64,000 nucleotides of DNA from an uncultured Anaeroplasmataceae bacterium (GTDB taxonomy: Bacteria; Bacillota_I; Bacilli_A; Acholeplasmatales; Anaeroplasmataceae): contig CALUYM010000006.1 of NCBI GenBank assembly GCA_944325035.1, positions 1 to 64,000 on the forward strand. Direction: 5' to 3'. Both the position numbers and the translations under genes were made by a program. Positions 1 to 64,000 of this stretch are shown in pieces. The first letter of the stretch is position 1. Every line of letters starts with the position of its first letter. Below the pieces are notes generated by a model, which made no database searches, was not told the DNA's origin, and saw only the letters and a program-made list of their open reading frames with translations.

Positions 1-24
1 AACGCTACCGCTCTTATATTCTCA

Positions 25-45
25 CCTGCATAGCAGGCGGTTTTT
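25..45 (+). terminator. Hairpin plus T-tract, possible end of an upstream transcript
   Basis: CCTGC (25-29) pairs with GCAGG (33-37) around an ATA loop, and CGGTTTTT follows. ACCG near 7-10 can also pair with CGGT at 38-41. This looks like the intrinsic terminator of a plus-strand transcript that begins outside the window. A second hairpin follows directly (43-69). The upstream RNA or gene cannot be identified from 24 bases. Confidence 0.4.
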
Positions 46-71
46 ATGTGAGGCATTCGCCTAACATAATA

Positions 72-104
72 AAAAAACAGCCTAGTTTCCTAGACTGTTT
101 TTTT
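72..104 (-). terminator. Intrinsic terminator of the giant CvpA-like gene
   Basis: AAACAGCCTAG and CTAGACTGTTT form an 11-bp stem with one mismatch and a 3-nt loop. Read on the minus strand it ends in a run of T immediately after the stop codon at 108-110. Confidence 0.75.
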
Positions 105-107
105 GTT

Positions 108-3100
108 TTAATTTGAAAATGTGTTTGCAAATGCTACAACTGTTTCATTAGTAACAAATCTATCAATTTTAGTTTCTAATTTTTGATTATTCTTATTATA
201 TGAAACAATTGTTAGTTGTTCTGTACTTAGAGTTACTAGATTATCAGGATTTTCCGCATTATAAATAGATATTGTAAAATAGATTACAGAACTATAAGTT
301 ATACGTAAAATATTTGACTTAGTAAAAGCAAGCACAGCATTTTTATCTTTAATATTAACATCTTTATCAAATGAATAACTAGTTAATCCTAAAATCTTAG
401 AAGCTTCAAAATAATTCATTAGCTCTTGCTTATTAATTTGATATAATTTCTCATCATTCACTGATTTTAGTTCAATTATATCTAGAAGGCTTGCATTTTG
501 TGAAGCTTTAAACATCTCATATGAGATTGTATTTCTTAGAATTGAACTAGAAGTCAATGCATCAACACTATCCATAACTGTGTTAAAATCTACATTGATA
601 TTACCAATATTAGTTAATCCTAATCCTTCAATTGCTTTCATAAAATCAATCATTACACTTGTTTTTATAATATACTGACCACTTAATAAATCCACATCAC
701 TAGTTGAAACTTTTAATACTGTAGCTTCTTCTAGAATTGTTTTTGTAGCATTGTATCGTAAAATTGTAGATGTCCATAATCTTTCATCACTACCTTTAGA
801 TAAAATACTATTAAAATCAAATCTTTCAAAATCTGTGAAGTTTAGTGAATATAGAGCATTACGAAGATTTTGAATTTCTTCTTTTTCTAGATATCTACCA
901 GTATCATCATCTGCTGATGAAATAGTTCTTCTAATAACCGTTGGAATTTCTAACGCTTTAAATGAACTAATCTTATCTGATAAATTAAACCAAATAATTA
1001 TTGAATCACATAATTTAGTAATATCCAAGTTTGGACTTAGAATTGTATTTATATCAAAATCCTTGATATCATCTTTCATTCCTAATGTTTCTAAGGCAGT
1101 AGCTAGACTTGCAATTTCTGAAGATAAAATATATCTTTCTTCTAATCCATCAGTTAATACTGAACGTTCGATATCAGTGATATCATCTTTTGGTGGCAAT
1201 GCTAAATCGCCCATAGCAAAGATATTTTCAGAAAGAGTAAGCCAAATGATAGAACTTTCTGCTACAACATCAACTTTAGTCATACTTGGATTTGATACTG
1301 CTGAATCATTTAAACTTAACACTAAATTAACATTAATTGTTGGATTATCTAAACTAATACCTAATTCTTTAATAGCGTGGATAACCTTATAGATTTCTTT
1401 ATCCTTAACAATATTTAAAGAACGAAGATTAGATTTAATATCTGATGTTTGGATATTAGAATAATTACTTGGAATTGTTAAAACACTACTGATTGTATCG
1501 TTATTATAAAATGAATTTAATAATGTCGCATAAATTGTATTAGATTCTAAAATCGAATCTATTTCAGTATCAGTTAAGTTAATGAAACTATCTAAACTAA
1601 ATTTAGTATTTGGTTGGCTAATAACAGTAATTAAACCTAATTTATCTAATGCATTAATTATTTTTTTAGTTTCACCTTCATCTGCTTTAACTTCACCCAT
1701 TTTATTAATACTTAACCAGTTAAAGAAGTTTTCATCTTCAAGTGTTGTATATGATAAATCGTCAGTAATGCATAATGTATTAGCACCTGTTTCAACAATT
1801 AAGGTTGTAATCTTAGTTTCTACGATTACTGAATCTAATAATTTATCCAAAGCTTGCGCAGTTAATAATCCTCTTTGTTCCATACGTTCAATCGTCAACA
1901 AGCCTGAAAGTTCATTAAATTTAACACCAGCTGTTAATTCATCAGCACCAATAATCAATTCAACACCTGCAAATAAATTAACAACTTCATCTTTTTTTAT
2001 TACTATTTGCGGTTCTAAATCAGTACCTTCATATAAATTAGTTTGCACTTGGTTAATTACATCTAGTACACCAATATTAGAAATCGATTTTGATAAAGAA
2101 GAATATAAAATTTCTGATGTTAAGATTTGCATTAATCTAGAATTTTCATCACTAGCATTAATAGCAACCTTCAACATTTCTGCTTCATCAAATATGAAAT
2201 CATTTGTATCTGTAAATGTAACTCCTAATAATTTAATAGAATTAAGCAAATTAAAGAGCTCGTTATTTTCAACCCAACGTGTTAAATCATAATTATTAAT
2301 TAATTCATCTTTAGAAACCTGATATGCTTGTGGTATTGCAAAATTTTTATTGATATTTTCATTAGTTGAACTGTTTAACATATCAATTAATAGATTGATA
2401 ATTGTAGCTGAAAGAACACTACTTGAAGAAATAGATTGAATAACATCTTCATCTAAAATACGACTTAATTTAATTTGAGTAAAATCTGTTTTTCCATTTA
2501 AAATTAATCTAACTGTATCTAAGGCATGGCTAAATTCATCATACGTTAACATTGATGCATCTTTACCAGGTATAGTTGCAATCTTAGGTACAATAATGCC
2601 ATATTCTTTACCAGAACTTGGAATAGAAATATTTTCTAAATAAGAAGTAATCGTAGCATTTAGTATATTTGAATTTACAATGTTTTGTTTGGCTTCAGTT
2701 CCCAAATTCAAAACTTTTTCAATCATTAATGAAGATTGTTCTTCACTTGGTGCATTAATAACATCTTTAAATCCTACATTTTCATCTTTGACAATGTTTA
2801 ATAATGTTACAACTTCACTTGGTTTTAAACGATCTTTTCCTTCTAAATCTTCTTCCATTTTTGCATCTTTTGGCACAACAATAGAAGTTTCACCTAAAGA
2901 AATATTTTGTAATTCGCTAGTGACGATTATATTTAATACATTTGAGCTCATTGCACTAATAACGGCTTCTTCAGTCATATCTAAGAAGATATTTATTAAA
3001 TCATTTGGAGATAAAGATTCACTTGCGAAGAAACGATTTAGCATATCTCCGTCCGTAAGTGCATCAATAATATAATTTAATTCACCTTTAATTTCACCAT

Positions 3101-3300
3101 TACCAACCCATTTATCTAGATTAACTTCAATATTTTGATCAGTATCAAGCGCTAAACTTGAAGGAATTAAATCCTTATAATTACGCATTTTAACAATCTC
3201 AGTATAAGCTGTGATTGAAAGCGTTGATTTCAAAATTGAACTTTCCATCATTTTATCAACATTTTCATTTGTTAAAAGTTTACTATAATCAATTTTATCA
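108..3300 (-). repeat. Diverged tandem protein repeats within the giant CvpA-like gene
   Basis: From about residue 730 to the C-terminus the protein repeats a pattern: a helix with LG, then D-F-hydrophobic-IL, then S-S/N-I/V-L-x-x-T, then hydrophobic-x-I-P. The SxIL-type cores read ESSILKST, SSNVLNII, NSNILNAT, SSSVLSAT, TSEILYSS, ESNTIYAT, ESSIIWLT, TSTILRYN, TSSSILRNT and KSNILRIT. The units are too diverged to show as DNA repeats. Confidence 0.6.
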
Positions 3301-5498
3301 ACGAAAATATTTGGAGCAATATCTCCAATTAAATCTAACATCACTACTAATTCTTTAGAATCTACTAATGTCATTTCTAAATTAGAATCATTATAACGAG
3401 CTGATTGTGGAACATAAATTTGAACAGTCATCCCAACATTTTCAATATTAAACAATAAATCTGAAATCATTGCATGTAATAACTTTGAATAAGTATTTGG
3501 TTTAGCATAATCTAAGGTATTAGATATAACTTCTGTAATTCCGTAATTCTTATCAAATATCTTTCCTAATTTTTCAGTATTTGATGTAGTTTCATCAGTA
3601 AAAATTTCATAAATACGATATGCTTGAGTTGAAAGTGATTGAATCAATTTTGAAATTTCACCTTTAACTAATGTATCTCCTTCAAAATAAGAACCATAAG
3701 CTATATTTTGTGGAAGATTTATATCAAAGAAACTCTCGCTTATCATATCTTTTAAGCCCTGTGCATTTAAAAATGCACCAAGTACTGCATTATCAATTAT
3801 ATTATAAAGTAGTTTTGCACCATCACTACTAGTATTTTCTAAATCTTTTAGTAATGAACTAATTAATTCGTTTGTATCTACAATGTTATTCTTATTAACA
3901 TAATTAACAACATCGATAATTGTATCAAAAACACTGCTAATACTATTTGTCCATTTGATGTTATATAGCGAATAAGTATCAGCTTTATTATCAATACCAT
4001 CTAGTGAATATTCAGGCATAAATTCGTTCATACAAAGGATAGAAATGTCAGATAATAAAGCATTTGCTTTATTATTTTTCATGAAATCAAAAGAATTGAT
4101 CATTTCTTCTGTAGCTAATAGTACATTTTCAACAGCTTCAGCTTGTTCATCACTTAACATACCATTGTCACCACTATATGGTCTAATACCTAACGCTAAT
4201 GTTTCAGTTGTATCGCTTGGTTTAATTGATATAGTTGATAAAACATCATAATTTTTTGCTACTACAATTAACATGTCAAATATTAATTGTACATTATTAT
4301 TTGTGATAATTTCATTTGGATTAATTTTATTCTCTCCTGAAAAAACAGTTGAAATAATTTTAGTTTGGAAATTTTCCGAACCTTGTTCAATAGCCGCATC
4401 AGCATATGATTTTACAAAACATTGTGCCAAGTATAGTGTATAAGTACCAAAATTATGACTACTAATTATTTCATCAACTTTATCAGCAAATACTACTCCG
4501 TCTTTTTTTACAGACAATAATTCAATTAAGTAATTTGGATTATTCAATTGGCTAACATTGGCACCATAACGGAATGCTTCAATTGCTAAATCTTTAATTA
4601 ATCCCACCATTGGAGCTAACTCTTTTCGTCCATAAAATGAGCTCCCATCAATTCCTTCGGGAACATCTCCAACATTATTACCCTTTAATAAATAATCTGA
4701 TATCAAAAGATATACTGGTACATTTTCACTTGTTTTAACTGATTCCAGAATCTTACCAATTCCTACAGTACCATATCTATTTATGATATCATAATATTCT
4801 GTTATATCGTAAGTTTTATCATCTACATTGATAATAACTTCTTCTTTTGAATCACTATATTTACCACCAGATAATACAAAGAAAAGTGAGCCAACAAAAC
4901 TAAATACTAAAATAGAAACTACTAACCCTCTAAATGTTCCAATTCCCATTCCAAGTAATCGATGCTTCTTGTAGTTATTTTTAATAGCTTCTTTCTTTTT
5001 TTGATGGCGTTTTTGTTTGAAGAAAATCAAATATACTATGTATAAAATGAACTTAATTATAAAATATAGAACTAAAATAACTACTAACATTACAATTCTA
5101 ACCGCAAACTCCGCAACGGCCATTAATGCACCAACAATAGTACCTAACGAAGCACTAGTATAAAAACTTGTTGGTAAAGTAGTTGCCATAAATTCTGTCA
5201 TATATTCATTTAAACTATTATAATCAGCTGTATTCAATAATTTCCCTAAACTTGTATTAAAATTTCCTAAAATTAAATTGGTATATTGAACCGACACATG
5301 ATTAAAATCTTTTCCAAATATTAAATAGAAAATTAAAAAAGAAACACCTAAGGCAATAAACATATTAATTAGCAGAATGATGGATTTACGCAACCCACGG
5401 CGAAATCCAGTTATCGCAGCACCAACTACACCCAATATAAATAGAATTGTTGGAATATATACTAAATAATTCATATAATTAAAGGCTAAAAAAATCAT
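108..5498 (-). CDS. Giant CvpA-like membrane protein with a long repeat-built C-terminal region
   Basis: About 1,796 residues. The N-terminal 215 residues carry about four membrane segments and the run GFRRGLRKSI, which resembles the start of CvpA (colicin V production) family proteins; CvpA itself is only about 160-180 residues. The rest is hydrophilic and built from about ten diverged units of roughly 80-130 residues. A typical unit reads: acidic helix with LxxALxxLG, a short segment with DFxxIL, then SSILxxTxS, then a hydrophobic strand ending in IP. No signal peptide cleavage site, LPxTG or catalytic motif is visible. I start at the ATG at 5498 because AGAAGGAG lies 8 nt upstream; the GTG three codons earlier sits inside that SD. 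It is a single gene with its own terminator. Function unknown; an anchored adhesin-like or scaffold role is only a guess. Confidence 0.8.
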   Translation of the reverse strand: MIFLAFNYMNYLVYIPTILFILGVVGAAITGFRRGLRKSIILLINMFIALGVSFLIFYLIFGKDFNHVSVQYTNLILGNFNTSLGKLLNTADYNSLNEYMTEFMATTLPTSFYTSASLGTIVGALMAVAEFAVRIVMLVVILVLYFIIKFILYIVYLIFFKQKRHQKKKEAIKNNYKKHRLLGMGIGTFRGLVVSILVFSFVGSLFFVLSGGKYSDSKEEVIINVDDKTYDITEYYDIINRYGTVGIGKILESVKTSENVPVYLLISDYLLKGNNVGDVPEGIDGSSFYGRKELAPMVGLIKDLAIEAFRYGANVSQLNNPNYLIELLSVKKDGVVFADKVDEIISSHNFGTYTLYLAQCFVKSYADAAIEQGSENFQTKIISTVFSGENKINPNEIITNNNVQLIFDMLIVVAKNYDVLSTISIKPSDTTETLALGIRPYSGDNGMLSDEQAEAVENVLLATEEMINSFDFMKNNKANALLSDISILCMNEFMPEYSLDGIDNKADTYSLYNIKWTNSISSVFDTIIDVVNYVNKNNIVDTNELISSLLKDLENTSSDGAKLLYNIIDNAVLGAFLNAQGLKDMISESFFDINLPQNIAYGSYFEGDTLVKGEISKLIQSLSTQAYRIYEIFTDETTSNTEKLGKIFDKNYGITEVISNTLDYAKPNTYSKLLHAMISDLLFNIENVGMTVQIYVPQSARYNDSNLEMTLVDSKELVVMLDLIGDIAPNIFVDKIDYSKLLTNENVDKMMESSILKSTLSITAYTEIVKMRNYKDLIPSSLALDTDQNIEVNLDKWVGNGEIKGELNYIIDALTDGDMLNRFFASESLSPNDLINIFLDMTEEAVISAMSSNVLNIIVTSELQNISLGETSIVVPKDAKMEEDLEGKDRLKPSEVVTLLNIVKDENVGFKDVINAPSEEQSSLMIEKVLNLGTEAKQNIVNSNILNATITSYLENISIPSSGKEYGIIVPKIATIPGKDASMLTYDEFSHALDTVRLILNGKTDFTQIKLSRILDEDVIQSISSSSVLSATIINLLIDMLNSSTNENINKNFAIPQAYQVSKDELINNYDLTRWVENNELFNLLNSIKLLGVTFTDTNDFIFDEAEMLKVAINASDENSRLMQILTSEILYSSLSKSISNIGVLDVINQVQTNLYEGTDLEPQIVIKKDEVVNLFAGVELIIGADELTAGVKFNELSGLLTIERMEQRGLLTAQALDKLLDSVIVETKITTLIVETGANTLCITDDLSYTTLEDENFFNWLSINKMGEVKADEGETKKIINALDKLGLITVISQPNTKFSLDSFINLTDTEIDSILESNTIYATLLNSFYNNDTISSVLTIPSNYSNIQTSDIKSNLRSLNIVKDKEIYKVIHAIKELGISLDNPTINVNLVLSLNDSAVSNPSMTKVDVVAESSIIWLTLSENIFAMGDLALPPKDDITDIERSVLTDGLEERYILSSEIASLATALETLGMKDDIKDFDINTILSPNLDITKLCDSIIIWFNLSDKISSFKALEIPTVIRRTISSADDDTGRYLEKEEIQNLRNALYSLNFTDFERFDFNSILSKGSDERLWTSTILRYNATKTILEEATVLKVSTSDVDLLSGQYIIKTSVMIDFMKAIEGLGLTNIGNINVDFNTVMDSVDALTSSSILRNTISYEMFKASQNASLLDIIELKSVNDEKLYQINKQELMNYFEASKILGLTSYSFDKDVNIKDKNAVLAFTKSNILRITYSSVIYFTISIYNAENPDNLVTLSTEQLTIVSYNKNNQKLETKIDRFVTNETVVAFANTFSN

Positions 5499-5507
5499 TT
5501 CTACCAC

Positions 5508-5983
5508 TCCTTCTGATATCTCTTATCATTATTAATTATATAACAAAAAAGCAAATTTTGTCAAAAAAACTAGCACAATGAAAACATTTTTATAAATTTC
5601 TTTTTTCTTATTTTTTTTAAATAAATCTAATTTTTATTAAAACAAATCATTTATTTAGATTTAGTTTTCATCATTAAAAAGTTTAATTATTTATGCTATC
5701 CTAATTCAAAAATGTATTAATCTATCTTATCTATATTAGTAAAATCTAATATTTTAATAATTTATTCATACAAATTTAAAATGAAAGTTAAATATAATTT
5801 TAAATTTTATAAATATACTATAATCGGTTAAATTTTCAAAATAATGGTTACTTAGAACTTAAAATCATTTTAGATTATTTTACTTTATTATGTTATAATA
5901 TATGCTTTCTTTATTTATGCATATTGTTAAATATACCTTACTCTTTACAAACATTTTGATGCTAATAATTTTTAAAAATTTTC
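5508..5983. other. AT-rich intergenic stretch without a recognisable gene
   Basis: About 480 bases of very AT-rich DNA lie between the giant gene and the tRNA-Trp promoter. I see no ORF with a ribosome binding site and no clear structured RNA. It presumably holds the minus-strand promoter of the giant gene. Confidence 0.6.
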
Positions 5984-6012
5984 TTGATTTTAAATTTTAA
6001 ATGTGCTATACT
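5984..6012 (+). promoter_or_regulatory. Sigma-A type promoter of tRNA-Trp
   Basis: TTGATT at 5984-5989 and TATACT at 6007-6012 are 17 bases apart. The tRNA begins 15 bases after the -10 box. Confidence 0.75.
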
Positions 6013-6027
6013 CAAAAAGCAATGTAT

Positions 6028-6102
6028 AGGGGCATGATGTCAACGGTAGCATACCGGTCTCCAAAACCGTCCGTACGGGTTCGAATCCTGTTGCCCCTGC
6101 CA
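6028..6102 (+). tRNA. tRNA-Trp (anticodon CCA)
   Basis: Acceptor strand AGGGGCA pairs with TGCCCCT, followed by discriminator G and an encoded CCA. The D stem is ATGT/GCAT. The anticodon loop CTCCAAA gives CCA. The T arm is ACGGG-TTCGAAT-CCTGT. The outermost anticodon-stem pair appears to be a C-U mismatch, or the stem is shifted by one. A CCA anticodon reading only UGG agrees with TGA being a stop in this genome. Confidence 0.95.
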
Positions 6103-6113
6103 TGATGAATATT

Positions 6114-6144
6114 AAAGTTGATACAAAATGTATCAACTTTTTTT
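6114..6144 (+). terminator. Terminator of tRNA-Trp
   Basis: A perfect 12-bp stem, AAAGTTGATACA with TGTATCAACTTT, has a 3-nt loop and is followed by a T-tract. Confidence 0.85.
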
Positions 6145-6204
6145 ATTATTCTATACCATACTTAGATAGTATTAGTTAAAACTTAATTCATATATTTTTA
6201 AAAA

Positions 6205-7206
6205 TCAATTATGATTTACATTAATATTTAAATTAACATCATTAATGCTGTATTGTTTATTATATTTTTCATTAATATCATTAATTCTTAGATAATCCAT
6301 CCCATCTGAATACAATTTATCTAAAGTTTTTTTGACTCCATCTTCAATATATGTCTTTACATCTTCACTTTTAACAAAACTAAATAAAGCTTTATAAGAT
6401 ACATCAATATTTAAATACAGTTTATCTTTTTTCTTTGTTTTAACATTTACTTCATTAACTGTAATTGGTATTTCACTTAGATAATATTTAGCTTGATCAA
6501 AGCTATTTAAAAAAAGTAAGTGAACATCTTCTTCAACGGAGTATGTTTTATACATATCTTTTTTTACAACTGCAACACCACTTAATTTTAGATTCTTGGT
6601 TTTCTCATCACCAATTGTATATTTTTCTTCAATTGTAACTTCTGGTATTTTTAATAAGAACTCTTTTTTACTATAGAGTCTTAAAAAACGGACAAAATTA
6701 AGTGGAGCAATATAATTAAATAAATATTCACTATCTCTTGTCACATTTAAAATAGAATAATAAGTTGATGTAGAGTCTGGATTTTTAAACGAAAAAATAT
6801 CATCTTTGCTATCTTTGGTTGAAAATATGTAGAAATTAAAATCAATATATTCACTTTCTGCAATAAAAGTAACAAACTCATTTAAATTTTCCATTTTTAA
6901 AAAATTAGGACTAAAAATTACACTTACAACATGACGATAATTAATTTCAAAATCAGTTGACATTTCAATTTTATTAAACACATCTTCAAGTGTTTCACCA
7001 TTCATAGATATAACTGTATTCTTTTCATCTCCACTAGATTCACTTTTACCTACACTCAAAGCACTTGGAGAGAAAAATACTAATTCAAATTCTTCTTTTT
7101 TATCAAAATATATACTTGAAATATAAAGACGGTGACTAATCAAGATTGTCTTTCCGATAAAAATAACGGAAAAAATAATAAATAACATCCATATAATGCG
7201 TCTCAT
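6205..7206 (-). CDS. gerC: Spore germination protein, Ger(x)C family
   Basis: 333 residues, slightly shorter than the usual 370-400. One hydrophobic segment at about residues 5-22 is followed by an extracytoplasmic domain. The body fits the family: an early block asking which proteins to hold near the receptor, a central RHVVSVIFSP-type strand, and a C-terminal alpha/beta domain. Its ATG overlaps the gerA stop as ATGA (7203-7206), so it is translationally coupled as the last gene of the gerB-gerA-gerC operon. GerC proteins are normally lipoproteins, but this N-terminus has no cysteine at all, so it should be an uncleaved signal anchor. The family call rests mainly on operon context and overall pattern. 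Confidence 0.8.
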   Translation of the reverse strand: MRRIIWMLFIIFSVIFIGKTILISHRLYISSIYFDKKEEFELVFFSPSALSVGKSESSGDEKNTVISMNGETLEDVFNKIEMSTDFEINYRHVVSVIFSPNFLKMENLNEFVTFIAESEYIDFNFYIFSTKDSKDDIFSFKNPDSTSTYYSILNVTRDSEYLFNYIAPLNFVRFLRLYSKKEFLLKIPEVTIEEKYTIGDEKTKNLKLSGVAVVKKDMYKTYSVEEDVHLLFLNSFDQAKYYLSEIPITVNEVNVKTKKKDKLYLNIDVSYKALFSFVKSEDVKTYIEDGVKKTLDKLYSDGMDYLRINDINEKYNKQYSINDVNLNINVNHN

Positions 7207-8606
7207 CGTTTTTTTCTCCTATTATTAACATGTAATTCTTCTGGACGAGTTTTTAATTTTTCATTTGATTCAAACATAAAGTGTTTTTTTATTCCTTTTA
7301 TACTCCATGGAATAAATGGATATAAAAAATCAACCTTATATGTTGTTTCACTACTAATTCTAATGACTAAATAAATACTTGCTAAAGTAAGTCCAAAAAA
7401 ACCTAAAAACAAAGATGATACTAAAAGGAAAATTCTTATTAAAGAAATACTCATTACAAATGTCACATTTGATGAAATAGTAAATGAAGCTAAAAACGAT
7501 AGGGCTACTAGCGTAATTATAATAACACCGACCATTCCTGATAAAACTGTATTTTGCCCAATAATAATTCCACCTACTAAAACAACCATTGATGAAAGAG
7601 TTAGTTTAGGTGATTTAAAGGAGACAATGTAGTACAATTCAAAAAGAAAGAGAACTAACATTATTTCCATATAAACCGGAATAAAAACACCTTTTTGAGT
7701 AACTTTGAATGTTGATATTAAAAGTAAGGATAAAGAATCTGATTGATATGTTACAAAACTTAACAAGATACCTAAAAAAGCAGTAGCTAAAAAATATGAC
7801 ATCATTACAAAAACTCTTAGTATTAAAGCATATGGTTTTAAATTAACTTGTTCTAATCTCAATCTTAAAAAACTTGATATTGTATTTGGTATGCAAATGA
7901 TATTTGGAATTCCATCCACTAAAATAACAACTTCACCATTTGTTAAATTTCTAGCAACTAAATCTGCTGATCCTAAATATAAGTATCTAGGCATAATTGC
8001 ATCTTTTTGAAAATATGAAGTTATATCTTGAGTTGAATAAACACCATCTACATCAATTTTACTCAAAATTTCTTTAGTTTGATTGACATATGATTTATTC
8101 GTAATATTTTTCATCCACAATATATTTACTCTTGTTTTACTAATTCTACCTATATATAACTCTTCAATCTGCATCGTTGGGTCTTTAATCCTATTTCTTA
8201 TTAAAACAATATTAATTTTAATAGATTCTACGAACCCATCACGCGGTCCTGTAATTGCATCTGGTTCAGAAATACTATCAGAAACGCTCCTAGATGGTTT
8301 ATTAATTAAATCGAAAAAATAATAAATTTTAAATGTTTCATCGTAAATAATAAGCATTCCCATAAACAGAAGTTCTAAAATACTATCCTTAGTTTCATTT
8401 TCTAAGATCTTGCATACACCAACAAAAACATCTGATAGTTTTTTTCTTCCGTTGTTTTCTTTTACAACTGGTAAAAAATCACGATTAAATAGTCTAATAT
8501 CACATGAATCATTTTGATAAGCAAAATAATATGGCAAATCAGTTTTAGCAACCGTTACATCCTTATTGTTCTTTAATGCCTCGGTTATTTCTTTAATCTG
8601 TATCAC
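7203..8606 (-). CDS. gerA: Spore germination protein, GerA family receptor subunit
   Basis: About 467 residues. The N-terminal soluble domain (to about 235) includes the RNRIKDPTMQIEELYIGR region and the VVILVDGIPNIICIP strand typical of GerA-family A subunits. The C-terminal half has about five to six membrane segments with VGGIIIGQNTVLSGMVGV and ends FLYPFIPW, the counterpart of the family's PYLxPFxP. With GerB and GerC it should form the inner spore membrane germinant receptor. The GTG at 8606 is chosen because GGAGG lies 7 nt upstream; the in-frame TTG at 8612 is only 1-2 nt from it. It overlaps the end of gerB by 14 nt and its TGA stop overlaps the gerC ATG. Confidence 0.92.
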   Translation of the reverse strand: MIQIKEITEALKNNKDVTVAKTDLPYYFAYQNDSCDIRLFNRDFLPVVKENNGRKKLSDVFVGVCKILENETKDSILELLFMGMLIIYDETFKIYYFFDLINKPSRSVSDSISEPDAITGPRDGFVESIKINIVLIRNRIKDPTMQIEELYIGRISKTRVNILWMKNITNKSYVNQTKEILSKIDVDGVYSTQDITSYFQKDAIMPRYLYLGSADLVARNLTNGEVVILVDGIPNIICIPNTISSFLRLRLEQVNLKPYALILRVFVMMSYFLATAFLGILLSFVTYQSDSLSLLLISTFKVTQKGVFIPVYMEIMLVLFLFELYYIVSFKSPKLTLSSMVVLVGGIIIGQNTVLSGMVGVIIITLVALSFLASFTISSNVTFVMSISLIRIFLLVSSLFLGFFGLTLASIYLVIRISSETTYKVDFLYPFIPWSIKGIKKHFMFESNEKLKTRPEELHVNNRRKKR

Positions 8607-9594
8607 GTCCAAACCTCCAAACTATAAAAATAAAAATTATCAATACTATAATTATTAAATAAATATATAATGAAATATAATTAATAAAAAAGGACCAATT
8701 AGCATTCAAAATATACGATCCTATGAGCAAAATAATTAAACTTAGATATTTAAACTTAGAGTTTTTTTCATAGTGTAATTTTTCAACTGTTTTAATACTA
8801 AAAATAATCTTAATTATGGCACATAAAGTAAGAGCATAAATGTATAAAAAGTCAAAGTTTTCAAGGATAAAAAAATTAGGTTTTAAATTATACAAGAGAT
8901 ATCCCATTCCTTTAAAACCTCTCATAGAATTGCCAAATAACATTGATAAGGATATTGCTTCAAATATAGATAAAATAAAAAAAGCAATATTGGCATATAA
9001 GATAATATTCATCTTTTTTCCTTTTACTCTAGGGATTAATATTGCGAAGATATAATTATCTAGCGGTAATAACAAAAGAATGAAGATTGATTTAAAAATA
9101 CTTTTATCAAATTTTATTAATAATATTTCTGATAAATCAAAATATGAATAATGTGATAAATCAGCATAAATAATAAAGATACTTAACCCAAGAAAAAAAA
9201 TTAAACTTGAATTAATAATATTATTTAAATTAAATTTTGAAATTAAAAAACCAGCGAATATAAATGCAATAATAAAAATTAAAGGTGGATAATTTTGATA
9301 AAAATTATATCCTAGTGAAAGTGAAGTAATTACAATTAACAATATTACCGATAAGTATAGATAAATTGTGATAAGATATTTACTTATCTTATTTTTTCTT
9401 ACTCTTCTAAAAAAATTTTTGACTAAAACTTTAGGAAGTATTAAGTATAAAAGAAAAGAAATGACTAACATCAGAATATAGCAATAGATAAAGGAAGTTC
9501 CATATTGTTCATATAAAGTGGGTACAAAATAATAATTTAAAATTATATAGTTATTAAAAAAAATAAGGAAAAATAAAGCTATTTTTGTGATAAT
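8593..9594 (-). CDS. gerB: Spore germination protein, GerB-type permease subunit, with apparent AUU/AUC start
   Basis: Extended to 9594 the product is 333 residues with about ten hydrophobic segments, matching the GerAB family (amino acid-polyamine-organocation transporter fold, germinant-binding subunit). The first ATG (9471) gives only 292 residues and cuts off the first membrane segment and part of the second. The reading frame stays open upstream and encodes TKIALFFLIFF and then FIYCYILMLVISFLLYLIL, which look like TM1 and TM2. A strong SD, AGGGAGG (9599-9605), precedes ATT (9592-9594) by 4 nt and ATC (9589-9591) by 7 nt. No ATG, GTG or TTG is available there. So either a rare AUU/AUC start is used, or the start codon has mutated. 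Confidence 0.8.
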   Translation of the reverse strand: MITKIALFFLIFFNNYIILNYYFVPTLYEQYGTSFIYCYILMLVISFLLYLILPKVLVKNFFRRVRKNKISKYLITIYLYLSVILLIVITSLSLGYNFYQNYPPLIFIIAFIFAGFLISKFNLNNIINSSLIFFLGLSIFIIYADLSHYSYFDLSEILLIKFDKSIFKSIFILLLLPLDNYIFAILIPRVKGKKMNIILYANIAFFILSIFEAISLSMLFGNSMRGFKGMGYLLYNLKPNFFILENFDFLYIYALTLCAIIKIIFSIKTVEKLHYEKNSKFKYLSLIILLIGSYILNANWSFFINYISLYIYLIIIVLIIFIFIVWRFGRDTD

Positions 9595-9640
9595 AAAACC
9601 TCCCTACTACTAGTTTGGTAATATTTCCCAAAAACATACG

Positions 9641-9665
9641 AAAAAAACAACCTAAATGGTTGTTT
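9641..9665 (-). terminator. Terminator of the lipid kinase gene
   Basis: AAACAACC and GGTTGTTT form an 8-bp stem around TAAAT, overlapping the stop codon at 9664-9666. The minus-strand T-tract comes from seven A at 9641-9647. Confidence 0.75.
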
Positions 9666-10566
9666 AAAATAACTTTTTTTTAGTTTTAGATGGTACAACT
9701 ATATTAATAGCTTCTTTTAATATTTCAATATGACAATTACTTTTTTTAAAAGCAAATTCTCCATCAGTATTACACGCAATAGGCTCATTAAACTGCAAAG
9801 TTACAGAACTGGTAGTAATTGTAGAGATCCCATATTTTAAAGCTAAATCACCAAATATCATAAAGCGAAATAATCGAGGCCATGAAACACCTTTCTTTTG
9901 AATTAATGTTAAATCAAAATGACCATCATTTAATTTTATTTTTTTCTTTCTAAAAATTTTAAAACCAGCAACATGATTACTATTTAGCCCTAACACAACG
10001 TAGTAATCTCCTTCTACTTCAGTAATATTTGTATTAATTTTAACATGCATATTAATATCTTGCACAAATTCTTTTATGCCATAATAGAAATATGCCATAC
10101 GACCAAATTTACGTTTTAAACGGCTAGGAGTAACATAACTAATATCGATAAACTTACCCACACCAAAGACATATGCAAAATATTTTTCATCAGCCTTACA
10201 AATATCCATGCCAACTGATGTTTCCTCAAGCATCAGTTTCATAGCCTTTTTTATGTTTTTAGGTAGACCTAACATTGTTCCAACATCATTACAAGTTCCG
10301 CCTGGAATATAACCTAATTTAGTTTTTGAGCCCCCTTGAATTAATCCCGTAATTGTTTCGTTGAAAGTTCCATCTCCACCAGAAACCAAAATGAAATCAT
10401 AACTATTCGCAACTTTTTTCAAGTGTTCTGTCAAACTTCCAACTCCAGTGGTTGTATAGACGTCTATCTGATTATATTTAGTTTTTAACCGTCCTTTAAT
10501 ATATTCTAAATTCTTACCGACTTTTTGTTTGCCGCTATATGGATTATAACAAATAAGCGCCTTCAT
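9664..10566 (-). CDS. Diacylglycerol/lipid kinase family protein (YegS/DgkB-like)
   Basis: 300 residues, the usual length. The N-terminal NPYSGKQ, the ATP-binding VSGGDGTFNE and PGGTCNDVG mark the DAGK catalytic domain; most homologues have GTxNDFA in the second motif. The C-terminal NTDGE supplies the conserved acidic residue of the lipid kinase beta-sandwich. It should phosphorylate diacylglycerol or a related membrane lipid at the cytoplasmic face. The SD GGTGGAA stands just before the ATG at 10566. It is a single gene with its own terminator. Substrate cannot be told from sequence. Confidence 0.85.
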   Translation of the reverse strand: MKALICYNPYSGKQKVGKNLEYIKGRLKTKYNQIDVYTTTGVGSLTEHLKKVANSYDFILVSGGDGTFNETITGLIQGGSKTKLGYIPGGTCNDVGTMLGLPKNIKKAMKLMLEETSVGMDICKADEKYFAYVFGVGKFIDISYVTPSRLKRKFGRMAYFYYGIKEFVQDINMHVKINTNITEVEGDYYVVLGLNSNHVAGFKIFRKKKIKLNDGHFDLTLIQKKGVSWPRLFRFMIFGDLALKYGISTITTSSVTLQFNEPIACNTDGEFAFKKSNCHIEILKEAINIVVPSKTKKKLF

Positions 10567-10658
10567 TCTTCCACCATCCTCAATCGTATCATATAAATAA
10601 TTATATCCTCTAAAAATATAAAAAGCAATGAATGATTGGAAACTTTTTCAAACTAAGC

Positions 10659-10687
10659 TTGACACAGGCTTCTTTATCAGTTATAAT
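10659..10687 (+). promoter_or_regulatory. Sigma-A type promoter of tRNA-Ser
   Basis: Consensus TTGACA (10659-10664) and TATAAT (10682-10687) are separated by exactly 17 bases, 16 bases before the tRNA. Confidence 0.9.
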
Positions 10688-10703
10688 GAAAAAGCTTAGT
10701 AAT

Positions 10704-10794
10704 GGAGTAATACTCAAGAGGCTGAAGAGGCGCCCCTGCTAAGGGCGTAGGCCGGGAAACTGGCGCAAGGGTTCAAATCCCTTTTACTCCGCCA
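10704..10794 (+). tRNA. tRNA-Ser (anticodon GCT)
   Basis: GGAGTAA pairs with TTACTCC, then G and an encoded CCA. The anticodon stem-loop GCCCCTGCTAAGGGC gives GCT (reads AGC/AGU). The long variable arm (about 10746-10767, TAGGCCGGGAAACTGGCGCA) is typical of class II serine tRNA. The T loop is GTTCAAATC. Confidence 0.96.
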
Positions 10795-10835
10795 TCAAAG
10801 AAATAGACGAATTTATCATTCGTTTTAAATAAGAG

Positions 10836-10867
10836 TCCATCCTTAAAATTAAGGATGGATTTTTTTT
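10836..10867 (+). terminator. Terminator of tRNA-Ser
   Basis: TCCATCCTT (10836-10844) pairs with AAGGATGGA (10851-10859), followed by about eight T. Confidence 0.88.
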
Positions 10868-10877
10868 ATAAAAATAC

Positions 10878-10978
10878 ATAGTTAGAAAAAAGATACTTAG
10901 CAAAAATCGTATTAATTATTAATGTTATTAATTTGTAATTACTAACTATCGATTATTAGCATTTTTATTTCTAACTAT
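10878..10978. repeat. 101-bp imperfect palindrome
   Basis: ATAGTTAGAAA (10878-10888) and TTTCTAACTAT (10968-10978) are perfect inverted ends. The similarity continues inward with gaps (CTTAGCAAAAATCG at 10896-10909 against CGATTATTAGCA at 10950-10961). The middle is also self-complementary AT-rich DNA. It may be a small palindromic element or an accidental product of base composition. No second copy was found in the window. Confidence 0.45.
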
Positions 10979-10984
10979 ATTAAT

Positions 10985-11034
10985 AAAAAAACCAAGTTAA
11001 AATAATCATTATTTTAGATTTCTTTTAACTTGGT
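10985..11034 (-). terminator. Terminator of tex
   Basis: ACCAAGTTAAAA (10991-11002) pairs with TTTTAACTTGGT (11023-11034). The minus-strand T-tract derives from A at 10985-10990. Confidence 0.85.
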
Positions 11035-11052
11035 AATAGCATTGATTTTATA

Positions 11053-13227
11053 TTATTCCTTAATCATCGATAGAGATAATTTATGACGTCCTAAATCAAT
11101 TCCGATTACATATACCTTAACCTTTTCACCAACACTCACCAAATCCGATGGATGCTTAACATAATTAGGACTCATCTTAGATAAATGAACTAAACCATCA
11201 TGTTTCACGCCACAGTCAACAAAACAACCAAAATCAACAACATTTCTAACAACTCCTGTCAATTCGTCACCGATTTTCAAATCTTCAAAATGACGAATAT
11301 CACTTCTTAATTCAACACTATCGCATGTATCACGAATATCACGAAGTGGCGATTTAAAAGAGTCAAGAATATCATCTAATGTATATTTATCTAACCCTGT
11401 TTTTTCCATGAGTTCTGACTTATTAGCACTATCTATTTTGTTAGCAATTTCTTTACTTCCAAGTAATTCTACATTAGCATTCAATAATTTTAAAAGTTCA
11501 TATGCCTTTTCATAGCTTTCTGGGTGAATAGATGTTTTATCAAGTGGTTCATTACCATCTATAATACGTAAAAATCCAATTGATTGTTCATATGTTTTTG
11601 GTCCTAGTTTAGAAACAGCTAACAAATCACTGCGTTTTTTAAATTCTCCGACATTATCTCGATAGGTTACAATGTTTTGCGCAATAGTCTTTGATAAACC
11701 AGATACATAGCTAAGTAAAGATTTAGAAGCCGTATTAACATTAACACCAACTTTATTAACAGCTTCTGTTACAACAAAATCAAGTTGCTCATTCAACTTT
11801 GACTGACTAACATCATGTTGATATTGTCCAACTCCAATAGCTTTTGGTTCAATTTTAACTAATTCAGCTAATGGATCTTGTAAACGACGGGCAATAGATA
11901 CTGCACTTCGTTGTTCAACTTGATAGTCAGGAAATTCTTCTTGTGCAACTGGACTAGCGCTATAAACTGATGCACCTGCTTCAGATACAATTACATATTT
12001 AACGTTTAATTTATTTTCCTTAATCACATCACTGATAAATGCTTCTGTTTCACGAGAGGCTGTTCCATTTCCAATTGAAATGATATCAACATTATATTTA
12101 TGAACTAAATCAACAATTCTTTTTTCACTCTCTTTTATTTGTTTTAAATCAACACTAGCACCTTTTTGTCTTTCATTAGGATAGATTACACCAATTTCTA
12201 AAACTTTACCGGTTTTGCTGACAACTGCTAATTTACAACCTGTTCTAAAGGCTGGATCTACACCTAAAACTGTTTTATCTTTTAATGGCGCTTGTAACAA
12301 TAAATTTTTCACATTCATTGCAAAAATATCAATCGCTTGTTCTTCAGCTTTTTCAGTCAATGAATTTCTAACTTCACGTTCAATTGAAGGATATAATAGA
12401 CGCTTGTAACTATCTTCAATAGCTTTAATAATATCCGCTTCAAAAATGGAATTAGGCCGTCTAATAATTCCTTTTTTAATATATTGTAAATTCTTATCAT
12501 CATTAGAAGCGATTGACACGTTAAGAATCTTCATAGTTTCTCCACGATTAATAGCTAAAATGCGGTGTGGTTTTATGGTTTGGATTGGTTCATCATAGTC
12601 GTAATAATTATTAAAGTGCTCACCATCATCTACAGCATCTTTTTTCTTCTTAGAAATAATATGACCATATTTTTCCATAGATTCACGTAATGCTTTTCGA
12701 AAATGGGCATCATCAGCAATTCGTTCTGCAATAATATAACAAGCATTAGTAATTGCAAATTCAACATCTTTTACTTCATCGTTTAAATATTTACTAGCAA
12801 CTTCTTCACGAGTGCTTTTTAAATATAATTTTAGCATCTCATCCGCTAACGGGCTTAATCCTAATCGAATCGCTTCTGTTGCTTTCGTTTTCTTCTTTTC
12901 TTTAAATGGTAAATATAAGTCTTCAATTTCAACTAGTTTTTGGCATTCGCTAATCTTGTTTCTTAATTCATCTGTTAAAAGGCCTTTTTCATCAATCAAA
13001 CGAATTACCGTTTCTTTACGTTTCTCTAGTTCAACTTTGTACTCATACTCTTTAAAAATTGCTCTAATTTCATCTTCATCTAAAGCTCCCGTTTTCTCTT
13101 TACGATAACGAGCAATGAAAGGAACAGTTGCTCCCTCATTAAGTAATTTTAATACAACGTTGACTTGTTCTGCTTTAATACCTAAATTCTTAGCTAGTAT
13201 TTCGATAATTTGTTGATTAATTTCCAT
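11053..13227 (-). CDS. tex: Tex family RNA-binding transcription accessory protein
   Basis: 724 residues, the normal length. The N-terminal helical region has the family start VPFIARYRKEKTGALDEDEIR. A YqgF/RNase H-like domain follows (LGVDPAFRTGCKLAVV, then ISIGNGTASRETE), then helix-hairpin-helix repeats (VNTASKSLLSYVSGL, then FKKRSDLLAVSKLG). The C-terminal S1 domain is GVVRNVVDFGCFVDCGVKHDGLVHLS. Tex binds structured or nascent RNA and affects transcription. GGAG lies 8 nt before the ATG. It is monocistronic, with its own terminator. Confidence 0.96.
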   Translation of the reverse strand: MEINQQIIEILAKNLGIKAEQVNVVLKLLNEGATVPFIARYRKEKTGALDEDEIRAIFKEYEYKVELEKRKETVIRLIDEKGLLTDELRNKISECQKLVEIEDLYLPFKEKKKTKATEAIRLGLSPLADEMLKLYLKSTREEVASKYLNDEVKDVEFAITNACYIIAERIADDAHFRKALRESMEKYGHIISKKKKDAVDDGEHFNNYYDYDEPIQTIKPHRILAINRGETMKILNVSIASNDDKNLQYIKKGIIRRPNSIFEADIIKAIEDSYKRLLYPSIEREVRNSLTEKAEEQAIDIFAMNVKNLLLQAPLKDKTVLGVDPAFRTGCKLAVVSKTGKVLEIGVIYPNERQKGASVDLKQIKESEKRIVDLVHKYNVDIISIGNGTASRETEAFISDVIKENKLNVKYVIVSEAGASVYSASPVAQEEFPDYQVEQRSAVSIARRLQDPLAELVKIEPKAIGVGQYQHDVSQSKLNEQLDFVVTEAVNKVGVNVNTASKSLLSYVSGLSKTIAQNIVTYRDNVGEFKKRSDLLAVSKLGPKTYEQSIGFLRIIDGNEPLDKTSIHPESYEKAYELLKLLNANVELLGSKEIANKIDSANKSELMEKTGLDKYTLDDILDSFKSPLRDIRDTCDSVELRSDIRHFEDLKIGDELTGVVRNVVDFGCFVDCGVKHDGLVHLSKMSPNYVKHPSDLVSVGEKVKVYVIGIDLGRHKLSLSMIKE

Positions 13228-13394
13228 TGTAATTTCTCCATTCCATTTTCACATTTATAAATATTTTATCATAGTTTGAACAATTTTTGTCCCTAAAGTT
13301 TTATTTAATTTTAAACTCCTAGTCTTTTTTTTGAATTTGATTAACTTTGAACTTAATCTATTCAATAAAAATAACCTCATTAATCATTTTAATC

Positions 13395-13447
13395 AAAAAA
13401 AACCTATAGCTGGTACACTCACTTTTATGTGAAGACCTTCTATAGGT
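13395..13447 (-). terminator. Terminator of the 227-codon anchored protein gene
   Basis: ACCTATAG (13402-13409) pairs with CTATAGGT (13440-13447), and an inner CTCAC/GTGAAG stem can extend it. The minus-strand T-tract comes from eight A before 13402. Confidence 0.8.
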
Positions 13448-13474
13448 ATATGCTTAAAATATGTTAAGCTTATT

Positions 13475-14158
13475 CTACTGATTCATTTCGACTACATATT
13501 CTCTAGCTTCTGTTAAAACTTGAGTAAATGTTGAGTAGTTACCACGACCACCTGATAATGTATATTTTTCATCCTTAGATTTTTCTTCATAATCTTCACC
13601 ATATAGATAAATGATAGTTGGAACAGTCAATGAACTATCAGATGAACCACCATACTTTTCATCAGTCAATATACTATTATTTCCTGTTAATGATGTATTA
13701 ATTAAGAAAAACTCACAATACTTATCAATGTTTTTTGATTGAGAATTTGAAGCACCATATTTGTTATGATTTTCTTCAATTGCTTTAACAAAATCTTTAA
13801 TTGCATTATTAGCTTTGATGTAAGTAGATAAATTTGGATTATCTTCATCTAATTCATCATAAGCTTTTTTATCCCAAAATGATTCATCATATGCGAAGAT
13901 AAAAATATTTGTTCCTGTATCTCCATCTTTTAAAATATCATCAATTTCGTTATAGTTAATTTTATAATCAGTCAAATCAGCTCCATATTGATCTTTATCA
14001 GTAAATAAATTGTGATAAGTATCAGTATTAGAACTAATATATAAATAGACAAGTACGCCCACAAGCGTTACAGCTATAACAGCAACAACTGATGAAATGA
14101 TTGTATAAAATTTCCAACCCTTATTCTTTTCTACTTTTAATACGTTTTTTCTAGCCAA
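13475..14158 (-). CDS. Membrane-anchored extracytoplasmic protein, possibly thioredoxin-fold without cysteines
   Basis: 227 residues. A basic N-terminus (ARKNVLKVEKNKGW) and one membrane segment at about 17-43 predict an external domain. Two features suggest a thioredoxin fold: a strand NIFIFAYDESFWD where the active site would lie, and VPTIIYL, like the cis-proline strand. There is no CxxC; the only Cys is in KYCEFFLI. The start appears to be TTG at 14156-14158, with AAAGGAG 11 nt upstream, a rather long spacing. The fold assignment is a weak inference; the gene itself is well supported by its terminator and coding pattern. Confidence 0.6.
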   Translation of the reverse strand: MARKNVLKVEKNKGWKFYTIISSVVAVIAVTLVGVLVYLYISSNTDTYHNLFTDKDQYGADLTDYKINYNEIDDILKDGDTGTNIFIFAYDESFWDKKAYDELDEDNPNLSTYIKANNAIKDFVKAIEENHNKYGASNSQSKNIDKYCEFFLINTSLTGNNSILTDEKYGGSSDSSLTVPTIIYLYGEDYEEKSKDEKYTLSGGRGNYSTFTQVLTEAREYVVEMNQ

Positions 14159-14379
14159 AGTAAAGTCAGCTCCTTTAAAGTTTTCTCTTTAATTATAATA
14201 GAAATACCTTAAATTAGCAAGAAACTTTTAATTTTGATTATTCATTACTTGGCGATATAATATATATTATTAACCATATTTTTTCAATAAGCTACGATTG
14301 ACATTTTTTACAAATTATTTTTTAAGTATCTTCGTTTGAAAAATTAAAATTGAAATATAATAAATAATAATATATTTAA

Positions 14380-15354
14380 TTACTTAACTTCTAATGAATT
14401 TGCTAATTGAATCATTTCACTTAATTCTAAACTACTTGAAATAATTTTAAATTCTTTATTCCCTTTATAGAAAGTTAATGAATTGCTTGAAACAAATCCT
14501 AACCCCTCATCAAGCATTACAAAATCATCATAAATTCTTGTGGATGTACTAACATCTGTAACATACACATCCTGATAAATAATATTATACATTTTAGCAC
14601 CGCTATACGTTAAAATTGTATAATCATCCGTTTTACTAGATGCAGTCAGACTTACACCTTCAAATATGTCTTTAAATAAAACTTCGTTGATAATCGTCAA
14701 ATCACCTTCACCAATCAAAGATGTTTCACTATCCATAATAGCGTTAACATTGAATGCATCACTTTTTAAGTTCACATTAAAATTTAACTCATTGACCACT
14801 AAAGTCATCACAGATTTTTCAGCTGTATCAAATGTTATTTTTGAAAGTGAATAATCTTTCTTGCTTAAATAAATTGTTTGACTAACCAAATCTTTTCTTA
14901 TTTTATGGCTAATACTTGATTTAATAACATAATGATTATCATCTGATGATATAGTCGATGTATCATCATCATTCAAATCGGTTGCAATTTTATTTAAAAT
15001 ATAAATATGACTAGAATTTAATGGCCATGTACTTTCAAATTTGAATTCTTTGTTAAGTTCAGGCGATAAAACATAGACACCATCCGTATTTTTTAATAAA
15101 ACTTGGCGCGAATTATTAGCGCTATTTGTATATGTAACTTTAAATAAAGCTGGCGCTTGATATAAAACCTCCATGTCAAAGCTAACTGTACTTGTATTCT
15201 TAATCACATCTAAATCTGCTTTTAATTCATAAGACGAAGATTCTTCAATCTGATTAATAAATTCTGATTTAGCCTTCGCTTCCTTTGTTCCTTTCATACA
15301 TCCACTTAATACAAAAACTAAAACTAATGATAAAAAAATTCCAACTCTTTTCAT
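14380..15354 (-). CDS. Predicted lipoprotein, LolA/LppX-like fold
   Basis: About 324 residues. The N-terminus MKRVGIFLSLVLVFVLSGC is a classic lipoprotein signal with LSGC lipobox, so Lgt (also in this window) should modify it. The mature part is beta-rich: SYELKADLDVIKN, VSFDMEVLYQAPALFKVTY, then QTIYLSKKDYSLSKITF. That resembles LolA-like outer-membrane-lipoprotein carrier domains that Gram-positives also export (for example sporulation protein YdcC). I start at 15354 because GAGGTG lies about 5 nt upstream; the longer ORF would add 12 residues before the signal. Function unknown beyond fold. Confidence 0.7.
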   Translation of the reverse strand: MKRVGIFLSLVLVFVLSGCMKGTKEAKAKSEFINQIEESSSYELKADLDVIKNTSTVSFDMEVLYQAPALFKVTYTNSANNSRQVLLKNTDGVYVLSPELNKEFKFESTWPLNSSHIYILNKIATDLNDDDTSTISSDDNHYVIKSSISHKIRKDLVSQTIYLSKKDYSLSKITFDTAEKSVMTLVVNELNFNVNLKSDAFNVNAIMDSETSLIGEGDLTIINEVLFKDIFEGVSLTASSKTDDYTILTYSGAKMYNIIYQDVYVTDVSTSTRIYDDFVMLDEGLGFVSSNSLTFYKGNKEFKIISSSLELSEMIQLANSLEVK

Positions 15355-15422
15355 AATCCACCTCGTATTTTCAATTAATAATATGAACAAAATTTTAATT
15401 TTATGTATGAAAAGAGAAAAAC

Positions 15423-15449
15423 TCCTAAAAATAAGCTTAGGAGGTTTTT
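15423..15449 (+). promoter_or_regulatory. Hairpin burying the ribosome binding site of the DUF378 gene
   Basis: CTCCTAA (15421-15427) is complementary to TTAGGAG (15436-15442), and flanking AAAAAC/GTTTTT can add pairs with one bulged G. The AGGAGG used by the gene at 15453 is inside the stem. It could act as an SD-masking switch, or as a leaky terminator because five T follow. Confidence 0.5.
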
Positions 15450-15452
15450 AAG

Positions 15453-15659
15453 ATGAACATTTTGCAAAAAATTGCCCTTGTGTTTACCATCATCGGTGGA
15501 ATCAACTGGGGTATTATCGGAATATTTGATTTTAACTTAGTAGATTATGTTTTAATGTCAAATACAATCGCAACCCGCGTTGTCTACTCAGTCGTAGGTA
15601 TTTGTGCGTTATTTAACTTTATCTTACTCTTTCTTCATTTCGAAAGACACGATGACTAA
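15453..15659 (+). CDS. DUF378 family small membrane protein
   Basis: 68 residues with two to three membrane segments. The motif GGINWGIIGIFDFNLVDY is the hallmark of the DUF378 (YuzA-like) family, and the family's second block VVYSVVGICALF is present. AGGAGG lies 10 nt before the ATG. It is one of few plus-strand genes, divergent from the lipoprotein gene and convergent with whiA. The family has no known function. Confidence 0.88.
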   Translation: MNILQKIALVFTIIGGINWGIIGIFDFNLVDYVLMSNTIATRVVYSVVGICALFNFILLFLHFERHDD

Positions 15660-15694
15660 CGAAGTAGAAATGCGAGCTCGCATTTCTATTTTCT

Positions 15695-16633
15695 TTATTG
15701 ATTTTTGTTATGTTTCATTTCTTCTGCTAATTCTTTTATTTTACGGAATCGATGATTTAATCCAGATTTAGTGATTGGTTCTTGATAATCATTATTCAAT
15801 ATTTCAATTAATTCTTTAAACGATGCTTCTGGATTTTCTTTTCTAACTTTCATTATTAATAAAATTTTAGGATCCATCTTTTCTAAAGGATAATTATATT
15901 CTAAATATTGAATATAAGCTAATTGTTGTCTACTAGCACTAAGGGTCTTCATTTCATTTGCTATTTCACTATTAACCTTTCGATTTAAGTCATTGGTAAA
16001 TTCACGTTGAATTTGAACTTCTTCAAACTTAAAAACCATATTGGTGATTCCAATGATGCGTAAAAAATCTTTAATTTTTTCAACTTCTTTAATATATATA
16101 ACAAAATTATTACGTCGTTTGATCAGTTTCGCATTTAAATCAAAATTATTTATTAATCGTAAAACATAAATTGATTCTGTATCATCTGATAATGAAATTT
16201 CCAAATGATAATCACTCTTAGTAGGATCATTTACAAAACCTCTAGCAATAAAAGAACCTCGTAAATATGATTTTATACAACACTCACGAGATTCATAATC
16301 TTTATGATTAGGACTTTCCGCATATAAAAGTCCTAAATCGTCAATTATCATACCAGCATCATCTACTTCAACAATAAAACTTTTTTGTTTCCCAAATCGA
16401 TTTGTTTCTTTAGTAATAATTGATAATTCTTTATGATATAATTCTTTAATTAATGTACAAAAAAGAGTTGTAGCCATGGTTACGGTTGTTTCAAAGCTAA
16501 TAATAAATCTATTATTACGGCGAATAATTTCAGAGTTTTCTCGCAATAATGCCTCAAGTAGTGCCATTTTACAATGTCCGTATTCTAATTTAATTTTACT
16601 AGCTTCATCTTTACAATATGTTGAAAATGACAT
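15695..16633 (-). CDS. whiA: DNA-binding protein WhiA
   Basis: 312 residues, the family length. An N-terminal degenerate LAGLIDADG-type domain (CCIKSYLRGSFIARGFVNDP) is followed by the C-terminal helix-turn-helix SFKELIEILNNDYQEPITKSGLNHRFRKI. WhiA controls sporulation in Streptomyces and affects cell division and fatty acid metabolism in Bacillus. It is the last gene of the rapZ-yvcK-whiA series, separated from yvcK by about 210 bp. The ATG has only a weak SD. Confidence 0.95.
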   Translation of the reverse strand: MSFSTYCKDEASKIKLEYGHCKMALLEALLRENSEIIRRNNRFIISFETTVTMATTLFCTLIKELYHKELSIITKETNRFGKQKSFIVEVDDAGMIIDDLGLLYAESPNHKDYESRECCIKSYLRGSFIARGFVNDPTKSDYHLEISLSDDTESIYVLRLINNFDLNAKLIKRRNNFVIYIKEVEKIKDFLRIIGITNMVFKFEEVQIQREFTNDLNRKVNSEIANEMKTLSASRQQLAYIQYLEYNYPLEKMDPKILLIMKVRKENPEASFKELIEILNNDYQEPITKSGLNHRFRKIKELAEEMKHNKNQ

Positions 16634-16761
16634 TCTATCGTTACCAAAATTTATAATTGAGTATTTTTTGATTTAAACTTGCATAAAGCGAATATTAAAA
16701 ATATTATTTTGATTTTAATTATCTTATATGCTCAAGTTTTACACCATTTTTAATTTTGGCA

Positions 16762-16776
16762 TACTCCTTTCTTTTA
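16762..16776 (-). promoter_or_regulatory. Orphan Shine-Dalgarno-like GAAAGGAGT in the whiA leader
   Basis: On the minus strand GAAAGGAGT follows TTATAA by a few bases, about 135 nt upstream of the whiA ATG. The only nearby ATG, 1 nt after the SD, opens a 7-codon frame. It may be a 5'-end mRNA stabiliser of the cry3A STAB-SD type or a relic. Confidence 0.35.
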
Positions 16777-16845
16777 TAATTTAAATCCACATGATTATTT
16801 AATTTTTTACAATACGTAAATTATTAATATATACTTAAAATTGTT

Positions 16846-17760
16846 TTAATTTTCAGCTAAAATTTTAAGTATTTCTTCTCCAATTTTTTGAAAGTCATGT
16901 TTAATATTATTTGTATCTAAATTTAGATAGTTACCATATATATACTTAATTCCTGGTATTTCTATTTTATCACAAGCTACACTTTCTAACATCTTACTTT
17001 TTAAATAACTTATCGGAATCTTTTCATCATTTACAATAACATAATCAAGTTGAATTTTCATTTTTAAAAAGGCTTCAATATGTTTATTTAAACTGAAACG
17101 ATTAGTCTCATATAATTCTGTAAACAAATTAGTGATATATACAATTGAAGCTTTAGTTGTTCCTAAAGCTTTAATAATTTGTGGATAAGCCACTGAGGCC
17201 AAAGTAGATGTATATAGACTGCCTGGACTGAAAATGATTATGTCACTGTTTTGAATTAATTTTAAAACCTGCTCATTCACATCTGATTGTGGATAATTTT
17301 CAAGCCCAATAATTTCTCCCAATGTATTGTGAATTTCTTCTTCACCATATATGCAATTGTTTTTATATAGCGCTTTTAAATTAACTGAGGAAAAAGTAGG
17401 AACATAGACTTGATCCCTTACTTGAACTAGTTTTGCATATTCACTAATTGTCTTTTCAAAACTATTATTATTTTTTTCATATAGTGATAACATTATTAAA
17501 TTCCCAAGAGGATGATTTTTAAATAACGGATGTGAATAACGTTTTTCTAAAATAGGAGATAGTTGCTCATTAAAAGCCGAAAACACTTTTCTTAAATCTC
17601 CGAATGCAGGTATTTCCATCTTATTTCTAATTAATCCAGTTGAACCACCATTATCAGACACACAAACAACAGCTTTAAGATTAAATGGAAAAAGCCTCAA
17701 ACCTGAAATCAGATTTGAAAGGCCACTTCCTCCACCAAAAACGAGAACTTGTTTAAGCAT
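16846..17760 (-). CDS. yvcK: YvcK/CofD-like gluconeogenesis factor
   Basis: About 304 residues. The N-terminal VLVFGGGSGLSNLISGLR and VSDNGGSTGLIRN, and the later FSPGSLYTS, are typical of the YvcK/CofD Rossmann fold that binds UDP-sugars. In Bacillus it links central carbon metabolism to cell-wall precursor supply and cell shape. The ATG at 17760 is chosen because it places the glycine motif where relatives have it; an in-frame ATG at 17772 exists. The start overlaps the last 8 nt of the RapZ-C gene, so the two are coupled. Confidence 0.93.
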   Translation of the reverse strand: MLKQVLVFGGGSGLSNLISGLRLFPFNLKAVVCVSDNGGSTGLIRNKMEIPAFGDLRKVFSAFNEQLSPILEKRYSHPLFKNHPLGNLIMLSLYEKNNNSFEKTISEYAKLVQVRDQVYVPTFSSVNLKALYKNNCIYGEEEIHNTLGEIIGLENYPQSDVNEQVLKLIQNSDIIIFSPGSLYTSTLASVAYPQIIKALGTTKASIVYITNLFTELYETNRFSLNKHIEAFLKMKIQLDYVIVNDEKIPISYLKSKMLESVACDKIEIPGIKYIYGNYLNLDTNNIKHDFQKIGEEILKILAEN

Positions 17761-18115
17761 AAATATCAACATGCTTTATTTCAACTTCATACTTTTTACT
17801 TAGAAATTGTCGTAGTTCTTCAGCTAAAAAAACACTGCGATGACGACCACCTGTACACATAATTAGGATTGTTACTTCGCTACTTTTTTTTGCTCTACCA
17901 ACAAGATACGTTTCTAAATATCGTTTAAGGTCTTCTAAATATTTTTGGGTATAACTATCTTTTAAAATATACTCTTTAACTTTTTTATCTAAACCAGTTT
18001 TACTGCGCAAGTTATCTTCATAATATGGATTAACTAAACATCGTGCATCTATTAAAATATCACCAGTTAAGATATGATTATACTTATATCCTTGTGTAAT
18101 TAAATTTATTTTCAT
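17753..18115 (-). CDS. Stand-alone RapZ C-terminal domain protein
   Basis: 120 residues. It matches only the C-terminal half of RapZ/YvcJ: a KYN.. start, DARCLVNPYYEDNLRSKTGLD (counterpart of the RFLPNPYY..LRxxTGLD motif) and ILIMCTGGRHRSVFLAEEL (CTGG 87-90, RHRS 91-94). Full-length RapZ is about 290 residues with an N-terminal P-loop kinase-like domain, which is absent here and also absent just upstream, where lgt-ppaX ends 17 bp away. The C-domain is the RNA-binding part of E. coli RapZ. Its place before yvcK and whiA is the standard one. Confidence 0.88.
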   Translation of the reverse strand: MKINLITQGYKYNHILTGDILIDARCLVNPYYEDNLRSKTGLDKKVKEYILKDSYTQKYLEDLKRYLETYLVGRAKKSSEVTILIMCTGGRHRSVFLAEELRQFLSKKYEVEIKHVDIYA

Positions 18116-18132
18116 TTTATCGCCTATATATC

Positions 18133-19602
18133 TTATTCATCTAAGATTTTATATAGACCAGATAAATCTCTTATGCAATATGTTGGATTTAATTCTTCAC
18201 ATTCAGTAAACTTTGGTGAATACATGACACTACATGTCTTAACATTAGCGTTTTGTCCGGCTAATATATCGCTTTTATTATCGCCGATATATAAAACGTT
18301 AGCTTCTGGTTTTAAAATATCAATCGCTTTTAAAATTCCCTCTGGATCTGGTTTATTTTTAGAAACTTCATCACCACAAATAATTACATCAAAATATGGA
18401 GTTAAATCATATAAATCTAATCCCTTCATAACCGCATTGCGAGCCTTTGAAGATACGACTCCTAACTTATATCCTGCCTTTGAAAGATGTTTTAATACAT
18501 CTTTGCATCCAGAAAAAGGTTTAACCAATTCTTTATTATGATTACTTAAATTAAATTCCTGATAATATTTAATCATTTCTTTGATTTTATTTTCATCATT
18601 AGTATAATTGCTAAATGTTTCTTTTAATGTTGGACCATTAAATCGATTAAAATCATCCTCTGTTAAATACATATCTGGATAAAAATGCGCAAAAGTATAA
18701 CGAAATGAATTTGTAATTAATGGTTGTGTATCCAATAAAGTTCCATCTAGATCAAATAGAATTGTATCAATTTTAGCTTTGCTTACTTCTAATATAATAT
18801 CTTGGTAATAAATATTAGGCCCAAACCTACGCTTTAAAACTAAAAATAATGCTCCACTAATAATAAATAATACTGAGATTAAAATTGATACTTTAATTGG
18901 TCCTAACATTAAAACTTCATTAGCACCCGAGTTAGCACGTAAACTTTCAGTAAAAATTCTAACAACTCCATACCAAATTAAATAAATGCCTAACGAATCA
19001 CCTGAACGATATTTTTTATAAAATTTACGCAGTAATAAAATTACTATTAATCCAATGAGATTAAGTGAACTTTCATATAAAAAAGTCGGATGACGATATG
19101 CGCCTGCAATATACATATTATCTGTAATAAAACGTGGAAGTATCATTTTAAATGCATCAACATTTTGAACAATAGGACCATATAGTTCTTTGTTAAAGAA
19201 GTTACCCCAGCGACCACATATTTGTCCAATTAAGAATCCCGGAGCTAATATATCAAAAATTCTATACAAAGAAATTTTTTTAATTTTAGCAAATATTACA
19301 ACTGAAATAATAGCTGCTATAACACCACCCTGAATAGCAAGACCTGCAAGACCACCATTTAACCCAATAATATCAGCAAAAGACCACTCTTGATCTAAGT
19401 TAAATAAGACATACCACAATCTAGCACCGATAATTGAAATTGGTACAATGATAATAACTCCCCAGTAAATATCATCTGAATAAATACCAAGCTTTTTCCC
19501 CTCTTTAATTCCCATATAAACAGCAAGTAATATTCCAATTAAAATGCAAATTGCATATAGACGAATTCCAAAAATATCCAAACCTGCGTCAAATAAAAAC
19601 AT
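18133..19602 (-). CDS. lgt: Fusion of prolipoprotein diacylglyceryl transferase (Lgt) and PpaX-like HAD pyrophosphatase
   Basis: 489 residues in one unbroken frame. Residues 1 to about 262 are Lgt: seven membrane segments, the signature GRWGNFFNKELYG (130-142) and HPTFLYESSLN. Lgt transfers diacylglycerol to the lipobox cysteine. Residues about 276-489 are a HAD phosphatase with ILFDLDGTLLDTQ (D284, D286), VVSSKARN, KNKPDPEG and YIGDNKSDILAGQNA, closest in memory to B. subtilis PpaX. PpaX hydrolyses the pyrophosphate released when HprK/P dephosphorylates HPr(Ser-P). The upstream gene is hprK, whose TAA overlaps this ATG by one base (TAATG). In B. subtilis hprK, lgt and ppaX are separate neighbouring genes. 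Confidence 0.95.
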   Translation of the reverse strand: MFLFDAGLDIFGIRLYAICILIGILLAVYMGIKEGKKLGIYSDDIYWGVIIIVPISIIGARLWYVLFNLDQEWSFADIIGLNGGLAGLAIQGGVIAAIISVVIFAKIKKISLYRIFDILAPGFLIGQICGRWGNFFNKELYGPIVQNVDAFKMILPRFITDNMYIAGAYRHPTFLYESSLNLIGLIVILLLRKFYKKYRSGDSLGIYLIWYGVVRIFTESLRANSGANEVLMLGPIKVSILISVLFIISGALFLVLKRRFGPNIYYQDIILEVSKAKIDTILFDLDGTLLDTQPLITNSFRYTFAHFYPDMYLTEDDFNRFNGPTLKETFSNYTNDENKIKEMIKYYQEFNLSNHNKELVKPFSGCKDVLKHLSKAGYKLGVVSSKARNAVMKGLDLYDLTPYFDVIICGDEVSKNKPDPEGILKAIDILKPEANVLYIGDNKSDILAGQNANVKTCSVMYSPKFTECEELNPTYCIRDLSGLYKILDE

Positions 19603-20531
19603 TATTCATCTTCTCCTTCACCACTTGCTAAATGGTTTACAGCTTGTGTAAATTCTAACGCCGAGTTTGTGCCTAAATATTTTAATTTTTCATTTAAAGC
19701 AGCACTTTCTATCAAACTGGCAATGTTTCTTCCTGGTAAAACCGGAATTAAAACTTTAGGAAGTTCTGTATTAAAAATCTTAGTTTTATGTGTCTCGATA
19801 CCTAAACGATCATAGTATTTATCAGGTTCCCATTTTTCTAATTCAACCACAAGACGAATTTTTTTATTTTCACGGAAAACGCCAATACCGAACATGTCAA
19901 TAATATTAACAATACCAATTCCTCTGATTTCTATATAACCTTGTAAAATTTTTGGACATACTCCTATTAAGGTACCAGCTTCTTTTTCAAAAACATCAAC
20001 ACGGTCGTCAGAAATTAATTGATGACCTCGACGAACTAATTCAAGCGCTGCTTCAGATTTACCAATTCCACTTTTTCCAATAATTAAAGTACCCATTCCA
20101 TTGATATCCATTAATACACCATGAATTGTTTCTCTTTGGGCTAAATGATCTTGCAAGTAATTATATAATTTAGAAGATAGCGCTGTTGTTCTTAAATCTG
20201 ACTTTAAAACAGCAATCTTATACTCATTACCAAATTCTATAAAATAATCTGGTAAATTAACATTAGTAGAGCAGATTATACATGGTGGGTTTTTTTGAAA
20301 GATATAGCGAATTCTATCTTTAGCAATAATATCATCCAGTTTTAGTAAAAATGATAATTCTTTACTACCAATTAATAATGCTCGATTGGGTTCAAGAAAA
20401 TCATAAAAACCAGCGAATTCTAAACCTGGGCGTTGTACATTTTGATCAATTAATTCTCTATTAAATCCTTCTTCTCCAGATAAGACCGTTAAATTTAAAT
20501 CTTTTACTAAACGTCTAACTTTTAATGTCAT
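19602..20531 (-). CDS. hprK: HPr kinase/phosphorylase
   Basis: 309 residues. The catalytic P-loop is IIGKSGIGKSEAALELVRRGHQLISDDRVDV, with the RGIGIVNI and VVELEKWEPDKYYDRLG blocks of the family. It phosphorylates HPr on Ser46 with ATP and dephosphorylates it by phosphorolysis, giving pyrophosphate; this controls carbon catabolite repression. AGGAGG precedes the ATG. It is coupled to the lgt-ppaX fusion. Confidence 0.97.
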   Translation of the reverse strand: MTLKVRRLVKDLNLTVLSGEEGFNRELIDQNVQRPGLEFAGFYDFLEPNRALLIGSKELSFLLKLDDIIAKDRIRYIFQKNPPCIICSTNVNLPDYFIEFGNEYKIAVLKSDLRTTALSSKLYNYLQDHLAQRETIHGVLMDINGMGTLIIGKSGIGKSEAALELVRRGHQLISDDRVDVFEKEAGTLIGVCPKILQGYIEIRGIGIVNIIDMFGIGVFRENKKIRLVVELEKWEPDKYYDRLGIETHKTKIFNTELPKVLIPVLPGRNIASLIESAALNEKLKYLGTNSALEFTQAVNHLASGEGEDE

Positions 20532-20542
20532 AGAAATCCCTC

Positions 20543-21007
20543 CTAGTTAAATCTTTTTTTCATTTCATAGTGATTTAAGCAACTCATAAATAGATAATAA
20601 ACTATAAAAAAAGCAATAATTGATAGCTTACTTTGAAAGTGAATATATAAATATAAATTACTAAAAGCAAGTGTAAAAATGATAGATAAGCCTAATATTA
20701 TCATTCTTGCATATATTCTTCTAATCTTAGATTTAATAAAGATAGTCACAAAAAAGATAAATAAAGAATCAATTAAGCCATAGGTTATAAAAAAAACAAT
20801 ATTGTTAATCGTACTTGATGTTAAATATTGAGTCATTACAATAATTGTTAAAAATATACTCAATATACTTATAACAATTTTAATTCCTAAATGTTTTAAC
20901 TTATTTCGGTATGTATTTTTAGGGGTTGTTATTTGCTTAAGTATTTTTTCAACTTCTTTAAATTCATATTCTTCATCATTGCTATGATCGTTATCTTTTT
21001 GTTTCAT
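20543..21007 (-). CDS. Small four-helix membrane protein, unknown
   Basis: 154 residues. An acidic cytoplasmic N-terminus (about 40 residues) precedes four hydrophobic segments (about 44-63, 68-90, 97-117, 124-146). No family recognised. It lies 11 bp upstream of hprK in the same operon, the place where B. subtilis has small membrane proteins of the yvl group; no sequence kinship to those is evident. AAGAAGG lies before the ATG. Confidence 0.7.
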   Translation of the reverse strand: MKQKDNDHSNDEEYEFKEVEKILKQITTPKNTYRNKLKHLGIKIVISILSIFLTIIVMTQYLTSSTINNIVFFITYGLIDSLFIFFVTIFIKSKIRRIYARMIILGLSIIFTLAFSNLYLYIHFQSKLSIIAFFIVYYLFMSCLNHYEMKKRFN

Positions 21008-21228
21008 TTTAAAACCTTCTTTAGTTACTTTTAATTGATTATACCATACTTTTTATTATTTAACTTAATATTTATTTTAATATATTCAAAAAAATATTTA
21101 AAGGTCAGTTATTCTTAATTAAATTAGCTTTATATTAAAGCCTTAAAACATCAATAATTATTAACTTAATTGTTTGTTACTAGCAAAAATTATTGGAAAG
21201 TTTATTCTTTTAAAAATCGTTCTTGTAT

Positions 21229-21277
21229 TAAAAAAAGGCTAGAAATTAACAAACTTTATGGTTGATTTCAAGCCTTT
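21229..21277 (-). terminator. Terminator of the ligA-uvrA operon
   Basis: AAAGGCT (21234-21240) pairs with AGCCTTT (21271-21277), with inner GAAAT/ATTTC pairing. The minus-strand T-tract derives from A at 21229-21233. Confidence 0.85.
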
Positions 21278-21284
21278 ATTTTTA

Positions 21285-26106
<4,822 letters not shown>

Positions 26107-26174
26107 TTAACACATCTTATCAATTTTTAAACGAATTTCACTTGAAAAAATTATTTAGATGATATCAATTCAAA

Positions 26175-26186
26175 ATATGCTATAAT
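26175..26186 (+). promoter_or_regulatory. Extended -10 promoter of the ABC transporter operon
   Basis: TATGCTATAAT carries TATAAT at 26181-26186 and a TG at the extended position, 24 bases before the ATG region. I see no good -35 box. Confidence 0.5.
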
Positions 26187-26209
26187 TAAAACTAGAAAGT
26201 GGTGAATTT

Positions 26210-27076
26210 ATGGATCGAATTGCAATTGAAGTTAAAAATTTGACAAAAGAAATTACCGGAAGAAAAGCAATTGATAATGTATCATTTAAAACTTATGCTA
26301 GCGAAATTGTAGCTTTAGTCGCACCTCAAGGTTCTGGTTCTTCATTGTTAACGAAAGCTTTAACCGGTTTAGTTAAAATTAATAGTGGTGAAATCAAATA
26401 CTTTGATCATAATTTAAAAAAAGAACGTGATTATATTATGAATTTTGTAGGATTTAAAGTTGGAGAATTTAATCCTTGGAAAAATATGACTACAAAGAGT
26501 TATTTCAAATATAGCGCTTCTTTTTATCAAGGTGACTACTTAGAAAATGCATTAAATTTACTCAATTATTTTAAAGTATCAAGAACTGCAAAATTAAAAG
26601 AACTAAGCAAAGAAGCGTTACAAATTATTGCTATTATTGACTCTATTTTCTTTGAACCTGAAGTTATTATTTTAGATAAGACTTTTAATGATTTATCTGA
26701 TGATACTAAAAGCTTAGTAAAAAGTTTATTAAAAAATCTAAAACTAAAAGGTTGTTCAATTTTATTAACTGCGGATAATTTAGATGATGTTAGTTTTACC
26801 GACCGTATTTTAATCATGAAAAATGGTCAAATACTAGATGAAAAAGATTTTGAGACTATTAATAAGAACTATAAATTAGTTTCTTTAAAAACAAAACGTG
26901 ACTTGAACTATACATTATTTAATAATAATTATAAAGAACTACATATTGACGGAAATGTTGCTAACTTTACTTTCTTGGGTGATATGAACGAACTTTTAAA
27001 ACTAGTATCAAGTCTAAATGTTTTGGATATAAATATCACTAATCCTTGTCTTGAAGATTTATTTAAGGTGCTTTAA
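26210..27076 (+). CDS. ABC transporter ATPase-like subunit with degenerate nucleotide-binding motifs
   Basis: 288 residues, first gene of a three-gene plus-strand operon. The overall fold is that of an ABC ATPase of ABC-2 type exporters. All hydrolytic motifs deviate. Walker A reads APQGSGSS (38-45), with Ser44 where the lysine belongs. The signature LSGGQ is LSKEA. Walker B is VIILDKTF, so the catalytic Glu is Lys. The switch-His region is LLTADNLDD, with no His. The frame is intact and highly coding. It probably acts as a non-hydrolysing structural partner, or pairs with another ATPase. The SD is GGTG before the ATG. Confidence 0.88.
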   Translation: MDRIAIEVKNLTKEITGRKAIDNVSFKTYASEIVALVAPQGSGSSLLTKALTGLVKINSGEIKYFDHNLKKERDYIMNFVGFKVGEFNPWKNMTTKSYFKYSASFYQGDYLENALNLLNYFKVSRTAKLKELSKEALQIIAIIDSIFFEPEVIILDKTFNDLSDDTKSLVKSLLKNLKLKGCSILLTADNLDDVSFTDRILIMKNGQILDEKDFETINKNYKLVSLKTKRDLNYTLFNNNYKELHIDGNVANFTFLGDMNELLKLVSSLNVLDINITNPCLEDLFKVL

Positions 27077-27882
27077 TGCAAATATTTTTAAAAGAATTTC
27101 ATAAGTCAAAAAAAATCTTTTTAATATCCGCACTTATTATTATTCCCTTTATTATCATCTACTTATCTTTATATCCACTTTATCTAAATTATATTGATTA
27201 TTTCAAAGAACTTCTCAGTAATGTTCCACCTAAAATTAGATTATTCTTTAATATTGATTTAAACTCAATTGAAACAATTACTGCATATTATACATTTGTT
27301 TTTAAATTGTTATCGTCTATTGTATCTATTACAACTATTTGGGTTGGTATTCGTGTTTTAGCAACTGATAAAAGCGGAGATTGTTTTAGCTTTTATTTTA
27401 AAAAACCACTATCTAGAAAAAAAATATTACTAATTAAGATTGCGGCAAACTTAGTTTGGCTTTTAATTTGTTTCACTGCTTTTCATATTATATCATTCTT
27501 AATGATTTTAATTTTAAATCGGCATGAACTTACAATTCTACTATTATTGCAAATTAACTCATCGTTAATTTTAATAGCTCTAGTTTTTTACTTTATTGGT
27601 TTAGTTATTGGAGCTTATTTAAAAACTGATTATTATAGTTTTTGGATTTCTTTACTGACTATTTTTATATTTACAGTTATAAGCATTATTGACCAAAGTT
27701 TTAATATTTGGTTATTAGAATACTTAAATCCCCTTAGTTATTTTCAAATCAGCGATATCTTAGAAACTGGTACCTATCAATATCGATTCTTAGTCGCTAC
27801 AACTTTCTTACTGTTTTTCTTATATCAATATGTTACAGCTTTATATGAAAATGAAGAAATTGGAGGAAACAACTTTGATTAG
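27076..27882 (+). CDS. ABC-2 type permease subunit (first)
   Basis: 268 residues with about six membrane segments. After the first helix comes a loop (FKELLSNVPPKIRLFFNIDLNSI), and the later LATDKSGDCFSFYFKKPLSRKKILLIK is the ABC-2 pattern of cytoplasmic loop plus helix. Its ATG overlaps the ATPase stop, so the genes are coupled. Substrate unknown. Confidence 0.82.
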   Translation: MQIFLKEFHKSKKIFLISALIIIPFIIIYLSLYPLYLNYIDYFKELLSNVPPKIRLFFNIDLNSIETITAYYTFVFKLLSSIVSITTIWVGIRVLATDKSGDCFSFYFKKPLSRKKILLIKIAANLVWLLICFTAFHIISFLMILILNRHELTILLLLQINSSLILIALVFYFIGLVIGAYLKTDYYSFWISLLTIFIFTVISIIDQSFNIWLLEYLNPLSYFQISDILETGTYQYRFLVATTFLLFFLYQYVTALYENEEIGGNNFD

Positions 27883-28630
27883 ATTAATTTTATCAAAACG
27901 AAAGCTATATTTAATAACTAGTTTCTTTATTACTATTTTAAGTTTAACAATTATTCATAATTTTTCATATTATGATAAAAGTCCTTATAGTTTTAACAAA
28001 TTACTATCCTATATTCCCACTTCTATTCAAGTTGTTTTTTTAATTAAAAATTATAATATGGATTTATTTAGTGATTTTTTTAATTACTTTTTCAAATTTA
28101 TGAGCCTCCTTTTAATTATTTATGCTTTTTTTAAAGGAAGAAATATTGGAAAACATCAAAAGCGTGAAGAGTTTGCCGTTTTCTTTTTACGAATCAAGCG
28201 TAAAAATTTATTTAGAAACTTCTTTATTGAATATAATATTGAGCTATTAATTATTTTACTTCCACTTTTAATTTTTAGTTACATTGGACTTGCAATAGAT
28301 ATCAAAAGTCATTACTTATATGTGTTCAGTCGAATTGCTCTTTTGTATTTTATAGCTATATTTGTTTATTTTTTAGCTATATTTTTGTGGCAACAAGGAC
28401 GTCGTATCAGTCATATTGGTAGCTCAATTTTCTTTTGTTTGACAATAATTTTTAGTTATTTAAGTGTAAGTTTAAATTTAAATTGGATTGCTTATTTTTC
28501 TTTATTAGAAATTTTTAGATTAAATAATTTTTGGTATCTAGGAGCTATTTTAGAGTTTATTCTTTTAAGTGTTTTCTTAGGAATCATATCTTATAAAATA
28601 TATATCAACTCAGATATTAATGAAATTTAA
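27875..28630 (+). CDS. ABC-2 type permease subunit (second)
   Basis: 251 residues from a TTG start at 27875. GGAGG at 27862-27866 is 8 nt upstream, and the longer ATG frame (27830) lies within the first permease and lacks an SD. It has about six membrane segments and a layout parallel to the first permease (YIPTSIQVVFLIKNYNMDLF; KHQKREEFAVFFLRIKRKNLF), so the two look like diverged halves of a heterodimeric channel. It overlaps the preceding gene by 8 nt. Confidence 0.8.
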   Translation: MIRLILSKRKLYLITSFFITILSLTIIHNFSYYDKSPYSFNKLLSYIPTSIQVVFLIKNYNMDLFSDFFNYFFKFMSLLLIIYAFFKGRNIGKHQKREEFAVFFLRIKRKNLFRNFFIEYNIELLIILLPLLIFSYIGLAIDIKSHYLYVFSRIALLYFIAIFVYFLAIFLWQQGRRISHIGSSIFFCLTIIFSYLSVSLNLNWIAYFSLLEIFRLNNFWYLGAILEFILLSVFLGIISYKIYINSDINEI

Positions 28631-28662
28631 AAAAGTTAGCGTTACATAAGTGCTAACTTTTT
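28629..28662. terminator. Bidirectional terminator between convergent genes
   Basis: AAAAGTTAGC (28631-28640) and GCTAACTTTT (28652-28661) form a 10-bp stem with A and T tracts on both sides, serving both the ABC operon and the minus-strand membrane protein gene. Confidence 0.88.
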
Positions 28663-29218
28663 AATTATTTTCAGCCATAATATAATGTCTAATTAATATT
28701 ATTAATTCAAATATTAATATTAAATCAATAATGACGTAGAATATATAAATCATATAAGAATATTCGGGAGCTTTAGAAACTAATACAAAAGTAATGGTAC
28801 CAACGATAAGTAATAAAATAAATCCAATTTTCCGAGAGAATTTACCAATAAATAGTAAAACCATTAAGGATAGAACTTCGGTAATTAAAACAAATATATC
28901 GACAAGCCTACCACTTCGATACCATGAACCAGTAAACATATATGAATTAAAAAATTCAATTAAAACACAAGCAATGACTGTTAATCCCAACATTATTATT
29001 TCTTTAATAATCGTCTTTTTTACTCCATAATCTTTTATATTATCGTGATTTTTTAAGAAATTCAAAATTGGGATTATATAGATTAAAGCTTTGGTTATAA
29101 TCGATAAACTTTCATTTTTTTCGATCATTGAAACAAAGATTGTAGCAAGAACTGATAATGTTATAAAAAGGAAAAAACGCACTAAATCATCTTTAAGCAT
29201 CTTTTTCATTAATTTCAT
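28661..29218 (-). CDS. Predicted membrane protein, unknown
   Basis: 185 residues with about five to six hydrophobic helices and short basic loops. No family recognised. It overlaps the end of degV by 26 nt and so is probably co-transcribed with it. The ATG at 29218 has AAAGG just upstream; another ATG lies three codons in. Confidence 0.65.
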   Translation of the reverse strand: MKLMKKMLKDDLVRFFLFITLSVLATIFVSMIEKNESLSIITKALIYIIPILNFLKNHDNIKDYGVKKTIIKEIIMLGLTVIACVLIEFFNSYMFTGSWYRSGRLVDIFVLITEVLSLMVLLFIGKFSRKIGFILLLIVGTITFVLVSKAPEYSYMIYIFYVIIDLILIFELIILIRHYIMAENN

Positions 29219-30065
29219 CCTTTATATATAAAATTCCAATTGTACCTTTTCCACAATGAGATGAAATAACACATCCAGCCTGAGTTTCATAAATTGGTAT
29301 ATCTCCAACTATTTTTTTTACTTCTTCTTTTAAATAGGAGGCTGAATCCAAAGCAATACTATGCGTAATAAAAATAGCATCTGAGTCAATTTGAGCCAAA
29401 TCTTGTTTTAAATAATCTAATAGTCCATCTAAGGCACGTCGCATTTGACCACGAGGCTTTTTTCCCACTGACATTAGTCCATCTCTTACAACAATTATTG
29501 GCTTAATTTTAAATACTTTACCAACAAAATGGACAAGCGAATTACAGCGGCCACCCTTATATAAATATTCCATTGTTTCGATTGCAAACTGACTTCTCAC
29601 TTTAGGAACTATATCGTTTAAACGAGAAACTATTTCTTCTCCACTCAACCCTAAATCTCGATATTTACACGCTTTTAAAATAATGAGACCAATTCCTGTC
29701 GATAAATTTTTAGAATCAAGTAAAAATATTTTATCTTGATTCTTTGATAAACTTTTAGCTAAAAAAGCATTTTGAAGTGTTGATGACATTTTTGAAGAAA
29801 TGCCAGTATAAAAGATTTCTTCATACTCTAAGAATAGTTCATTAAATAATTTGGTAAAATCGTCTGGTGATGCTGCTGCAGTTTTTGGCAAAACACCTAA
29901 TTGATCTACTTTTTGATATAAACTACTAGCATTCATATCAACACCATCTTTAAATGATTCATTAGGAAAATTAACGTAAAGTGGTACAATTTTGATATCT
30001 AATTTTTTAATTAAATCTGGGCTTAAATCACAAGTACTATCCGATACAATCGCAATTGTTTTCAT
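29193..30065 (-). CDS. DegV family fatty-acid-binding protein
   Basis: About 290 residues. The N-terminal AIVSDSTCDL, the TAAASPDDFTKLF block and the C-terminal STHCGKGTIGI-type element (SSHCGKGTIGILY) are typical of DegV/FakB proteins. These bind a fatty acid and present it to the FakA kinase for phosphorylation. I start at the ATG at 30065, with AAGAAGG 7 nt upstream. fakA is not in the window. Confidence 0.92.
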   Translation of the reverse strand: MKTIAIVSDSTCDLSPDLIKKLDIKIVPLYVNFPNESFKDGVDMNASSLYQKVDQLGVLPKTAAASPDDFTKLFNELFLEYEEIFYTGISSKMSSTLQNAFLAKSLSKNQDKIFLLDSKNLSTGIGLIILKACKYRDLGLSGEEIVSRLNDIVPKVRSQFAIETMEYLYKGGRCNSLVHFVGKVFKIKPIIVVRDGLMSVGKKPRGQMRRALDGLLDYLKQDLAQIDSDAIFITHSIALDSASYLKEEVKKIVGDIPIYETQAGCVISSHCGKGTIGILYIKDEINEKDA

Positions 30066-30133
30066 TACACTGCCTTCTTTCATATAATAAATGTTTTGTC
30101 TTTATCATATCATATTTTATTCAAAAGAGCGAT

Positions 30134-30164
30134 AAAAAAGATGGACATTTTCTATCCATCTTTT
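30134..30164 (-). terminator. Terminator of pcrA
   Basis: AAAAGATGGA (30136-30145) pairs with TCCATCTTTT (30155-30164); T-rich on the minus strand. Confidence 0.85.
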
Positions 30165-30188
30165 GTCATTTAGTTAAATTATAATTTT

Positions 30189-32351
30189 TTAGATTTTACG
30201 AATAGCCGGATGATCAGCTAATAATTTTTTAATTCCCTGTGGTTGGGCAAATGCAACAGTAATAACACGTCCATCTCTAGATACTATCACACCATCACCA
30301 AATAATTTATGATTAATCTTATCACCTTTTTCAAGACTAACTTCTACTTTTGGTTCCTCTTTTACATCAAGTTTGGCACTATTGATAGTCACAGGTGTAA
30401 TCGTACGTTTAATTTCACCAATAATTTCTAAGTCATCCATATTCATCTCTTTTACAAAACGTGACTCAGGAAAGTTTGACTGTGCTCCATTATAAAAACG
30501 AGATTTTGCATTAGTAATCACTAACTCTTTTCTCGCTCTTGTAATTCCTACGTAACAAATTCTTCTTTCTTCTTCAATATCACTAGGGGTATATGATAAA
30601 CTCGATGGGAAAATACTTTCTTCCATAGCTACCATAAAGACAATTGGATATTCTAGACCCTTAGCTTGATGGAAGGTCATTAATTTAACTTTATTATCAC
30701 TTTCATCTTTATTGTCATCATTGGTTCTTAGTGCTAAATCAGATAGGAAAGCAGCTAATTTTTCAATACGAGTACCTTCATAGAAATCTTCAATTTCAGC
30801 TAAAGCAGACTTAAATTCTTTAATATTTTCTAAACGTTCTGCCCCAGTTTCGCCTTCTTCTTTTAACATATTTGTATATCCAGTTTTTTCTAAAATATGA
30901 TCAATAATATCGGAAAAAGCGAAATATTCACCTTCAAATTCTTCTTTTAACTCTAAAATTGTAAATTTAAAACCTATCAAATTAGCAACACCAATCCCAG
31001 TTGATTGAATATAATCAATGGCTTCAAATAATGATACATCATTAGCTACAGATGCCGCTGTTAATTTTCCAAGTAAAGCATCACCAATTTTACGTTTTGG
31101 TTCATTAACAACACGTTTAAATTGAAAATCATCATTAGAATTTAATACAAGTCGCAAATAGGCAATCATATCTTTTATTTCTTTTCTCTCAAAGAATGAT
31201 TTACCTCCATATATAACATAAGGAATCTTATGTTTTACTAAAATATCTTCAAAATTACGTGATACATAATTTGCTCGATACAAAATGGCAATATCAGAAT
31301 ATTTATAACCTGCATCAACATATTTTTTTATTTTTTCTGCTACATAAACAGCTTCTTCATAAGATGATTGTGCTCTAAAATACAAAGGTTTAGGCCCATC
31401 ACTGATTTTAGTGAATAAAACTTTAGAAACACGCTCTTTATTAACATTAATTACATTATTAGCAATTTTTAATATTTGACTAGTAGAACGGTAGTTTTCT
31501 TCAAGTAAAATTACTTCACAACCCTTATATTCATCCATAAATTTATTAATATTACCAACATTTGCTCCTCTGAATGAATAAATAGACTGATCTTGATCTC
31601 CAACAACGAATAAGTTACGATGTACCTTGGCTAATAAACTTACTAATAAATATTGAATATCATTTGTATCTTGAAATTCATCTACTAAGATATACGAAAA
31701 ACGATTTTGATATTTTAAACGAGTTGTTTCATTATTAACTAATAACTTTAAAGTTACTAAAATTAAATCATCAAAGTCTAAAAGGTTTTCCTTTTTTAAT
31801 TGTTCGTCATATTTCTTTATTATTTTATAAGAAATTGGATCACGCTTTTGTAAATCTTGAATATAAAAATCATATGAATTAACACCATAATCTTGTTCAA
31901 TGAAATTTTTAGCTTTTGAAATAATAGCTTTAATATCATTCGGTTTTACTTCGCGAGGATCATAATTTAATTCTTTAATAATATCGCGTAAGATTTTAAC
32001 GCGATCTTCATCATCTATAATATTGAAGTGTTGGTTATAACCTTCAAAATCAACTAATTCCATTCGTAAAATGCGAGCACACATTGAATGAAAAGTTTGA
32101 ACCCACAAATGACGTAAATCTACATCTACTATTTTTTCAATTCTTTCCTTCATTTCTCTAGCTGCCTTATTCGTAAAAGTTACAGCTAAAATATTATACG
32201 GACTAATTCCTAAAATATTAATTAAATGCGCAATACGATTTGTTAAAACCCGAGTCTTACCAGTTCCAGCCCCGGCCAAAACAATGACGGGACCATCCGT
32301 CTTAAAAACTGCTTCTTGTTGGCGATCATTTAGTTTTTCAGCTGACTGCAT
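30189..32351 (-). CDS. pcrA: ATP-dependent DNA helicase, UvrD/PcrA type
   Basis: 720 residues. Superfamily 1 motifs: AGAGTGKTRVLTNRI (I), TFTNKAAREM (Ia), ILVDEFQDTND (II), VGDQDQSIYSFRGA (III), LEENYRST (IV), LMTFHQAKGLEYPIVF (V) and EEERRICYVGITRAR (VI). It unwinds DNA in repair and displaces proteins ahead of forks. GGAGGG precedes the ATG. It lies 9 bp downstream of the ABC-F gene. Confidence 0.97.
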   Translation of the reverse strand: MQSAEKLNDRQQEAVFKTDGPVIVLAGAGTGKTRVLTNRIAHLINILGISPYNILAVTFTNKAAREMKERIEKIVDVDLRHLWVQTFHSMCARILRMELVDFEGYNQHFNIIDDEDRVKILRDIIKELNYDPREVKPNDIKAIISKAKNFIEQDYGVNSYDFYIQDLQKRDPISYKIIKKYDEQLKKENLLDFDDLILVTLKLLVNNETTRLKYQNRFSYILVDEFQDTNDIQYLLVSLLAKVHRNLFVVGDQDQSIYSFRGANVGNINKFMDEYKGCEVILLEENYRSTSQILKIANNVINVNKERVSKVLFTKISDGPKPLYFRAQSSYEEAVYVAEKIKKYVDAGYKYSDIAILYRANYVSRNFEDILVKHKIPYVIYGGKSFFERKEIKDMIAYLRLVLNSNDDFQFKRVVNEPKRKIGDALLGKLTAASVANDVSLFEAIDYIQSTGIGVANLIGFKFTILELKEEFEGEYFAFSDIIDHILEKTGYTNMLKEEGETGAERLENIKEFKSALAEIEDFYEGTRIEKLAAFLSDLALRTNDDNKDESDNKVKLMTFHQAKGLEYPIVFMVAMEESIFPSSLSYTPSDIEEERRICYVGITRARKELVITNAKSRFYNGAQSNFPESRFVKEMNMDDLEIIGEIKRTITPVTINSAKLDVKEEPKVEVSLEKGDKINHKLFGDGVIVSRDGRVITVAFAQPQGIKKLLADHPAIRKI

Positions 32352-32360
32352 AGGTCCCTC

Positions 32361-33941
32361 CTAGTCTTTTAATGTTTCTAAATATTCTTCGTATGTTGTA
32401 ATACGGTCCTTAATTCCATCTTTTTCAAAACTAATAATACGATTAGCAACTGTTTCTAGTAACTCAGCATCGTGACTTGAGAATAAGATATTTCCTTTGA
32501 AATTTACCATTCCTTCATTTAAAGCTGTAATTGATTCAAGGTCTAAGTGGTTAGTTGGATCTTCCATAACTAAAACGTTGCCACCTTCTAACATCATTTT
32601 AGCTAAGATACAACGAATCTTTTCTCCACCTGATAAAACTGTTGATTTTTTTAATGATTCTTCACCTGAGAATAACATTCTTCCTAACCATCCACGAATG
32701 AATGATTCAGTTTGATCTTCTGGTGAAAATTGTCTTAACCAATTCACTAAATCAAGGCGTTCATCATTGAAATATTCTTTATTATCTTGCATTAATGTTG
32801 AAACTTGCGTAGTTACTCCCCATTTAAATGTACCTTTATCAGCTTGTTCTTTTCCAGATAGAATGTTGAATAAGGTAGTAATAACCATGCTATTTTCAGC
32901 TAAAAAAGCAATCTTATCACATTTTCTAACAGTAAATGATAAATTTTCAAATAATCCTTCTTTTGTTAAACCATCTACAATCAAAATATCATTGCCAACT
33001 TCACGATTTTGTTTAAAACCGATAAAAGGATATTTACGACTTGATGGTTCAATATCTGTTAAAACTAATTTATCAAGTAGTTTTTTACGAGATGTTGCTT
33101 GACGAGCTTTTGATTTATTCGCGCTAAATCTTTGAATAAATTCTTGAAGTTCTTTTGCTTTTTGCTCAGCTTTTTTATTTTGATCTTTTTGTTGTTGTAG
33201 TAACAATTGACTTGATTCATACCAGAATTCATAGTTACCAACATATAGCTTGATTTTACCATAATCAACATCACAAATATGAGTACAAACATTATTTAAG
33301 AAGTGACGGTCATGGGATACAATTAATACTGTATTTTCAAAATTTAGTAAGAAGTTTTCTAACCATCTTGTTGATTTATAATCTAAGTTATTTGTTGGTT
33401 CATCTAATAATAAAATATCAGGATTTCCAAATAAAGCCTGGGCTAATAAAACTTTAATCTTTATTTTAGCATCTAGATTCCCCATTAATTCATAATGGAA
33501 ATCATCATCTACTCCAAGACCGTTTAATAAAGTAGCAGCGTCTGATTCGGCTTCCCATCCATTTAATTCCATAAATTCGCCTTCCAAATCAGATAAGCGC
33601 ATTCCTTCTTCATCAGTTAAAGTTTCTTTTGCATAATAAACTTCTTTTTCATCCATAATCTCAACTAAACGTTTATGACCCAACAACACTGTTTTCATTA
33701 CTGTTTGATCATCATACGCATTTTGATTTTGGCGTAAAACTGACATTCTTTCTTTTGAATCACGAATGATTTCACCTTCAGTTGATTCGATTTCTCCAGA
33801 TAGAAGCTTTAAAAATGTTGATTTACCAGCACCATTAGCACCAATAATACCGTAACAATTTCCTTTATCAAATTGAATATTAACTTTATCAAATAATTTT
33901 CTTGATCCGTATTGTAGACCTAAATTAACTGTTTTTAACAT
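32361..33941 (-). CDS. ABC-F ATPase (YkpA/YbiT type) with one eroded composite ATP site
   Basis: 526 residues, two ABC domains joined by a basic linker (about 245-300). NBD1 keeps Walker A GANGAGKST (34-42), Walker B ILLLDEPTNNLD (D180, E181) and its switch His. NBD2 keeps the signature VLSGGEKIR (435-443). These build one intact ATP site. The other site is lost: NBD1 signature is NLDAKIK (155-161), NBD2 Walker A is AENSMVITT (348-356, Ile for Lys), and NBD2 Walker B is VMEDPTNHLD with Asp-Glu swapped to Glu-Asp (460-461). ABC-F proteins act on ribosomes. It is transcribed upstream of pcrA. Confidence 0.93.
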   Translation of the reverse strand: MLKTVNLGLQYGSRKLFDKVNIQFDKGNCYGIIGANGAGKSTFLKLLSGEIESTEGEIIRDSKERMSVLRQNQNAYDDQTVMKTVLLGHKRLVEIMDEKEVYYAKETLTDEEGMRLSDLEGEFMELNGWEAESDAATLLNGLGVDDDFHYELMGNLDAKIKIKVLLAQALFGNPDILLLDEPTNNLDYKSTRWLENFLLNFENTVLIVSHDRHFLNNVCTHICDVDYGKIKLYVGNYEFWYESSQLLLQQQKDQNKKAEQKAKELQEFIQRFSANKSKARQATSRKKLLDKLVLTDIEPSSRKYPFIGFKQNREVGNDILIVDGLTKEGLFENLSFTVRKCDKIAFLAENSMVITTLFNILSGKEQADKGTFKWGVTTQVSTLMQDNKEYFNDERLDLVNWLRQFSPEDQTESFIRGWLGRMLFSGEESLKKSTVLSGGEKIRCILAKMMLEGGNVLVMEDPTNHLDLESITALNEGMVNFKGNILFSSHDAELLETVANRIISFEKDGIKDRITTYEEYLETLKD

Positions 33942-33964
33942 ATTTTTTTTCCTCCTTTTTTCGT

Positions 33965-33992
33965 GTAAAAAGCCGCCGTATGGCAGCTTTTT
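33965..33992 (-). terminator. Terminator of glnS
   Basis: AAAAAGC-GCC and GGC-GCTTTTT pair around GTAT with one mismatch; the stem ends at the glnS stop codon. Confidence 0.8.
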
Positions 33993-35637
33993 ATAGAGTG
34001 AAAGAAGACTTCAAGCTTGCAGTTAAATTAAATACTAAATGCTCACTTGTTGAATTCTTATCTGTTGTGTAATAACCATTTCGAACGAATTGATATTTAT
34101 CACCAGGTTTAGTTTGAGCTAAAGAAGCTTCTACAAAACCATTATAAACATTTAAACTATGTGGATTTAAACGTTCGAATAAATCTAAATTCTTGTTTTC
34201 TTCTGTCTCTTCAACTAACAACGATTCAAAATGGTTGAATGTAGCAGGCAACGCAGTTGTCGCTTCTACGAAATGTATATTTCCGTTTGGTTTACGTTCA
34301 TTAAATCCACTTCCTGATTTTGTTGCTTTATCATATGTACATAGTAATTCAATAATGTTTCCATTTTCATCTTTGACAACATCTTCACACTTAACAAAAT
34401 ACGCATGCATAAAACGGACTTCAACACCCTTTGCTAAACGTTTCCATTTCTTGTTAGGTTTTTCTTCAATAAAATCATCACGTTCAATATAGCAATGACG
34501 AGAGAATGCAATTTGTCTTGAGCCCATTTCTTCATTTTCTTGATTGTTTGGACAATCAAGATATTCAATTTCTCCTTCAGGATAGTTAGTAATAGTAACT
34601 TTCAACGGATTAATAATAGCATTGGGGCGACTTACTTTTAATTTTAAATCATCACGCAAAAAATTATCTAACAAATCAAAATCAACTGTTGAATTTATTC
34701 TTGATAAACCAGTTGAAACAATAAAGTTACGAATTGAATCTGGTGTATATCCCTTACGGCGTAGGCCAACTAGTGTTGGCATTCTACAATCATCATATCC
34801 TTCAACTTTACCAGAATCAACTAAGGCTCTTAAATAACGTTTTGATAAAACTGTATGTGAAATATTTAGACGACCAAATTCATATTGGTGTGGAGTGTGT
34901 TCAACCTCTGCATGTTCAATTACCCAATCATATAATGGACGATGATTATCGTATTCAATTGAACATAATGAATGTGTAACACCTTCAAATGCATCTTGAA
35001 GTGGGTGCGCAAAATCATACATTGGATAAATACACCACTTGTTTCCTTGACGGTGATGTTCAGAATGAATAATGCGATAAATTACAGGGTCACGCATATT
35101 GATATTAGGACTAGTCATATCAATTTTCGCACGAAGTGTTTTTTCACCTTCTTGATACTTACCATCACGCATTTCTTGAAATAAACGTAAGTTCTCTTCA
35201 ACGCTACGATTACGGTATGGGGATTCAATTCCCGCTCCATTTTTTGTATCACGCATTTGACTCATTTGTTCTTGTGATAAGTCATCAACATACGCTAAGC
35301 CTTTTTTGATAAAAAGTAAAGCTTTTTCATATGTTTTTTCAAAATAATCTGAACCATAAAAAACATTGGCTGGTTCATATCCTAACCATTTTAAGTCTTC
35401 AATAATCGCATCTACGAATTCTTGTTTTTCCTTTGTTGGATTTGTATCATCAAAGCGAAGATTGGTATAACCATTAAAAGCTTTAGCCGTCTCAAAATCT
35501 GTTATAATTGCTCTTGCATGGCCGATATGTAAATATGCATTAGGTTCAGGTGGAAAACGTGTAATAATCTCTTTTACACGACCTGATTCTAAATCATTTT
35601 CCATAATAGTTTTAATAAAATTTGATGTTTCTTTCAT
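33991..35637 (-). CDS. glnS: Glutaminyl-tRNA synthetase
   Basis: About 548 residues, the E. coli GlnRS length. The class I motif is PPEPNAYLHIGHARAI and the KMSKS counterpart is HTVLSKRYLRAL. DFAHPLQDAFEGVTHSLCS and the C-terminal anticodon-binding beta-barrels (LKVTITNYPEG, then VRFMHAYFVKCEDV) are GlnRS-like rather than GluRS-like. It charges tRNA-Gln directly. Most Bacilli lack it and use GluRS plus GatCAB. I start at the ATG at 35637, with AAAGGTG 6 nt upstream; the track-length frame begins with GTG inside the SD. Confidence 0.95.
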   Translation of the reverse strand: MKETSNFIKTIMENDLESGRVKEIITRFPPEPNAYLHIGHARAIITDFETAKAFNGYTNLRFDDTNPTKEKQEFVDAIIEDLKWLGYEPANVFYGSDYFEKTYEKALLFIKKGLAYVDDLSQEQMSQMRDTKNGAGIESPYRNRSVEENLRLFQEMRDGKYQEGEKTLRAKIDMTSPNINMRDPVIYRIIHSEHHRQGNKWCIYPMYDFAHPLQDAFEGVTHSLCSIEYDNHRPLYDWVIEHAEVEHTPHQYEFGRLNISHTVLSKRYLRALVDSGKVEGYDDCRMPTLVGLRRKGYTPDSIRNFIVSTGLSRINSTVDFDLLDNFLRDDLKLKVSRPNAIINPLKVTITNYPEGEIEYLDCPNNQENEEMGSRQIAFSRHCYIERDDFIEEKPNKKWKRLAKGVEVRFMHAYFVKCEDVVKDENGNIIELLCTYDKATKSGSGFNERKPNGNIHFVEATTALPATFNHFESLLVEETEENKNLDLFERLNPHSLNVYNGFVEASLAQTKPGDKYQFVRNGYYTTDKNSTSEHLVFNLTASLKSSFTL

Positions 35638-35714
35638 TAATATCACCTTTTTAGATTATACAATATTTTGTTTGTTTTTCCTAGTAAAAAGGCATATTTT
35701 TTAATAAAGTTTGA

Positions 35715-35741
35715 AAAATAAAAACTGCCAAATGGCAGTTT
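35715..35741 (-). terminator. Terminator of the small membrane-protein pair
   Basis: AAACTGCC (35722-35729) pairs with GGCAGTTT (35734-35741), with A on the plus strand giving a minus-strand T-tract. Confidence 0.8.
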
Positions 35742-35743
35742 CA

Positions 35744-36061
35744 TTAGAAAATCAGATATAAGTACGCAAAGTATGCTAACACAAAGTCTAAAACCGAGAA
35801 GAATAATGCTGCACCAGCGACTAACAAATTGATAGCTATATCATTGTTCAATAACTTTGTTTCATATCCTTGATTAAACTTCTTATATAAAAAGATTTGA
35901 TAAATGAAATTAGCTAAAATTAAGACAATGAATACAATTGAAGTTATAAACACGGCTAAATCTTTTTGATCCATAAATAAAGCTAAATATACTTGAATGA
36001 AAACTAAGATAAAACTTAGAATTGTTGTGATTCTTGAAATAAACTTGTTAACAAAATTCAT
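35744..36061 (-). CDS. Small membrane protein, unknown (downstream member of a pair)
   Basis: About 105 residues with three hydrophobic segments. No family recognised. I start at the ATG at 36061, about 10 nt after AGGAG; the GTG at 36070 is 1 nt from it. It lies 13 bp downstream of another small three- to four-helix protein of similar size, presumably a two-gene operon. Confidence 0.65.
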   Translation of the reverse strand: MNFVNKFISRITTILSFILVFIQVYLALFMDQKDLAVFITSIVFIVLILANFIYQIFLYKKFNQGYETKLLNNDIAINLLVAGAALFFSVLDFVLAYFAYLYLIF

Positions 36062-36074
36062 ATCGCGCACGCTC

Positions 36075-36383
36075 CTAGTACCATACTAAACAAAGTCTAA
36101 TAATATAGAAAAAAACTAAATATGATGCACTTGCAAGTGCAAATAACATACTATTTGACTTCTTCTTAAAAAATACCATTACTAAGTGATAAGCGATAAA
36201 TAACGTATTTATTATAAAAGTAAATGAATATAGGAAATTATTAAACGCTACTTCTGTAAATGCTGTATCATTAAGAATATTTAAAATTACATAGTCTAAG
36301 AATAAAGCTATGCTGACTAAACAAATAAATGTAAAAATAATTGTATTCCACTTGATTTTTTTATTTCTAAAAATGCTCTTCAT
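36075..36383 (-). CDS. Small membrane protein, unknown (upstream member of a pair)
   Basis: 102 residues. A basic N-terminus (MKSIFRNKKIKW) precedes three hydrophobic segments, with a KKKSNS loop before the last. No family recognised. AGGAGCGAAG lies just upstream of the ATG. Confidence 0.65.
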   Translation of the reverse strand: MKSIFRNKKIKWNTIIFTFICLVSIALFLDYVILNILNDTAFTEVAFNNFLYSFTFIINTLFIAYHLVMVFFKKKSNSMLFALASASYLVFFYIIRLCLVWY

Positions 36384-37112
36384 TTTTCTTCGCTCCTTAA
36401 TACATATAGTTTTATTATACCAATTTTTTTTTAAAAAGAAATAACTTTTTTATTATTGTCTTTATCAAAAACGATTTTGATTTATTTTTAAGATTGAATT
36501 ATCCTATAAATTATTATTTAAAGGTTAAGTCTTGGTAAATTTTTTTACTAAAGCCCTTTTTTATTGTTTTATTTATTATTGTTCATTGACTTTTGTAATA
36601 CTTATTACATTTCAAAGTATTTACTAAAAAGACAACATTAAAGAAAATAATTTATATTATAGTCTTAGTGAAAAGAGTTAAACTTTTTTACATGAATATA
36701 TTCAATTAAAACTCTTTAAGGTTAAAGCCTTAATTATAGTTATTTTATAATATATACCCTTCATCTATTAACTAATTGTCTTTATGAGATATATTAACTA
36801 TAGGTATCAAAAAATAGATAAAATGCTCTGTCAAGAATTACATGAAAGAGCTTATTACATATTACACTCAAAAGTCTTTTTAATTAATTTTAAACTGACA
36901 TTTATTCTTTATTCATAATTATATAGAAAGTTCTTTAAAATATGGTAATAACTTTCTTATGTTAGCACACAATTATTTACCTTAGGTAATGTATCAAAAC
37001 ATTCAAATTATTAGCTAAACACTTTTATACTTTATATTTATAACCATCAATATCGACTATTAAACCAATCTAATCGATAGTAGATAGATTTGATATTCCA
37101 TTCATATATTTA
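36384..37112. other. 729-bp gap without a gene but with several inverted repeats
   Basis: I find no coding frame with an SD. Structure seen: a 16-bp perfect palindrome TGTAATACTTATTACA (36594-36609) just after a TTGACT; a hairpin with arms AAAGAGTT (36672-36679) and AACTCTTT (36710-36717) enclosing palindrome TGAATATATTCA (36693-36704); a short AAGG/CCTT hairpin (36718-36731 region); and GCTCTGTCA/TGAAAGAGC (36825-36851). These could belong to an operator and a non-coding RNA, or be chance in AT-rich DNA. Confidence 0.4.
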
Positions 37113-37751
37113 TTATCTTTGAATATTATAACGATAAGTTAAAATACCTTTAGTAATACTTTTAACAAATTCTAATTGATAATTATCATTTTGTAAAAGT
37201 AGGAATTCATCAGGATTACTCATAAATCCACATTCAACTATCACACCACACGTTTTAGCTTGTTTTAACAAATAAATTGTGTCAATAAACTTTTCTTCCC
37301 GTGTTGTGTTTTTTAAATCAAGTTTCAAAGTATCCATTAAAGTTTTGGCTAATATTTTATTGTTCGTATTAACATTATTATAAAATACTTGTGATCCACG
37401 ATATATCGAATTAGTGTAGGTATTCATATGAATAGAAATAAATAAATCTGCTTGATTAATTAACTTTAATCTTTCATTTAAATCTGTTCTTTTAATAAAA
37501 CTACTTCCTTCTGGTAGACTTGTATCACTAGTTCTTGTCATAATAATTTCAAAACCTTCTAATTCTAAACTTGTTTTTAATTTTAGAGCTAAACTTAAAT
37601 CAAGTTCTGACTCTTTTATTCCTGATACAAATGCTCCACCATCCATTCCACCATGACCTGCATCAATGCATATGACTTTGATGTCCTCTTGACTATTTGG
37701 CCTAAATACAGGCATTATTAGGAAAAAAAATAAAATAAAATAAATTTTCAT
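37113..37751 (-). CDS. cwlD: N-acetylmuramoyl-L-alanine amidase, CwlD-like
   Basis: About 212 residues. The Amidase_3 zinc ligands are visible: DAGHGGMDGG, KESELDLSLALKL, FISIHMNTY, and the catalytic VIVECGFMSN. One N-terminal hydrophobic segment serves for export or anchoring. The size and the ER..LNERLKLIN block match CwlD, which with PdaA makes the muramic-lactam of spore cortex peptidoglycan. I start at 37751, where GGTGA is 5 nt upstream. The sporulation role is inferred from the family and the ger genes nearby. Confidence 0.85.
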   Translation of the reverse strand: MKIYFILFFFLIMPVFRPNSQEDIKVICIDAGHGGMDGGAFVSGIKESELDLSLALKLKTSLELEGFEIIMTRTSDTSLPEGSSFIKRTDLNERLKLINQADLFISIHMNTYTNSIYRGSQVFYNNVNTNNKILAKTLMDTLKLDLKNTTREEKFIDTIYLLKQAKTCGVIVECGFMSNPDEFLLLQNDNYQLEFVKSITKGILTYRYNIQR

Positions 37752-37851
37752 AAGATTCACCATTTTTATTATGGTTTTTTTTATTAATTTAAAAATGGTA
37801 TTTTAATCTAAAATTACAATTTTATTATATTATAACAAATAAATTGTATAG

Positions 37852-37926
37852 AAAAAAACCTTGAAAATCATAAGTGGCTAGAATCTTCTTGGGTTTGATG
37901 ATTCTATTTCTCTATTTTCAAGGTTT
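37852..37926 (-). terminator. Long terminator hairpin of xfp
   Basis: AAACCTTGAAAAT pairs with ATTTTCAAGGTTT across an inner AGAATC/GATTCT stem. The minus-strand T-tract derives from A at 37852-37858. Confidence 0.85.
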
Positions 37927-37942
37927 GTTTATCAATTATAAT

Positions 37943-40312
37943 TTATTTATTTGGAGTATGCCATTTCCATTCCATGATTTCTTTTGTATCAATTCCATAT
38001 TCATGAATGTAGTTTTTATGGTAGACTAGTTTATCACGCATTTGTTGTATCAAGTATGAGCCCTTATTCCCTAATTCAGGTAAACTATTTACCGCTGCCA
38101 TAGTTAAATGATAACGGTCAATTTCATTTTGAACACGCATATCAAACGGAGTCGTAATTGTTCCTTCTTCTTGATATCCAAATACTTTTAAATTACGATT
38201 ATGTCTTAAATATGTAAGTTCGTGAATTAAAGATGGATAACCATGGAATGCAAAAATAATAGGTCTATCTTTAGTAAATAAAGCATCATATTCTGCATCA
38301 GTTAATCCATGTGGATGTTTCAAATTTGACTCTAATTTCATCAAATCAACAACATTAACAAAACGAATTTTAAGATTTGGTAAATTATCACGTAAAATAG
38401 TAACCGCTGCTAAAGCTTCTAATGTAGGAGTTTCTCCACAACCAACCATTACTAAATCCGGTTCTTCTCCTTGATCATTTGAAGCCCATTGCCAAATTGA
38501 AACACCTTGATGACAGTGTGCAACAGCTTCATCCATTGTTAGCCATTGAGGACGTGGATGCTTAGAAGTTACTAAAACATTCACATAATTACGAGTTTTT
38601 ACACAATGATCGAAGACACATAGTAAAGTATTTGTGTCAGGTGGAAGATAAATACGGGCAACATCTGGCTTTTTATTTGCAACGTGATCCATAAATCCTG
38701 GATCTTGGTGAGTAAATCCATTATGATCTTGTTGCCAAACATTACTCGAACAAATTAAGTTCAATGAAGAAATCTTAGCACGCCATGGTAATTCATTTGT
38801 AACTTTTAACCATTTAGCATGTTGAGCAACCATTGAATCTACGATTCTCATAAAAGCTTCATAACTAGCAAAGAAACCATGACGTCCAGTTAATAAATAA
38901 CCTTCAAGCATACCTTCACACATATGTTCAGATAGCATTGAATCCATAACTCTTCCATTATATGCTAAACTTTCATCACTTGGTAATTCTTGATTTTCCC
39001 ACGTTCTATTTTCAACTTCAAATACCTTAGTTAATCTATTAGATGCAGTTTCATCTGGACCAAAAATTCTAAAGTTCTTAGTATCCGCATTTAATTTAAA
39101 CACATCTCTAACATATGCACCTAAATTAACCATATCTTGACTTTCAATCGAACCAGGCACATCAAATTTTAATGCATATTCTCTAAAATCTGGTAAACGT
39201 AAATCTGTTAATAAACGTCCACCATTTGTATGTGGATTGGCACTAATACGGCGATTACCTTTTGGTGCTATTTCTTGAATATCATCTTTTAAACGTCCAT
39301 TTTCATCAAATAGTTCTTCAGGATGATAACTCTTAAGCCATGCTTCAAGAATTGCTAAATGTTCTGGTTTTTCCATTGTAACCGGCACTTGATGGGCTCT
39401 AAAGCTACCTTCAATTTGTTTACCGTCAACTACTTTTGGTCCAGTCCAACCTTTTGGCGTTCTTAAAACTATCATTGGCCAAATAGGTCGCTTTGTATCT
39501 TTATTTTCACGTGCATTTTTCCAAATTGATTTTATTTCTTCAATACACTTATCTAAAGCTTTAGCCATTAATGGATGCATTAATTTAGGATCATCGCCTT
39601 CTACAAAAAAAGGTTTCCAGCCACAACCTGCAAAGAAATCTTCAATTTCTTTTTTATCCATTCTTGAAAAAACAGTTGGATTAGCAATTTTATAACCATT
39701 TAAATGAAGAATTGGTAATACAGTACCATCTCCTTCTGGGTTAATAAATTTATTAATGTGCCATGAAGTAGCTAGTGGACCAGTTTCTGCTTCACCATCT
39801 CCAACAATACATGCTGCAATTAAATCTGGATTATCAAATATAGCGCCACAAGCATGAACTAATGAATAACCTAGTTCCCCACCTTCATTAATTGAACCAG
39901 GAGTTTCTGGAGCAACGTGAGAGGAAATACCACCTGGGAATGAGAATTGTTTACATAATTTTTTCATTCCTTCTTCATCTAAAGAAATATTTGGATATAC
40001 TTCTGAATATCTTCCTTCTAGATACGAATTGGCCACAAAAAAGTTACCACCGTGACCTGGACCAGAGATTAATAACATATTTAGATCATATTTATTAATA
40101 ACTCGATTAAGATGTGCATAAACAAAATTTTGGCCTGGACATGTCCCCCAGTGCCCGACTAATTTTTTCTTAACATCCGCATTTGTTAATGGGTGTTTTA
40201 ACAACGGATTATCTAGCAAGTAAAGTTGAGCACAACTTAGATAGTTAGCTGCACGCCAATACTTATCTAATTTTGTGAAGTACTCAGGACTTGCATAATC
40301 ATTTTTTTTCAT
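37943..40312 (-). CDS. xfp: Xylulose-5-phosphate/fructose-6-phosphate phosphoketolase
   Basis: 789 residues, the usual length. [26 protein letters not shown], the thiamine-diphosphate motif [20 protein letters not shown], and [18 protein letters not shown] are diagnostic. It splits xylulose-5-P (and possibly fructose-6-P) into acetyl-P plus a triose or tetrose phosphate. GGAGG precedes the ATG. It stands alone between two terminators. Together with pgi nearby it suggests a heterofermentative or mixed sugar route. Confidence 0.97.
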
Positions 40313-40473
40313 AAATTTCCTCCATTCTTTTCTTTAACTACTTATCTTTTTTCGATTCCATGATTATTATACTACATCTATGTAAATTATAAAACTAAAT
40401 AAGCTATTTTATATGGATAATTTTAATAAAAAAACAAACTTTAGTTTTTGATAAAAATTTTTCCTTTTTATTT

Positions 40474-40540
40474 AAAAAAAGACTATGAATAACTAATCCT
40501 ATAGTAAGTTTAATCACAATTAAATTAGTCTTCAAAGTCT
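40474..40540 (-). terminator. Nested terminator hairpin of the 225-codon gene
   Basis: AGACT/AGTCT, GAA/TTC and ACTAAT/ATTAGT pair in series between 40480 and 40540; seven A at 40474-40480 give the minus-strand T-tract. Confidence 0.75.
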
Positions 40541-40546
40541 TCATTT

Positions 40547-41224
40547 TTATTCAGCAATAGCTTCTAAGAATATTTTGGTTCTATCTTCAGCTTCAAGCAA
40601 TAAGTCACCCACATAACTATCTACTTTATTTAAAGTAAAACGTGGTTCAGTGTTTGTAATCAAAGTATTAATGTCCTTGTTAAGGAATACAACTTGACGT
40701 TGTTCTTTGGTAACATTATGAGTCACAGCTCCATCTTGTACTACTAAAACTGAATTGAAATCTTCATTTCCAATATGCTTAATATGGTTTACACGTAAAT
40801 TAAATTCTTTGGCAGGTTGACCAAAAGCCTTAGTAATATTAAATACTTCATTACATCTTGCAACTGTATGTCCTTCAGCATTATCAATGAATTCAATTGA
40901 ATTATACGCAATACGGTTAGCTTTAATTGAATCAACTGACATTAATAATTTAGAAACGTTATCACAATGTGCTTGGAAATCTGCAGTTGTAACTTCATCA
41001 GTTGGATAGCCAAAATCAAAGTCAATACGGAAAGCACGAATAATAACTGCTCTATTTTCATTTACGAAATGATAAACTTTAGCGGGCATACCATTTTGTA
41101 ATGTTTCTTGGCTTACTTGAACTTTATAATCCGCAAAAACTTTCTTTAAATCTGCTTCTCTAGTATTAATCTTACTAAAATTACCAAATAAGCTGAATGT
41201 TGATTTAATAATATTTTGTTTCAT
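40547..41224 (-). CDS. Conserved-looking soluble protein, unknown
   Basis: 225 residues, no signal peptide or membrane segment. Mixed alpha/beta sequence with VIIRAFRIDFDFGYP near residue 60 and YNSIEFIDN near 105. No family recognised. It has a good SD (GAGTTAAAG region) and its own terminator, and sits alone between xfp and a very small gene. I can suggest no function. Confidence 0.7.
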   Translation of the reverse strand: MKQNIIKSTFSLFGNFSKINTREADLKKVFADYKVQVSQETLQNGMPAKVYHFVNENRAVIIRAFRIDFDFGYPTDEVTTADFQAHCDNVSKLLMSVDSIKANRIAYNSIEFIDNAEGHTVARCNEVFNITKAFGQPAKEFNLRVNHIKHIGNEDFNSVLVVQDGAVTHNVTKEQRQVVFLNKDINTLITNTEPRFTLNKVDSYVGDLLLEAEDRTKIFLEAIAE

Positions 41225-41310
41225 CTTTAACTCCTCATTTCTTTATTACATTATACCATCTAATCCCCATATAAGAAATAAAATGTTAAACTTTTACAAA
41301 ATAATTATTA

Positions 41311-41505
41311 TCAATCCATTTTATTATTTCTTTTATCTAAGAATAATGGTTCAATTTGTTCTTCCGATAATGCCAATTCAACATTTAAATTTTTAAGAAC
41401 TTTTTCATCAAAAGCATATGTTAAATTAACATCTTCAGACGTAAAGTTATGATCAAAGGCACTATGAAGAGCACTCGCTCGAGCTCTTTTATTTCTTTTT
41501 TTCAA
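41311..41505 (-). CDS. Small basic-start protein, unknown
   Basis: About 64 residues from a TTG start at 41505. GGTGAT lies 4-5 nt upstream of that TTG, whereas the ATG at 41517 has no SD. The product begins KKRNKRARASALHSAF and becomes acidic (VELALSEEQIEPLFLD). No family recognised. The SD sits in a hairpin (41508-41534). Confidence 0.5.
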   Translation of the reverse strand: MKKRNKRARASALHSAFDHNFTSEDVNLTYAFDEKVLKNLNVELALSEEQIEPLFLDKRNNKMD

Positions 41506-41507
41506 TT

Positions 41508-41534
41508 TTATCACCATTTTTAGTGTGGTGATAA
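41508..41534 (-). promoter_or_regulatory. Hairpin sequestering the SD of the 64-codon gene
   Basis: TTATCACC (41508-41515 on plus) and GGTGATAA (41527-41534) form a perfect 8-bp stem with an 11-nt loop. On the minus strand the second arm contains the GGTGAT SD. No T-tract follows, so it is not an intrinsic terminator. Confidence 0.55.
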
Positions 41535-41548
41535 TTTATCTAATTATT

Positions 41549-41573
41549 AAAAAAACTGCAGTTAAGCAGCTTT
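41549..41573 (-). terminator. Terminator of pgi
   Basis: CTGC (41556-41559) pairs with GCAG (41566-41569), extended by A/T pairs; it overlaps the pgi stop codon at 41562-41564. The minus-strand T-tract comes from A at 41549-41555. Confidence 0.65.
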
Positions 41574-42890
41574 CTTTAATAATTCTTTTTTATAATCTTC
41601 ATAACCTGGCTTGTCTAGCAAAGCGAACATATTTTTTTTATATGCTTCAACACCTGGTTGATCAAATGGATTCACTCCTAATGTATATGCACTTAATCCA
41701 CAGGCAAATTCAAAGAAATAAGCTAAGTATCCATATGCATATGCACTAATTTCTGGAATATTGATTAACATATTAGGAACATTTCCATCAGTATGTGCAA
41801 TAATTGTTCCTTCCATTGCTTTTTTATTTACTTCATCTAATGTTTTTCCCGACAAGAAATTTAAACCATCTAAATTATCATCATTTGCTTCAATTTCAAT
41901 GTCTAAACGAGGTTTATTAACACTCAAAACAGTTTCAAATAAATGCTTTTTTCCATCTTGAATCATTTGTCCAAGTGAATGAAGATCTGTTGAAAAAGAA
42001 ACACTAGCTGGGAAAATCCCTTTTAAGTCTTTACCTTCTGATTCACCAAATAATTGTTTCCACCATTCAGAAAAATAGTTTAAACATGGTTCATAGTTGA
42101 TAAGTAATTCAATATCATATCCTTGATTATATAAAGTATTGCGCATTGCAGCATAAACAATTGCGTCATTGTTTTCGTCCTTATTTTGGAAATAATCACG
42201 AGCATCCTTTGCACCTTGCATCATTGATTCAATATCAATATTGGCACAAGCAATTGGTAAAAGTCCAACTGCAGTTAAAACTGAGAAACGTCCACCAACG
42301 TCATCTGGGACAACAAATGTCTCATAACCCTCAGTTTGAGCTAATGTTTTTAAAGCTCCACGTGCTTTATCTGTAGTTGCAAAGATTCTTTCTTTAGCAC
42401 CATTTTTTCCATAGCGCTTTTCTGCTAAAGATTTCAAAATACGAAAGGCAATCGCTGGTTCAGTAGTAGCTCCTGACTTAGAAATAACATTGATTGAAAA
42501 ATCTTTAGTTGACAAATAAGTAACTAATTCATTTAAATAACTTGAAGATAAATGATTACCAACAAAAATTACTTCTAATTTATCTTTTAGAAAATAATTT
42601 TTCAACATTTCAATTGCGCTTCTAGCCCCAAGATAAGACCCACCAATTCCAACTACCAATAACACATCTGAATTTGAACGAATTTTTTTACTAGCTTTCA
42701 AAATTCGATTAAATTCTTCTCGGTCATAATTGATAGGTAAATCCAACCAACCTAAAAAATCATTACCTAAACCTTCTTTTGACATTAAAATATCGTAACT
42801 CTTTAGTGTTTTAGTTAAAACTCTTCGATATTCATCTTTGTTTAAAAACTTATCTACTCTTTTAAAATCAAAATTTAAATACTTCTTCAT
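41562..42890 (-). CDS. pgi: Glucose-6-phosphate isomerase
   Basis: 442 residues, the short Gram-positive type. [36 protein letters not shown], the [16 protein letters not shown] signature and the C-terminal [19 protein letters not shown] are all present. It interconverts glucose-6-P and fructose-6-P. GGGAG precedes the ATG. It follows the NifU-like gene by 9 bp, so is probably in the yutD operon. Confidence 0.97.
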
Positions 42891-42899
42891 AAATACTCC

Positions 42900-43145
42900 C
42901 TAAAAAATTCCATCACTAACATTTTCAACACCGATTACACCAGGTACCTCTTCTAAAATCATTTCTTCGATTCCACCCTTTAATGTGTCATCCATCATTG
43001 AACAGCCAACACAAGCTCCAAGCATACGAACATAAACTATTCCATTTTCAAATTTAACGAATTCAATATCTCCACCTTCACTATTTAAGTATGGACGAAT
43101 TCGGTCGATACAATCTTCAATTTTTTCAATTTGATCTTCAATCAT
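42900..43145 (-). CDS. NifU C-terminal domain protein (YutI-like)
   Basis: 81 residues from the ATG at 43145, where AAGGTG lies 7 nt upstream; the longer frame (to 43250) runs through the tail of yutD in another frame. The sequence IRPYLNSEGGDIEFVKFENGIVYVRMLGACVGCSMMDDTLKGGIE contains the CxxC of the NifU-C fold, an iron-sulfur cluster carrier. In B. subtilis yutI also lies near yutD and yunB. Confidence 0.93.
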   Translation of the reverse strand: MIEDQIEKIEDCIDRIRPYLNSEGGDIEFVKFENGIVYVRMLGACVGCSMMDDTLKGGIEEMILEEVPGVIGVENVSDGIF

Positions 43146-43155
43146 AAACTTCACC

Positions 43156-43743
43156 TTATTTTTTATCTTTCTTATTACGATTATTAGTATTATTTTTAAT
43201 ACGATTTTGATTTTTATTATTTTTATTTTGACGATTATTCTTTTGCTCAAGCAGTTTTTCTTTTTGAATTTCTTTTTGAATATCTAATGGTAAAGTGAGT
43301 GCTTTAACAACTGTCAATCGATTCATATCCAATTTAATATTTGGCACATTTTTCTTTGATTTAGTTAAGATTAAACTTTCTTTATCAAAAGACTCTTTTT
43401 CCAGCTTAAAGCACTCAACATCTCCATCAGTCAAAGATGAGTCATCTTTTTCATTTTTTCTAGATTCATACTCTTCTTCTGTAATTCGGTGCAAAATAAA
43501 ATAAGCCGGTTTATAGGCACAACTTTCTAATAAATAGTCAGGAATTTTATGAAAATAATCCTTACTATTTTTTTCATCTGTAAATTGTTTTAATCTCAAT
43601 TTTGAATCTGATATATCACCCACTACATATGGGAAATTATCATACCATTCTTCAATATAACATTCTTTCAGTTGTTCTAAATTAAGCGCATTCCTTGTAT
43701 TTTTTAATACTTCAAAATAGCTTGTTTTAAGTTTAATCACCAT
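43156..43743 (-). CDS. yutD: YutD family protein with a basic Asn/Lys-rich tail
   Basis: 195 residues. FPYVVGDISDSKLRLKQF corresponds to the YutD (DUF1027) core IVGDWGYxQLRLKGF, followed by DYLLESCAYKPAYFILHR. After about residue 155 comes a low-complexity tail rich in Lys, Asn and Gln that typical YutD (about 100 residues) lacks. GGTGAT precedes the ATG. It heads yutD-nifU-pgi. Function unknown; the tail could bind RNA or membrane. Confidence 0.78.
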   Translation of the reverse strand: MVIKLKTSYFEVLKNTRNALNLEQLKECYIEEWYDNFPYVVGDISDSKLRLKQFTDEKNSKDYFHKIPDYLLESCAYKPAYFILHRITEEEYESRKNEKDDSSLTDGDVECFKLEKESFDKESLILTKSKKNVPNIKLDMNRLTVVKALTLPLDIQKEIQKEKLLEQKNNRQNKNNKNQNRIKNNTNNRNKKDKK

Positions 43744-43801
43744 TAAAAATCACCATGCTAATTATATCATACTTTTTAAATAATGTCATTACTAGTGCAA
43801 A

Positions 43802-44422
43802 CTAGCTAATTCCATAGAATTCCGGAACCTCTCCATTAATAATCTCAGCAGAAATTAAAGTCTTAGCTTCCAAATCAATACGCTCATGTTGAAAAGGAAT
43901 TTGAATAAACGTATCTAGACTCATAATTAAATTTATTTCAAATAATGAACTATTAATTCCATATGCTGTAATACTTGTTTCAATCGAGACCTGATGAGCT
44001 TGGTATACTCTTAATTTGACTGGCAGTTTCAACCCATCTGATAAAAAACTTAACTTAGTGAAAAAATAACCAAAAGGAATTTCCATTTCGGTTAATTCTT
44101 CATCTGTAAGTTCATTTTGAATACTTGTTAAAGCCTTTGATGCTAATGTTCTTACTTTCATTGTTTTATACGCATTTAAATATGCATAACTAATAGAGCC
44201 ATCTGTTTTTTTCTCAAGCTCGACAAAATTCCCTTCTACTGCCGGTAATACATTGGCAAGCAAAGCTTCATTTACCATCTGCTCAAATTTTTTTTCACTT
44301 TGTAATTTAACGTATTCTAGTACTGCCTCATCAAAGTAAGAAATACTGAAAAAATAGAGTATGCCCACTAAGATAATAAAAATTAAAAATCTTTTCTTCT
44401 TAAGAAAGTAAGTAAAGCGCAT
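43802..44422 (-). CDS. yunB: Sporulation protein YunB
   Basis: 206 residues. One N-terminal membrane segment (about 11-28), then an extracytoplasmic domain with EIPFGYFFTKLSFLSDGLKLPVKLRVY, ITAYGINSSLFEINLIM and the closing EIINGEVPEFYG, matching the YunB pattern (IPLG..; GINQ..; ..VGxVPxxY). YunB is made under SigmaE control in B. subtilis. It overlaps yunC by 23 nt and belongs to the same small operon. Confidence 0.85.
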   Translation of the reverse strand: MRFTYFLKKKRFLIFIILVGILYFFSISYFDEAVLEYVKLQSEKKFEQMVNEALLANVLPAVEGNFVELEKKTDGSISYAYLNAYKTMKVRTLASKALTSIQNELTDEELTEMEIPFGYFFTKLSFLSDGLKLPVKLRVYQAHQVSIETSITAYGINSSLFEINLIMSLDTFIQIPFQHERIDLEAKTLISAEIINGEVPEFYGIS

Positions 44423-44696
44423 CAGAAACTCGCATACCTGGATAAGCTCCTAATTCCTTAAAAGCATCGCTTACTTCATGAAGTTTTCCCTTTAATAGAT
44501 CATCATATGTTTTTACTCCCAACACACTTCCACATAAAACCTTGCGATCTTTTAATTTATCAGAGTTATAAATGTTAACATTTAAAGCTCCACACATTAA
44601 AAAGCCCTTATCACTTGTAATTATTATAAGATTTGTTTTAGGTAAATCAACGCGTATTTTATTAAATACCGTTCCATTAATAATCATTTCTTCCAT
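44400..44696 (-). CDS. yunC: YunC family protein (DUF1805)
   Basis: 98 residues. LIIITSDKGFLMCGALNVNIYNSDKLKDRKVLCGSVLGVKTYDDLL matches the DUF1805 core (KG..MCGxLD; ..VGVKTxDDLL). Function unknown. The yunB-yunC pair is also adjacent in B. subtilis. GGTGAGA precedes the ATG. Confidence 0.85.
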   Translation of the reverse strand: MEEMIINGTVFNKIRVDLPKTNLIIITSDKGFLMCGALNVNIYNSDKLKDRKVLCGSVLGVKTYDDLLKGKLHEVSDAFKELGAYPGMRVSDALYLLS

Positions 44697-44950
44697 ATTC
44701 TCACCAATTAATTCTATGTAGATTTTTATTATTTTATGCCTTTTTTAGTTTATTATTAGATTTTATAAATTAAGTTAATTTCAGTTTTTGAATATGATTG
44801 ACCTATAAATTAACATTAATAGCTAACTTATCTCACATAATTTAGTATTTCAACAACAAATTTTTAACTAAAGAATATCTATACTTACTAACTAAGTAAA
44901 AGATTCTTAATTCTCATAAATAGTCTTTATAGTTAATATGTCATTTATAT
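44697..44950. other. AT-rich gap between yunC and ispF
   Basis: About 250 bp of AT-rich DNA without an ORF bearing an SD. It should contain the minus-strand promoter for yunC-yunB. Nothing else is visible. Confidence 0.5.
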
Positions 44951-44980
44951 AAAAAAAGGCACTTAAAAAGTACCTTTTTC
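44951..44980. terminator. Terminator of the ispD-ispF operon
   Basis: AAGGCACTT and AAGTACCTT form a stem with one mismatch; A7 and T5 tracts flank it on both sides. Confidence 0.75.
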
Positions 44981-45004
44981 ATTATTTTATTATTATCAGA
45001 TATT

Positions 45005-45514
45005 TTATCTTTGTGATAAAATATCTTCTTTAAAAGTAGGACATTTTTCAATCAATAAAACACACTCAGCAGCTAAAGCTTCCCCTCGCCCTATAAAACT
45101 CATTTTTTCATAAGTGGTAGCTTTAATATTTACATTTGCTAAACTTGTATTTAATAACTTAGCAACCGACTCTTTAATTCTTTCTCTTATCGGATTAATT
45201 TTTATAAATTCTGAATAAATCGTTAAATCCAAATTAACTAATTGGTAACCTTTTTTTAAAACCCTATCATAGCATTCTTTTAAAATAATTTTAGAATCCA
45301 TATTTAAAGTTTCTTCACTATTATCTGGATAGAATGTTCCTAAATCTCCTTCTGCAACTGCACCTAAAAATGCTTCTGCAATCGCATGTAAAACAACATC
45401 GGCATCACTATGGCCTAATAAACCTAATTTACTATTTTCAATTAAAACACCGCCTAAATATAAAGGTCTTCCTTCAACTAAGCGATGAGTATCCCATGCA
45501 TGACCTATTCGCAT
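45005..45514 (-). CDS. ispF: 2-C-methyl-D-erythritol 2,4-cyclodiphosphate synthase
   Basis: 169 residues. MRIGHAWDTHRLVEGRPLYLGGV carries the metal-binding DxH motif. GHSDADVVLHAIAEAFLGA and INIKATT-like (VNIKATTYEKMSFIGRGE) follow. MEP-pathway step five. It has GGAGG upstream and follows ispD immediately. Confidence 0.97.
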   Translation of the reverse strand: MRIGHAWDTHRLVEGRPLYLGGVLIENSKLGLLGHSDADVVLHAIAEAFLGAVAEGDLGTFYPDNSEETLNMDSKIILKECYDRVLKKGYQLVNLDLTIYSEFIKINPIRERIKESVAKLLNTSLANVNIKATTYEKMSFIGRGEALAAECVLLIEKCPTFKEDILSQR

Positions 45515-46150
45515 TTAATTTCCTCCGTTCAAAATAAAACTAGCTAATTTCAAATCAAATGGTGTAGTAATTTTAATATTAGCTTCATCTCCCTTAATAA
45601 CCTCTATATCAACACTATCAAGCGTACTTATATCATCCGTTACCACTCGTTTTTCATCTAATGCTTTTTTAGCTGATCTTAAAAACAAACTAGTATTTCC
45701 ACCTTGAGGAGTTTGAACTTCTAAAAGATTATCTCGATTTAATGTCTTAAAATTTTCAATTTTATTATATCTTATTGTAGAAATTGGCTTAATTGCAACA
45801 AAATACGCTTCACTTTCACTTTGAAGACATTCGTTAATAATCTTTTCACTAGTTAAAATACGAGCTCCATCATGAATTAAAACACGTTCTGTTTTTACTT
45901 CTTTTAAAGCGTTAAATACTGATTCTTGACGGGTAGCACCACCAATAATTAACTTATAAGGTAAATTTAATTGCCTAAAAAAATCATAGTCTTCTTTAGA
46001 TACAACTAAAAAAATTGAATTTACTTTATCTTTAAATAAATTAATTGCATAATCATACAATGGCTTATTATTAATCTTTAATAGCATTTTATTTTGATTA
46101 GCGTTCATCCTAGAGCCGATACCGGCCATCAGTATTATGGCTGTAGTCAT
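45515..46150 (-). CDS. ispD: 2-C-methyl-D-erythritol 4-phosphate cytidylyltransferase
   Basis: 211 residues. The nucleotide-binding start is IILMAGIGSRMNANQNKMLLKINNKPL; RVLIHDGARILT and VQTPQGG are the family's later blocks. MEP-pathway step three. It overlaps the cyclo-ligase gene by 4 nt and abuts ispF. Confidence 0.96.
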   Translation of the reverse strand: MTTAIILMAGIGSRMNANQNKMLLKINNKPLYDYAINLFKDKVNSIFLVVSKEDYDFFRQLNLPYKLIIGGATRQESVFNALKEVKTERVLIHDGARILTSEKIINECLQSESEAYFVAIKPISTIRYNKIENFKTLNRDNLLEVQTPQGGNTSLFLRSAKKALDEKRVVTDDISTLDSVDIEVIKGDEANIKITTPFDLKLASFILNGGN

Positions 46151-46638
46151 AATAAAAACACCTCTTTTATAATCACATCATTTTTCGAAGGTTCAAAATC
46201 AAACACAAATTCTTTTTTTATTAAGACAAGTGTCTCATTTAAATAATCTTTCAAATATGAATCATAATAACCCTTTCCATAACCAATTCGATGATTCTTT
46301 TTATTTATAGCTAAAGCAGGGACGATAATTAAGTCAATATCATTCTTGTCAATTACTTTTCCTTGTGGCTCAGAAAGATTAAATTTCCCTTTTTTAAAAC
46401 CTTTTGCATCAACATACCTAAATTCTATTTCATGATTTGTTTTGGGGAAAACAAAGGTTATCTCTTTATACAAATCTATTAGTGGTAATAAATTTATTTC
46501 GTCTTGTAAAGGATAATATATACCAACAATTTTCTTTCCGTTTAGATATTTATCTAATTTTAACTTATACTGGGTTATATCGATAATTTGGCCTTTTCTT
46601 TTTGCCAATGCTTTTTTTCTAACAACACATTTTTCCAT
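46147..46638 (-). CDS. 5-formyltetrahydrofolate cyclo-ligase family protein
   Basis: 163 residues, a little short. VGIYYPLQDEINLLPLI and the C-terminal DLIIVPALAINKKNHRIGYGKGYYDSYL correspond to the family's substrate and ATP loops (GxRxGxGxGYYDR). The equivalents KRKG at the N-terminus are shortened. It should convert 5-formyl-THF to methenyl-THF. It is coupled to ispD and lies 1-2 bp after the PAS-GGDEF-like gene. Confidence 0.9.
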   Translation of the reverse strand: MEKCVVRKKALAKRKGQIIDITQYKLKLDKYLNGKKIVGIYYPLQDEINLLPLIDLYKEITFVFPKTNHEIEFRYVDAKGFKKGKFNLSEPQGKVIDKNDIDLIIVPALAINKKNHRIGYGKGYYDSYLKDYLNETLVLIKKEFVFDFEPSKNDVIIKEVFLL

Positions 46639-46639
46639 T

Positions 46640-48190
46640 TTAAATATCCTTATAAAAGAAATAATTCGTTGAAACCTGCTCGCTTTGAGCTAATTTTAGA
46701 GCTTGTCTTGCAGCTAAAATTAAATCAGATTTGGCGCGTAAATCAGTTGACATAACCAATCCCATTGAAGTTTTTGATGTAATTGATATAGATCCAAACC
46801 GCATACTGACAGTTAAAATAGTACCTTTTTTTAAATGTTGTTCTAGTAAACTCATTTTACGATAGTCAGTTATAATCATTGCAAATTCTAATCCTGTTAA
46901 ACGATACATTGCATTGTTTTCAACAAAATTTTGCGATAAAGCCTTAATATAATTAGCCATCACTAAATTTCCCATTTTTCTACCATATGACTCGTTAATT
47001 GCTTCTATACTTGCAAATTTAAATAAAACAAGTTCGAAATTAACATTCTTGTCAAGAAGTGTTCTTAAATGAGCATTTAATGAATCTTCATCTAAAATAT
47101 TATCTAATTCATTTTTGCCACTATTCTCAAAATGATTAGCATTTAACAGTTCAATGTGACCCATAATTTCATTAGTATTACCAAAAAGACGACGTCCAAT
47201 TTCTTTAACATAATTGTAGTTAGCTCCTGTTTTGAAACGATAAGTAATCTCATAATCAGCGTTATCAATTGTCAAATTATTTATAGTTTCTTGATAATAA
47301 GATATATCCTCATGATGAATATATTTAATAAAATCATCATGAACAATGCTATTTTGATTAAAGCCTAATTTGGTTTTAAATGTATCATTTCCCCACATTG
47401 TATTATCATCTAAGTTATAAAAAAAGATGGCTTCTTTAGTTTGCTCAAGATTGGTTGTAAATCGAAGTCTAATATTGTCAAGGCTTGATTCACTCGATTC
47501 TAATTTAGCTTCGACATTGAACATTTCCTCACCTGTTCTTTCATCTCCCATTAGAATATGACCTTTATATTTACCATTTTCGATTAATATATGGTCTTTA
47601 AAACGTAAAACATATGGTTTGTTATCACTTTTTTTATATACTTTTAATTCTCTTGTTAATACTAAATTTTGGGTTTCTTTTTTTAATTCATCAAAAATTC
47701 TAGCTAAATCTTCATTTTTATATGGTTGTTCGTTAATAGCTACTAATGAAAAATTATCATTAAAAATATTAATAAACTTTTCGCCAATTATTTTTTGTTC
47801 AACATCAGTATTTTCTAAAAATAATTTTGAAGCGGATTTAATCTTACCGTTTTTATCAATTAAAACAAATAATTTTTCTTCTTCAATACATTTATAATAT
47901 TCATCATTTAAAAACTTTTTAGAAATACTATTTTTAGTATTAATCGCAAAAGTTAGTCCTAAAATTAAATATGATGCAAAATAAAAATAATTAGCATATT
48001 TGTTTAATTTTTCATCCTGACTGAAATCTTTAGCGAATACAAAAACAATCAAAACATAAATTGCGACAAAAGTTAGGGCATAAATTAACTTGGCTATGTA
48101 TATTTTTCTTTCAGTTAAACATTGTTTAAAAAAAACGGCCCCTAAGAAACACGAAAGAATCAACACGCCACTGGGAAATAATACTTCCAT
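46640..48190 (-). CDS. Membrane sensor with PAS-like domains and a degenerate GGDEF domain
   Basis: 516 residues. Three membrane segments (about 5-23, 31-52, 66-84), two PAS-like stretches (about 100-215 and 250-350; FFYNLDDNTMWGNDTFKTKLGF, then FIKYIHHEDISYY) and a C-terminal GGDEF-like domain (about 365-516). The active-site motif is YRLTGLEFAMI (TGLEF at 432-436), lacking the first Gly and the catalytic Asp, so cyclase activity is unlikely. No DHH/DHHA1 domain follows, unlike GdpP. An AAAGGAG lies 27 nt before the ATG with a TCGGT/ACCGA hairpin between. The cdaA gene is two genes upstream. Confidence 0.82.
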   Translation of the reverse strand: MEVLFPSGVLILSCFLGAVFFKQCLTERKIYIAKLIYALTFVAIYVLIVFVFAKDFSQDEKLNKYANYFYFASYLILGLTFAINTKNSISKKFLNDEYYKCIEEEKLFVLIDKNGKIKSASKLFLENTDVEQKIIGEKFINIFNDNFSLVAINEQPYKNEDLARIFDELKKETQNLVLTRELKVYKKSDNKPYVLRFKDHILIENGKYKGHILMGDERTGEEMFNVEAKLESSESSLDNIRLRFTTNLEQTKEAIFFYNLDDNTMWGNDTFKTKLGFNQNSIVHDDFIKYIHHEDISYYQETINNLTIDNADYEITYRFKTGANYNYVKEIGRRLFGNTNEIMGHIELLNANHFENSGKNELDNILDEDSLNAHLRTLLDKNVNFELVLFKFASIEAINESYGRKMGNLVMANYIKALSQNFVENNAMYRLTGLEFAMIITDYRKMSLLEQHLKKGTILTVSMRFGSISITSKTSMGLVMSTDLRAKSDLILAARQALKLAQSEQVSTNYFFYKDI

Positions 48191-48209
48191 ATATCAACAA
48201 TCGGTAAAA

Positions 48210-48228
48210 CCGAAAACTCCTTTCTTTT
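48210..48228 (-). promoter_or_regulatory. Distant SD followed by a small hairpin before the PAS-GGDEF-like gene
   Basis: On the minus strand GAAAGGAGT is followed by TCGGTTTTACCGA, then ten bases and the ATG at 48190. The frame is closed upstream by TGA, so no nearer start exists. It could be a stabilising 5'-end SD or a structured leader. Confidence 0.4.
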
Positions 48229-48230
48229 TT

Positions 48231-48413
48231 CTATTTTAACAATAAATAATAAACAGCCATTAGTAAAATTACTATAATTAATGTAAATAAATAAATGAAG
48301 AATGGATGTTTTTTAAAAAAATCATTTGTCTTTTTCGTATTAAATAAACTGATTGTCGAGATTGGGTCAAATATTTTACCCAAAATTTTACTCAATATTT
48401 TCATATATTTCAT
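48231..48413 (-). CDS. Small single-pass membrane protein, unknown
   Basis: About 60 residues. An amphipathic basic N-terminal half (ILSKILGKIFDP, then NTKKTNDFFKKHP) precedes one membrane helix (about 40-60). No SD lies near either the TTG at 48419 or the ATG at 48413, though an AAAGGAG stands 65-70 nt upstream. It lies between cdaA and the PAS-GGDEF-like gene. Reality of the gene is moderately supported by its protein-like pattern only. Confidence 0.45.
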   Translation of the reverse strand: MKYMKILSKILGKIFDPISTISLFNTKKTNDFFKKHPFFIYLFTLIIVILLMAVYYLLLK

Positions 48414-48481
48414 TATCAATATCTATAAATATACACTTTTTTAATTTATTATTAATGTGATAATATTTATAAATTTTGATA

Positions 48482-48494
48482 TACTCCTTTCACT
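48482..48494 (-). promoter_or_regulatory. Orphan Shine-Dalgarno-like GAAAGGAGT upstream of the small membrane protein
   Basis: Minus strand: TATATA, then GTGAAAGGAGTATATC, about 70 nt before any usable start codon. A loose -35 (TTATTG) stands 16 nt before TATATA, so the SD would be at the very 5' end of the RNA. Confidence 0.35.
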
Positions 48495-48528
48495 ATATAT
48501 TTTGTTAACATCAACCAATAACAAAGTT

Positions 48529-49290
48529 TTATTTTATATAAAGATTTAAATACCCCATTAACTTATCACGATCACTAATATGAATACTCATGCTATCATA
48601 GGTAATCGTAATTTTTCCTGTCTCTTCAGAACAAATGATTGTTAAAGCATCAGTAACTTCTGAAATTCCCATTCCGGCACGATGGCGTGAACCTGTTGTT
48701 TTATCTAAATCTTCATTTTGGGTCAAAATATAATATGCAGCAGCACATCGAATACGATTTCCACGAATAATAACAGCTCCATCATGAAGAGGAGTATTTG
48801 GAATAAATATATTAATTAAAAGTTCTTTCGAAATTTCACTATCTAAAATAATAGCTTTTTGAGCATATTGATCCAATGAAATCTTATTTTCAATTGTAAT
48901 CAATGCCCCAATATGTTTACTAGATAGCTCCATAACCGCATCAACAATTGCATTTTTAGCTTTTTCACTTGAAGTTAAAACTTCATTATATTTGATTTCA
49001 GCACGATGAACTGACTCCATTTGTCTTCTAATATCAGGTGCTAAAACAACAACTGCAAAGATTGGATAAAAAATGCAAATATACTTATAAATAATAAATG
49101 CTAATCTATAGTTAAGTCTATAAACTAAATATAAGATAGCTAATTGAATTAAATATATAAAAACAATATTCAAAACTCGGCGATTTTTACAGGCAAATTT
49201 AAATATGACAATAAAAACTAAAAAAATTAGAATTCCTTCAATTATATAAGGATAAGTTTTTGATAATAAATTCGTGAATGTTAAAATCAT
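48529..49290 (-). CDS. cdaA: Diadenylate cyclase CdaA
   Basis: About 253 residues from the ATG at 49290, 8 nt after GGAGG. Three N-terminal membrane segments, a linker helix, then the DAC domain with IGALITIENKISLDQYA, PLHDGAVIIRGNRIRCAAAYYIL (DGA motif) and SRHRAGMGISEVTDAL (RHR motif). It makes c-di-AMP from two ATP. The usual partners cdaR and glmM do not follow; instead there are a tiny membrane protein and a PAS-degenerate-GGDEF protein. Confidence 0.96.
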   Translation of the reverse strand: MILTFTNLLSKTYPYIIEGILIFLVFIVIFKFACKNRRVLNIVFIYLIQLAILYLVYRLNYRLAFIIYKYICIFYPIFAVVVLAPDIRRQMESVHRAEIKYNEVLTSSEKAKNAIVDAVMELSSKHIGALITIENKISLDQYAQKAIILDSEISKELLINIFIPNTPLHDGAVIIRGNRIRCAAAYYILTQNEDLDKTTGSRHRAGMGISEVTDALTIICSEETGKITITYDSMSIHISDRDKLMGYLNLYIK

Positions 49291-49360
49291 AATGCATTCC
49301 TCCACTAACATATGTTAATTATAGCAAACTTTAATGATTTGTTAAATAGTAGCTAACTAA

Positions 49361-49387
49361 AAAACACTGAAATGATTTTTCAGTGTT
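49361..49387 (-). terminator. Terminator of the ClpC-like gene
   Basis: AAACACTGAAA pairs with TTTCAGTGTTT around a short loop, overlapping the TGA stop at 49380-49382. Confidence 0.8.
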
Positions 49388-51302
49388 TGACTAAAACAGG
49401 TCGTAAATTTTCTAGAGTAATTTCATACTCATTTTTATCTTGATTTGTAAGCAAATCATAGATAATTGTATTAAGAGCTTTTTTATGTTTAGGCCTAACT
49501 TTAAAATCTAATTTAACATTTAGATTATACTTTAAAAAAAGTTCTTCATAACTTGATGTTAGTAAATTTAAATCCGGTTTTTTATAAAGCATAATATCAA
49601 AATCAACATTATCTATTACATCATTTTTTATAAAACCAACACTCGTTTTTTCTTTTATTTTAACCAAATCTAAAATAACTAAATGACGTGTATATATCCT
49701 GTTTCCTGCATTATCATAAAAGAAACCTTCATTTATAATTTTTTGATATAAATTTTTAAATGCAGCCGAAATATCGGAAGTGTTTCTTAATATTAACAAA
49801 CTCATCGGATACTTTAAAATTTGTTTCGATAAAATCCCTTCTTCTTGATATCCAACATATCCCGGCGGCGCTCCAAGTAAGGTTTGCATACTAGCATTAT
49901 CTTGATATTGACTCAGATCAAGTTCTAATGTTAGTTCTTCATTAAAACCGAAAAGAGTTTTTAAATCTTCTTTTAATAACTTTAGACTTTCATCATCATC
50001 TTCCAATGCTAAGTGATAATTATAATTATTTGTTTCTTTTAAATTATTTTCACTCAAAAATGATAGTTTGCTAAGCTCTTTATAATGTAAATTCTTCATA
50101 TCTTTTTTATATCCAATATGCTCTTCTAATATATAATCAATTAAGTTTGAATCTATTTCTAATTGATTGCAATTAGCATAACTCATTACCTCATCTAAAA
50201 TATCAATGCATTTATCAGGTCGAGCTTTGTTTAAAATTACTCGATCTGATTCTTCAATCAAATAATTAAGGGTTTCATCAGTAATTTCTTTTTTATGAAA
50301 TAACGAATAACTTTCTTTCAATCCTTTAATAATTCTTTTAGTAGTTATTAAATCTGGTTCTTTCACTAAAATCGGATCAAATCGGCGCCTTAAAGCTTTA
50401 TCTTTATAAATAGTTTTGTGATATTCTTCTAAAGTTGTTGCTCCAATTATTTTTAAATCACTGCGTGCTAAAAAAGGTTTTAATATATTTGCAACATCTA
50501 AACTATTTTCTGCACTACCTGCCCCCATAATTGTATGAATTTCATCAATAAATAAAATAGAAGATTTTTGATTTTTTAAATAGCCTAAAACCTCTTCAAT
50601 CCTACCTTCAAAATCTCCACGATATTTAGTATTAGCTAGCATTTGACTTAAATTCAACTCAAGTACTTCTCCAGGTCTTCCTTCTTTAATTAAAAAACTG
50701 GCATATCCTTCAACAATTGCAGATTTTCCAACACCAGCTTCACCAATAATAAGTGGATTATTTTTATATTTTTTATTTAAAACAACTTCTAGTTTTTGTA
50801 AATAATTATCATATTCAAAAAGCCCATCAAATTCATTATTACGTGCTTTTTCAGTTAAATTTGTAGTAAACTTAACCTCTTCTCCTTTATATTCTTTAAA
50901 ATCATATATTTCTTCTAAATCAACAATTAAATCATGTGGCGAAAGGCCTAAATTCATAATTATTTGTAAGGCAATTGAGTCTTTACATTCTAAAATTGCT
51001 AGTAAGAGATGTTCTTCTTTTATCTTTCCATAGCTTAAATTAGTGGCATATTTAAATATACTGTCTAGTGTATTTGAATATTTAGATCCTCTTTTTCGTA
51101 AAACCAAAATTTTTTCACTTTCTTCAATTACCTCTTTGATATCAACATCATATTCATTCATTAAAAAATGAAAAATTCCATCATCTATTCTCATCATCTC
51201 TTCTAAGAGATATTCCGTTCCTAACGTCATTTGTCCTAGGCTTTCACTTTTTATTCGTACTTTTTCTAATAGTGTTTCCAGTCCTAAACTAAATTGATAC
51301 AT
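49380..51302 (-). CDS. ClpC-like AAA+ protein with inactive second ATPase domain
   Basis: About 640 residues versus 810 or more for ClpC. The N-terminal double Clp repeat (about 1-140) is followed by a complete D1: GEAGVGKSAIVEG (Walker A, numbering from the upstream GTG 190-202), pore residue in TKYRGDFEGR, ILFIDEIHTIMGAG (Walker B) and ALRRRF (arginine finger). No M-domain insert is visible. In D2 the Walker A segment is missing. LELDLSQYQDNASMQTLLGAPPGYVGYQEEG keeps the second pore loop, but Walker B VLLLDEIEKAH has become LLILRNTSDIS. It may be a one-ring unfoldase or an adaptor-like form. I start at 51302, where GGGTGG is 5 nt upstream. Confidence 0.92.
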   Translation of the reverse strand: MYQFSLGLETLLEKVRIKSESLGQMTLGTEYLLEEMMRIDDGIFHFLMNEYDVDIKEVIEESEKILVLRKRGSKYSNTLDSIFKYATNLSYGKIKEEHLLLAILECKDSIALQIIMNLGLSPHDLIVDLEEIYDFKEYKGEEVKFTTNLTEKARNNEFDGLFEYDNYLQKLEVVLNKKYKNNPLIIGEAGVGKSAIVEGYASFLIKEGRPGEVLELNLSQMLANTKYRGDFEGRIEEVLGYLKNQKSSILFIDEIHTIMGAGSAENSLDVANILKPFLARSDLKIIGATTLEEYHKTIYKDKALRRRFDPILVKEPDLITTKRIIKGLKESYSLFHKKEITDETLNYLIEESDRVILNKARPDKCIDILDEVMSYANCNQLEIDSNLIDYILEEHIGYKKDMKNLHYKELSKLSFLSENNLKETNNYNYHLALEDDDESLKLLKEDLKTLFGFNEELTLELDLSQYQDNASMQTLLGAPPGYVGYQEEGILSKQILKYPMSLLILRNTSDISAAFKNLYQKIINEGFFYDNAGNRIYTRHLVILDLVKIKEKTSVGFIKNDVIDNVDFDIMLYKKPDLNLLTSSYEELFLKYNLNVKLDFKVRPKHKKALNTIIYDLLTNQDKNEYEITLENLRPVLVKH

Positions 51303-51359
51303 TAATACCACCCCGCCTCTATATTATATGTTTAAACTAGTAAAAACATACAAATTCAT

Positions 51360-51387
51360 TTGCAAAGCCTTATCTTTATGTTATACT
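51360..51387 (+). promoter_or_regulatory. Probable promoter of hflX
   Basis: TTGCAA (51360-51365) and TATACT (51382-51387) with a 16-bp spacer, 41 bases before the start codon. Confidence 0.55.
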
Positions 51388-51428
51388 TATATAGCATTTT
51401 TTTAAACTATTTGACATGGAGGAATCTT

Positions 51429-52673
51429 ATGAAAAAAGCGATTTTAATAGCAATTCAAAATGGATATGAAAATATTGAATATTCTTTAGAAGAAATGAAA
51501 AATCTTGCTAAAGAATGTGATATTGAAATAATTGGACGCTTAGTCCAAAAAGGAAAAATAAATCCAAAAACATATATTGGTTCTGGAAAATTAGATGAAC
51601 TTTTGGTTGATATTAAATTAGATAATCCTGACTATATCATTTGTAATGATGAGTTAAGTCCTCTAATGCTTAAAAATTTAAATGACTACCTACCTTGTGA
51701 GGTATTGGATCGTTCTTTAGTTATTCTTGACATCTTCTTAAGACATGCAAAGACTAAGGAAGCTAAATTAGAAATTGAATTAGCTCATTTAAGATATCTT
51801 TTACCTCGCCTATCTAGTTTACGTGATGGTTTTGACCGTCAAGGCGGTATTGGTTCAAAAGGACCTGGTGAAACACAGTTAGAATTAGATCGTAGAAAAA
51901 TAAGTGGTGATATATTAAGAAAAGAACGAGAACTTTTAGGAATTCATAAAATGAAAAAAGTTCAAATTGAAAAAAGAAAGAAAAAAAACTTACAAACAGT
52001 CGCATTAGTCGGATATACGAATGCTGGAAAATCATCAACAATGAATACCTTGTTAAACTATGTCACCTATTCTAATGCAAAAACTGTTAAAGCTGAAAAT
52101 CGTCTTTTCGCTACTTTAGAAACAAGTGTTCGTTATCTAGAGTACCAAAATATTGGCTTTTTATTATCCGATACTGTCGGTTTTGTTTCAAAGTTATCAA
52201 CACATCTAATTCATTCTTTTCATGAAACACTAGCTGAAGTTAAAGATGCTGATTTAATCATTCATGTACTAGATATTTCAAATGAATTTGCTTTAGAACA
52301 ATTCTCTGTAACGATGAACGTATTATCTTCTTTAGGTGTTTCTAATAAAAAAACTTTAGTTTTATTAAATAAAGCTGACTTATGTGACAATATTCCAAAA
52401 GTCAGTGGAGTTGATTACATACCATTTTCCAATAAAACTGGATTGAATGTTAAAGAAGTATTAGACTATATCTTAAATCATATTAGTGAAGATTATGAAT
52501 CTTTAAGTGTAAGAATACCTTATAGCGATGCTAAAATTTTAAATTTTATAATTGAAAATACTAATGTTATCTCTAAAGTCTATGAAAATGATGGCATTAG
52601 TGTCGAACTAATGTGTCCAAGGCGTTTCTTAAGTAGAGTTATTCCTTATCAAATTTACTCTACTTTAAGTTAA
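51429..52673 (+). CDS. hflX: GTPase HflX
   Basis: About 414 residues. The N-terminal HflX domain has GRLVQKGKINPKTYIGSGKLDEL and the glycine-rich GIGSKGPGETQLELDRR. G motifs: GYTNAGKSS (G1), LLSDTVGF (G3), LLNKADL (G4). It binds the 50S subunit and splits or rescues stalled ribosomes. GGAGG lies 6 nt before the chosen ATG; the longer frame runs back into the promoter. Confidence 0.97.
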   Translation: MKKAILIAIQNGYENIEYSLEEMKNLAKECDIEIIGRLVQKGKINPKTYIGSGKLDELLVDIKLDNPDYIICNDELSPLMLKNLNDYLPCEVLDRSLVILDIFLRHAKTKEAKLEIELAHLRYLLPRLSSLRDGFDRQGGIGSKGPGETQLELDRRKISGDILRKERELLGIHKMKKVQIEKRKKKNLQTVALVGYTNAGKSSTMNTLLNYVTYSNAKTVKAENRLFATLETSVRYLEYQNIGFLLSDTVGFVSKLSTHLIHSFHETLAEVKDADLIIHVLDISNEFALEQFSVTMNVLSSLGVSNKKTLVLLNKADLCDNIPKVSGVDYIPFSNKTGLNVKEVLDYILNHISEDYESLSVRIPYSDAKILNFIIENTNVISKVYENDGISVELMCPRRFLSRVIPYQIYSTLS

Positions 52674-52733
52674 TTTATCTATAACGCTTATTATTATTTT
52701 TTGTAAAATTATGCATTTGAATGTAAATTTTTC

Positions 52734-52761
52734 TTGACATTTTTAAAAAAAAGTGTATAAT
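52734..52761 (+). promoter_or_regulatory. Sigma-A type promoter of the orphan riboswitch
   Basis: Consensus TTGACA (52734-52739) and TATAAT (52756-52761), 16 bp apart, with TG just upstream of the -10. The transcript should start near 52768. Confidence 0.8.
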
Positions 52762-52768
52762 GAATCCC

Positions 52769-52848
52769 GTAGTTCTAATATCATATAAGTAGCCTGATAT
52801 GGAGGTTACGTTTCTACCAGAGGACCCTAAATCCTCGGACTATGAAAA
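52769..52848 (+). ncRNA. Purine riboswitch aptamer, guanine type, with no downstream gene
   Basis: The three-way junction is clear: J1/2 CATATAA, P2 GTAGCC/GGTTAC with loop TGATATGG, J2/3 GTTTCTACC, P3 GAGGA/TCCTC with loop CCCTAAA, J3/1 GACTATG. The specificity base is C (C52840, equivalent to C74 of xpt), predicting guanine or hypoxanthine. P1 is weak, about four pairs (TCAT with ATGA) before mismatches against an A-tract. GTAGTTC at the RNA 5' end can instead pair with GGACTAT, covering the ligand junction. Two terminators follow and no plus-strand gene does. Confidence 0.92.
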
Positions 52849-52882
52849 AAACTCTTTTTTGTTTTTTGTACTTTTTATGTTT

Positions 52883-52909
52883 AAACATCGCTAAAAGGCG
52901 ATGTTTTTA
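52883..52909 (+). terminator. Terminator following the purine riboswitch
   Basis: AAACATCGC (52883-52891) pairs with GCGATGTTT (52898-52906), with TTTAT following. It lies about 38 nt after the aptamer, so the RNA would be about 140 nt. Confidence 0.8.
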
Positions 52910-52914
52910 TTTTA

Positions 52915-52956
52915 TAAAAAAATAGAAGGTTAAAATCTAATATCCTTCTATTTTTA
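52915..52956. terminator. Bidirectional terminator
   Basis: AAATAGAAGG (about 52920-52929) pairs with CCTTCTATTT (52944-52953). A-tract and T-tract flank it, so it works for the riboswitch RNA and for the minus-strand gene ending at 53016. Confidence 0.75.
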
Positions 52957-53015
52957 TCTGATTTTAATTATTAAATTTTTAGTAATTGTATTTAAGTCTT
53001 AAAATCTTGTTTTCT

Positions 53016-53573
53016 CTATTGTATTTCCGCTACAACTTCTTTTTCATTGCCTTTAACAAATAACATAAGTGATGTTATTAATGCAATCGTAGCTGTTACA
53101 ATATTAAATCCACCAGCTAAATAGTTTTGAGATACGATAAAGAAAATCGCCCATAAATAAGACGAAATACTAAGTGATAATTTTAAATATTTTTCACTCT
53201 TAAGTGGACTAATTACAATAATTGAGTACTCTAAATTAGCAATTATTGGTAAATATCCATACCATGAATTTCCATCCCAAACAATATTAGCTATAAGTCC
53301 AAATAAAGCTCCAAATGCTACTAAAATAATATTCAACCATTTAGTATTTTTACCAAGCAAAACTGATGTATTACGCATAATACTTACAGTTTCTTGAACA
53401 ATACTAGAAAAAGTCGACATTAAAGCCTCGGAAATAGCTAATATTACATGGGCAATCGTCTGATCAATCAAAATTTGTTTACGCGTTTTCAAAACTGGAC
53501 TAATTAAGAAAACAGCCATCGCAATACCACCGATAATCATACCAAGCATAGAAAGCGATATCCCTAATATCAA
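53016..53573 (-). CDS. YgjV family inner membrane protein
   Basis: 185 residues with about six membrane segments. The early SPVLKTRKQILIDQTIAHVILAISEALM and the middle FGLIANIVWDGNSWYGYLPIIANLEYSI are like the YgjV family (KxRKxxLxxQ; WxxxxGxLPxxG). The start is TTG, with GAGGTG 6 nt upstream. Function of the family is unknown. Single gene. Confidence 0.7.
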   Translation of the reverse strand: MILGISLSMLGMIIGGIAMAVFLISPVLKTRKQILIDQTIAHVILAISEALMSTFSSIVQETVSIMRNTSVLLGKNTKWLNIILVAFGALFGLIANIVWDGNSWYGYLPIIANLEYSIIVISPLKSEKYLKLSLSISSYLWAIFFIVSQNYLAGGFNIVTATIALITSLMLFVKGNEKEVVAEIQ

Positions 53574-53623
53574 TTTTCACACCTCATTTTTATAAATTTT
53601 AGATTACGTTGCTAATAATTTAC

Positions 53624-54127
53624 TTATTTTAGAATTTCTTCTAATTGGTGTTTCACCTGTTTTTCTAATTCAGGTGTCATTTCTTCCTTTTTATATTCCT
53701 CGGAAAAATAAATTTTACCCATTCCATTTTCAAATCTAGTGATAAAAGGAACTCTAAGTGGGTATGTGTTATTGGCTTTTTTTTCTAAATCCAACATTAA
53801 ATGACTTGAGATAACTTGCATCATATGCTCAGTAGATTTATTTAATTGAAGACGAATATCTGTATATTTTCTTTTCCTTCGATATGGTCTTGTATCAAGC
53901 ATATAAATTTTATAATCATACTTGTTTAAAATATCGACTAACGCTGGCATAATAGCCTTGCAGTTAGGACACCAATATCCACCAATAAATAGATTAAAAG
54001 ATTCATTATTATCTAGTTTAGCCTTCAGTGTATAATAGGATATTTGTTCAATATTTCGGCTATATGTTCCAAAACGACAAACGAGTTTATCATACGAAGT
54101 AATTCTTGATCTGTATTTATGCTTCAT
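53624..54127 (-). CDS. Cytoplasmic thioredoxin-fold protein
   Basis: 167 residues without a signal peptide. FIGGYWCPNCKAIMPALVDILNKY is a thioredoxin active site (WCPNC), and LRVPFITRF resembles the cis-proline strand. An insert with the basic run RPYRRKRK lies between. It overlaps the 3' end of rsmI by 11 nt and is probably the last gene of the tmk-rsmI operon. Substrate unknown. Confidence 0.75.
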   Translation of the reverse strand: MKHKYRSRITSYDKLVCRFGTYSRNIEQISYYTLKAKLDNNESFNLFIGGYWCPNCKAIMPALVDILNKYDYKIYMLDTRPYRRKRKYTDIRLQLNKSTEHMMQVISSHLMLDLEKKANNTYPLRVPFITRFENGMGKIYFSEEYKKEEMTPELEKQVKHQLEEILK

Positions 54128-54980
54128 TCTTATCTACCTTACTTTTTACAAATTTATCATAAAGCTCACGTTTATCTAGATTATATTCATTTGCAACTTC
54201 TTTAATTGCTTCTTTTGATTTATAGCCTAGCATGATTAAATCGTTAACCAATTTAATTGGATCTTTATCCAAGACTTTATCTTCTTCATTGTATCCTTCA
54301 ATAATAATAACCATCTCACCTTTTAAAGGTTCTCTTTGGCTCAATATCTCTTCTAAACTTCCTCGAATGAATTCTTCAAACTTTTTAGTCAACTCACGAG
54401 CAATACAAACTTGACGATTACCAAAAACTTCCATTACATCCGCAAGCATTTCATAAAGTCGATGAGGAGCCTCATGAAAAATTAGAGTACATTTAATATA
54501 TTTTAACGCCTCTAATTCTTTTTTTCTTTTAGTTGTTTTGCTATCTAAAAAACCATAGAACATAAATGGTTGTGGAGTAAGTCCTGATGCAATTAACCCA
54601 GAAATCCCGGCTGAAGCTCCCGGAATAGGGGTTACAGGAATTTCTTCTTTTATCGCTCTTCTTGCAATATCAAACCCAGGATCAGAAATAACTGGTAAAC
54701 CTGCATCCGAAATAATAGCCACATCATTTCCAGCTTTTAAGTGCTTAATAATTTCATCCTCTTTTAGCTCTTTATTATACTCGTGATATGAATAAATCGG
54801 AGTAGTAATTTCAAATTTATCTAAAATAACTCTTGAATTACGTGTGTCCTCCGCATATATGCGATTTACACTCTTTAGTGTATTAATCGCTCTAAATGTC
54901 ATATCATCTAAATTTCCAATTGGAGTAGCTACTAAGTAAAGAATGGCACTTTTGTTTTGATAACTATAAGTTCGTCTCAT
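54117..54980 (-). CDS. rsmI: 16S rRNA 2'-O-ribose C1402 methyltransferase
   Basis: 287 residues. LYLVATPIGNLDDMTFRAI, YAEDTRNSRVIL, ISDAGLPVISDPGFDIARRA, TPIPGASAGISGLIASGL and IFHEAPHRLYEML are the family's SAM-binding and substrate blocks (tetrapyrrole methylase fold). The start overlaps the preceding gene's TGA as ATGA. A C-terminal extension reads SKEAIKEVANEYNLDKRELY, as in B. subtilis YabC/RsmI. Confidence 0.96.
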   Translation of the reverse strand: MRRTYSYQNKSAILYLVATPIGNLDDMTFRAINTLKSVNRIYAEDTRNSRVILDKFEITTPIYSYHEYNKELKEDEIIKHLKAGNDVAIISDAGLPVISDPGFDIARRAIKEEIPVTPIPGASAGISGLIASGLTPQPFMFYGFLDSKTTKRKKELEALKYIKCTLIFHEAPHRLYEMLADVMEVFGNRQVCIARELTKKFEEFIRGSLEEILSQREPLKGEMVIIIEGYNEEDKVLDKDPIKLVNDLIMLGYKSKEAIKEVANEYNLDKRELYDKFVKSKVDKNEA

Positions 54981-55387
54981 GACTTAATTACACGCATCGC
55001 TTTTTCACGTACATCGCGTTCATCATATACAATTTGCATTAAATCACGACGCTTCTCGGCAGAAATTTCTAGTTCCTTTTCAATATGTTCTAGGAATAAA
55101 TGTTCTAGTGTATTATACAAATCATCTTCCATAGACATAGAGACAAGATTTAAAAATACAATGTTTTTTACTGCTCTATTACAAGATTTGAAATATTCAA
55201 TTGTTTCATCAATACTATCGCTTTTTGAGAATGTATATTCATCAACAATTTCGCGTCCTAATTCACCGTAAATACGAGAAATTAGTTTCTTTTCTACAGC
55301 TTCTGGTTTACCTTCAATATCAATCATGTAAACTGCAATATCTAAGAATTTAAGCTTTTCCTTTTTAGTAAGTAAACTCAAGAACAT
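54977..55387 (-). CDS. Small helical protein, unknown (TerB-like by appearance)
   Basis: About 136 residues, all-helical: LLTKKEKLKFLDIAVYMIDIEGKPEAVEKKLI resembles the opening of TerB-like domains (helix, acidic loop, helix), but the metal-binding residues cannot be confirmed. I start at the ATG at 55387, 8 nt after AAGGAG. It is inserted between trmN6 and rsmI, where B. subtilis has a small GIY-YIG gene, and is coupled to rsmI by ATGA. Confidence 0.6.
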   Translation of the reverse strand: MFLSLLTKKEKLKFLDIAVYMIDIEGKPEAVEKKLISRIYGELGREIVDEYTFSKSDSIDETIEYFKSCNRAVKNIVFLNLVSMSMEDDLYNTLEHLFLEHIEKELEISAEKRRDLMQIVYDERDVREKAMRVIKS

Positions 55388-55392
55388 ACGAA

Positions 55393-56139
55393 TCACTCCT
55401 TTTCATTATTGTAAATTCTTCTCACTTCTTCAGTATGTTTATTATCAGCTGTATGAATAATCAAAGGAGGTAAAATTTTTAACCCGCCTTTTAATCCATC
55501 TTTACGAGCCTCAATTAAAATGTGATTAGCTTCACTATTTTCTTTCGGATAAACAAGTCTCAAACGTTTTGGTTCTAGTCGATATTTGCGAAGTGTTTCA
55601 ACAATATCAATCAATCGATCCGGTCTATGAACCATCGCAAATGTACCACCATTTTTCAGTAAATATGAAGCAGTTTTTACCAGTTCATCTAAGGTAATTA
55701 ACACTTCATGACGAGCAATGGTCTTTTCATCATTTTTATTTATATTCGATTTTCCTTCAATATATTTGAAAAAAGGTGGATTAGTCACGACGACATCAAA
55801 ATATCCCTCAGTAAATCTATTTGGTAAGTTTTTAATGTCATCATTTATTAATTCGATTTGTTCTTCCTTCATATTCATTTTAACACTTTTCTTGGCTAAT
55901 TCATAGGATTTTTTTTGAATCTCAATCCCAATAATTTTCGCATTTGTGTTCAAAGACATATAAAGTGGAATCGGAGCATTCCCCGTTCCCAAATCACAAA
56001 TCAATGTATCTTTTGGTTTAATTGTAACAAAGTTTGCAAGGATAATTGAGTCAAGCGAAAAATTAAACATCTCATAATCTTGAACAATCTTAATTCCTGG
56101 CACACCCAATAAATCATTTATCACTTCTGCCATCGTCAT
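55393..56139 (-). CDS. tRNA1(Val) adenine-N6 methyltransferase family (TrmN6/YabB)
   Basis: 248 residues. CDLGTGNAPIPLYMSLN is the SAM-binding loop and VVTNPPFFK is the N6-adenine methylase catalytic motif (NPPF). In the chosen frame a second ATG at 56133 is better spaced (9 nt) from AAAAGG, so the true start may be there. It ends in TGA within the SD of the next gene and overlaps ricT by 26 nt. Confidence 0.92.
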   Translation of the reverse strand: MTMAEVINDLLGVPGIKIVQDYEMFNFSLDSIILANFVTIKPKDTLICDLGTGNAPIPLYMSLNTNAKIIGIEIQKKSYELAKKSVKMNMKEEQIELINDDIKNLPNRFTEGYFDVVVTNPPFFKYIEGKSNINKNDEKTIARHEVLITLDELVKTASYLLKNGGTFAMVHRPDRLIDIVETLRKYRLEPKRLRLVYPKENSEANHILIEARKDGLKGGLKILPPLIIHTADNKHTEEVRRIYNNEKE

Positions 56140-56956
56140 TTTCCTTTTTATTCTTTGGTCTAATTACTTTGACATCTTCAAATTTTAGATAGCCAAAAGA
56201 ATCTAAACCTAAATATTTAACTTTAATATTGCGGTTTAAAACATCACAAGTTAATACCTTAGCATCACCGTTTTCTGTTGAAACGATATCTCCGACGTCC
56301 GGTGCATTTTTTCTTAATTCAGTATAGACATCATTCTCATAATTGATACAACACAAAAGTTTACCGCAATTCCCACTGATTTTATCAGGATTCAATGATA
56401 AGCTTTGATTTTTTGCCATTTTAACACTTACATTCGCAAACTCAGTTAAAAAAGTCTTACAGCAAACAACTAAGCCACAAGGACCTATTCCACCAAAAAC
56501 CTTAGCCCCATCACGTGACCCTACTTGACGAAGTTCAATTCGTGTACGATAAACATCTGCTAAATGTCTAACTAATTCTCGAAAATCAACACGACCTTCA
56601 GATTCAAAATAAACAATCAGTTTTTGTCTATCCAGTGTGTATTCAGCTCCTAGTACTTTCATATCTAATTTATCCTGGTGTGCAAATTGTTTTGTCTTAG
56701 CCACCACAGCAATCTCTTCTGACTTATTTCTTTCATAAGCATTAATATCTTCTTCTGTACAAAGGCGAATTACATCTTTTAACTCATCGTTATTTTGACT
56801 ATCTTTTAAAGCAAATGGTTCTCCTGTAACAAAACCAACTTCAAGTCCTCTAACTGTTGATACAACTACTGCATCACCATCTTTAAGACGAATATTCCCA
56901 CATCTAAAAGTATATCGTTTTCCCAAGTGTTTAAATTGTACTTTGCAGGCTAGCAT
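56114..56956 (-). CDS. ricT: RicT/YaaT (PSP1 domain protein)
   Basis: 280 residues. ACKVQFKHLGKRYTFRC and the cysteine-rich FGGIGPCGLVVCCKTFLTEF..ISGNCGKLLCCINYE are diagnostic. In Bacillus RicT joins RicA and RicF in a complex that stimulates RNase Y processing and sporulation phosphorelay, with iron-sulfur clusters on such cysteines. It lies between holB and trmN6, as in B. subtilis. Confidence 0.95.
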   Translation of the reverse strand: MLACKVQFKHLGKRYTFRCGNIRLKDGDAVVVSTVRGLEVGFVTGEPFALKDSQNNDELKDVIRLCTEEDINAYERNKSEEIAVVAKTKQFAHQDKLDMKVLGAEYTLDRQKLIVYFESEGRVDFRELVRHLADVYRTRIELRQVGSRDGAKVFGGIGPCGLVVCCKTFLTEFANVSVKMAKNQSLSLNPDKISGNCGKLLCCINYENDVYTELRKNAPDVGDIVSTENGDAKVLTCDVLNRNIKVKYLGLDSFGYLKFEDVKVIRPKNKKENDDGRSDK

Positions 56957-56964
56957 AAATCCTC

Positions 56965-57924
56965 CTAGAATAAATTAACAAATAGATTCATCGCGATATT
57001 TTTAGGTGAAACATTAGTTAATAATTTTTTTTGTAAATCGTAAACAAGTTCTAAATTTTTTCTAACTTTTAATTCAGTTAGATTCTCTTTTAACTTATTT
57101 ATCTTTTCTATATATCCATCTAAATGAATAGCCAATGATGATTGATATAAAATTAACATATCTTCATACAAAACTATCAATAGATTTAAAAAATTGCTGA
57201 GATTTGTTTGATTATCAAAAAATACCAGATTTTTAACTTCAAACATCATCGCATCAGATGGCTTTCTTATTTTTAAATATTGTTCAAACAATGCAGTTAA
57301 AACTAAAATGTTTTCGTCTTTAGCCATTTCTAATGCTTTTATGAAACTTTTTGTTAAAATGGCCAATATATTTGATAAATTTTTATCAATTCCTTCTTTA
57401 CGTAACATTGAAATTAAAACCGCATCATTTAAAGCTTTAAAATTGATTGTTTGACAGCGCGAAGTAATTGTTGGTAAAATCTGACTAATATTAGTAGTAC
57501 ACAAAACACCATAAATACCTGATGCAGGTTCTTCTATGAATTTAAGCAAGCTATTTTGACTAGTCTGATTCATTTTATCCGCATCTAAAATAATATAGAT
57601 ACGTGGGCCTTTTACCTGACTTGTTTTAGAAAGTTCTTGTTGAAGAGATTGAATTTGATCTTTTTTTATCATTTTTCCATCAGGTTTTATTACATAAACA
57701 TTAACATGTTCGTTGGTTAAAATTAAACGACTATTAGTGCTGTTTAAATCAACAACATCAACTTCAGAATAAAGCATACAAGCAAAGAAATAAGCCATTT
57801 CGCTTTTACCGACACCATTAGGTCCTTGAAATATATATGCGTGAGATAGACGATCTTGTTTTTTTGTGTTTTCTAAAATTTGACAAATCTCTTTTTGAAA
57901 AGATAATAGTTCAAGATGCATCAT
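56965..57924 (-). CDS. holB: DNA polymerase III delta-prime subunit
   Basis: 319 residues. SHAYIFQGPNGVGKSEMAYFFA is the P-loop, LDADKMNQTSQNSLLKFIEEPA the Walker B region and TITSRCQTINF carries the SRC arginine finger. The usual four-cysteine zinc module after the first helix is missing. It is part of the clamp loader. It follows tmk by 13 bp. Confidence 0.93.
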   Translation of the reverse strand: MMHLELLSFQKEICQILENTKKQDRLSHAYIFQGPNGVGKSEMAYFFACMLYSEVDVVDLNSTNSRLILTNEHVNVYVIKPDGKMIKKDQIQSLQQELSKTSQVKGPRIYIILDADKMNQTSQNSLLKFIEEPASGIYGVLCTTNISQILPTITSRCQTINFKALNDAVLISMLRKEGIDKNLSNILAILTKSFIKALEMAKDENILVLTALFEQYLKIRKPSDAMMFEVKNLVFFDNQTNLSNFLNLLIVLYEDMLILYQSSLAIHLDGYIEKINKLKENLTELKVRKNLELVYDLQKKLLTNVSPKNIAMNLFVNLF

Positions 57925-57937
57925 CTCACGTCCTTTC

Positions 57938-58561
57938 TTATTTCTTTAAAAGCTCAAAAACTTTTTCTTTAACATCTGTTAAGACTGCTTCTTTTGACAT
58001 TGTTCCATCAACGGTCACTATTCTTTCTTTATAGCGATTAGCAATCTCTTTATATCCATCATAAACTTTTTGATGAAATGATATGCATTCTTTATCTAAA
58101 CGATCCATCTTATCTTGTCTTTTACCAAGACGAGCTAAACCTACTTCTGGTTTAACATCAATAAAAAAGGTTTTATCTGGTAAATAATTTAAGGCGAAAC
58201 AATTAGCATTTAAAACTGCATCAATTCCTAGTCCTCTAGCTATTCCTTGATAGACTAAAGATGAGTCTAAGTAACGATCACAAATGACAATTTTATTAGC
58301 TTTTAATGCTGGAATTACCTTTTCATGAAGATGTTGCATACGACTTGCTGCGTAAAGTAGAGCTTCTGTTTCACTACACATTGCAGTATTTTTACAATCT
58401 AAAATTATATTACGAATCTCTTCGGCTATCATTACACCACCTGGTTCTCTAGTTCTAACAACTTCATAACCAGCATCAGTTAATGCTTTTACAAGTCCAT
58501 CAATAATGGTAGTTTTTCCACTACCTTCTCCTCCTTCAAAGGAAATAAATAAACCTCTCAT
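57938..58561 (-). CDS. tmk: Thymidylate kinase
   Basis: 207 residues. FISFEGGEGSGKTTIIDGL (P-loop), VVRTREPGGVMIAEEIRNI (DR/E-P-G-G) and ICDRYLDSSLVYQG are typical. The LID run is KRQDKMDRLD. It makes dTDP from dTMP. GAGGTGA precedes the ATG. It starts the tmk-holB-ricT-trmN6-rsmI series. Confidence 0.97.
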   Translation of the reverse strand: MRGLFISFEGGEGSGKTTIIDGLVKALTDAGYEVVRTREPGGVMIAEEIRNIILDCKNTAMCSETEALLYAASRMQHLHEKVIPALKANKIVICDRYLDSSLVYQGIARGLGIDAVLNANCFALNYLPDKTFFIDVKPEVGLARLGKRQDKMDRLDKECISFHQKVYDGYKEIANRYKERIVTVDGTMSKEAVLTDVKEKVFELLKK

Positions 58562-58616
58562 AATTCACCTCAAATATATACTATTACTTTATCACAATTT
58601 CCTGATTTTTAATAGT

Positions 58617-59360
58617 CTAATAAGAAACATTGTACAAATATAATCCACATCCTGGCGCCATTTTATAATGCATTTGTACTTCTTTTGTTTCAAAAATTTC
58701 TTCAATTTTATTCTTATCGACTTTCCCCTCACCAATGGCGATTAAATAAGCCATCATTCTTCTGATTTGGTATTTTAAAAAACCAGTTCCTTCAAAGATA
58801 AACTCATAATAATCACGGTGAACTTTAACTTCTGCTTTATAAATTGTTTTGTTAAAATCTTTTCGCTTATCTACTTCCGCACTACAAAATCCTTGGAAGT
58901 TATGAGTGCCCTTGAATAAAACGATTGCCTCTTGAATCTTTTTTATATCCAATTTATCGTTATAATGAAAATACCTAACATCAAATGGTGTATAATTTTT
59001 AAATTTAATATAATAATGATACTCTTTTTTCTTAGCACTAAACCGAGCATGAAAATCTAGTGGTACATACTTTAATTTCAAAACACGAATGTCTTTAGGC
59101 AACATTCGATTTAAGGCATACATAAACCGAGATTCATCCATCTTTAGATTTGTATGAAAGTTAATAACTTGACCATAAGCATGAACTTGTCTATCGGTTC
59201 TTCCGCTACCTATAATTTTATTACCTTCTTTTGTTATATAATTAATAGCTCGATATAACTCTTTTTCAATGGTATTGTATCCTTCTTGAGCCTGAAAACC
59301 AAAGTAGTCACTTCCATCATAGGAAATGACACACTTTACATTATAAATATATTCTTGCAA
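58617..59360 (-). CDS. truA: tRNA pseudouridine(38-40) synthase
   Basis: About 247 residues. VISYDGSDYFGFQAQ, the catalytic GSGRTDRQVHAYGQVINF (Asp in RTD) and FLKYQIRRMMAYL are diagnostic. The TTG at 59360 is chosen because AGGTG lies 6 nt upstream; the GTG three codons earlier is within that SD. It overlaps ecfT by 20 nt. Confidence 0.96.
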   Translation of the reverse strand: MQEYIYNVKCVISYDGSDYFGFQAQEGYNTIEKELYRAINYITKEGNKIIGSGRTDRQVHAYGQVINFHTNLKMDESRFMYALNRMLPKDIRVLKLKYVPLDFHARFSAKKKEYHYYIKFKNYTPFDVRYFHYNDKLDIKKIQEAIVLFKGTHNFQGFCSAEVDKRKDFNKTIYKAEVKVHRDYYEFIFEGTGFLKYQIRRMMAYLIAIGEGKVDKNKIEEIFETKEVQMHYKMAPGCGLYLYNVSY

Positions 59361-60309
59361 CGATAACACCTGCCAATAATGCTATAAAAACAGCAAAAGC
59401 TAAATAATCACGGTATCCTAATGATAATTTATCTAATTTAGTTCTTTTTCCACCAATTATATATCCTCTTACTTCCATTGCGTTGGCTAATTCTTCAGCT
59501 TTAGAAAATGAAATAACAAACATTGGTACTAAAAGTGAAACAATTTGTTGAACTTTTTGTTTTAAATTACCTTCTTGAAAATCAACACCACGAGAGGCTT
59601 GAGCCTTCATAATCTTGTCTGTTTCTCCAATCAAAGTTGGAATAAAGCGAAGTGTAAGGGATAACATCATAGATATCGTACTTACAGGTACTTTGATTAT
59701 CTTTAATGGTGACATTAACGCTTCAAATCCATTATTAATATCTGTATTCATTGTTGTAAAAGTTAATAATGATGTAAGTCCTATCATTAATACAACTCGT
59801 AAAAAAATAAAAGATGCTGAAATTAAACCATCACTATAAATTCTATATGTATATGAGCCAAAATGAAATTGTTGAAAATAAGGCAACTGAACTGCAAAGA
59901 CACTAATTAATGCTAGAAGAAAATATAAAAATTTGAATGGAATATATTTTTTTGTAAAAAAATAAATAAATAATATTCCTAATATCATTAACAACTGATA
60001 TAACCCAAAATTAAAATGGAATGTATATAAAATCTCTCCCGTTTGGTTATAAATCGTTTGTAACACAAAGGTAAAAGTCATTAAAAAAAGAATTGGTTTT
60101 AAACCACGAATCATTTTAAAAAAAGGAATTCTTGTAGTTAAAAATAATAAAATAAAACCACCTAAAGCTCCTAACATAATATAAATATTAGGAATTAAAA
60201 ACAAAATAACTACTAAAGCAATAGTTAAAAAGATTTTCATTCTAGGATCCAATTTATATATCCAACTTTTTCCTGGTACATATTGACCAATCGTAATATT
60301 TTGAAACAT
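59341..60309 (-). CDS. ecfT: ECF transporter transmembrane protein EcfT with a central insertion
   Basis: 322 residues versus about 265 in most relatives. IGQYVPGKSWIYKLDPRMKIFL opens the family. RGLKPILFLMTFTF, MLSLTLRFIPTLIGETDKIMKAQASRG and ANAMEVRGY (coupling-helix xRG motifs) are conserved. An extra stretch of about 60 residues (around 105-165; LLMILGILFIYFF, then LYFLLALISVFAV) adds about two membrane segments. It couples vitamin-binding S components to the EcfA ATPases. TAATG overlap with ecfA2. Confidence 0.94.
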   Translation of the reverse strand: MFQNITIGQYVPGKSWIYKLDPRMKIFLTIALVVILFLIPNIYIMLGALGGFILLFLTTRIPFFKMIRGLKPILFLMTFTFVLQTIYNQTGEILYTFHFNFGLYQLLMILGILFIYFFTKKYIPFKFLYFLLALISVFAVQLPYFQQFHFGSYTYRIYSDGLISASFIFLRVVLMIGLTSLLTFTTMNTDINNGFEALMSPLKIIKVPVSTISMMLSLTLRFIPTLIGETDKIMKAQASRGVDFQEGNLKQKVQQIVSLLVPMFVISFSKAEELANAMEVRGYIIGGKRTKLDKLSLGYRDYLAFAVFIALLAGVIVARIYL

Positions 60310-61163
60310 TATAATACCTCCCTTAATGTTTTTAATAAATCTTCTAAGGTGTAGTTATTATAACTAATTTCAATGCCTAATTTCTTATTAACATGATCAA
60401 TCGCTTTTAAAACTTCAGGTTTATCTAAATCATACTTTTTGTAATCTGATTTAAACAAATCTTCTTTTTTTCCATCAAAAACTTTGACACCTTCACTCAT
60501 TACAACCACTCTAGTAGCATATTGATAGACAATATTCATATCGTGAGAAATTAAAATAATTGTTTTATTCATCTCTTTATGAATCTTATCAAATAACTGC
60601 ATAATTTCTTTAGCACCTTCTGGGTCAAGGCCACGTGTTGGTTCATCTAAAATTAAAATGTCTGGATTATAGCTTAAAATACCAGCAATAGCTACTTTTC
60701 TCATTTGTCCACCACTCAAATTAAATGGTGATTTAGTCAATATTTTCTCGTCAATTCCTAATAATTTAACAGCCTCAAGAGCACTTTTTTTAGCATCATC
60801 TTCTTTAAAACCAAAATTCTTTGGAGCAAACATTATATCTTTTAAAACATTCTCTTCGAATAATTGATATTCAGGAAATTGAAATACAAATCCAACACGT
60901 TTTCTAATTGGTTTTAGTTTAGGATTTTTACGCTTTTTAGAAGTTAAAACAGACCCTAAAATATCAATACTACCTGCAGTTGGAATTAAAAGTCCATTCA
61001 TGTGCTGAATTAAAGTCGATTTTCCTGAACCAGTCCGACCACATATCGCTACAAATTCACCAGTTTCAGCAATATCTAAATTAACATCTCTAACAGCTCC
61101 AACTAAATCGTTTTTAGAAACACCTTCATAGGTATGACTTAAATTTAGAAGTTTAATTCCCAT
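60309..61163 (-). CDS. ecfA2: ECF transporter ATPase EcfA2 (EcfA')
   Basis: 284 residues. Walker A GRTGSGKSTLIQH, signature NLSGGQMRKVAIAGIL, Walker B DILILDEPTRGLDPEG, switch ISHDM. FVFQFPEYQLFEENVLKDI marks the A' paralogue. All motifs intact. It overlaps ecfA1 by 19 nt. Confidence 0.96.
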   Translation of the reverse strand: MGIKLLNLSHTYEGVSKNDLVGAVRDVNLDIAETGEFVAICGRTGSGKSTLIQHMNGLLIPTAGSIDILGSVLTSKKRKNPKLKPIRKRVGFVFQFPEYQLFEENVLKDIMFAPKNFGFKEDDAKKSALEAVKLLGIDEKILTKSPFNLSGGQMRKVAIAGILSYNPDILILDEPTRGLDPEGAKEIMQLFDKIHKEMNKTIILISHDMNIVYQYATRVVVMSEGVKVFDGKKEDLFKSDYKKYDLDKPEVLKAIDHVNKKLGIEISYNNYTLEDLLKTLREVL

Positions 61164-61948
61164 ACTGCATCCACCAACTTTCTATTTTTATTTAATTTTT
61201 CATCAGATAATATCGATTTATATAGTTTTAAATTAAATGGCATATCTAACTTTGAACTTTTTAAAATATCTTCTCTTTCAAAGATAACTTCTGGTCTATC
61301 ATTAGCGATAATTTCGCCTTCTTTTAAAACAATAATTCTATCTGATAATCGCGCCAAATTTAAGTCGTGCGTAATTGTAATAATCGTTTTTTTATGCTTA
61401 TCGCGTAATTCTTTAATTAATGAAATAATCTCACGAGTACCCTCTGGATCAAGCATTGAAGTAGCTTCATCTAAAATTATAATATTTGCATTTAAAGCTA
61501 AGATTCCTGCAATCGCTACTCTTTGTTTCTGTCCTCCAGAAAGTGTTTGTGGTTCACGTTCCAAAAACTTATCCATACCTACTTTTTTAGAGTATTCATC
61601 AATTAATTTAATCATATCATCGCGTGGTACTTGTCTATTTTCTAAACCAAACGCAATATCATATTTTACATTCACTCCAACAAATTGATTATCTGGGTTT
61701 TGGAAGACGATTCCAACTTGTTGACGGATTTCATCAACATTTTCTTCATCTAAAATTCTACCATCAATTTCAATTGTTCCTTTATCAGCTTCTAAGAGTC
61801 CAACAAGTAATTTTGAAATGGTTGATTTTCCACTTCCATTGTGGCCAAGAATCGAAACCCATTCTTTATCCGCAATGTCAAAAGAAATCCCTTTTAAAGC
61901 ATGATCTTCTTGTGAATAACTATAGTCTAAATCTTGTACCTTTATCAC
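61145..61948 (-). CDS. ecfA1: ECF transporter ATPase EcfA1
   Basis: About 267 residues from the GTG at 61948, 6 nt after GAGGTG. Walker A GHNGSGKSTISKL, signature LSGGQKQRVAIAGIL, Walker B IIILDEATSMLDPEG, FQNPDNQFVGVNVKYDIAFGLEN. First gene of the ecfA1-ecfA2-ecfT-truA operon; no S component is in the window. Confidence 0.96.
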   Translation of the reverse strand: MIKVQDLDYSYSQEDHALKGISFDIADKEWVSILGHNGSGKSTISKLLVGLLEADKGTIEIDGRILDEENVDEIRQQVGIVFQNPDNQFVGVNVKYDIAFGLENRQVPRDDMIKLIDEYSKKVGMDKFLEREPQTLSGGQKQRVAIAGILALNANIIILDEATSMLDPEGTREIISLIKELRDKHKKTIITITHDLNLARLSDRIIVLKEGEIIANDRPEVIFEREDILKSSKLDMPFNLKLYKSILSDEKLNKNRKLVDAVWELNF

Positions 61949-62102
61949 AAAAATCACCTCGTCTTATTATATCATAATTTTGAAAAATGAAAAGAATTTG
62001 ACCTTTTTTGTTAAACATAAATTGTTAAATAAAAATAGCTTTTTTATTTGACAATATACTTTTATTTACTATCTATTATTTGCTTTATCTTTAATATTTA
62101 TT

Positions 62103-62135
62103 AAAAAAATCCTATAACTAAAGAAAGTTATAAGA
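62103..62135 (-). terminator. Terminator of the AAC(3)/HEPN-like operon
   Basis: TCCTATAACT (62110-62119) pairs with AGTTATAAGA (62126-62135) with one G-T wobble; the minus-strand T-tract comes from A at 62103-62109. Confidence 0.8.
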
Positions 62136-62143
62136 CTTTATTA

Positions 62144-63196
62144 TTAACACGATAATTTAGCTATTTCTTTTAATAATGCCGAATAAGCATAAACAAAAGC
62201 CTTATTATCTTGACTTACATATAAATTAATCTTATGCATAAATTCATTATTTTTAAATTCCATTGTTAATCTAGCTAGGGATTTATAAAATAATGGATGA
62301 TTAATGTCATATAAATGATAAACTAAATCTTGAAGATCACTTCGTTTTGCTAGAACTTTTTTAATTTTCATTAGTGAACCAGGAAGTTTTGGTAACTTTA
62401 ATTTAAAAAACTCTTCTCCTTCTTCTGTTGAAACAGTTTGATATAAATTTTTCAAATGATAAGAAATAACATAATAAAGATCGTAATTCTTATTTTTTTC
62501 ATATTCCTTATGTAAGTTTATCAATAAGTTTATCTTCTTTAAAATACGACCACTATTTGATTTTTTCAAATAGCTTTGCTTAATCGCTTTCAGATTAACA
62601 TAAATATCTGCTTTTTCAACAAATATATTATACGCTTCATAAATATCATCGCTTAATTCAGCGGTAACTAAACTCTTTTTAAAATCAATTAAACTCTCTA
62701 AAAAGTGGTTACTTTCATCATAGTATACATTAATTAATTTAAGTAAATCAACTTCCCTTTTTGTTTCCTCACCATCATAGTAAATCGAATAAGATAAACT
62801 ATCTTCTTTAATATTTTCTGTTTTTAGAATTGAATATTCAATATGATTTTCAACAATTCGGTTAGTAGGATGTCCGATTACATCATTTCGAATATATTTC
62901 AGTTCACGCAACTCTTTGTTATCATTCAAGCTAATGAAATTCTTAGATTTAGTAGTTGATAAAGATAGTGTATATAATGAGTCTATACTGACAAATAAAA
63001 TTTGTAATAGACCATAAACGCGTAAAAGTAATTCTGCAGAACAATGATTAGTACCAACAGAATCAACGAAATAACTTAATGCTTTATTATTGTTATATAA
63101 AACATTAAGTGCAGCATTCGTATCAATCCGATTTGAATTTAACAACTGTGATATTTGTTCAATAAGTTTATTATTATATTCAATATTACTTAACAT
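62144..63196 (-). CDS. Unknown helical protein with a HEPN-like RNDxxGH motif
   Basis: 350 residues, no membrane segment, mostly helical and Lys/Leu/Tyr rich. In the N-terminal third LRELKYIRNDVIGHPTNR contains R103-x5-H109, the spacing and context (RNDxxGHP) seen in HEPN-type domains, which are often RNases or RNA binders. The remaining 240 residues match nothing I know. The ATG overlaps the end of the AAC(3) gene by 11 nt, so the two are coupled. The HEPN call is an inference from one motif. Confidence 0.6.
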   Translation of the reverse strand: MLSNIEYNNKLIEQISQLLNSNRIDTNAALNVLYNNNKALSYFVDSVGTNHCSAELLLRVYGLLQILFVSIDSLYTLSLSTTKSKNFISLNDNKELRELKYIRNDVIGHPTNRIVENHIEYSILKTENIKEDSLSYSIYYDGEETKREVDLLKLINVYYDESNHFLESLIDFKKSLVTAELSDDIYEAYNIFVEKADIYVNLKAIKQSYLKKSNSGRILKKINLLINLHKEYEKNKNYDLYYVISYHLKNLYQTVSTEEGEEFFKLKLPKLPGSLMKIKKVLAKRSDLQDLVYHLYDINHPLFYKSLARLTMEFKNNEFMHKINLYVSQDNKAFVYAYSALLKEIAKLSC

Positions 63197-63962
63197 AAAT
63201 CTCTACATTTCGTGAATCATCAAAGGCATGGATATCTTGTTCTAAAATCGTCTTAACTAAATCACGACATTCCTTAGCATCAACTAAAATAGCTTTAACA
63301 TCCATAATTTTAACCTCTTTTGCAATTCCCTTTCTTAACATAATTGGTAATAATTTCTCATAATTTTCAGAAATATGAGGATGCTTAGTACTATAATGAC
63401 GTGGCATATGAAATTCATATGTCTTATCATCATCTTTAGTATAAAATGTATAAATATGGTCTGTAAATCGGTCTGGTACATTCATCTCTTCTTCAACACT
63501 ATGTACAAAAGTATTTTTTGATAACGGAGCTCCTAAGAATAAAATCTTTCCGCCATACTTTAGCTTTCCAAATGAACCATTTGGAGAAACTGGAGTTTTA
63601 GCTTCATTATCATTATTGATATAATCACAAGCTTTTTTACCAAATGCTACTACTGAATGTGTCGGATGATTTGATCGAATAAAATCAGAATCTTTAATCG
63701 CCACATTTGTCAAATATCCGACGCACGAATTGCTTTCGCTCTTATCCATAATTGCGTTATCATAATTTACACTAGCCCATGTGTGACTTGGCAATATAAA
63801 AATCCCATCTGTTAAAACTTCTTTAAAGGCAGCTAGTAAAGTTTCAGCTCCACCTTCTATGTTTTTCACCTTACTAAAAGCTGAATGAACCATTAAAATA
63901 TCCGTACTTGCTATGCCTGCTTTTTTTAAGTCTTCTTTGACCATTTGTTTTGAATAAATCAT
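63186..63962 (-). CDS. AAC(3)-family N-acetyltransferase (YokD-like)
   Basis: About 258 residues. ILMVHSAFSKV, ILPSHTWASVNYDN, CVGYLTNVAI, RSNHPTHSVVAFGKKA and ILFLGAPLSKNTFVHSVEE are the blocks of the aminoglycoside 3-N-acetyltransferase fold; HPTHSVVA contains the conserved His. Many chromosomal members do not confer resistance and their substrates are unknown. I start at 63962, 6 nt after GAGGAGA; the upstream ATG lies in the SD. Confidence 0.9.
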   Translation of the reverse strand: MIYSKQMVKEDLKKAGIASTDILMVHSAFSKVKNIEGGAETLLAAFKEVLTDGIFILPSHTWASVNYDNAIMDKSESNSCVGYLTNVAIKDSDFIRSNHPTHSVVAFGKKACDYINNDNEAKTPVSPNGSFGKLKYGGKILFLGAPLSKNTFVHSVEEEMNVPDRFTDHIYTFYTKDDDKTYEFHMPRHYSTKHPHISENYEKLLPIMLRKGIAKEVKIMDVKAILVDAKECRDLVKTILEQDIHAFDDSRNVEIYVK

Positions 63963-64000
63963 AAAAATTCTCCTCATTTTAATCTTTTAGGATATTATAC

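Follow-up and report, generated by a model that had tools for sequence, protein, structure and literature searches.

A gene-less guanine aptamer unit shared by three genera of Anaeroplasmataceae, a putative guanine-gated small RNA

The window analysed here is a stretch of 64,000 nucleotides from the genome of an uncultured Anaeroplasmataceae bacterium (G000, 1.55 Mb). Behind hflX, whose stop lies at 52673, it contains a short unit on the plus strand, which opens with the promoter TTGACA-16-TATAAT (52734-52761), identical to the consensus in 12 of 12 positions and with a spacer of 16 nt; a preliminary description, made from the sequence alone, had proposed a near-consensus sigma-A promoter at this place, and this holds. 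Transcription is predicted to start at about 52767-52769. The promoter is followed by the 5' segment CGUAGUUC (52768-52775; core GUAGUUC, 52769-52775), a purine aptamer (52778-52848) and terminators. A cis-acting guanine riboswitch would have a co-directional purine gene directly downstream; the plus strand has no coding sequence from the aptamer to the end of the convergent gene at 53016, and the earlier statement that only convergent genes lie downstream is correct. This convergent neighbor (53016-53573, minus strand) codes for a membrane protein of the Imp-YgjV family.

The aptamer is matched over the full length of the Rfam purine riboswitch model RF00167 (model positions 1-102 of 102) at 52761-52862 on the plus strand, with 71.7 bits, against a gathering score of 37 bits, and an E-value of 1e-10. 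Its stems are formed by 52778-52785 and 52841-52848 (P1), 52789-52795 and 52803-52809 (P2), and 52818-52824 and 52832-52838 (P3). J1/2 reads UAA and J2/3 GUUUCUAC (52810-52817), in which the equivalent of U51 is a U at 52815; read from the sequence, the loops L2 (52796-52802) and L3 (52825-52831) carry the kissing-loop letters GG and CC, respectively. The specificity position, equivalent to C74, is a C (52840) inside GACUA. As set out in passages of two papers (PMC11477304, PMC9295807), guanine specificity goes with C at position 74, U51 and the junction letters. By score and letters, the aptamer in the window is a member of the guanine aptamer family and is predicted to bind guanine, in line with the guanine type assigned in the preliminary description.

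The first terminator, T1 (52846-52876, plus strand), is an A-tract/U-tract hairpin (52846-52852 with 52861-52867) followed by UUUUU, and its 5' arm adjoins and partly overlaps P1. It is weak in the window (−3.1 kcal/mol). The intrinsic terminator T2 (52883-52912, plus strand; −11.9 kcal/mol) comprises the hairpin AAACATCGC..GCGATGTTT (52883-52906) plus TTTATTTT. T3 (52918-52955, −11.6 kcal/mol), again read from the sequence, is common to the convergent operon, and since T-runs flank it on both sides it is the terminator that had been called bidirectional. Thus the terminators described earlier, T2 and T3, are present, but the weaker T1, which forms the conserved 3' end of the unit, had been overlooked. 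The unit has a length of about 108 nt up to T1 and about 145 nt up to T2.

We inspected 42 purine riboswitches in 55 genomes of the family, with the names of downstream genes read from translations. Only three lack a gene: the one in the window and those at G011:C4:23945 and G008:C1:61538, in three different genera. Of the four purine riboswitches in the window genome, the remaining three are followed by a gene each, namely purE, fhs (formate-tetrahydrofolate ligase) and one for a purine permease. The gene-less unit lies directly after hflX in G000 and G011 and elsewhere in G008. Due to the Rfam E-value and the recurrence in two other genera, the gene-less arrangement is more than chance. We had also considered an assembly error or a missing gene, which is ruled out by the recurrence of this layout in three separately assembled genomes.

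Two side observations concern gene-linked riboswitches of the family. A guanine riboswitch lies directly before fhs in G000, G002 and G008 (L003 at G000:C5:70321, L056 and L036); fhs is a less usual target of guanine riboswitches and ties guanine to one-carbon supply. Further, a guanine riboswitch precedes a gene for a BMP-type lipoprotein in two family genomes (L038, L045), possibly for nucleoside uptake.

Sequence comparison shows that a gene-less unit with promoter, GUAGUUC, aptamer and terminators is kept in the three genera. The promoters read TTGACA, TTGACT or TTTACA, followed in each case by 16 nt and TATAAT, and the alignment shows GUAGUUC, located 7-8 nt after the −10 box, to be invariant. 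Also common to the three units are UAUCAUAUA, GUUUCUACC and GACUAUG, and in each of them a terminator is followed by a convergent gene. In G011, T1 forms a hairpin of 12 bp (−12.2 kcal/mol) that overlaps P1; in G008 it is not present in the same form. The block that can be aligned between the window and G011 extends from the −35 box (52734) to the end of T1 (about 52875) with 72% identity, although the hflX proteins of these two genomes are only 46% identical. In the three-sequence alignment, which was fitted to the structure and therefore favors the count of compensatory changes, 10 of 22 aptamer pairs are changed on both sides, with P2 and P3 rebuilt; P2 re-pairs to 100% with different letters. 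The alignment cells pair to 90.8%, a value reached in none of 500 shuffles, and sliding the strands against each other destroys the signal. Comparison of the locus in relatives, which had been proposed as a check, thus yielded a short gene-less unit conserved in two other genera, none of them with a purine gene. In the hflX tree the three carriers fall into separate deep lineages; a single clade of carriers was not recovered, with placement uncertain due to long branches.

Searches for further members used a covariance model of the unit built from the three sequences. It scored 86-97 bits in the three carrier genomes, with best other matches of 66 bits in 160 genomes of the order and 70 bits in 395 genomes of the class, and it found no further member in either set. 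The top other matches, read singly, lie before genes for an NCS2-type permease, purE, purL or similar, a gene linkage that rests on the top-scoring matches and includes only some of the lower-scoring ones in the order. An exact pattern scan of genome contigs returned the two known relatives and chance-like matches without the rest of the aptamer, and no new member; in viral contigs it gave four matches. Among the varied hflX neighbors in other genera, no purine gene was recognised in the stretches seen.

The segment GGACUAUG (52837-52844, plus strand), which comprises the end of P3, the ligand-contacting J3/1 and the inner part of the 3' strand of P1, is a partner both for the 5' strand of P1 and for the 5' segment. 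The pairing of 52768-52775 with 52837-52844, noticed in the preliminary description, is exact (8 of 8 positions, wobbles included) and is present in the predicted minimum-energy fold. To assess it, we searched the 26 nt that precede P1, in each of 78 purine riboswitches, for their longest complement to the J3/1 region: a complement of 8 bp is found in all three gene-less units and in none of the 75 gene-linked riboswitches, which reach at most 7 bp. Taken alone, the match of each gene-less unit stands out only modestly from those of its shuffled leader (0.03 to 0.08), and since the three are related, they do not represent three independent events. Moreover, no covariation is seen for GUAGUUC, since ligand binding holds its partner constant, and the conservation of this motif could therefore have another cause.

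In an energy model that includes neither kissing loops nor ligand, ensemble energies of the full-length RNA favor the state with the paired 5' segment over P1 by 4.1 kcal/mol in the window, 0.7 in G011 and 2.3 in G008. When the 5' segment is removed, the predicted probability of P1 increases in the window (from 0.0012 to 0.26) and in G008 (from 0.016 to 0.81). P1 of G011 competes mainly with T1, through an overlap of four nucleotides (GUAC), rather than with the 5' segment. A gap of a few kcal/mol could be paid by a tight guanine aptamer, as estimated from known nanomolar affinities, and guanine binding could plausibly reverse the preference for the blocked state. P1 itself has five unbroken pairs, a mismatch and one further pair in the window. 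The preliminary description, which counted about four pairs and spoke of decay, was right in that P1 is weak and contains a mismatch, but five pairs are continuous, and in the predicted folds the weakness of P1, or the competition for it, belongs to the switch balance and is not simply decay.

Some gene-linked leaders have similar letters. In family f3, NCS2-type permease leaders (L102-L127) share GUAUUC before P1 and, after it, a hairpin AUAUGAAAAC...GUUUUCAUAU whose loop is rich in U; these features recall GUAGUUC and T1, and the gene-less unit may descend from such a leader. In another family, a purL-linked riboswitch (L135, G178:C36:10481) has CGUAGUU before P1, with a 7-bp match to GACUAUG, and is the sole gene-linked case seen with those 5' letters.

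On balance, we consider it probable that this stand-alone non-coding unit around a guanine aptamer is a guanine-gated small RNA acting in trans; the ligand response, the trans action and the targets of the RNA are what we infer. In the absence of guanine, the 5' GUAGUUC would pair with GGACUAU, thereby covering J3/1 and displacing P1, and T1 would be able to form. With guanine bound, P1 would close and GUAGUUC be released, and T1 would be weakened, such that more transcripts extend to T2. The only output of such a switch would be the RNA itself, that is, its 5' end and its length, and the simplest use would be for the freed 5' end to base-pair with target RNAs in trans. By itself, a seed of 7-8 nt should occur many times in a genome.

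The preliminary description had offered a relic of a lost purine gene as one explanation. As a leader left to drift after such a loss, the unit would lack a gene, as it does; the mismatch-weakened P1 fits this as well, and so does the absence of the unit from the two genomes of the same genus, G001 and G002, which have hflX and retain other purine riboswitches with their genes. However, the promoter, the ligand pocket, the kissing-loop letters and, through compensatory changes, P2 and P3 are kept in three deep lineages, none of which has the gene, and the flanks are not conserved. Since the hflX tree separates the carriers, a drifting relic should long be gone, barring recent independent gene losses. 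A relic would also have lost selective constraint, and we find instead compensatory changes and a conservation bounded at the promoter and T1. We therefore hold this origin to be unlikely, and the earlier suggestion finds no support in a unit that is conserved between distant genera while its surroundings are not. The number of members, three only, together with the absence from the two relatives of the same genus, does suggest that these bacteria can do without the unit or often lose it.

The opposite-strand convergent gene, present in all three loci and coding for membrane-like proteins, could point to an antisense or read-through RNA under guanine control as a regulator of this gene, in the way that AspocR acts on pocR in Listeria. 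Yet T2 and the bidirectional T3 separate the RNA from the gene, a distance of about 100 nt remains in the window between the predicted end of the RNA and the convergent coding sequence, so that the two do not overlap, and the three convergent proteins are unlike each other: they belong to Imp-YgjV, to no family and to TMEM164 (in L063, a membrane protein encoded at 3322-4143 on the minus strand), and BLASTP detects no similarity among them, which makes such a role quite improbable. Transcripts of hflX offer another context. By sequence reading, the stretch from the hflX stop (52673) to the promoter contains no hairpin terminator, and as hflX lacks a terminator of its own, its transcripts would run through the aptamer, which might then, as an element of the hflX 3'-UTR, set the 3' end or the stability of the mRNA in response to guanine. 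Although the unit in G011 likewise directly follows hflX, the one in G008 lies away from it and still keeps its own promoter, and both the promoter and the 5' motif would be needless in a 3'-UTR; we regard this role as very improbable. The high-affinity aptamer fold and the strong promoter would also suit a purine sponge, which would bind free guanine and thereby buffer it, but the conserved anti-aptamer segment opposes constant binding. A sponge is implausible by stoichiometry, too, because the number of RNA molecules in a cell would need to come close to the size of the guanine pool, and we find it hardly credible.

For the trans-acting, guanine-gated RNA, a more specific version is possible but doubtful, namely a dedicated small RNA whose conserved 5' seed, GUAGUUC, is hidden against the aptamer's own ligand-binding strand until the ligand releases it. 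Because this strand, GGACUAY, is nearly universal among guanine riboswitches, the freed seed could pair in trans with the leaders of others and, if so, could cross-regulate purine genes. Riboswitches are usually viewed as parts of the mRNAs that they control. If the reading is right, a conserved guanine aptamer that forms its own gene, with a blocking segment built in at the 5' end, would represent a natural metabolite-gated small RNA, and it could show a leader turning into an independent regulator; the unit provides a concrete motif and three loci for testing this.

The closest known system is the guanine riboswitch (RF00167, guanine-I), with which the unit shares the fold, the junction letters, the equivalents of C74 and U51 and the L2/L3 letters; it differs in having no regulated downstream gene, a double or triple terminator of its own and the extra conserved 5' GUAGUUC that is able to block the aptamer. 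Comparable RNAs exist for other ligands, among them Rli55, whose Enterococcus counterpart is EutX. As described in the passages of PMC8079631 used here, the SAM riboswitches SreA and SreB of Listeria are riboswitch-derived small RNAs, as the gene-less unit would be, with a trans action that is shown for them and only proposed here; SreA belongs to a real operon as its terminated leader and has a role in cis, whereas our unit has no operon and guanine as its putative ligand. In Rli55, a B12 riboswitch, and AspocR, according to the same passages, a riboswitch controls a non-coding RNA with a short and a long form, which is what we propose for the unit, but their 3' payload is functional (ANTAR elements or antisense to pocR; PMC8079631), while the about 35 nt between T1 and the end of T2 contain no recognised payload. 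A c-di-GMP-I riboswitch between CD2517 and CD2517.1 of Clostridioides difficile is likewise an orphan with no associated gene and no known function; it belongs to a different ligand class, and the passage that describes it does not mention whether it is conserved in several genera as a unit of its own (PMC11477304). The literature that we covered in part, through titles, abstracts and selected passages, contained no described stand-alone guanine riboswitch RNA. Non-coding RNAs derived from or controlled by riboswitches are thus already known (SreA, Rli55, AspocR; PMC8079631), and within this partial coverage a stand-alone version based on guanine appears to be new.
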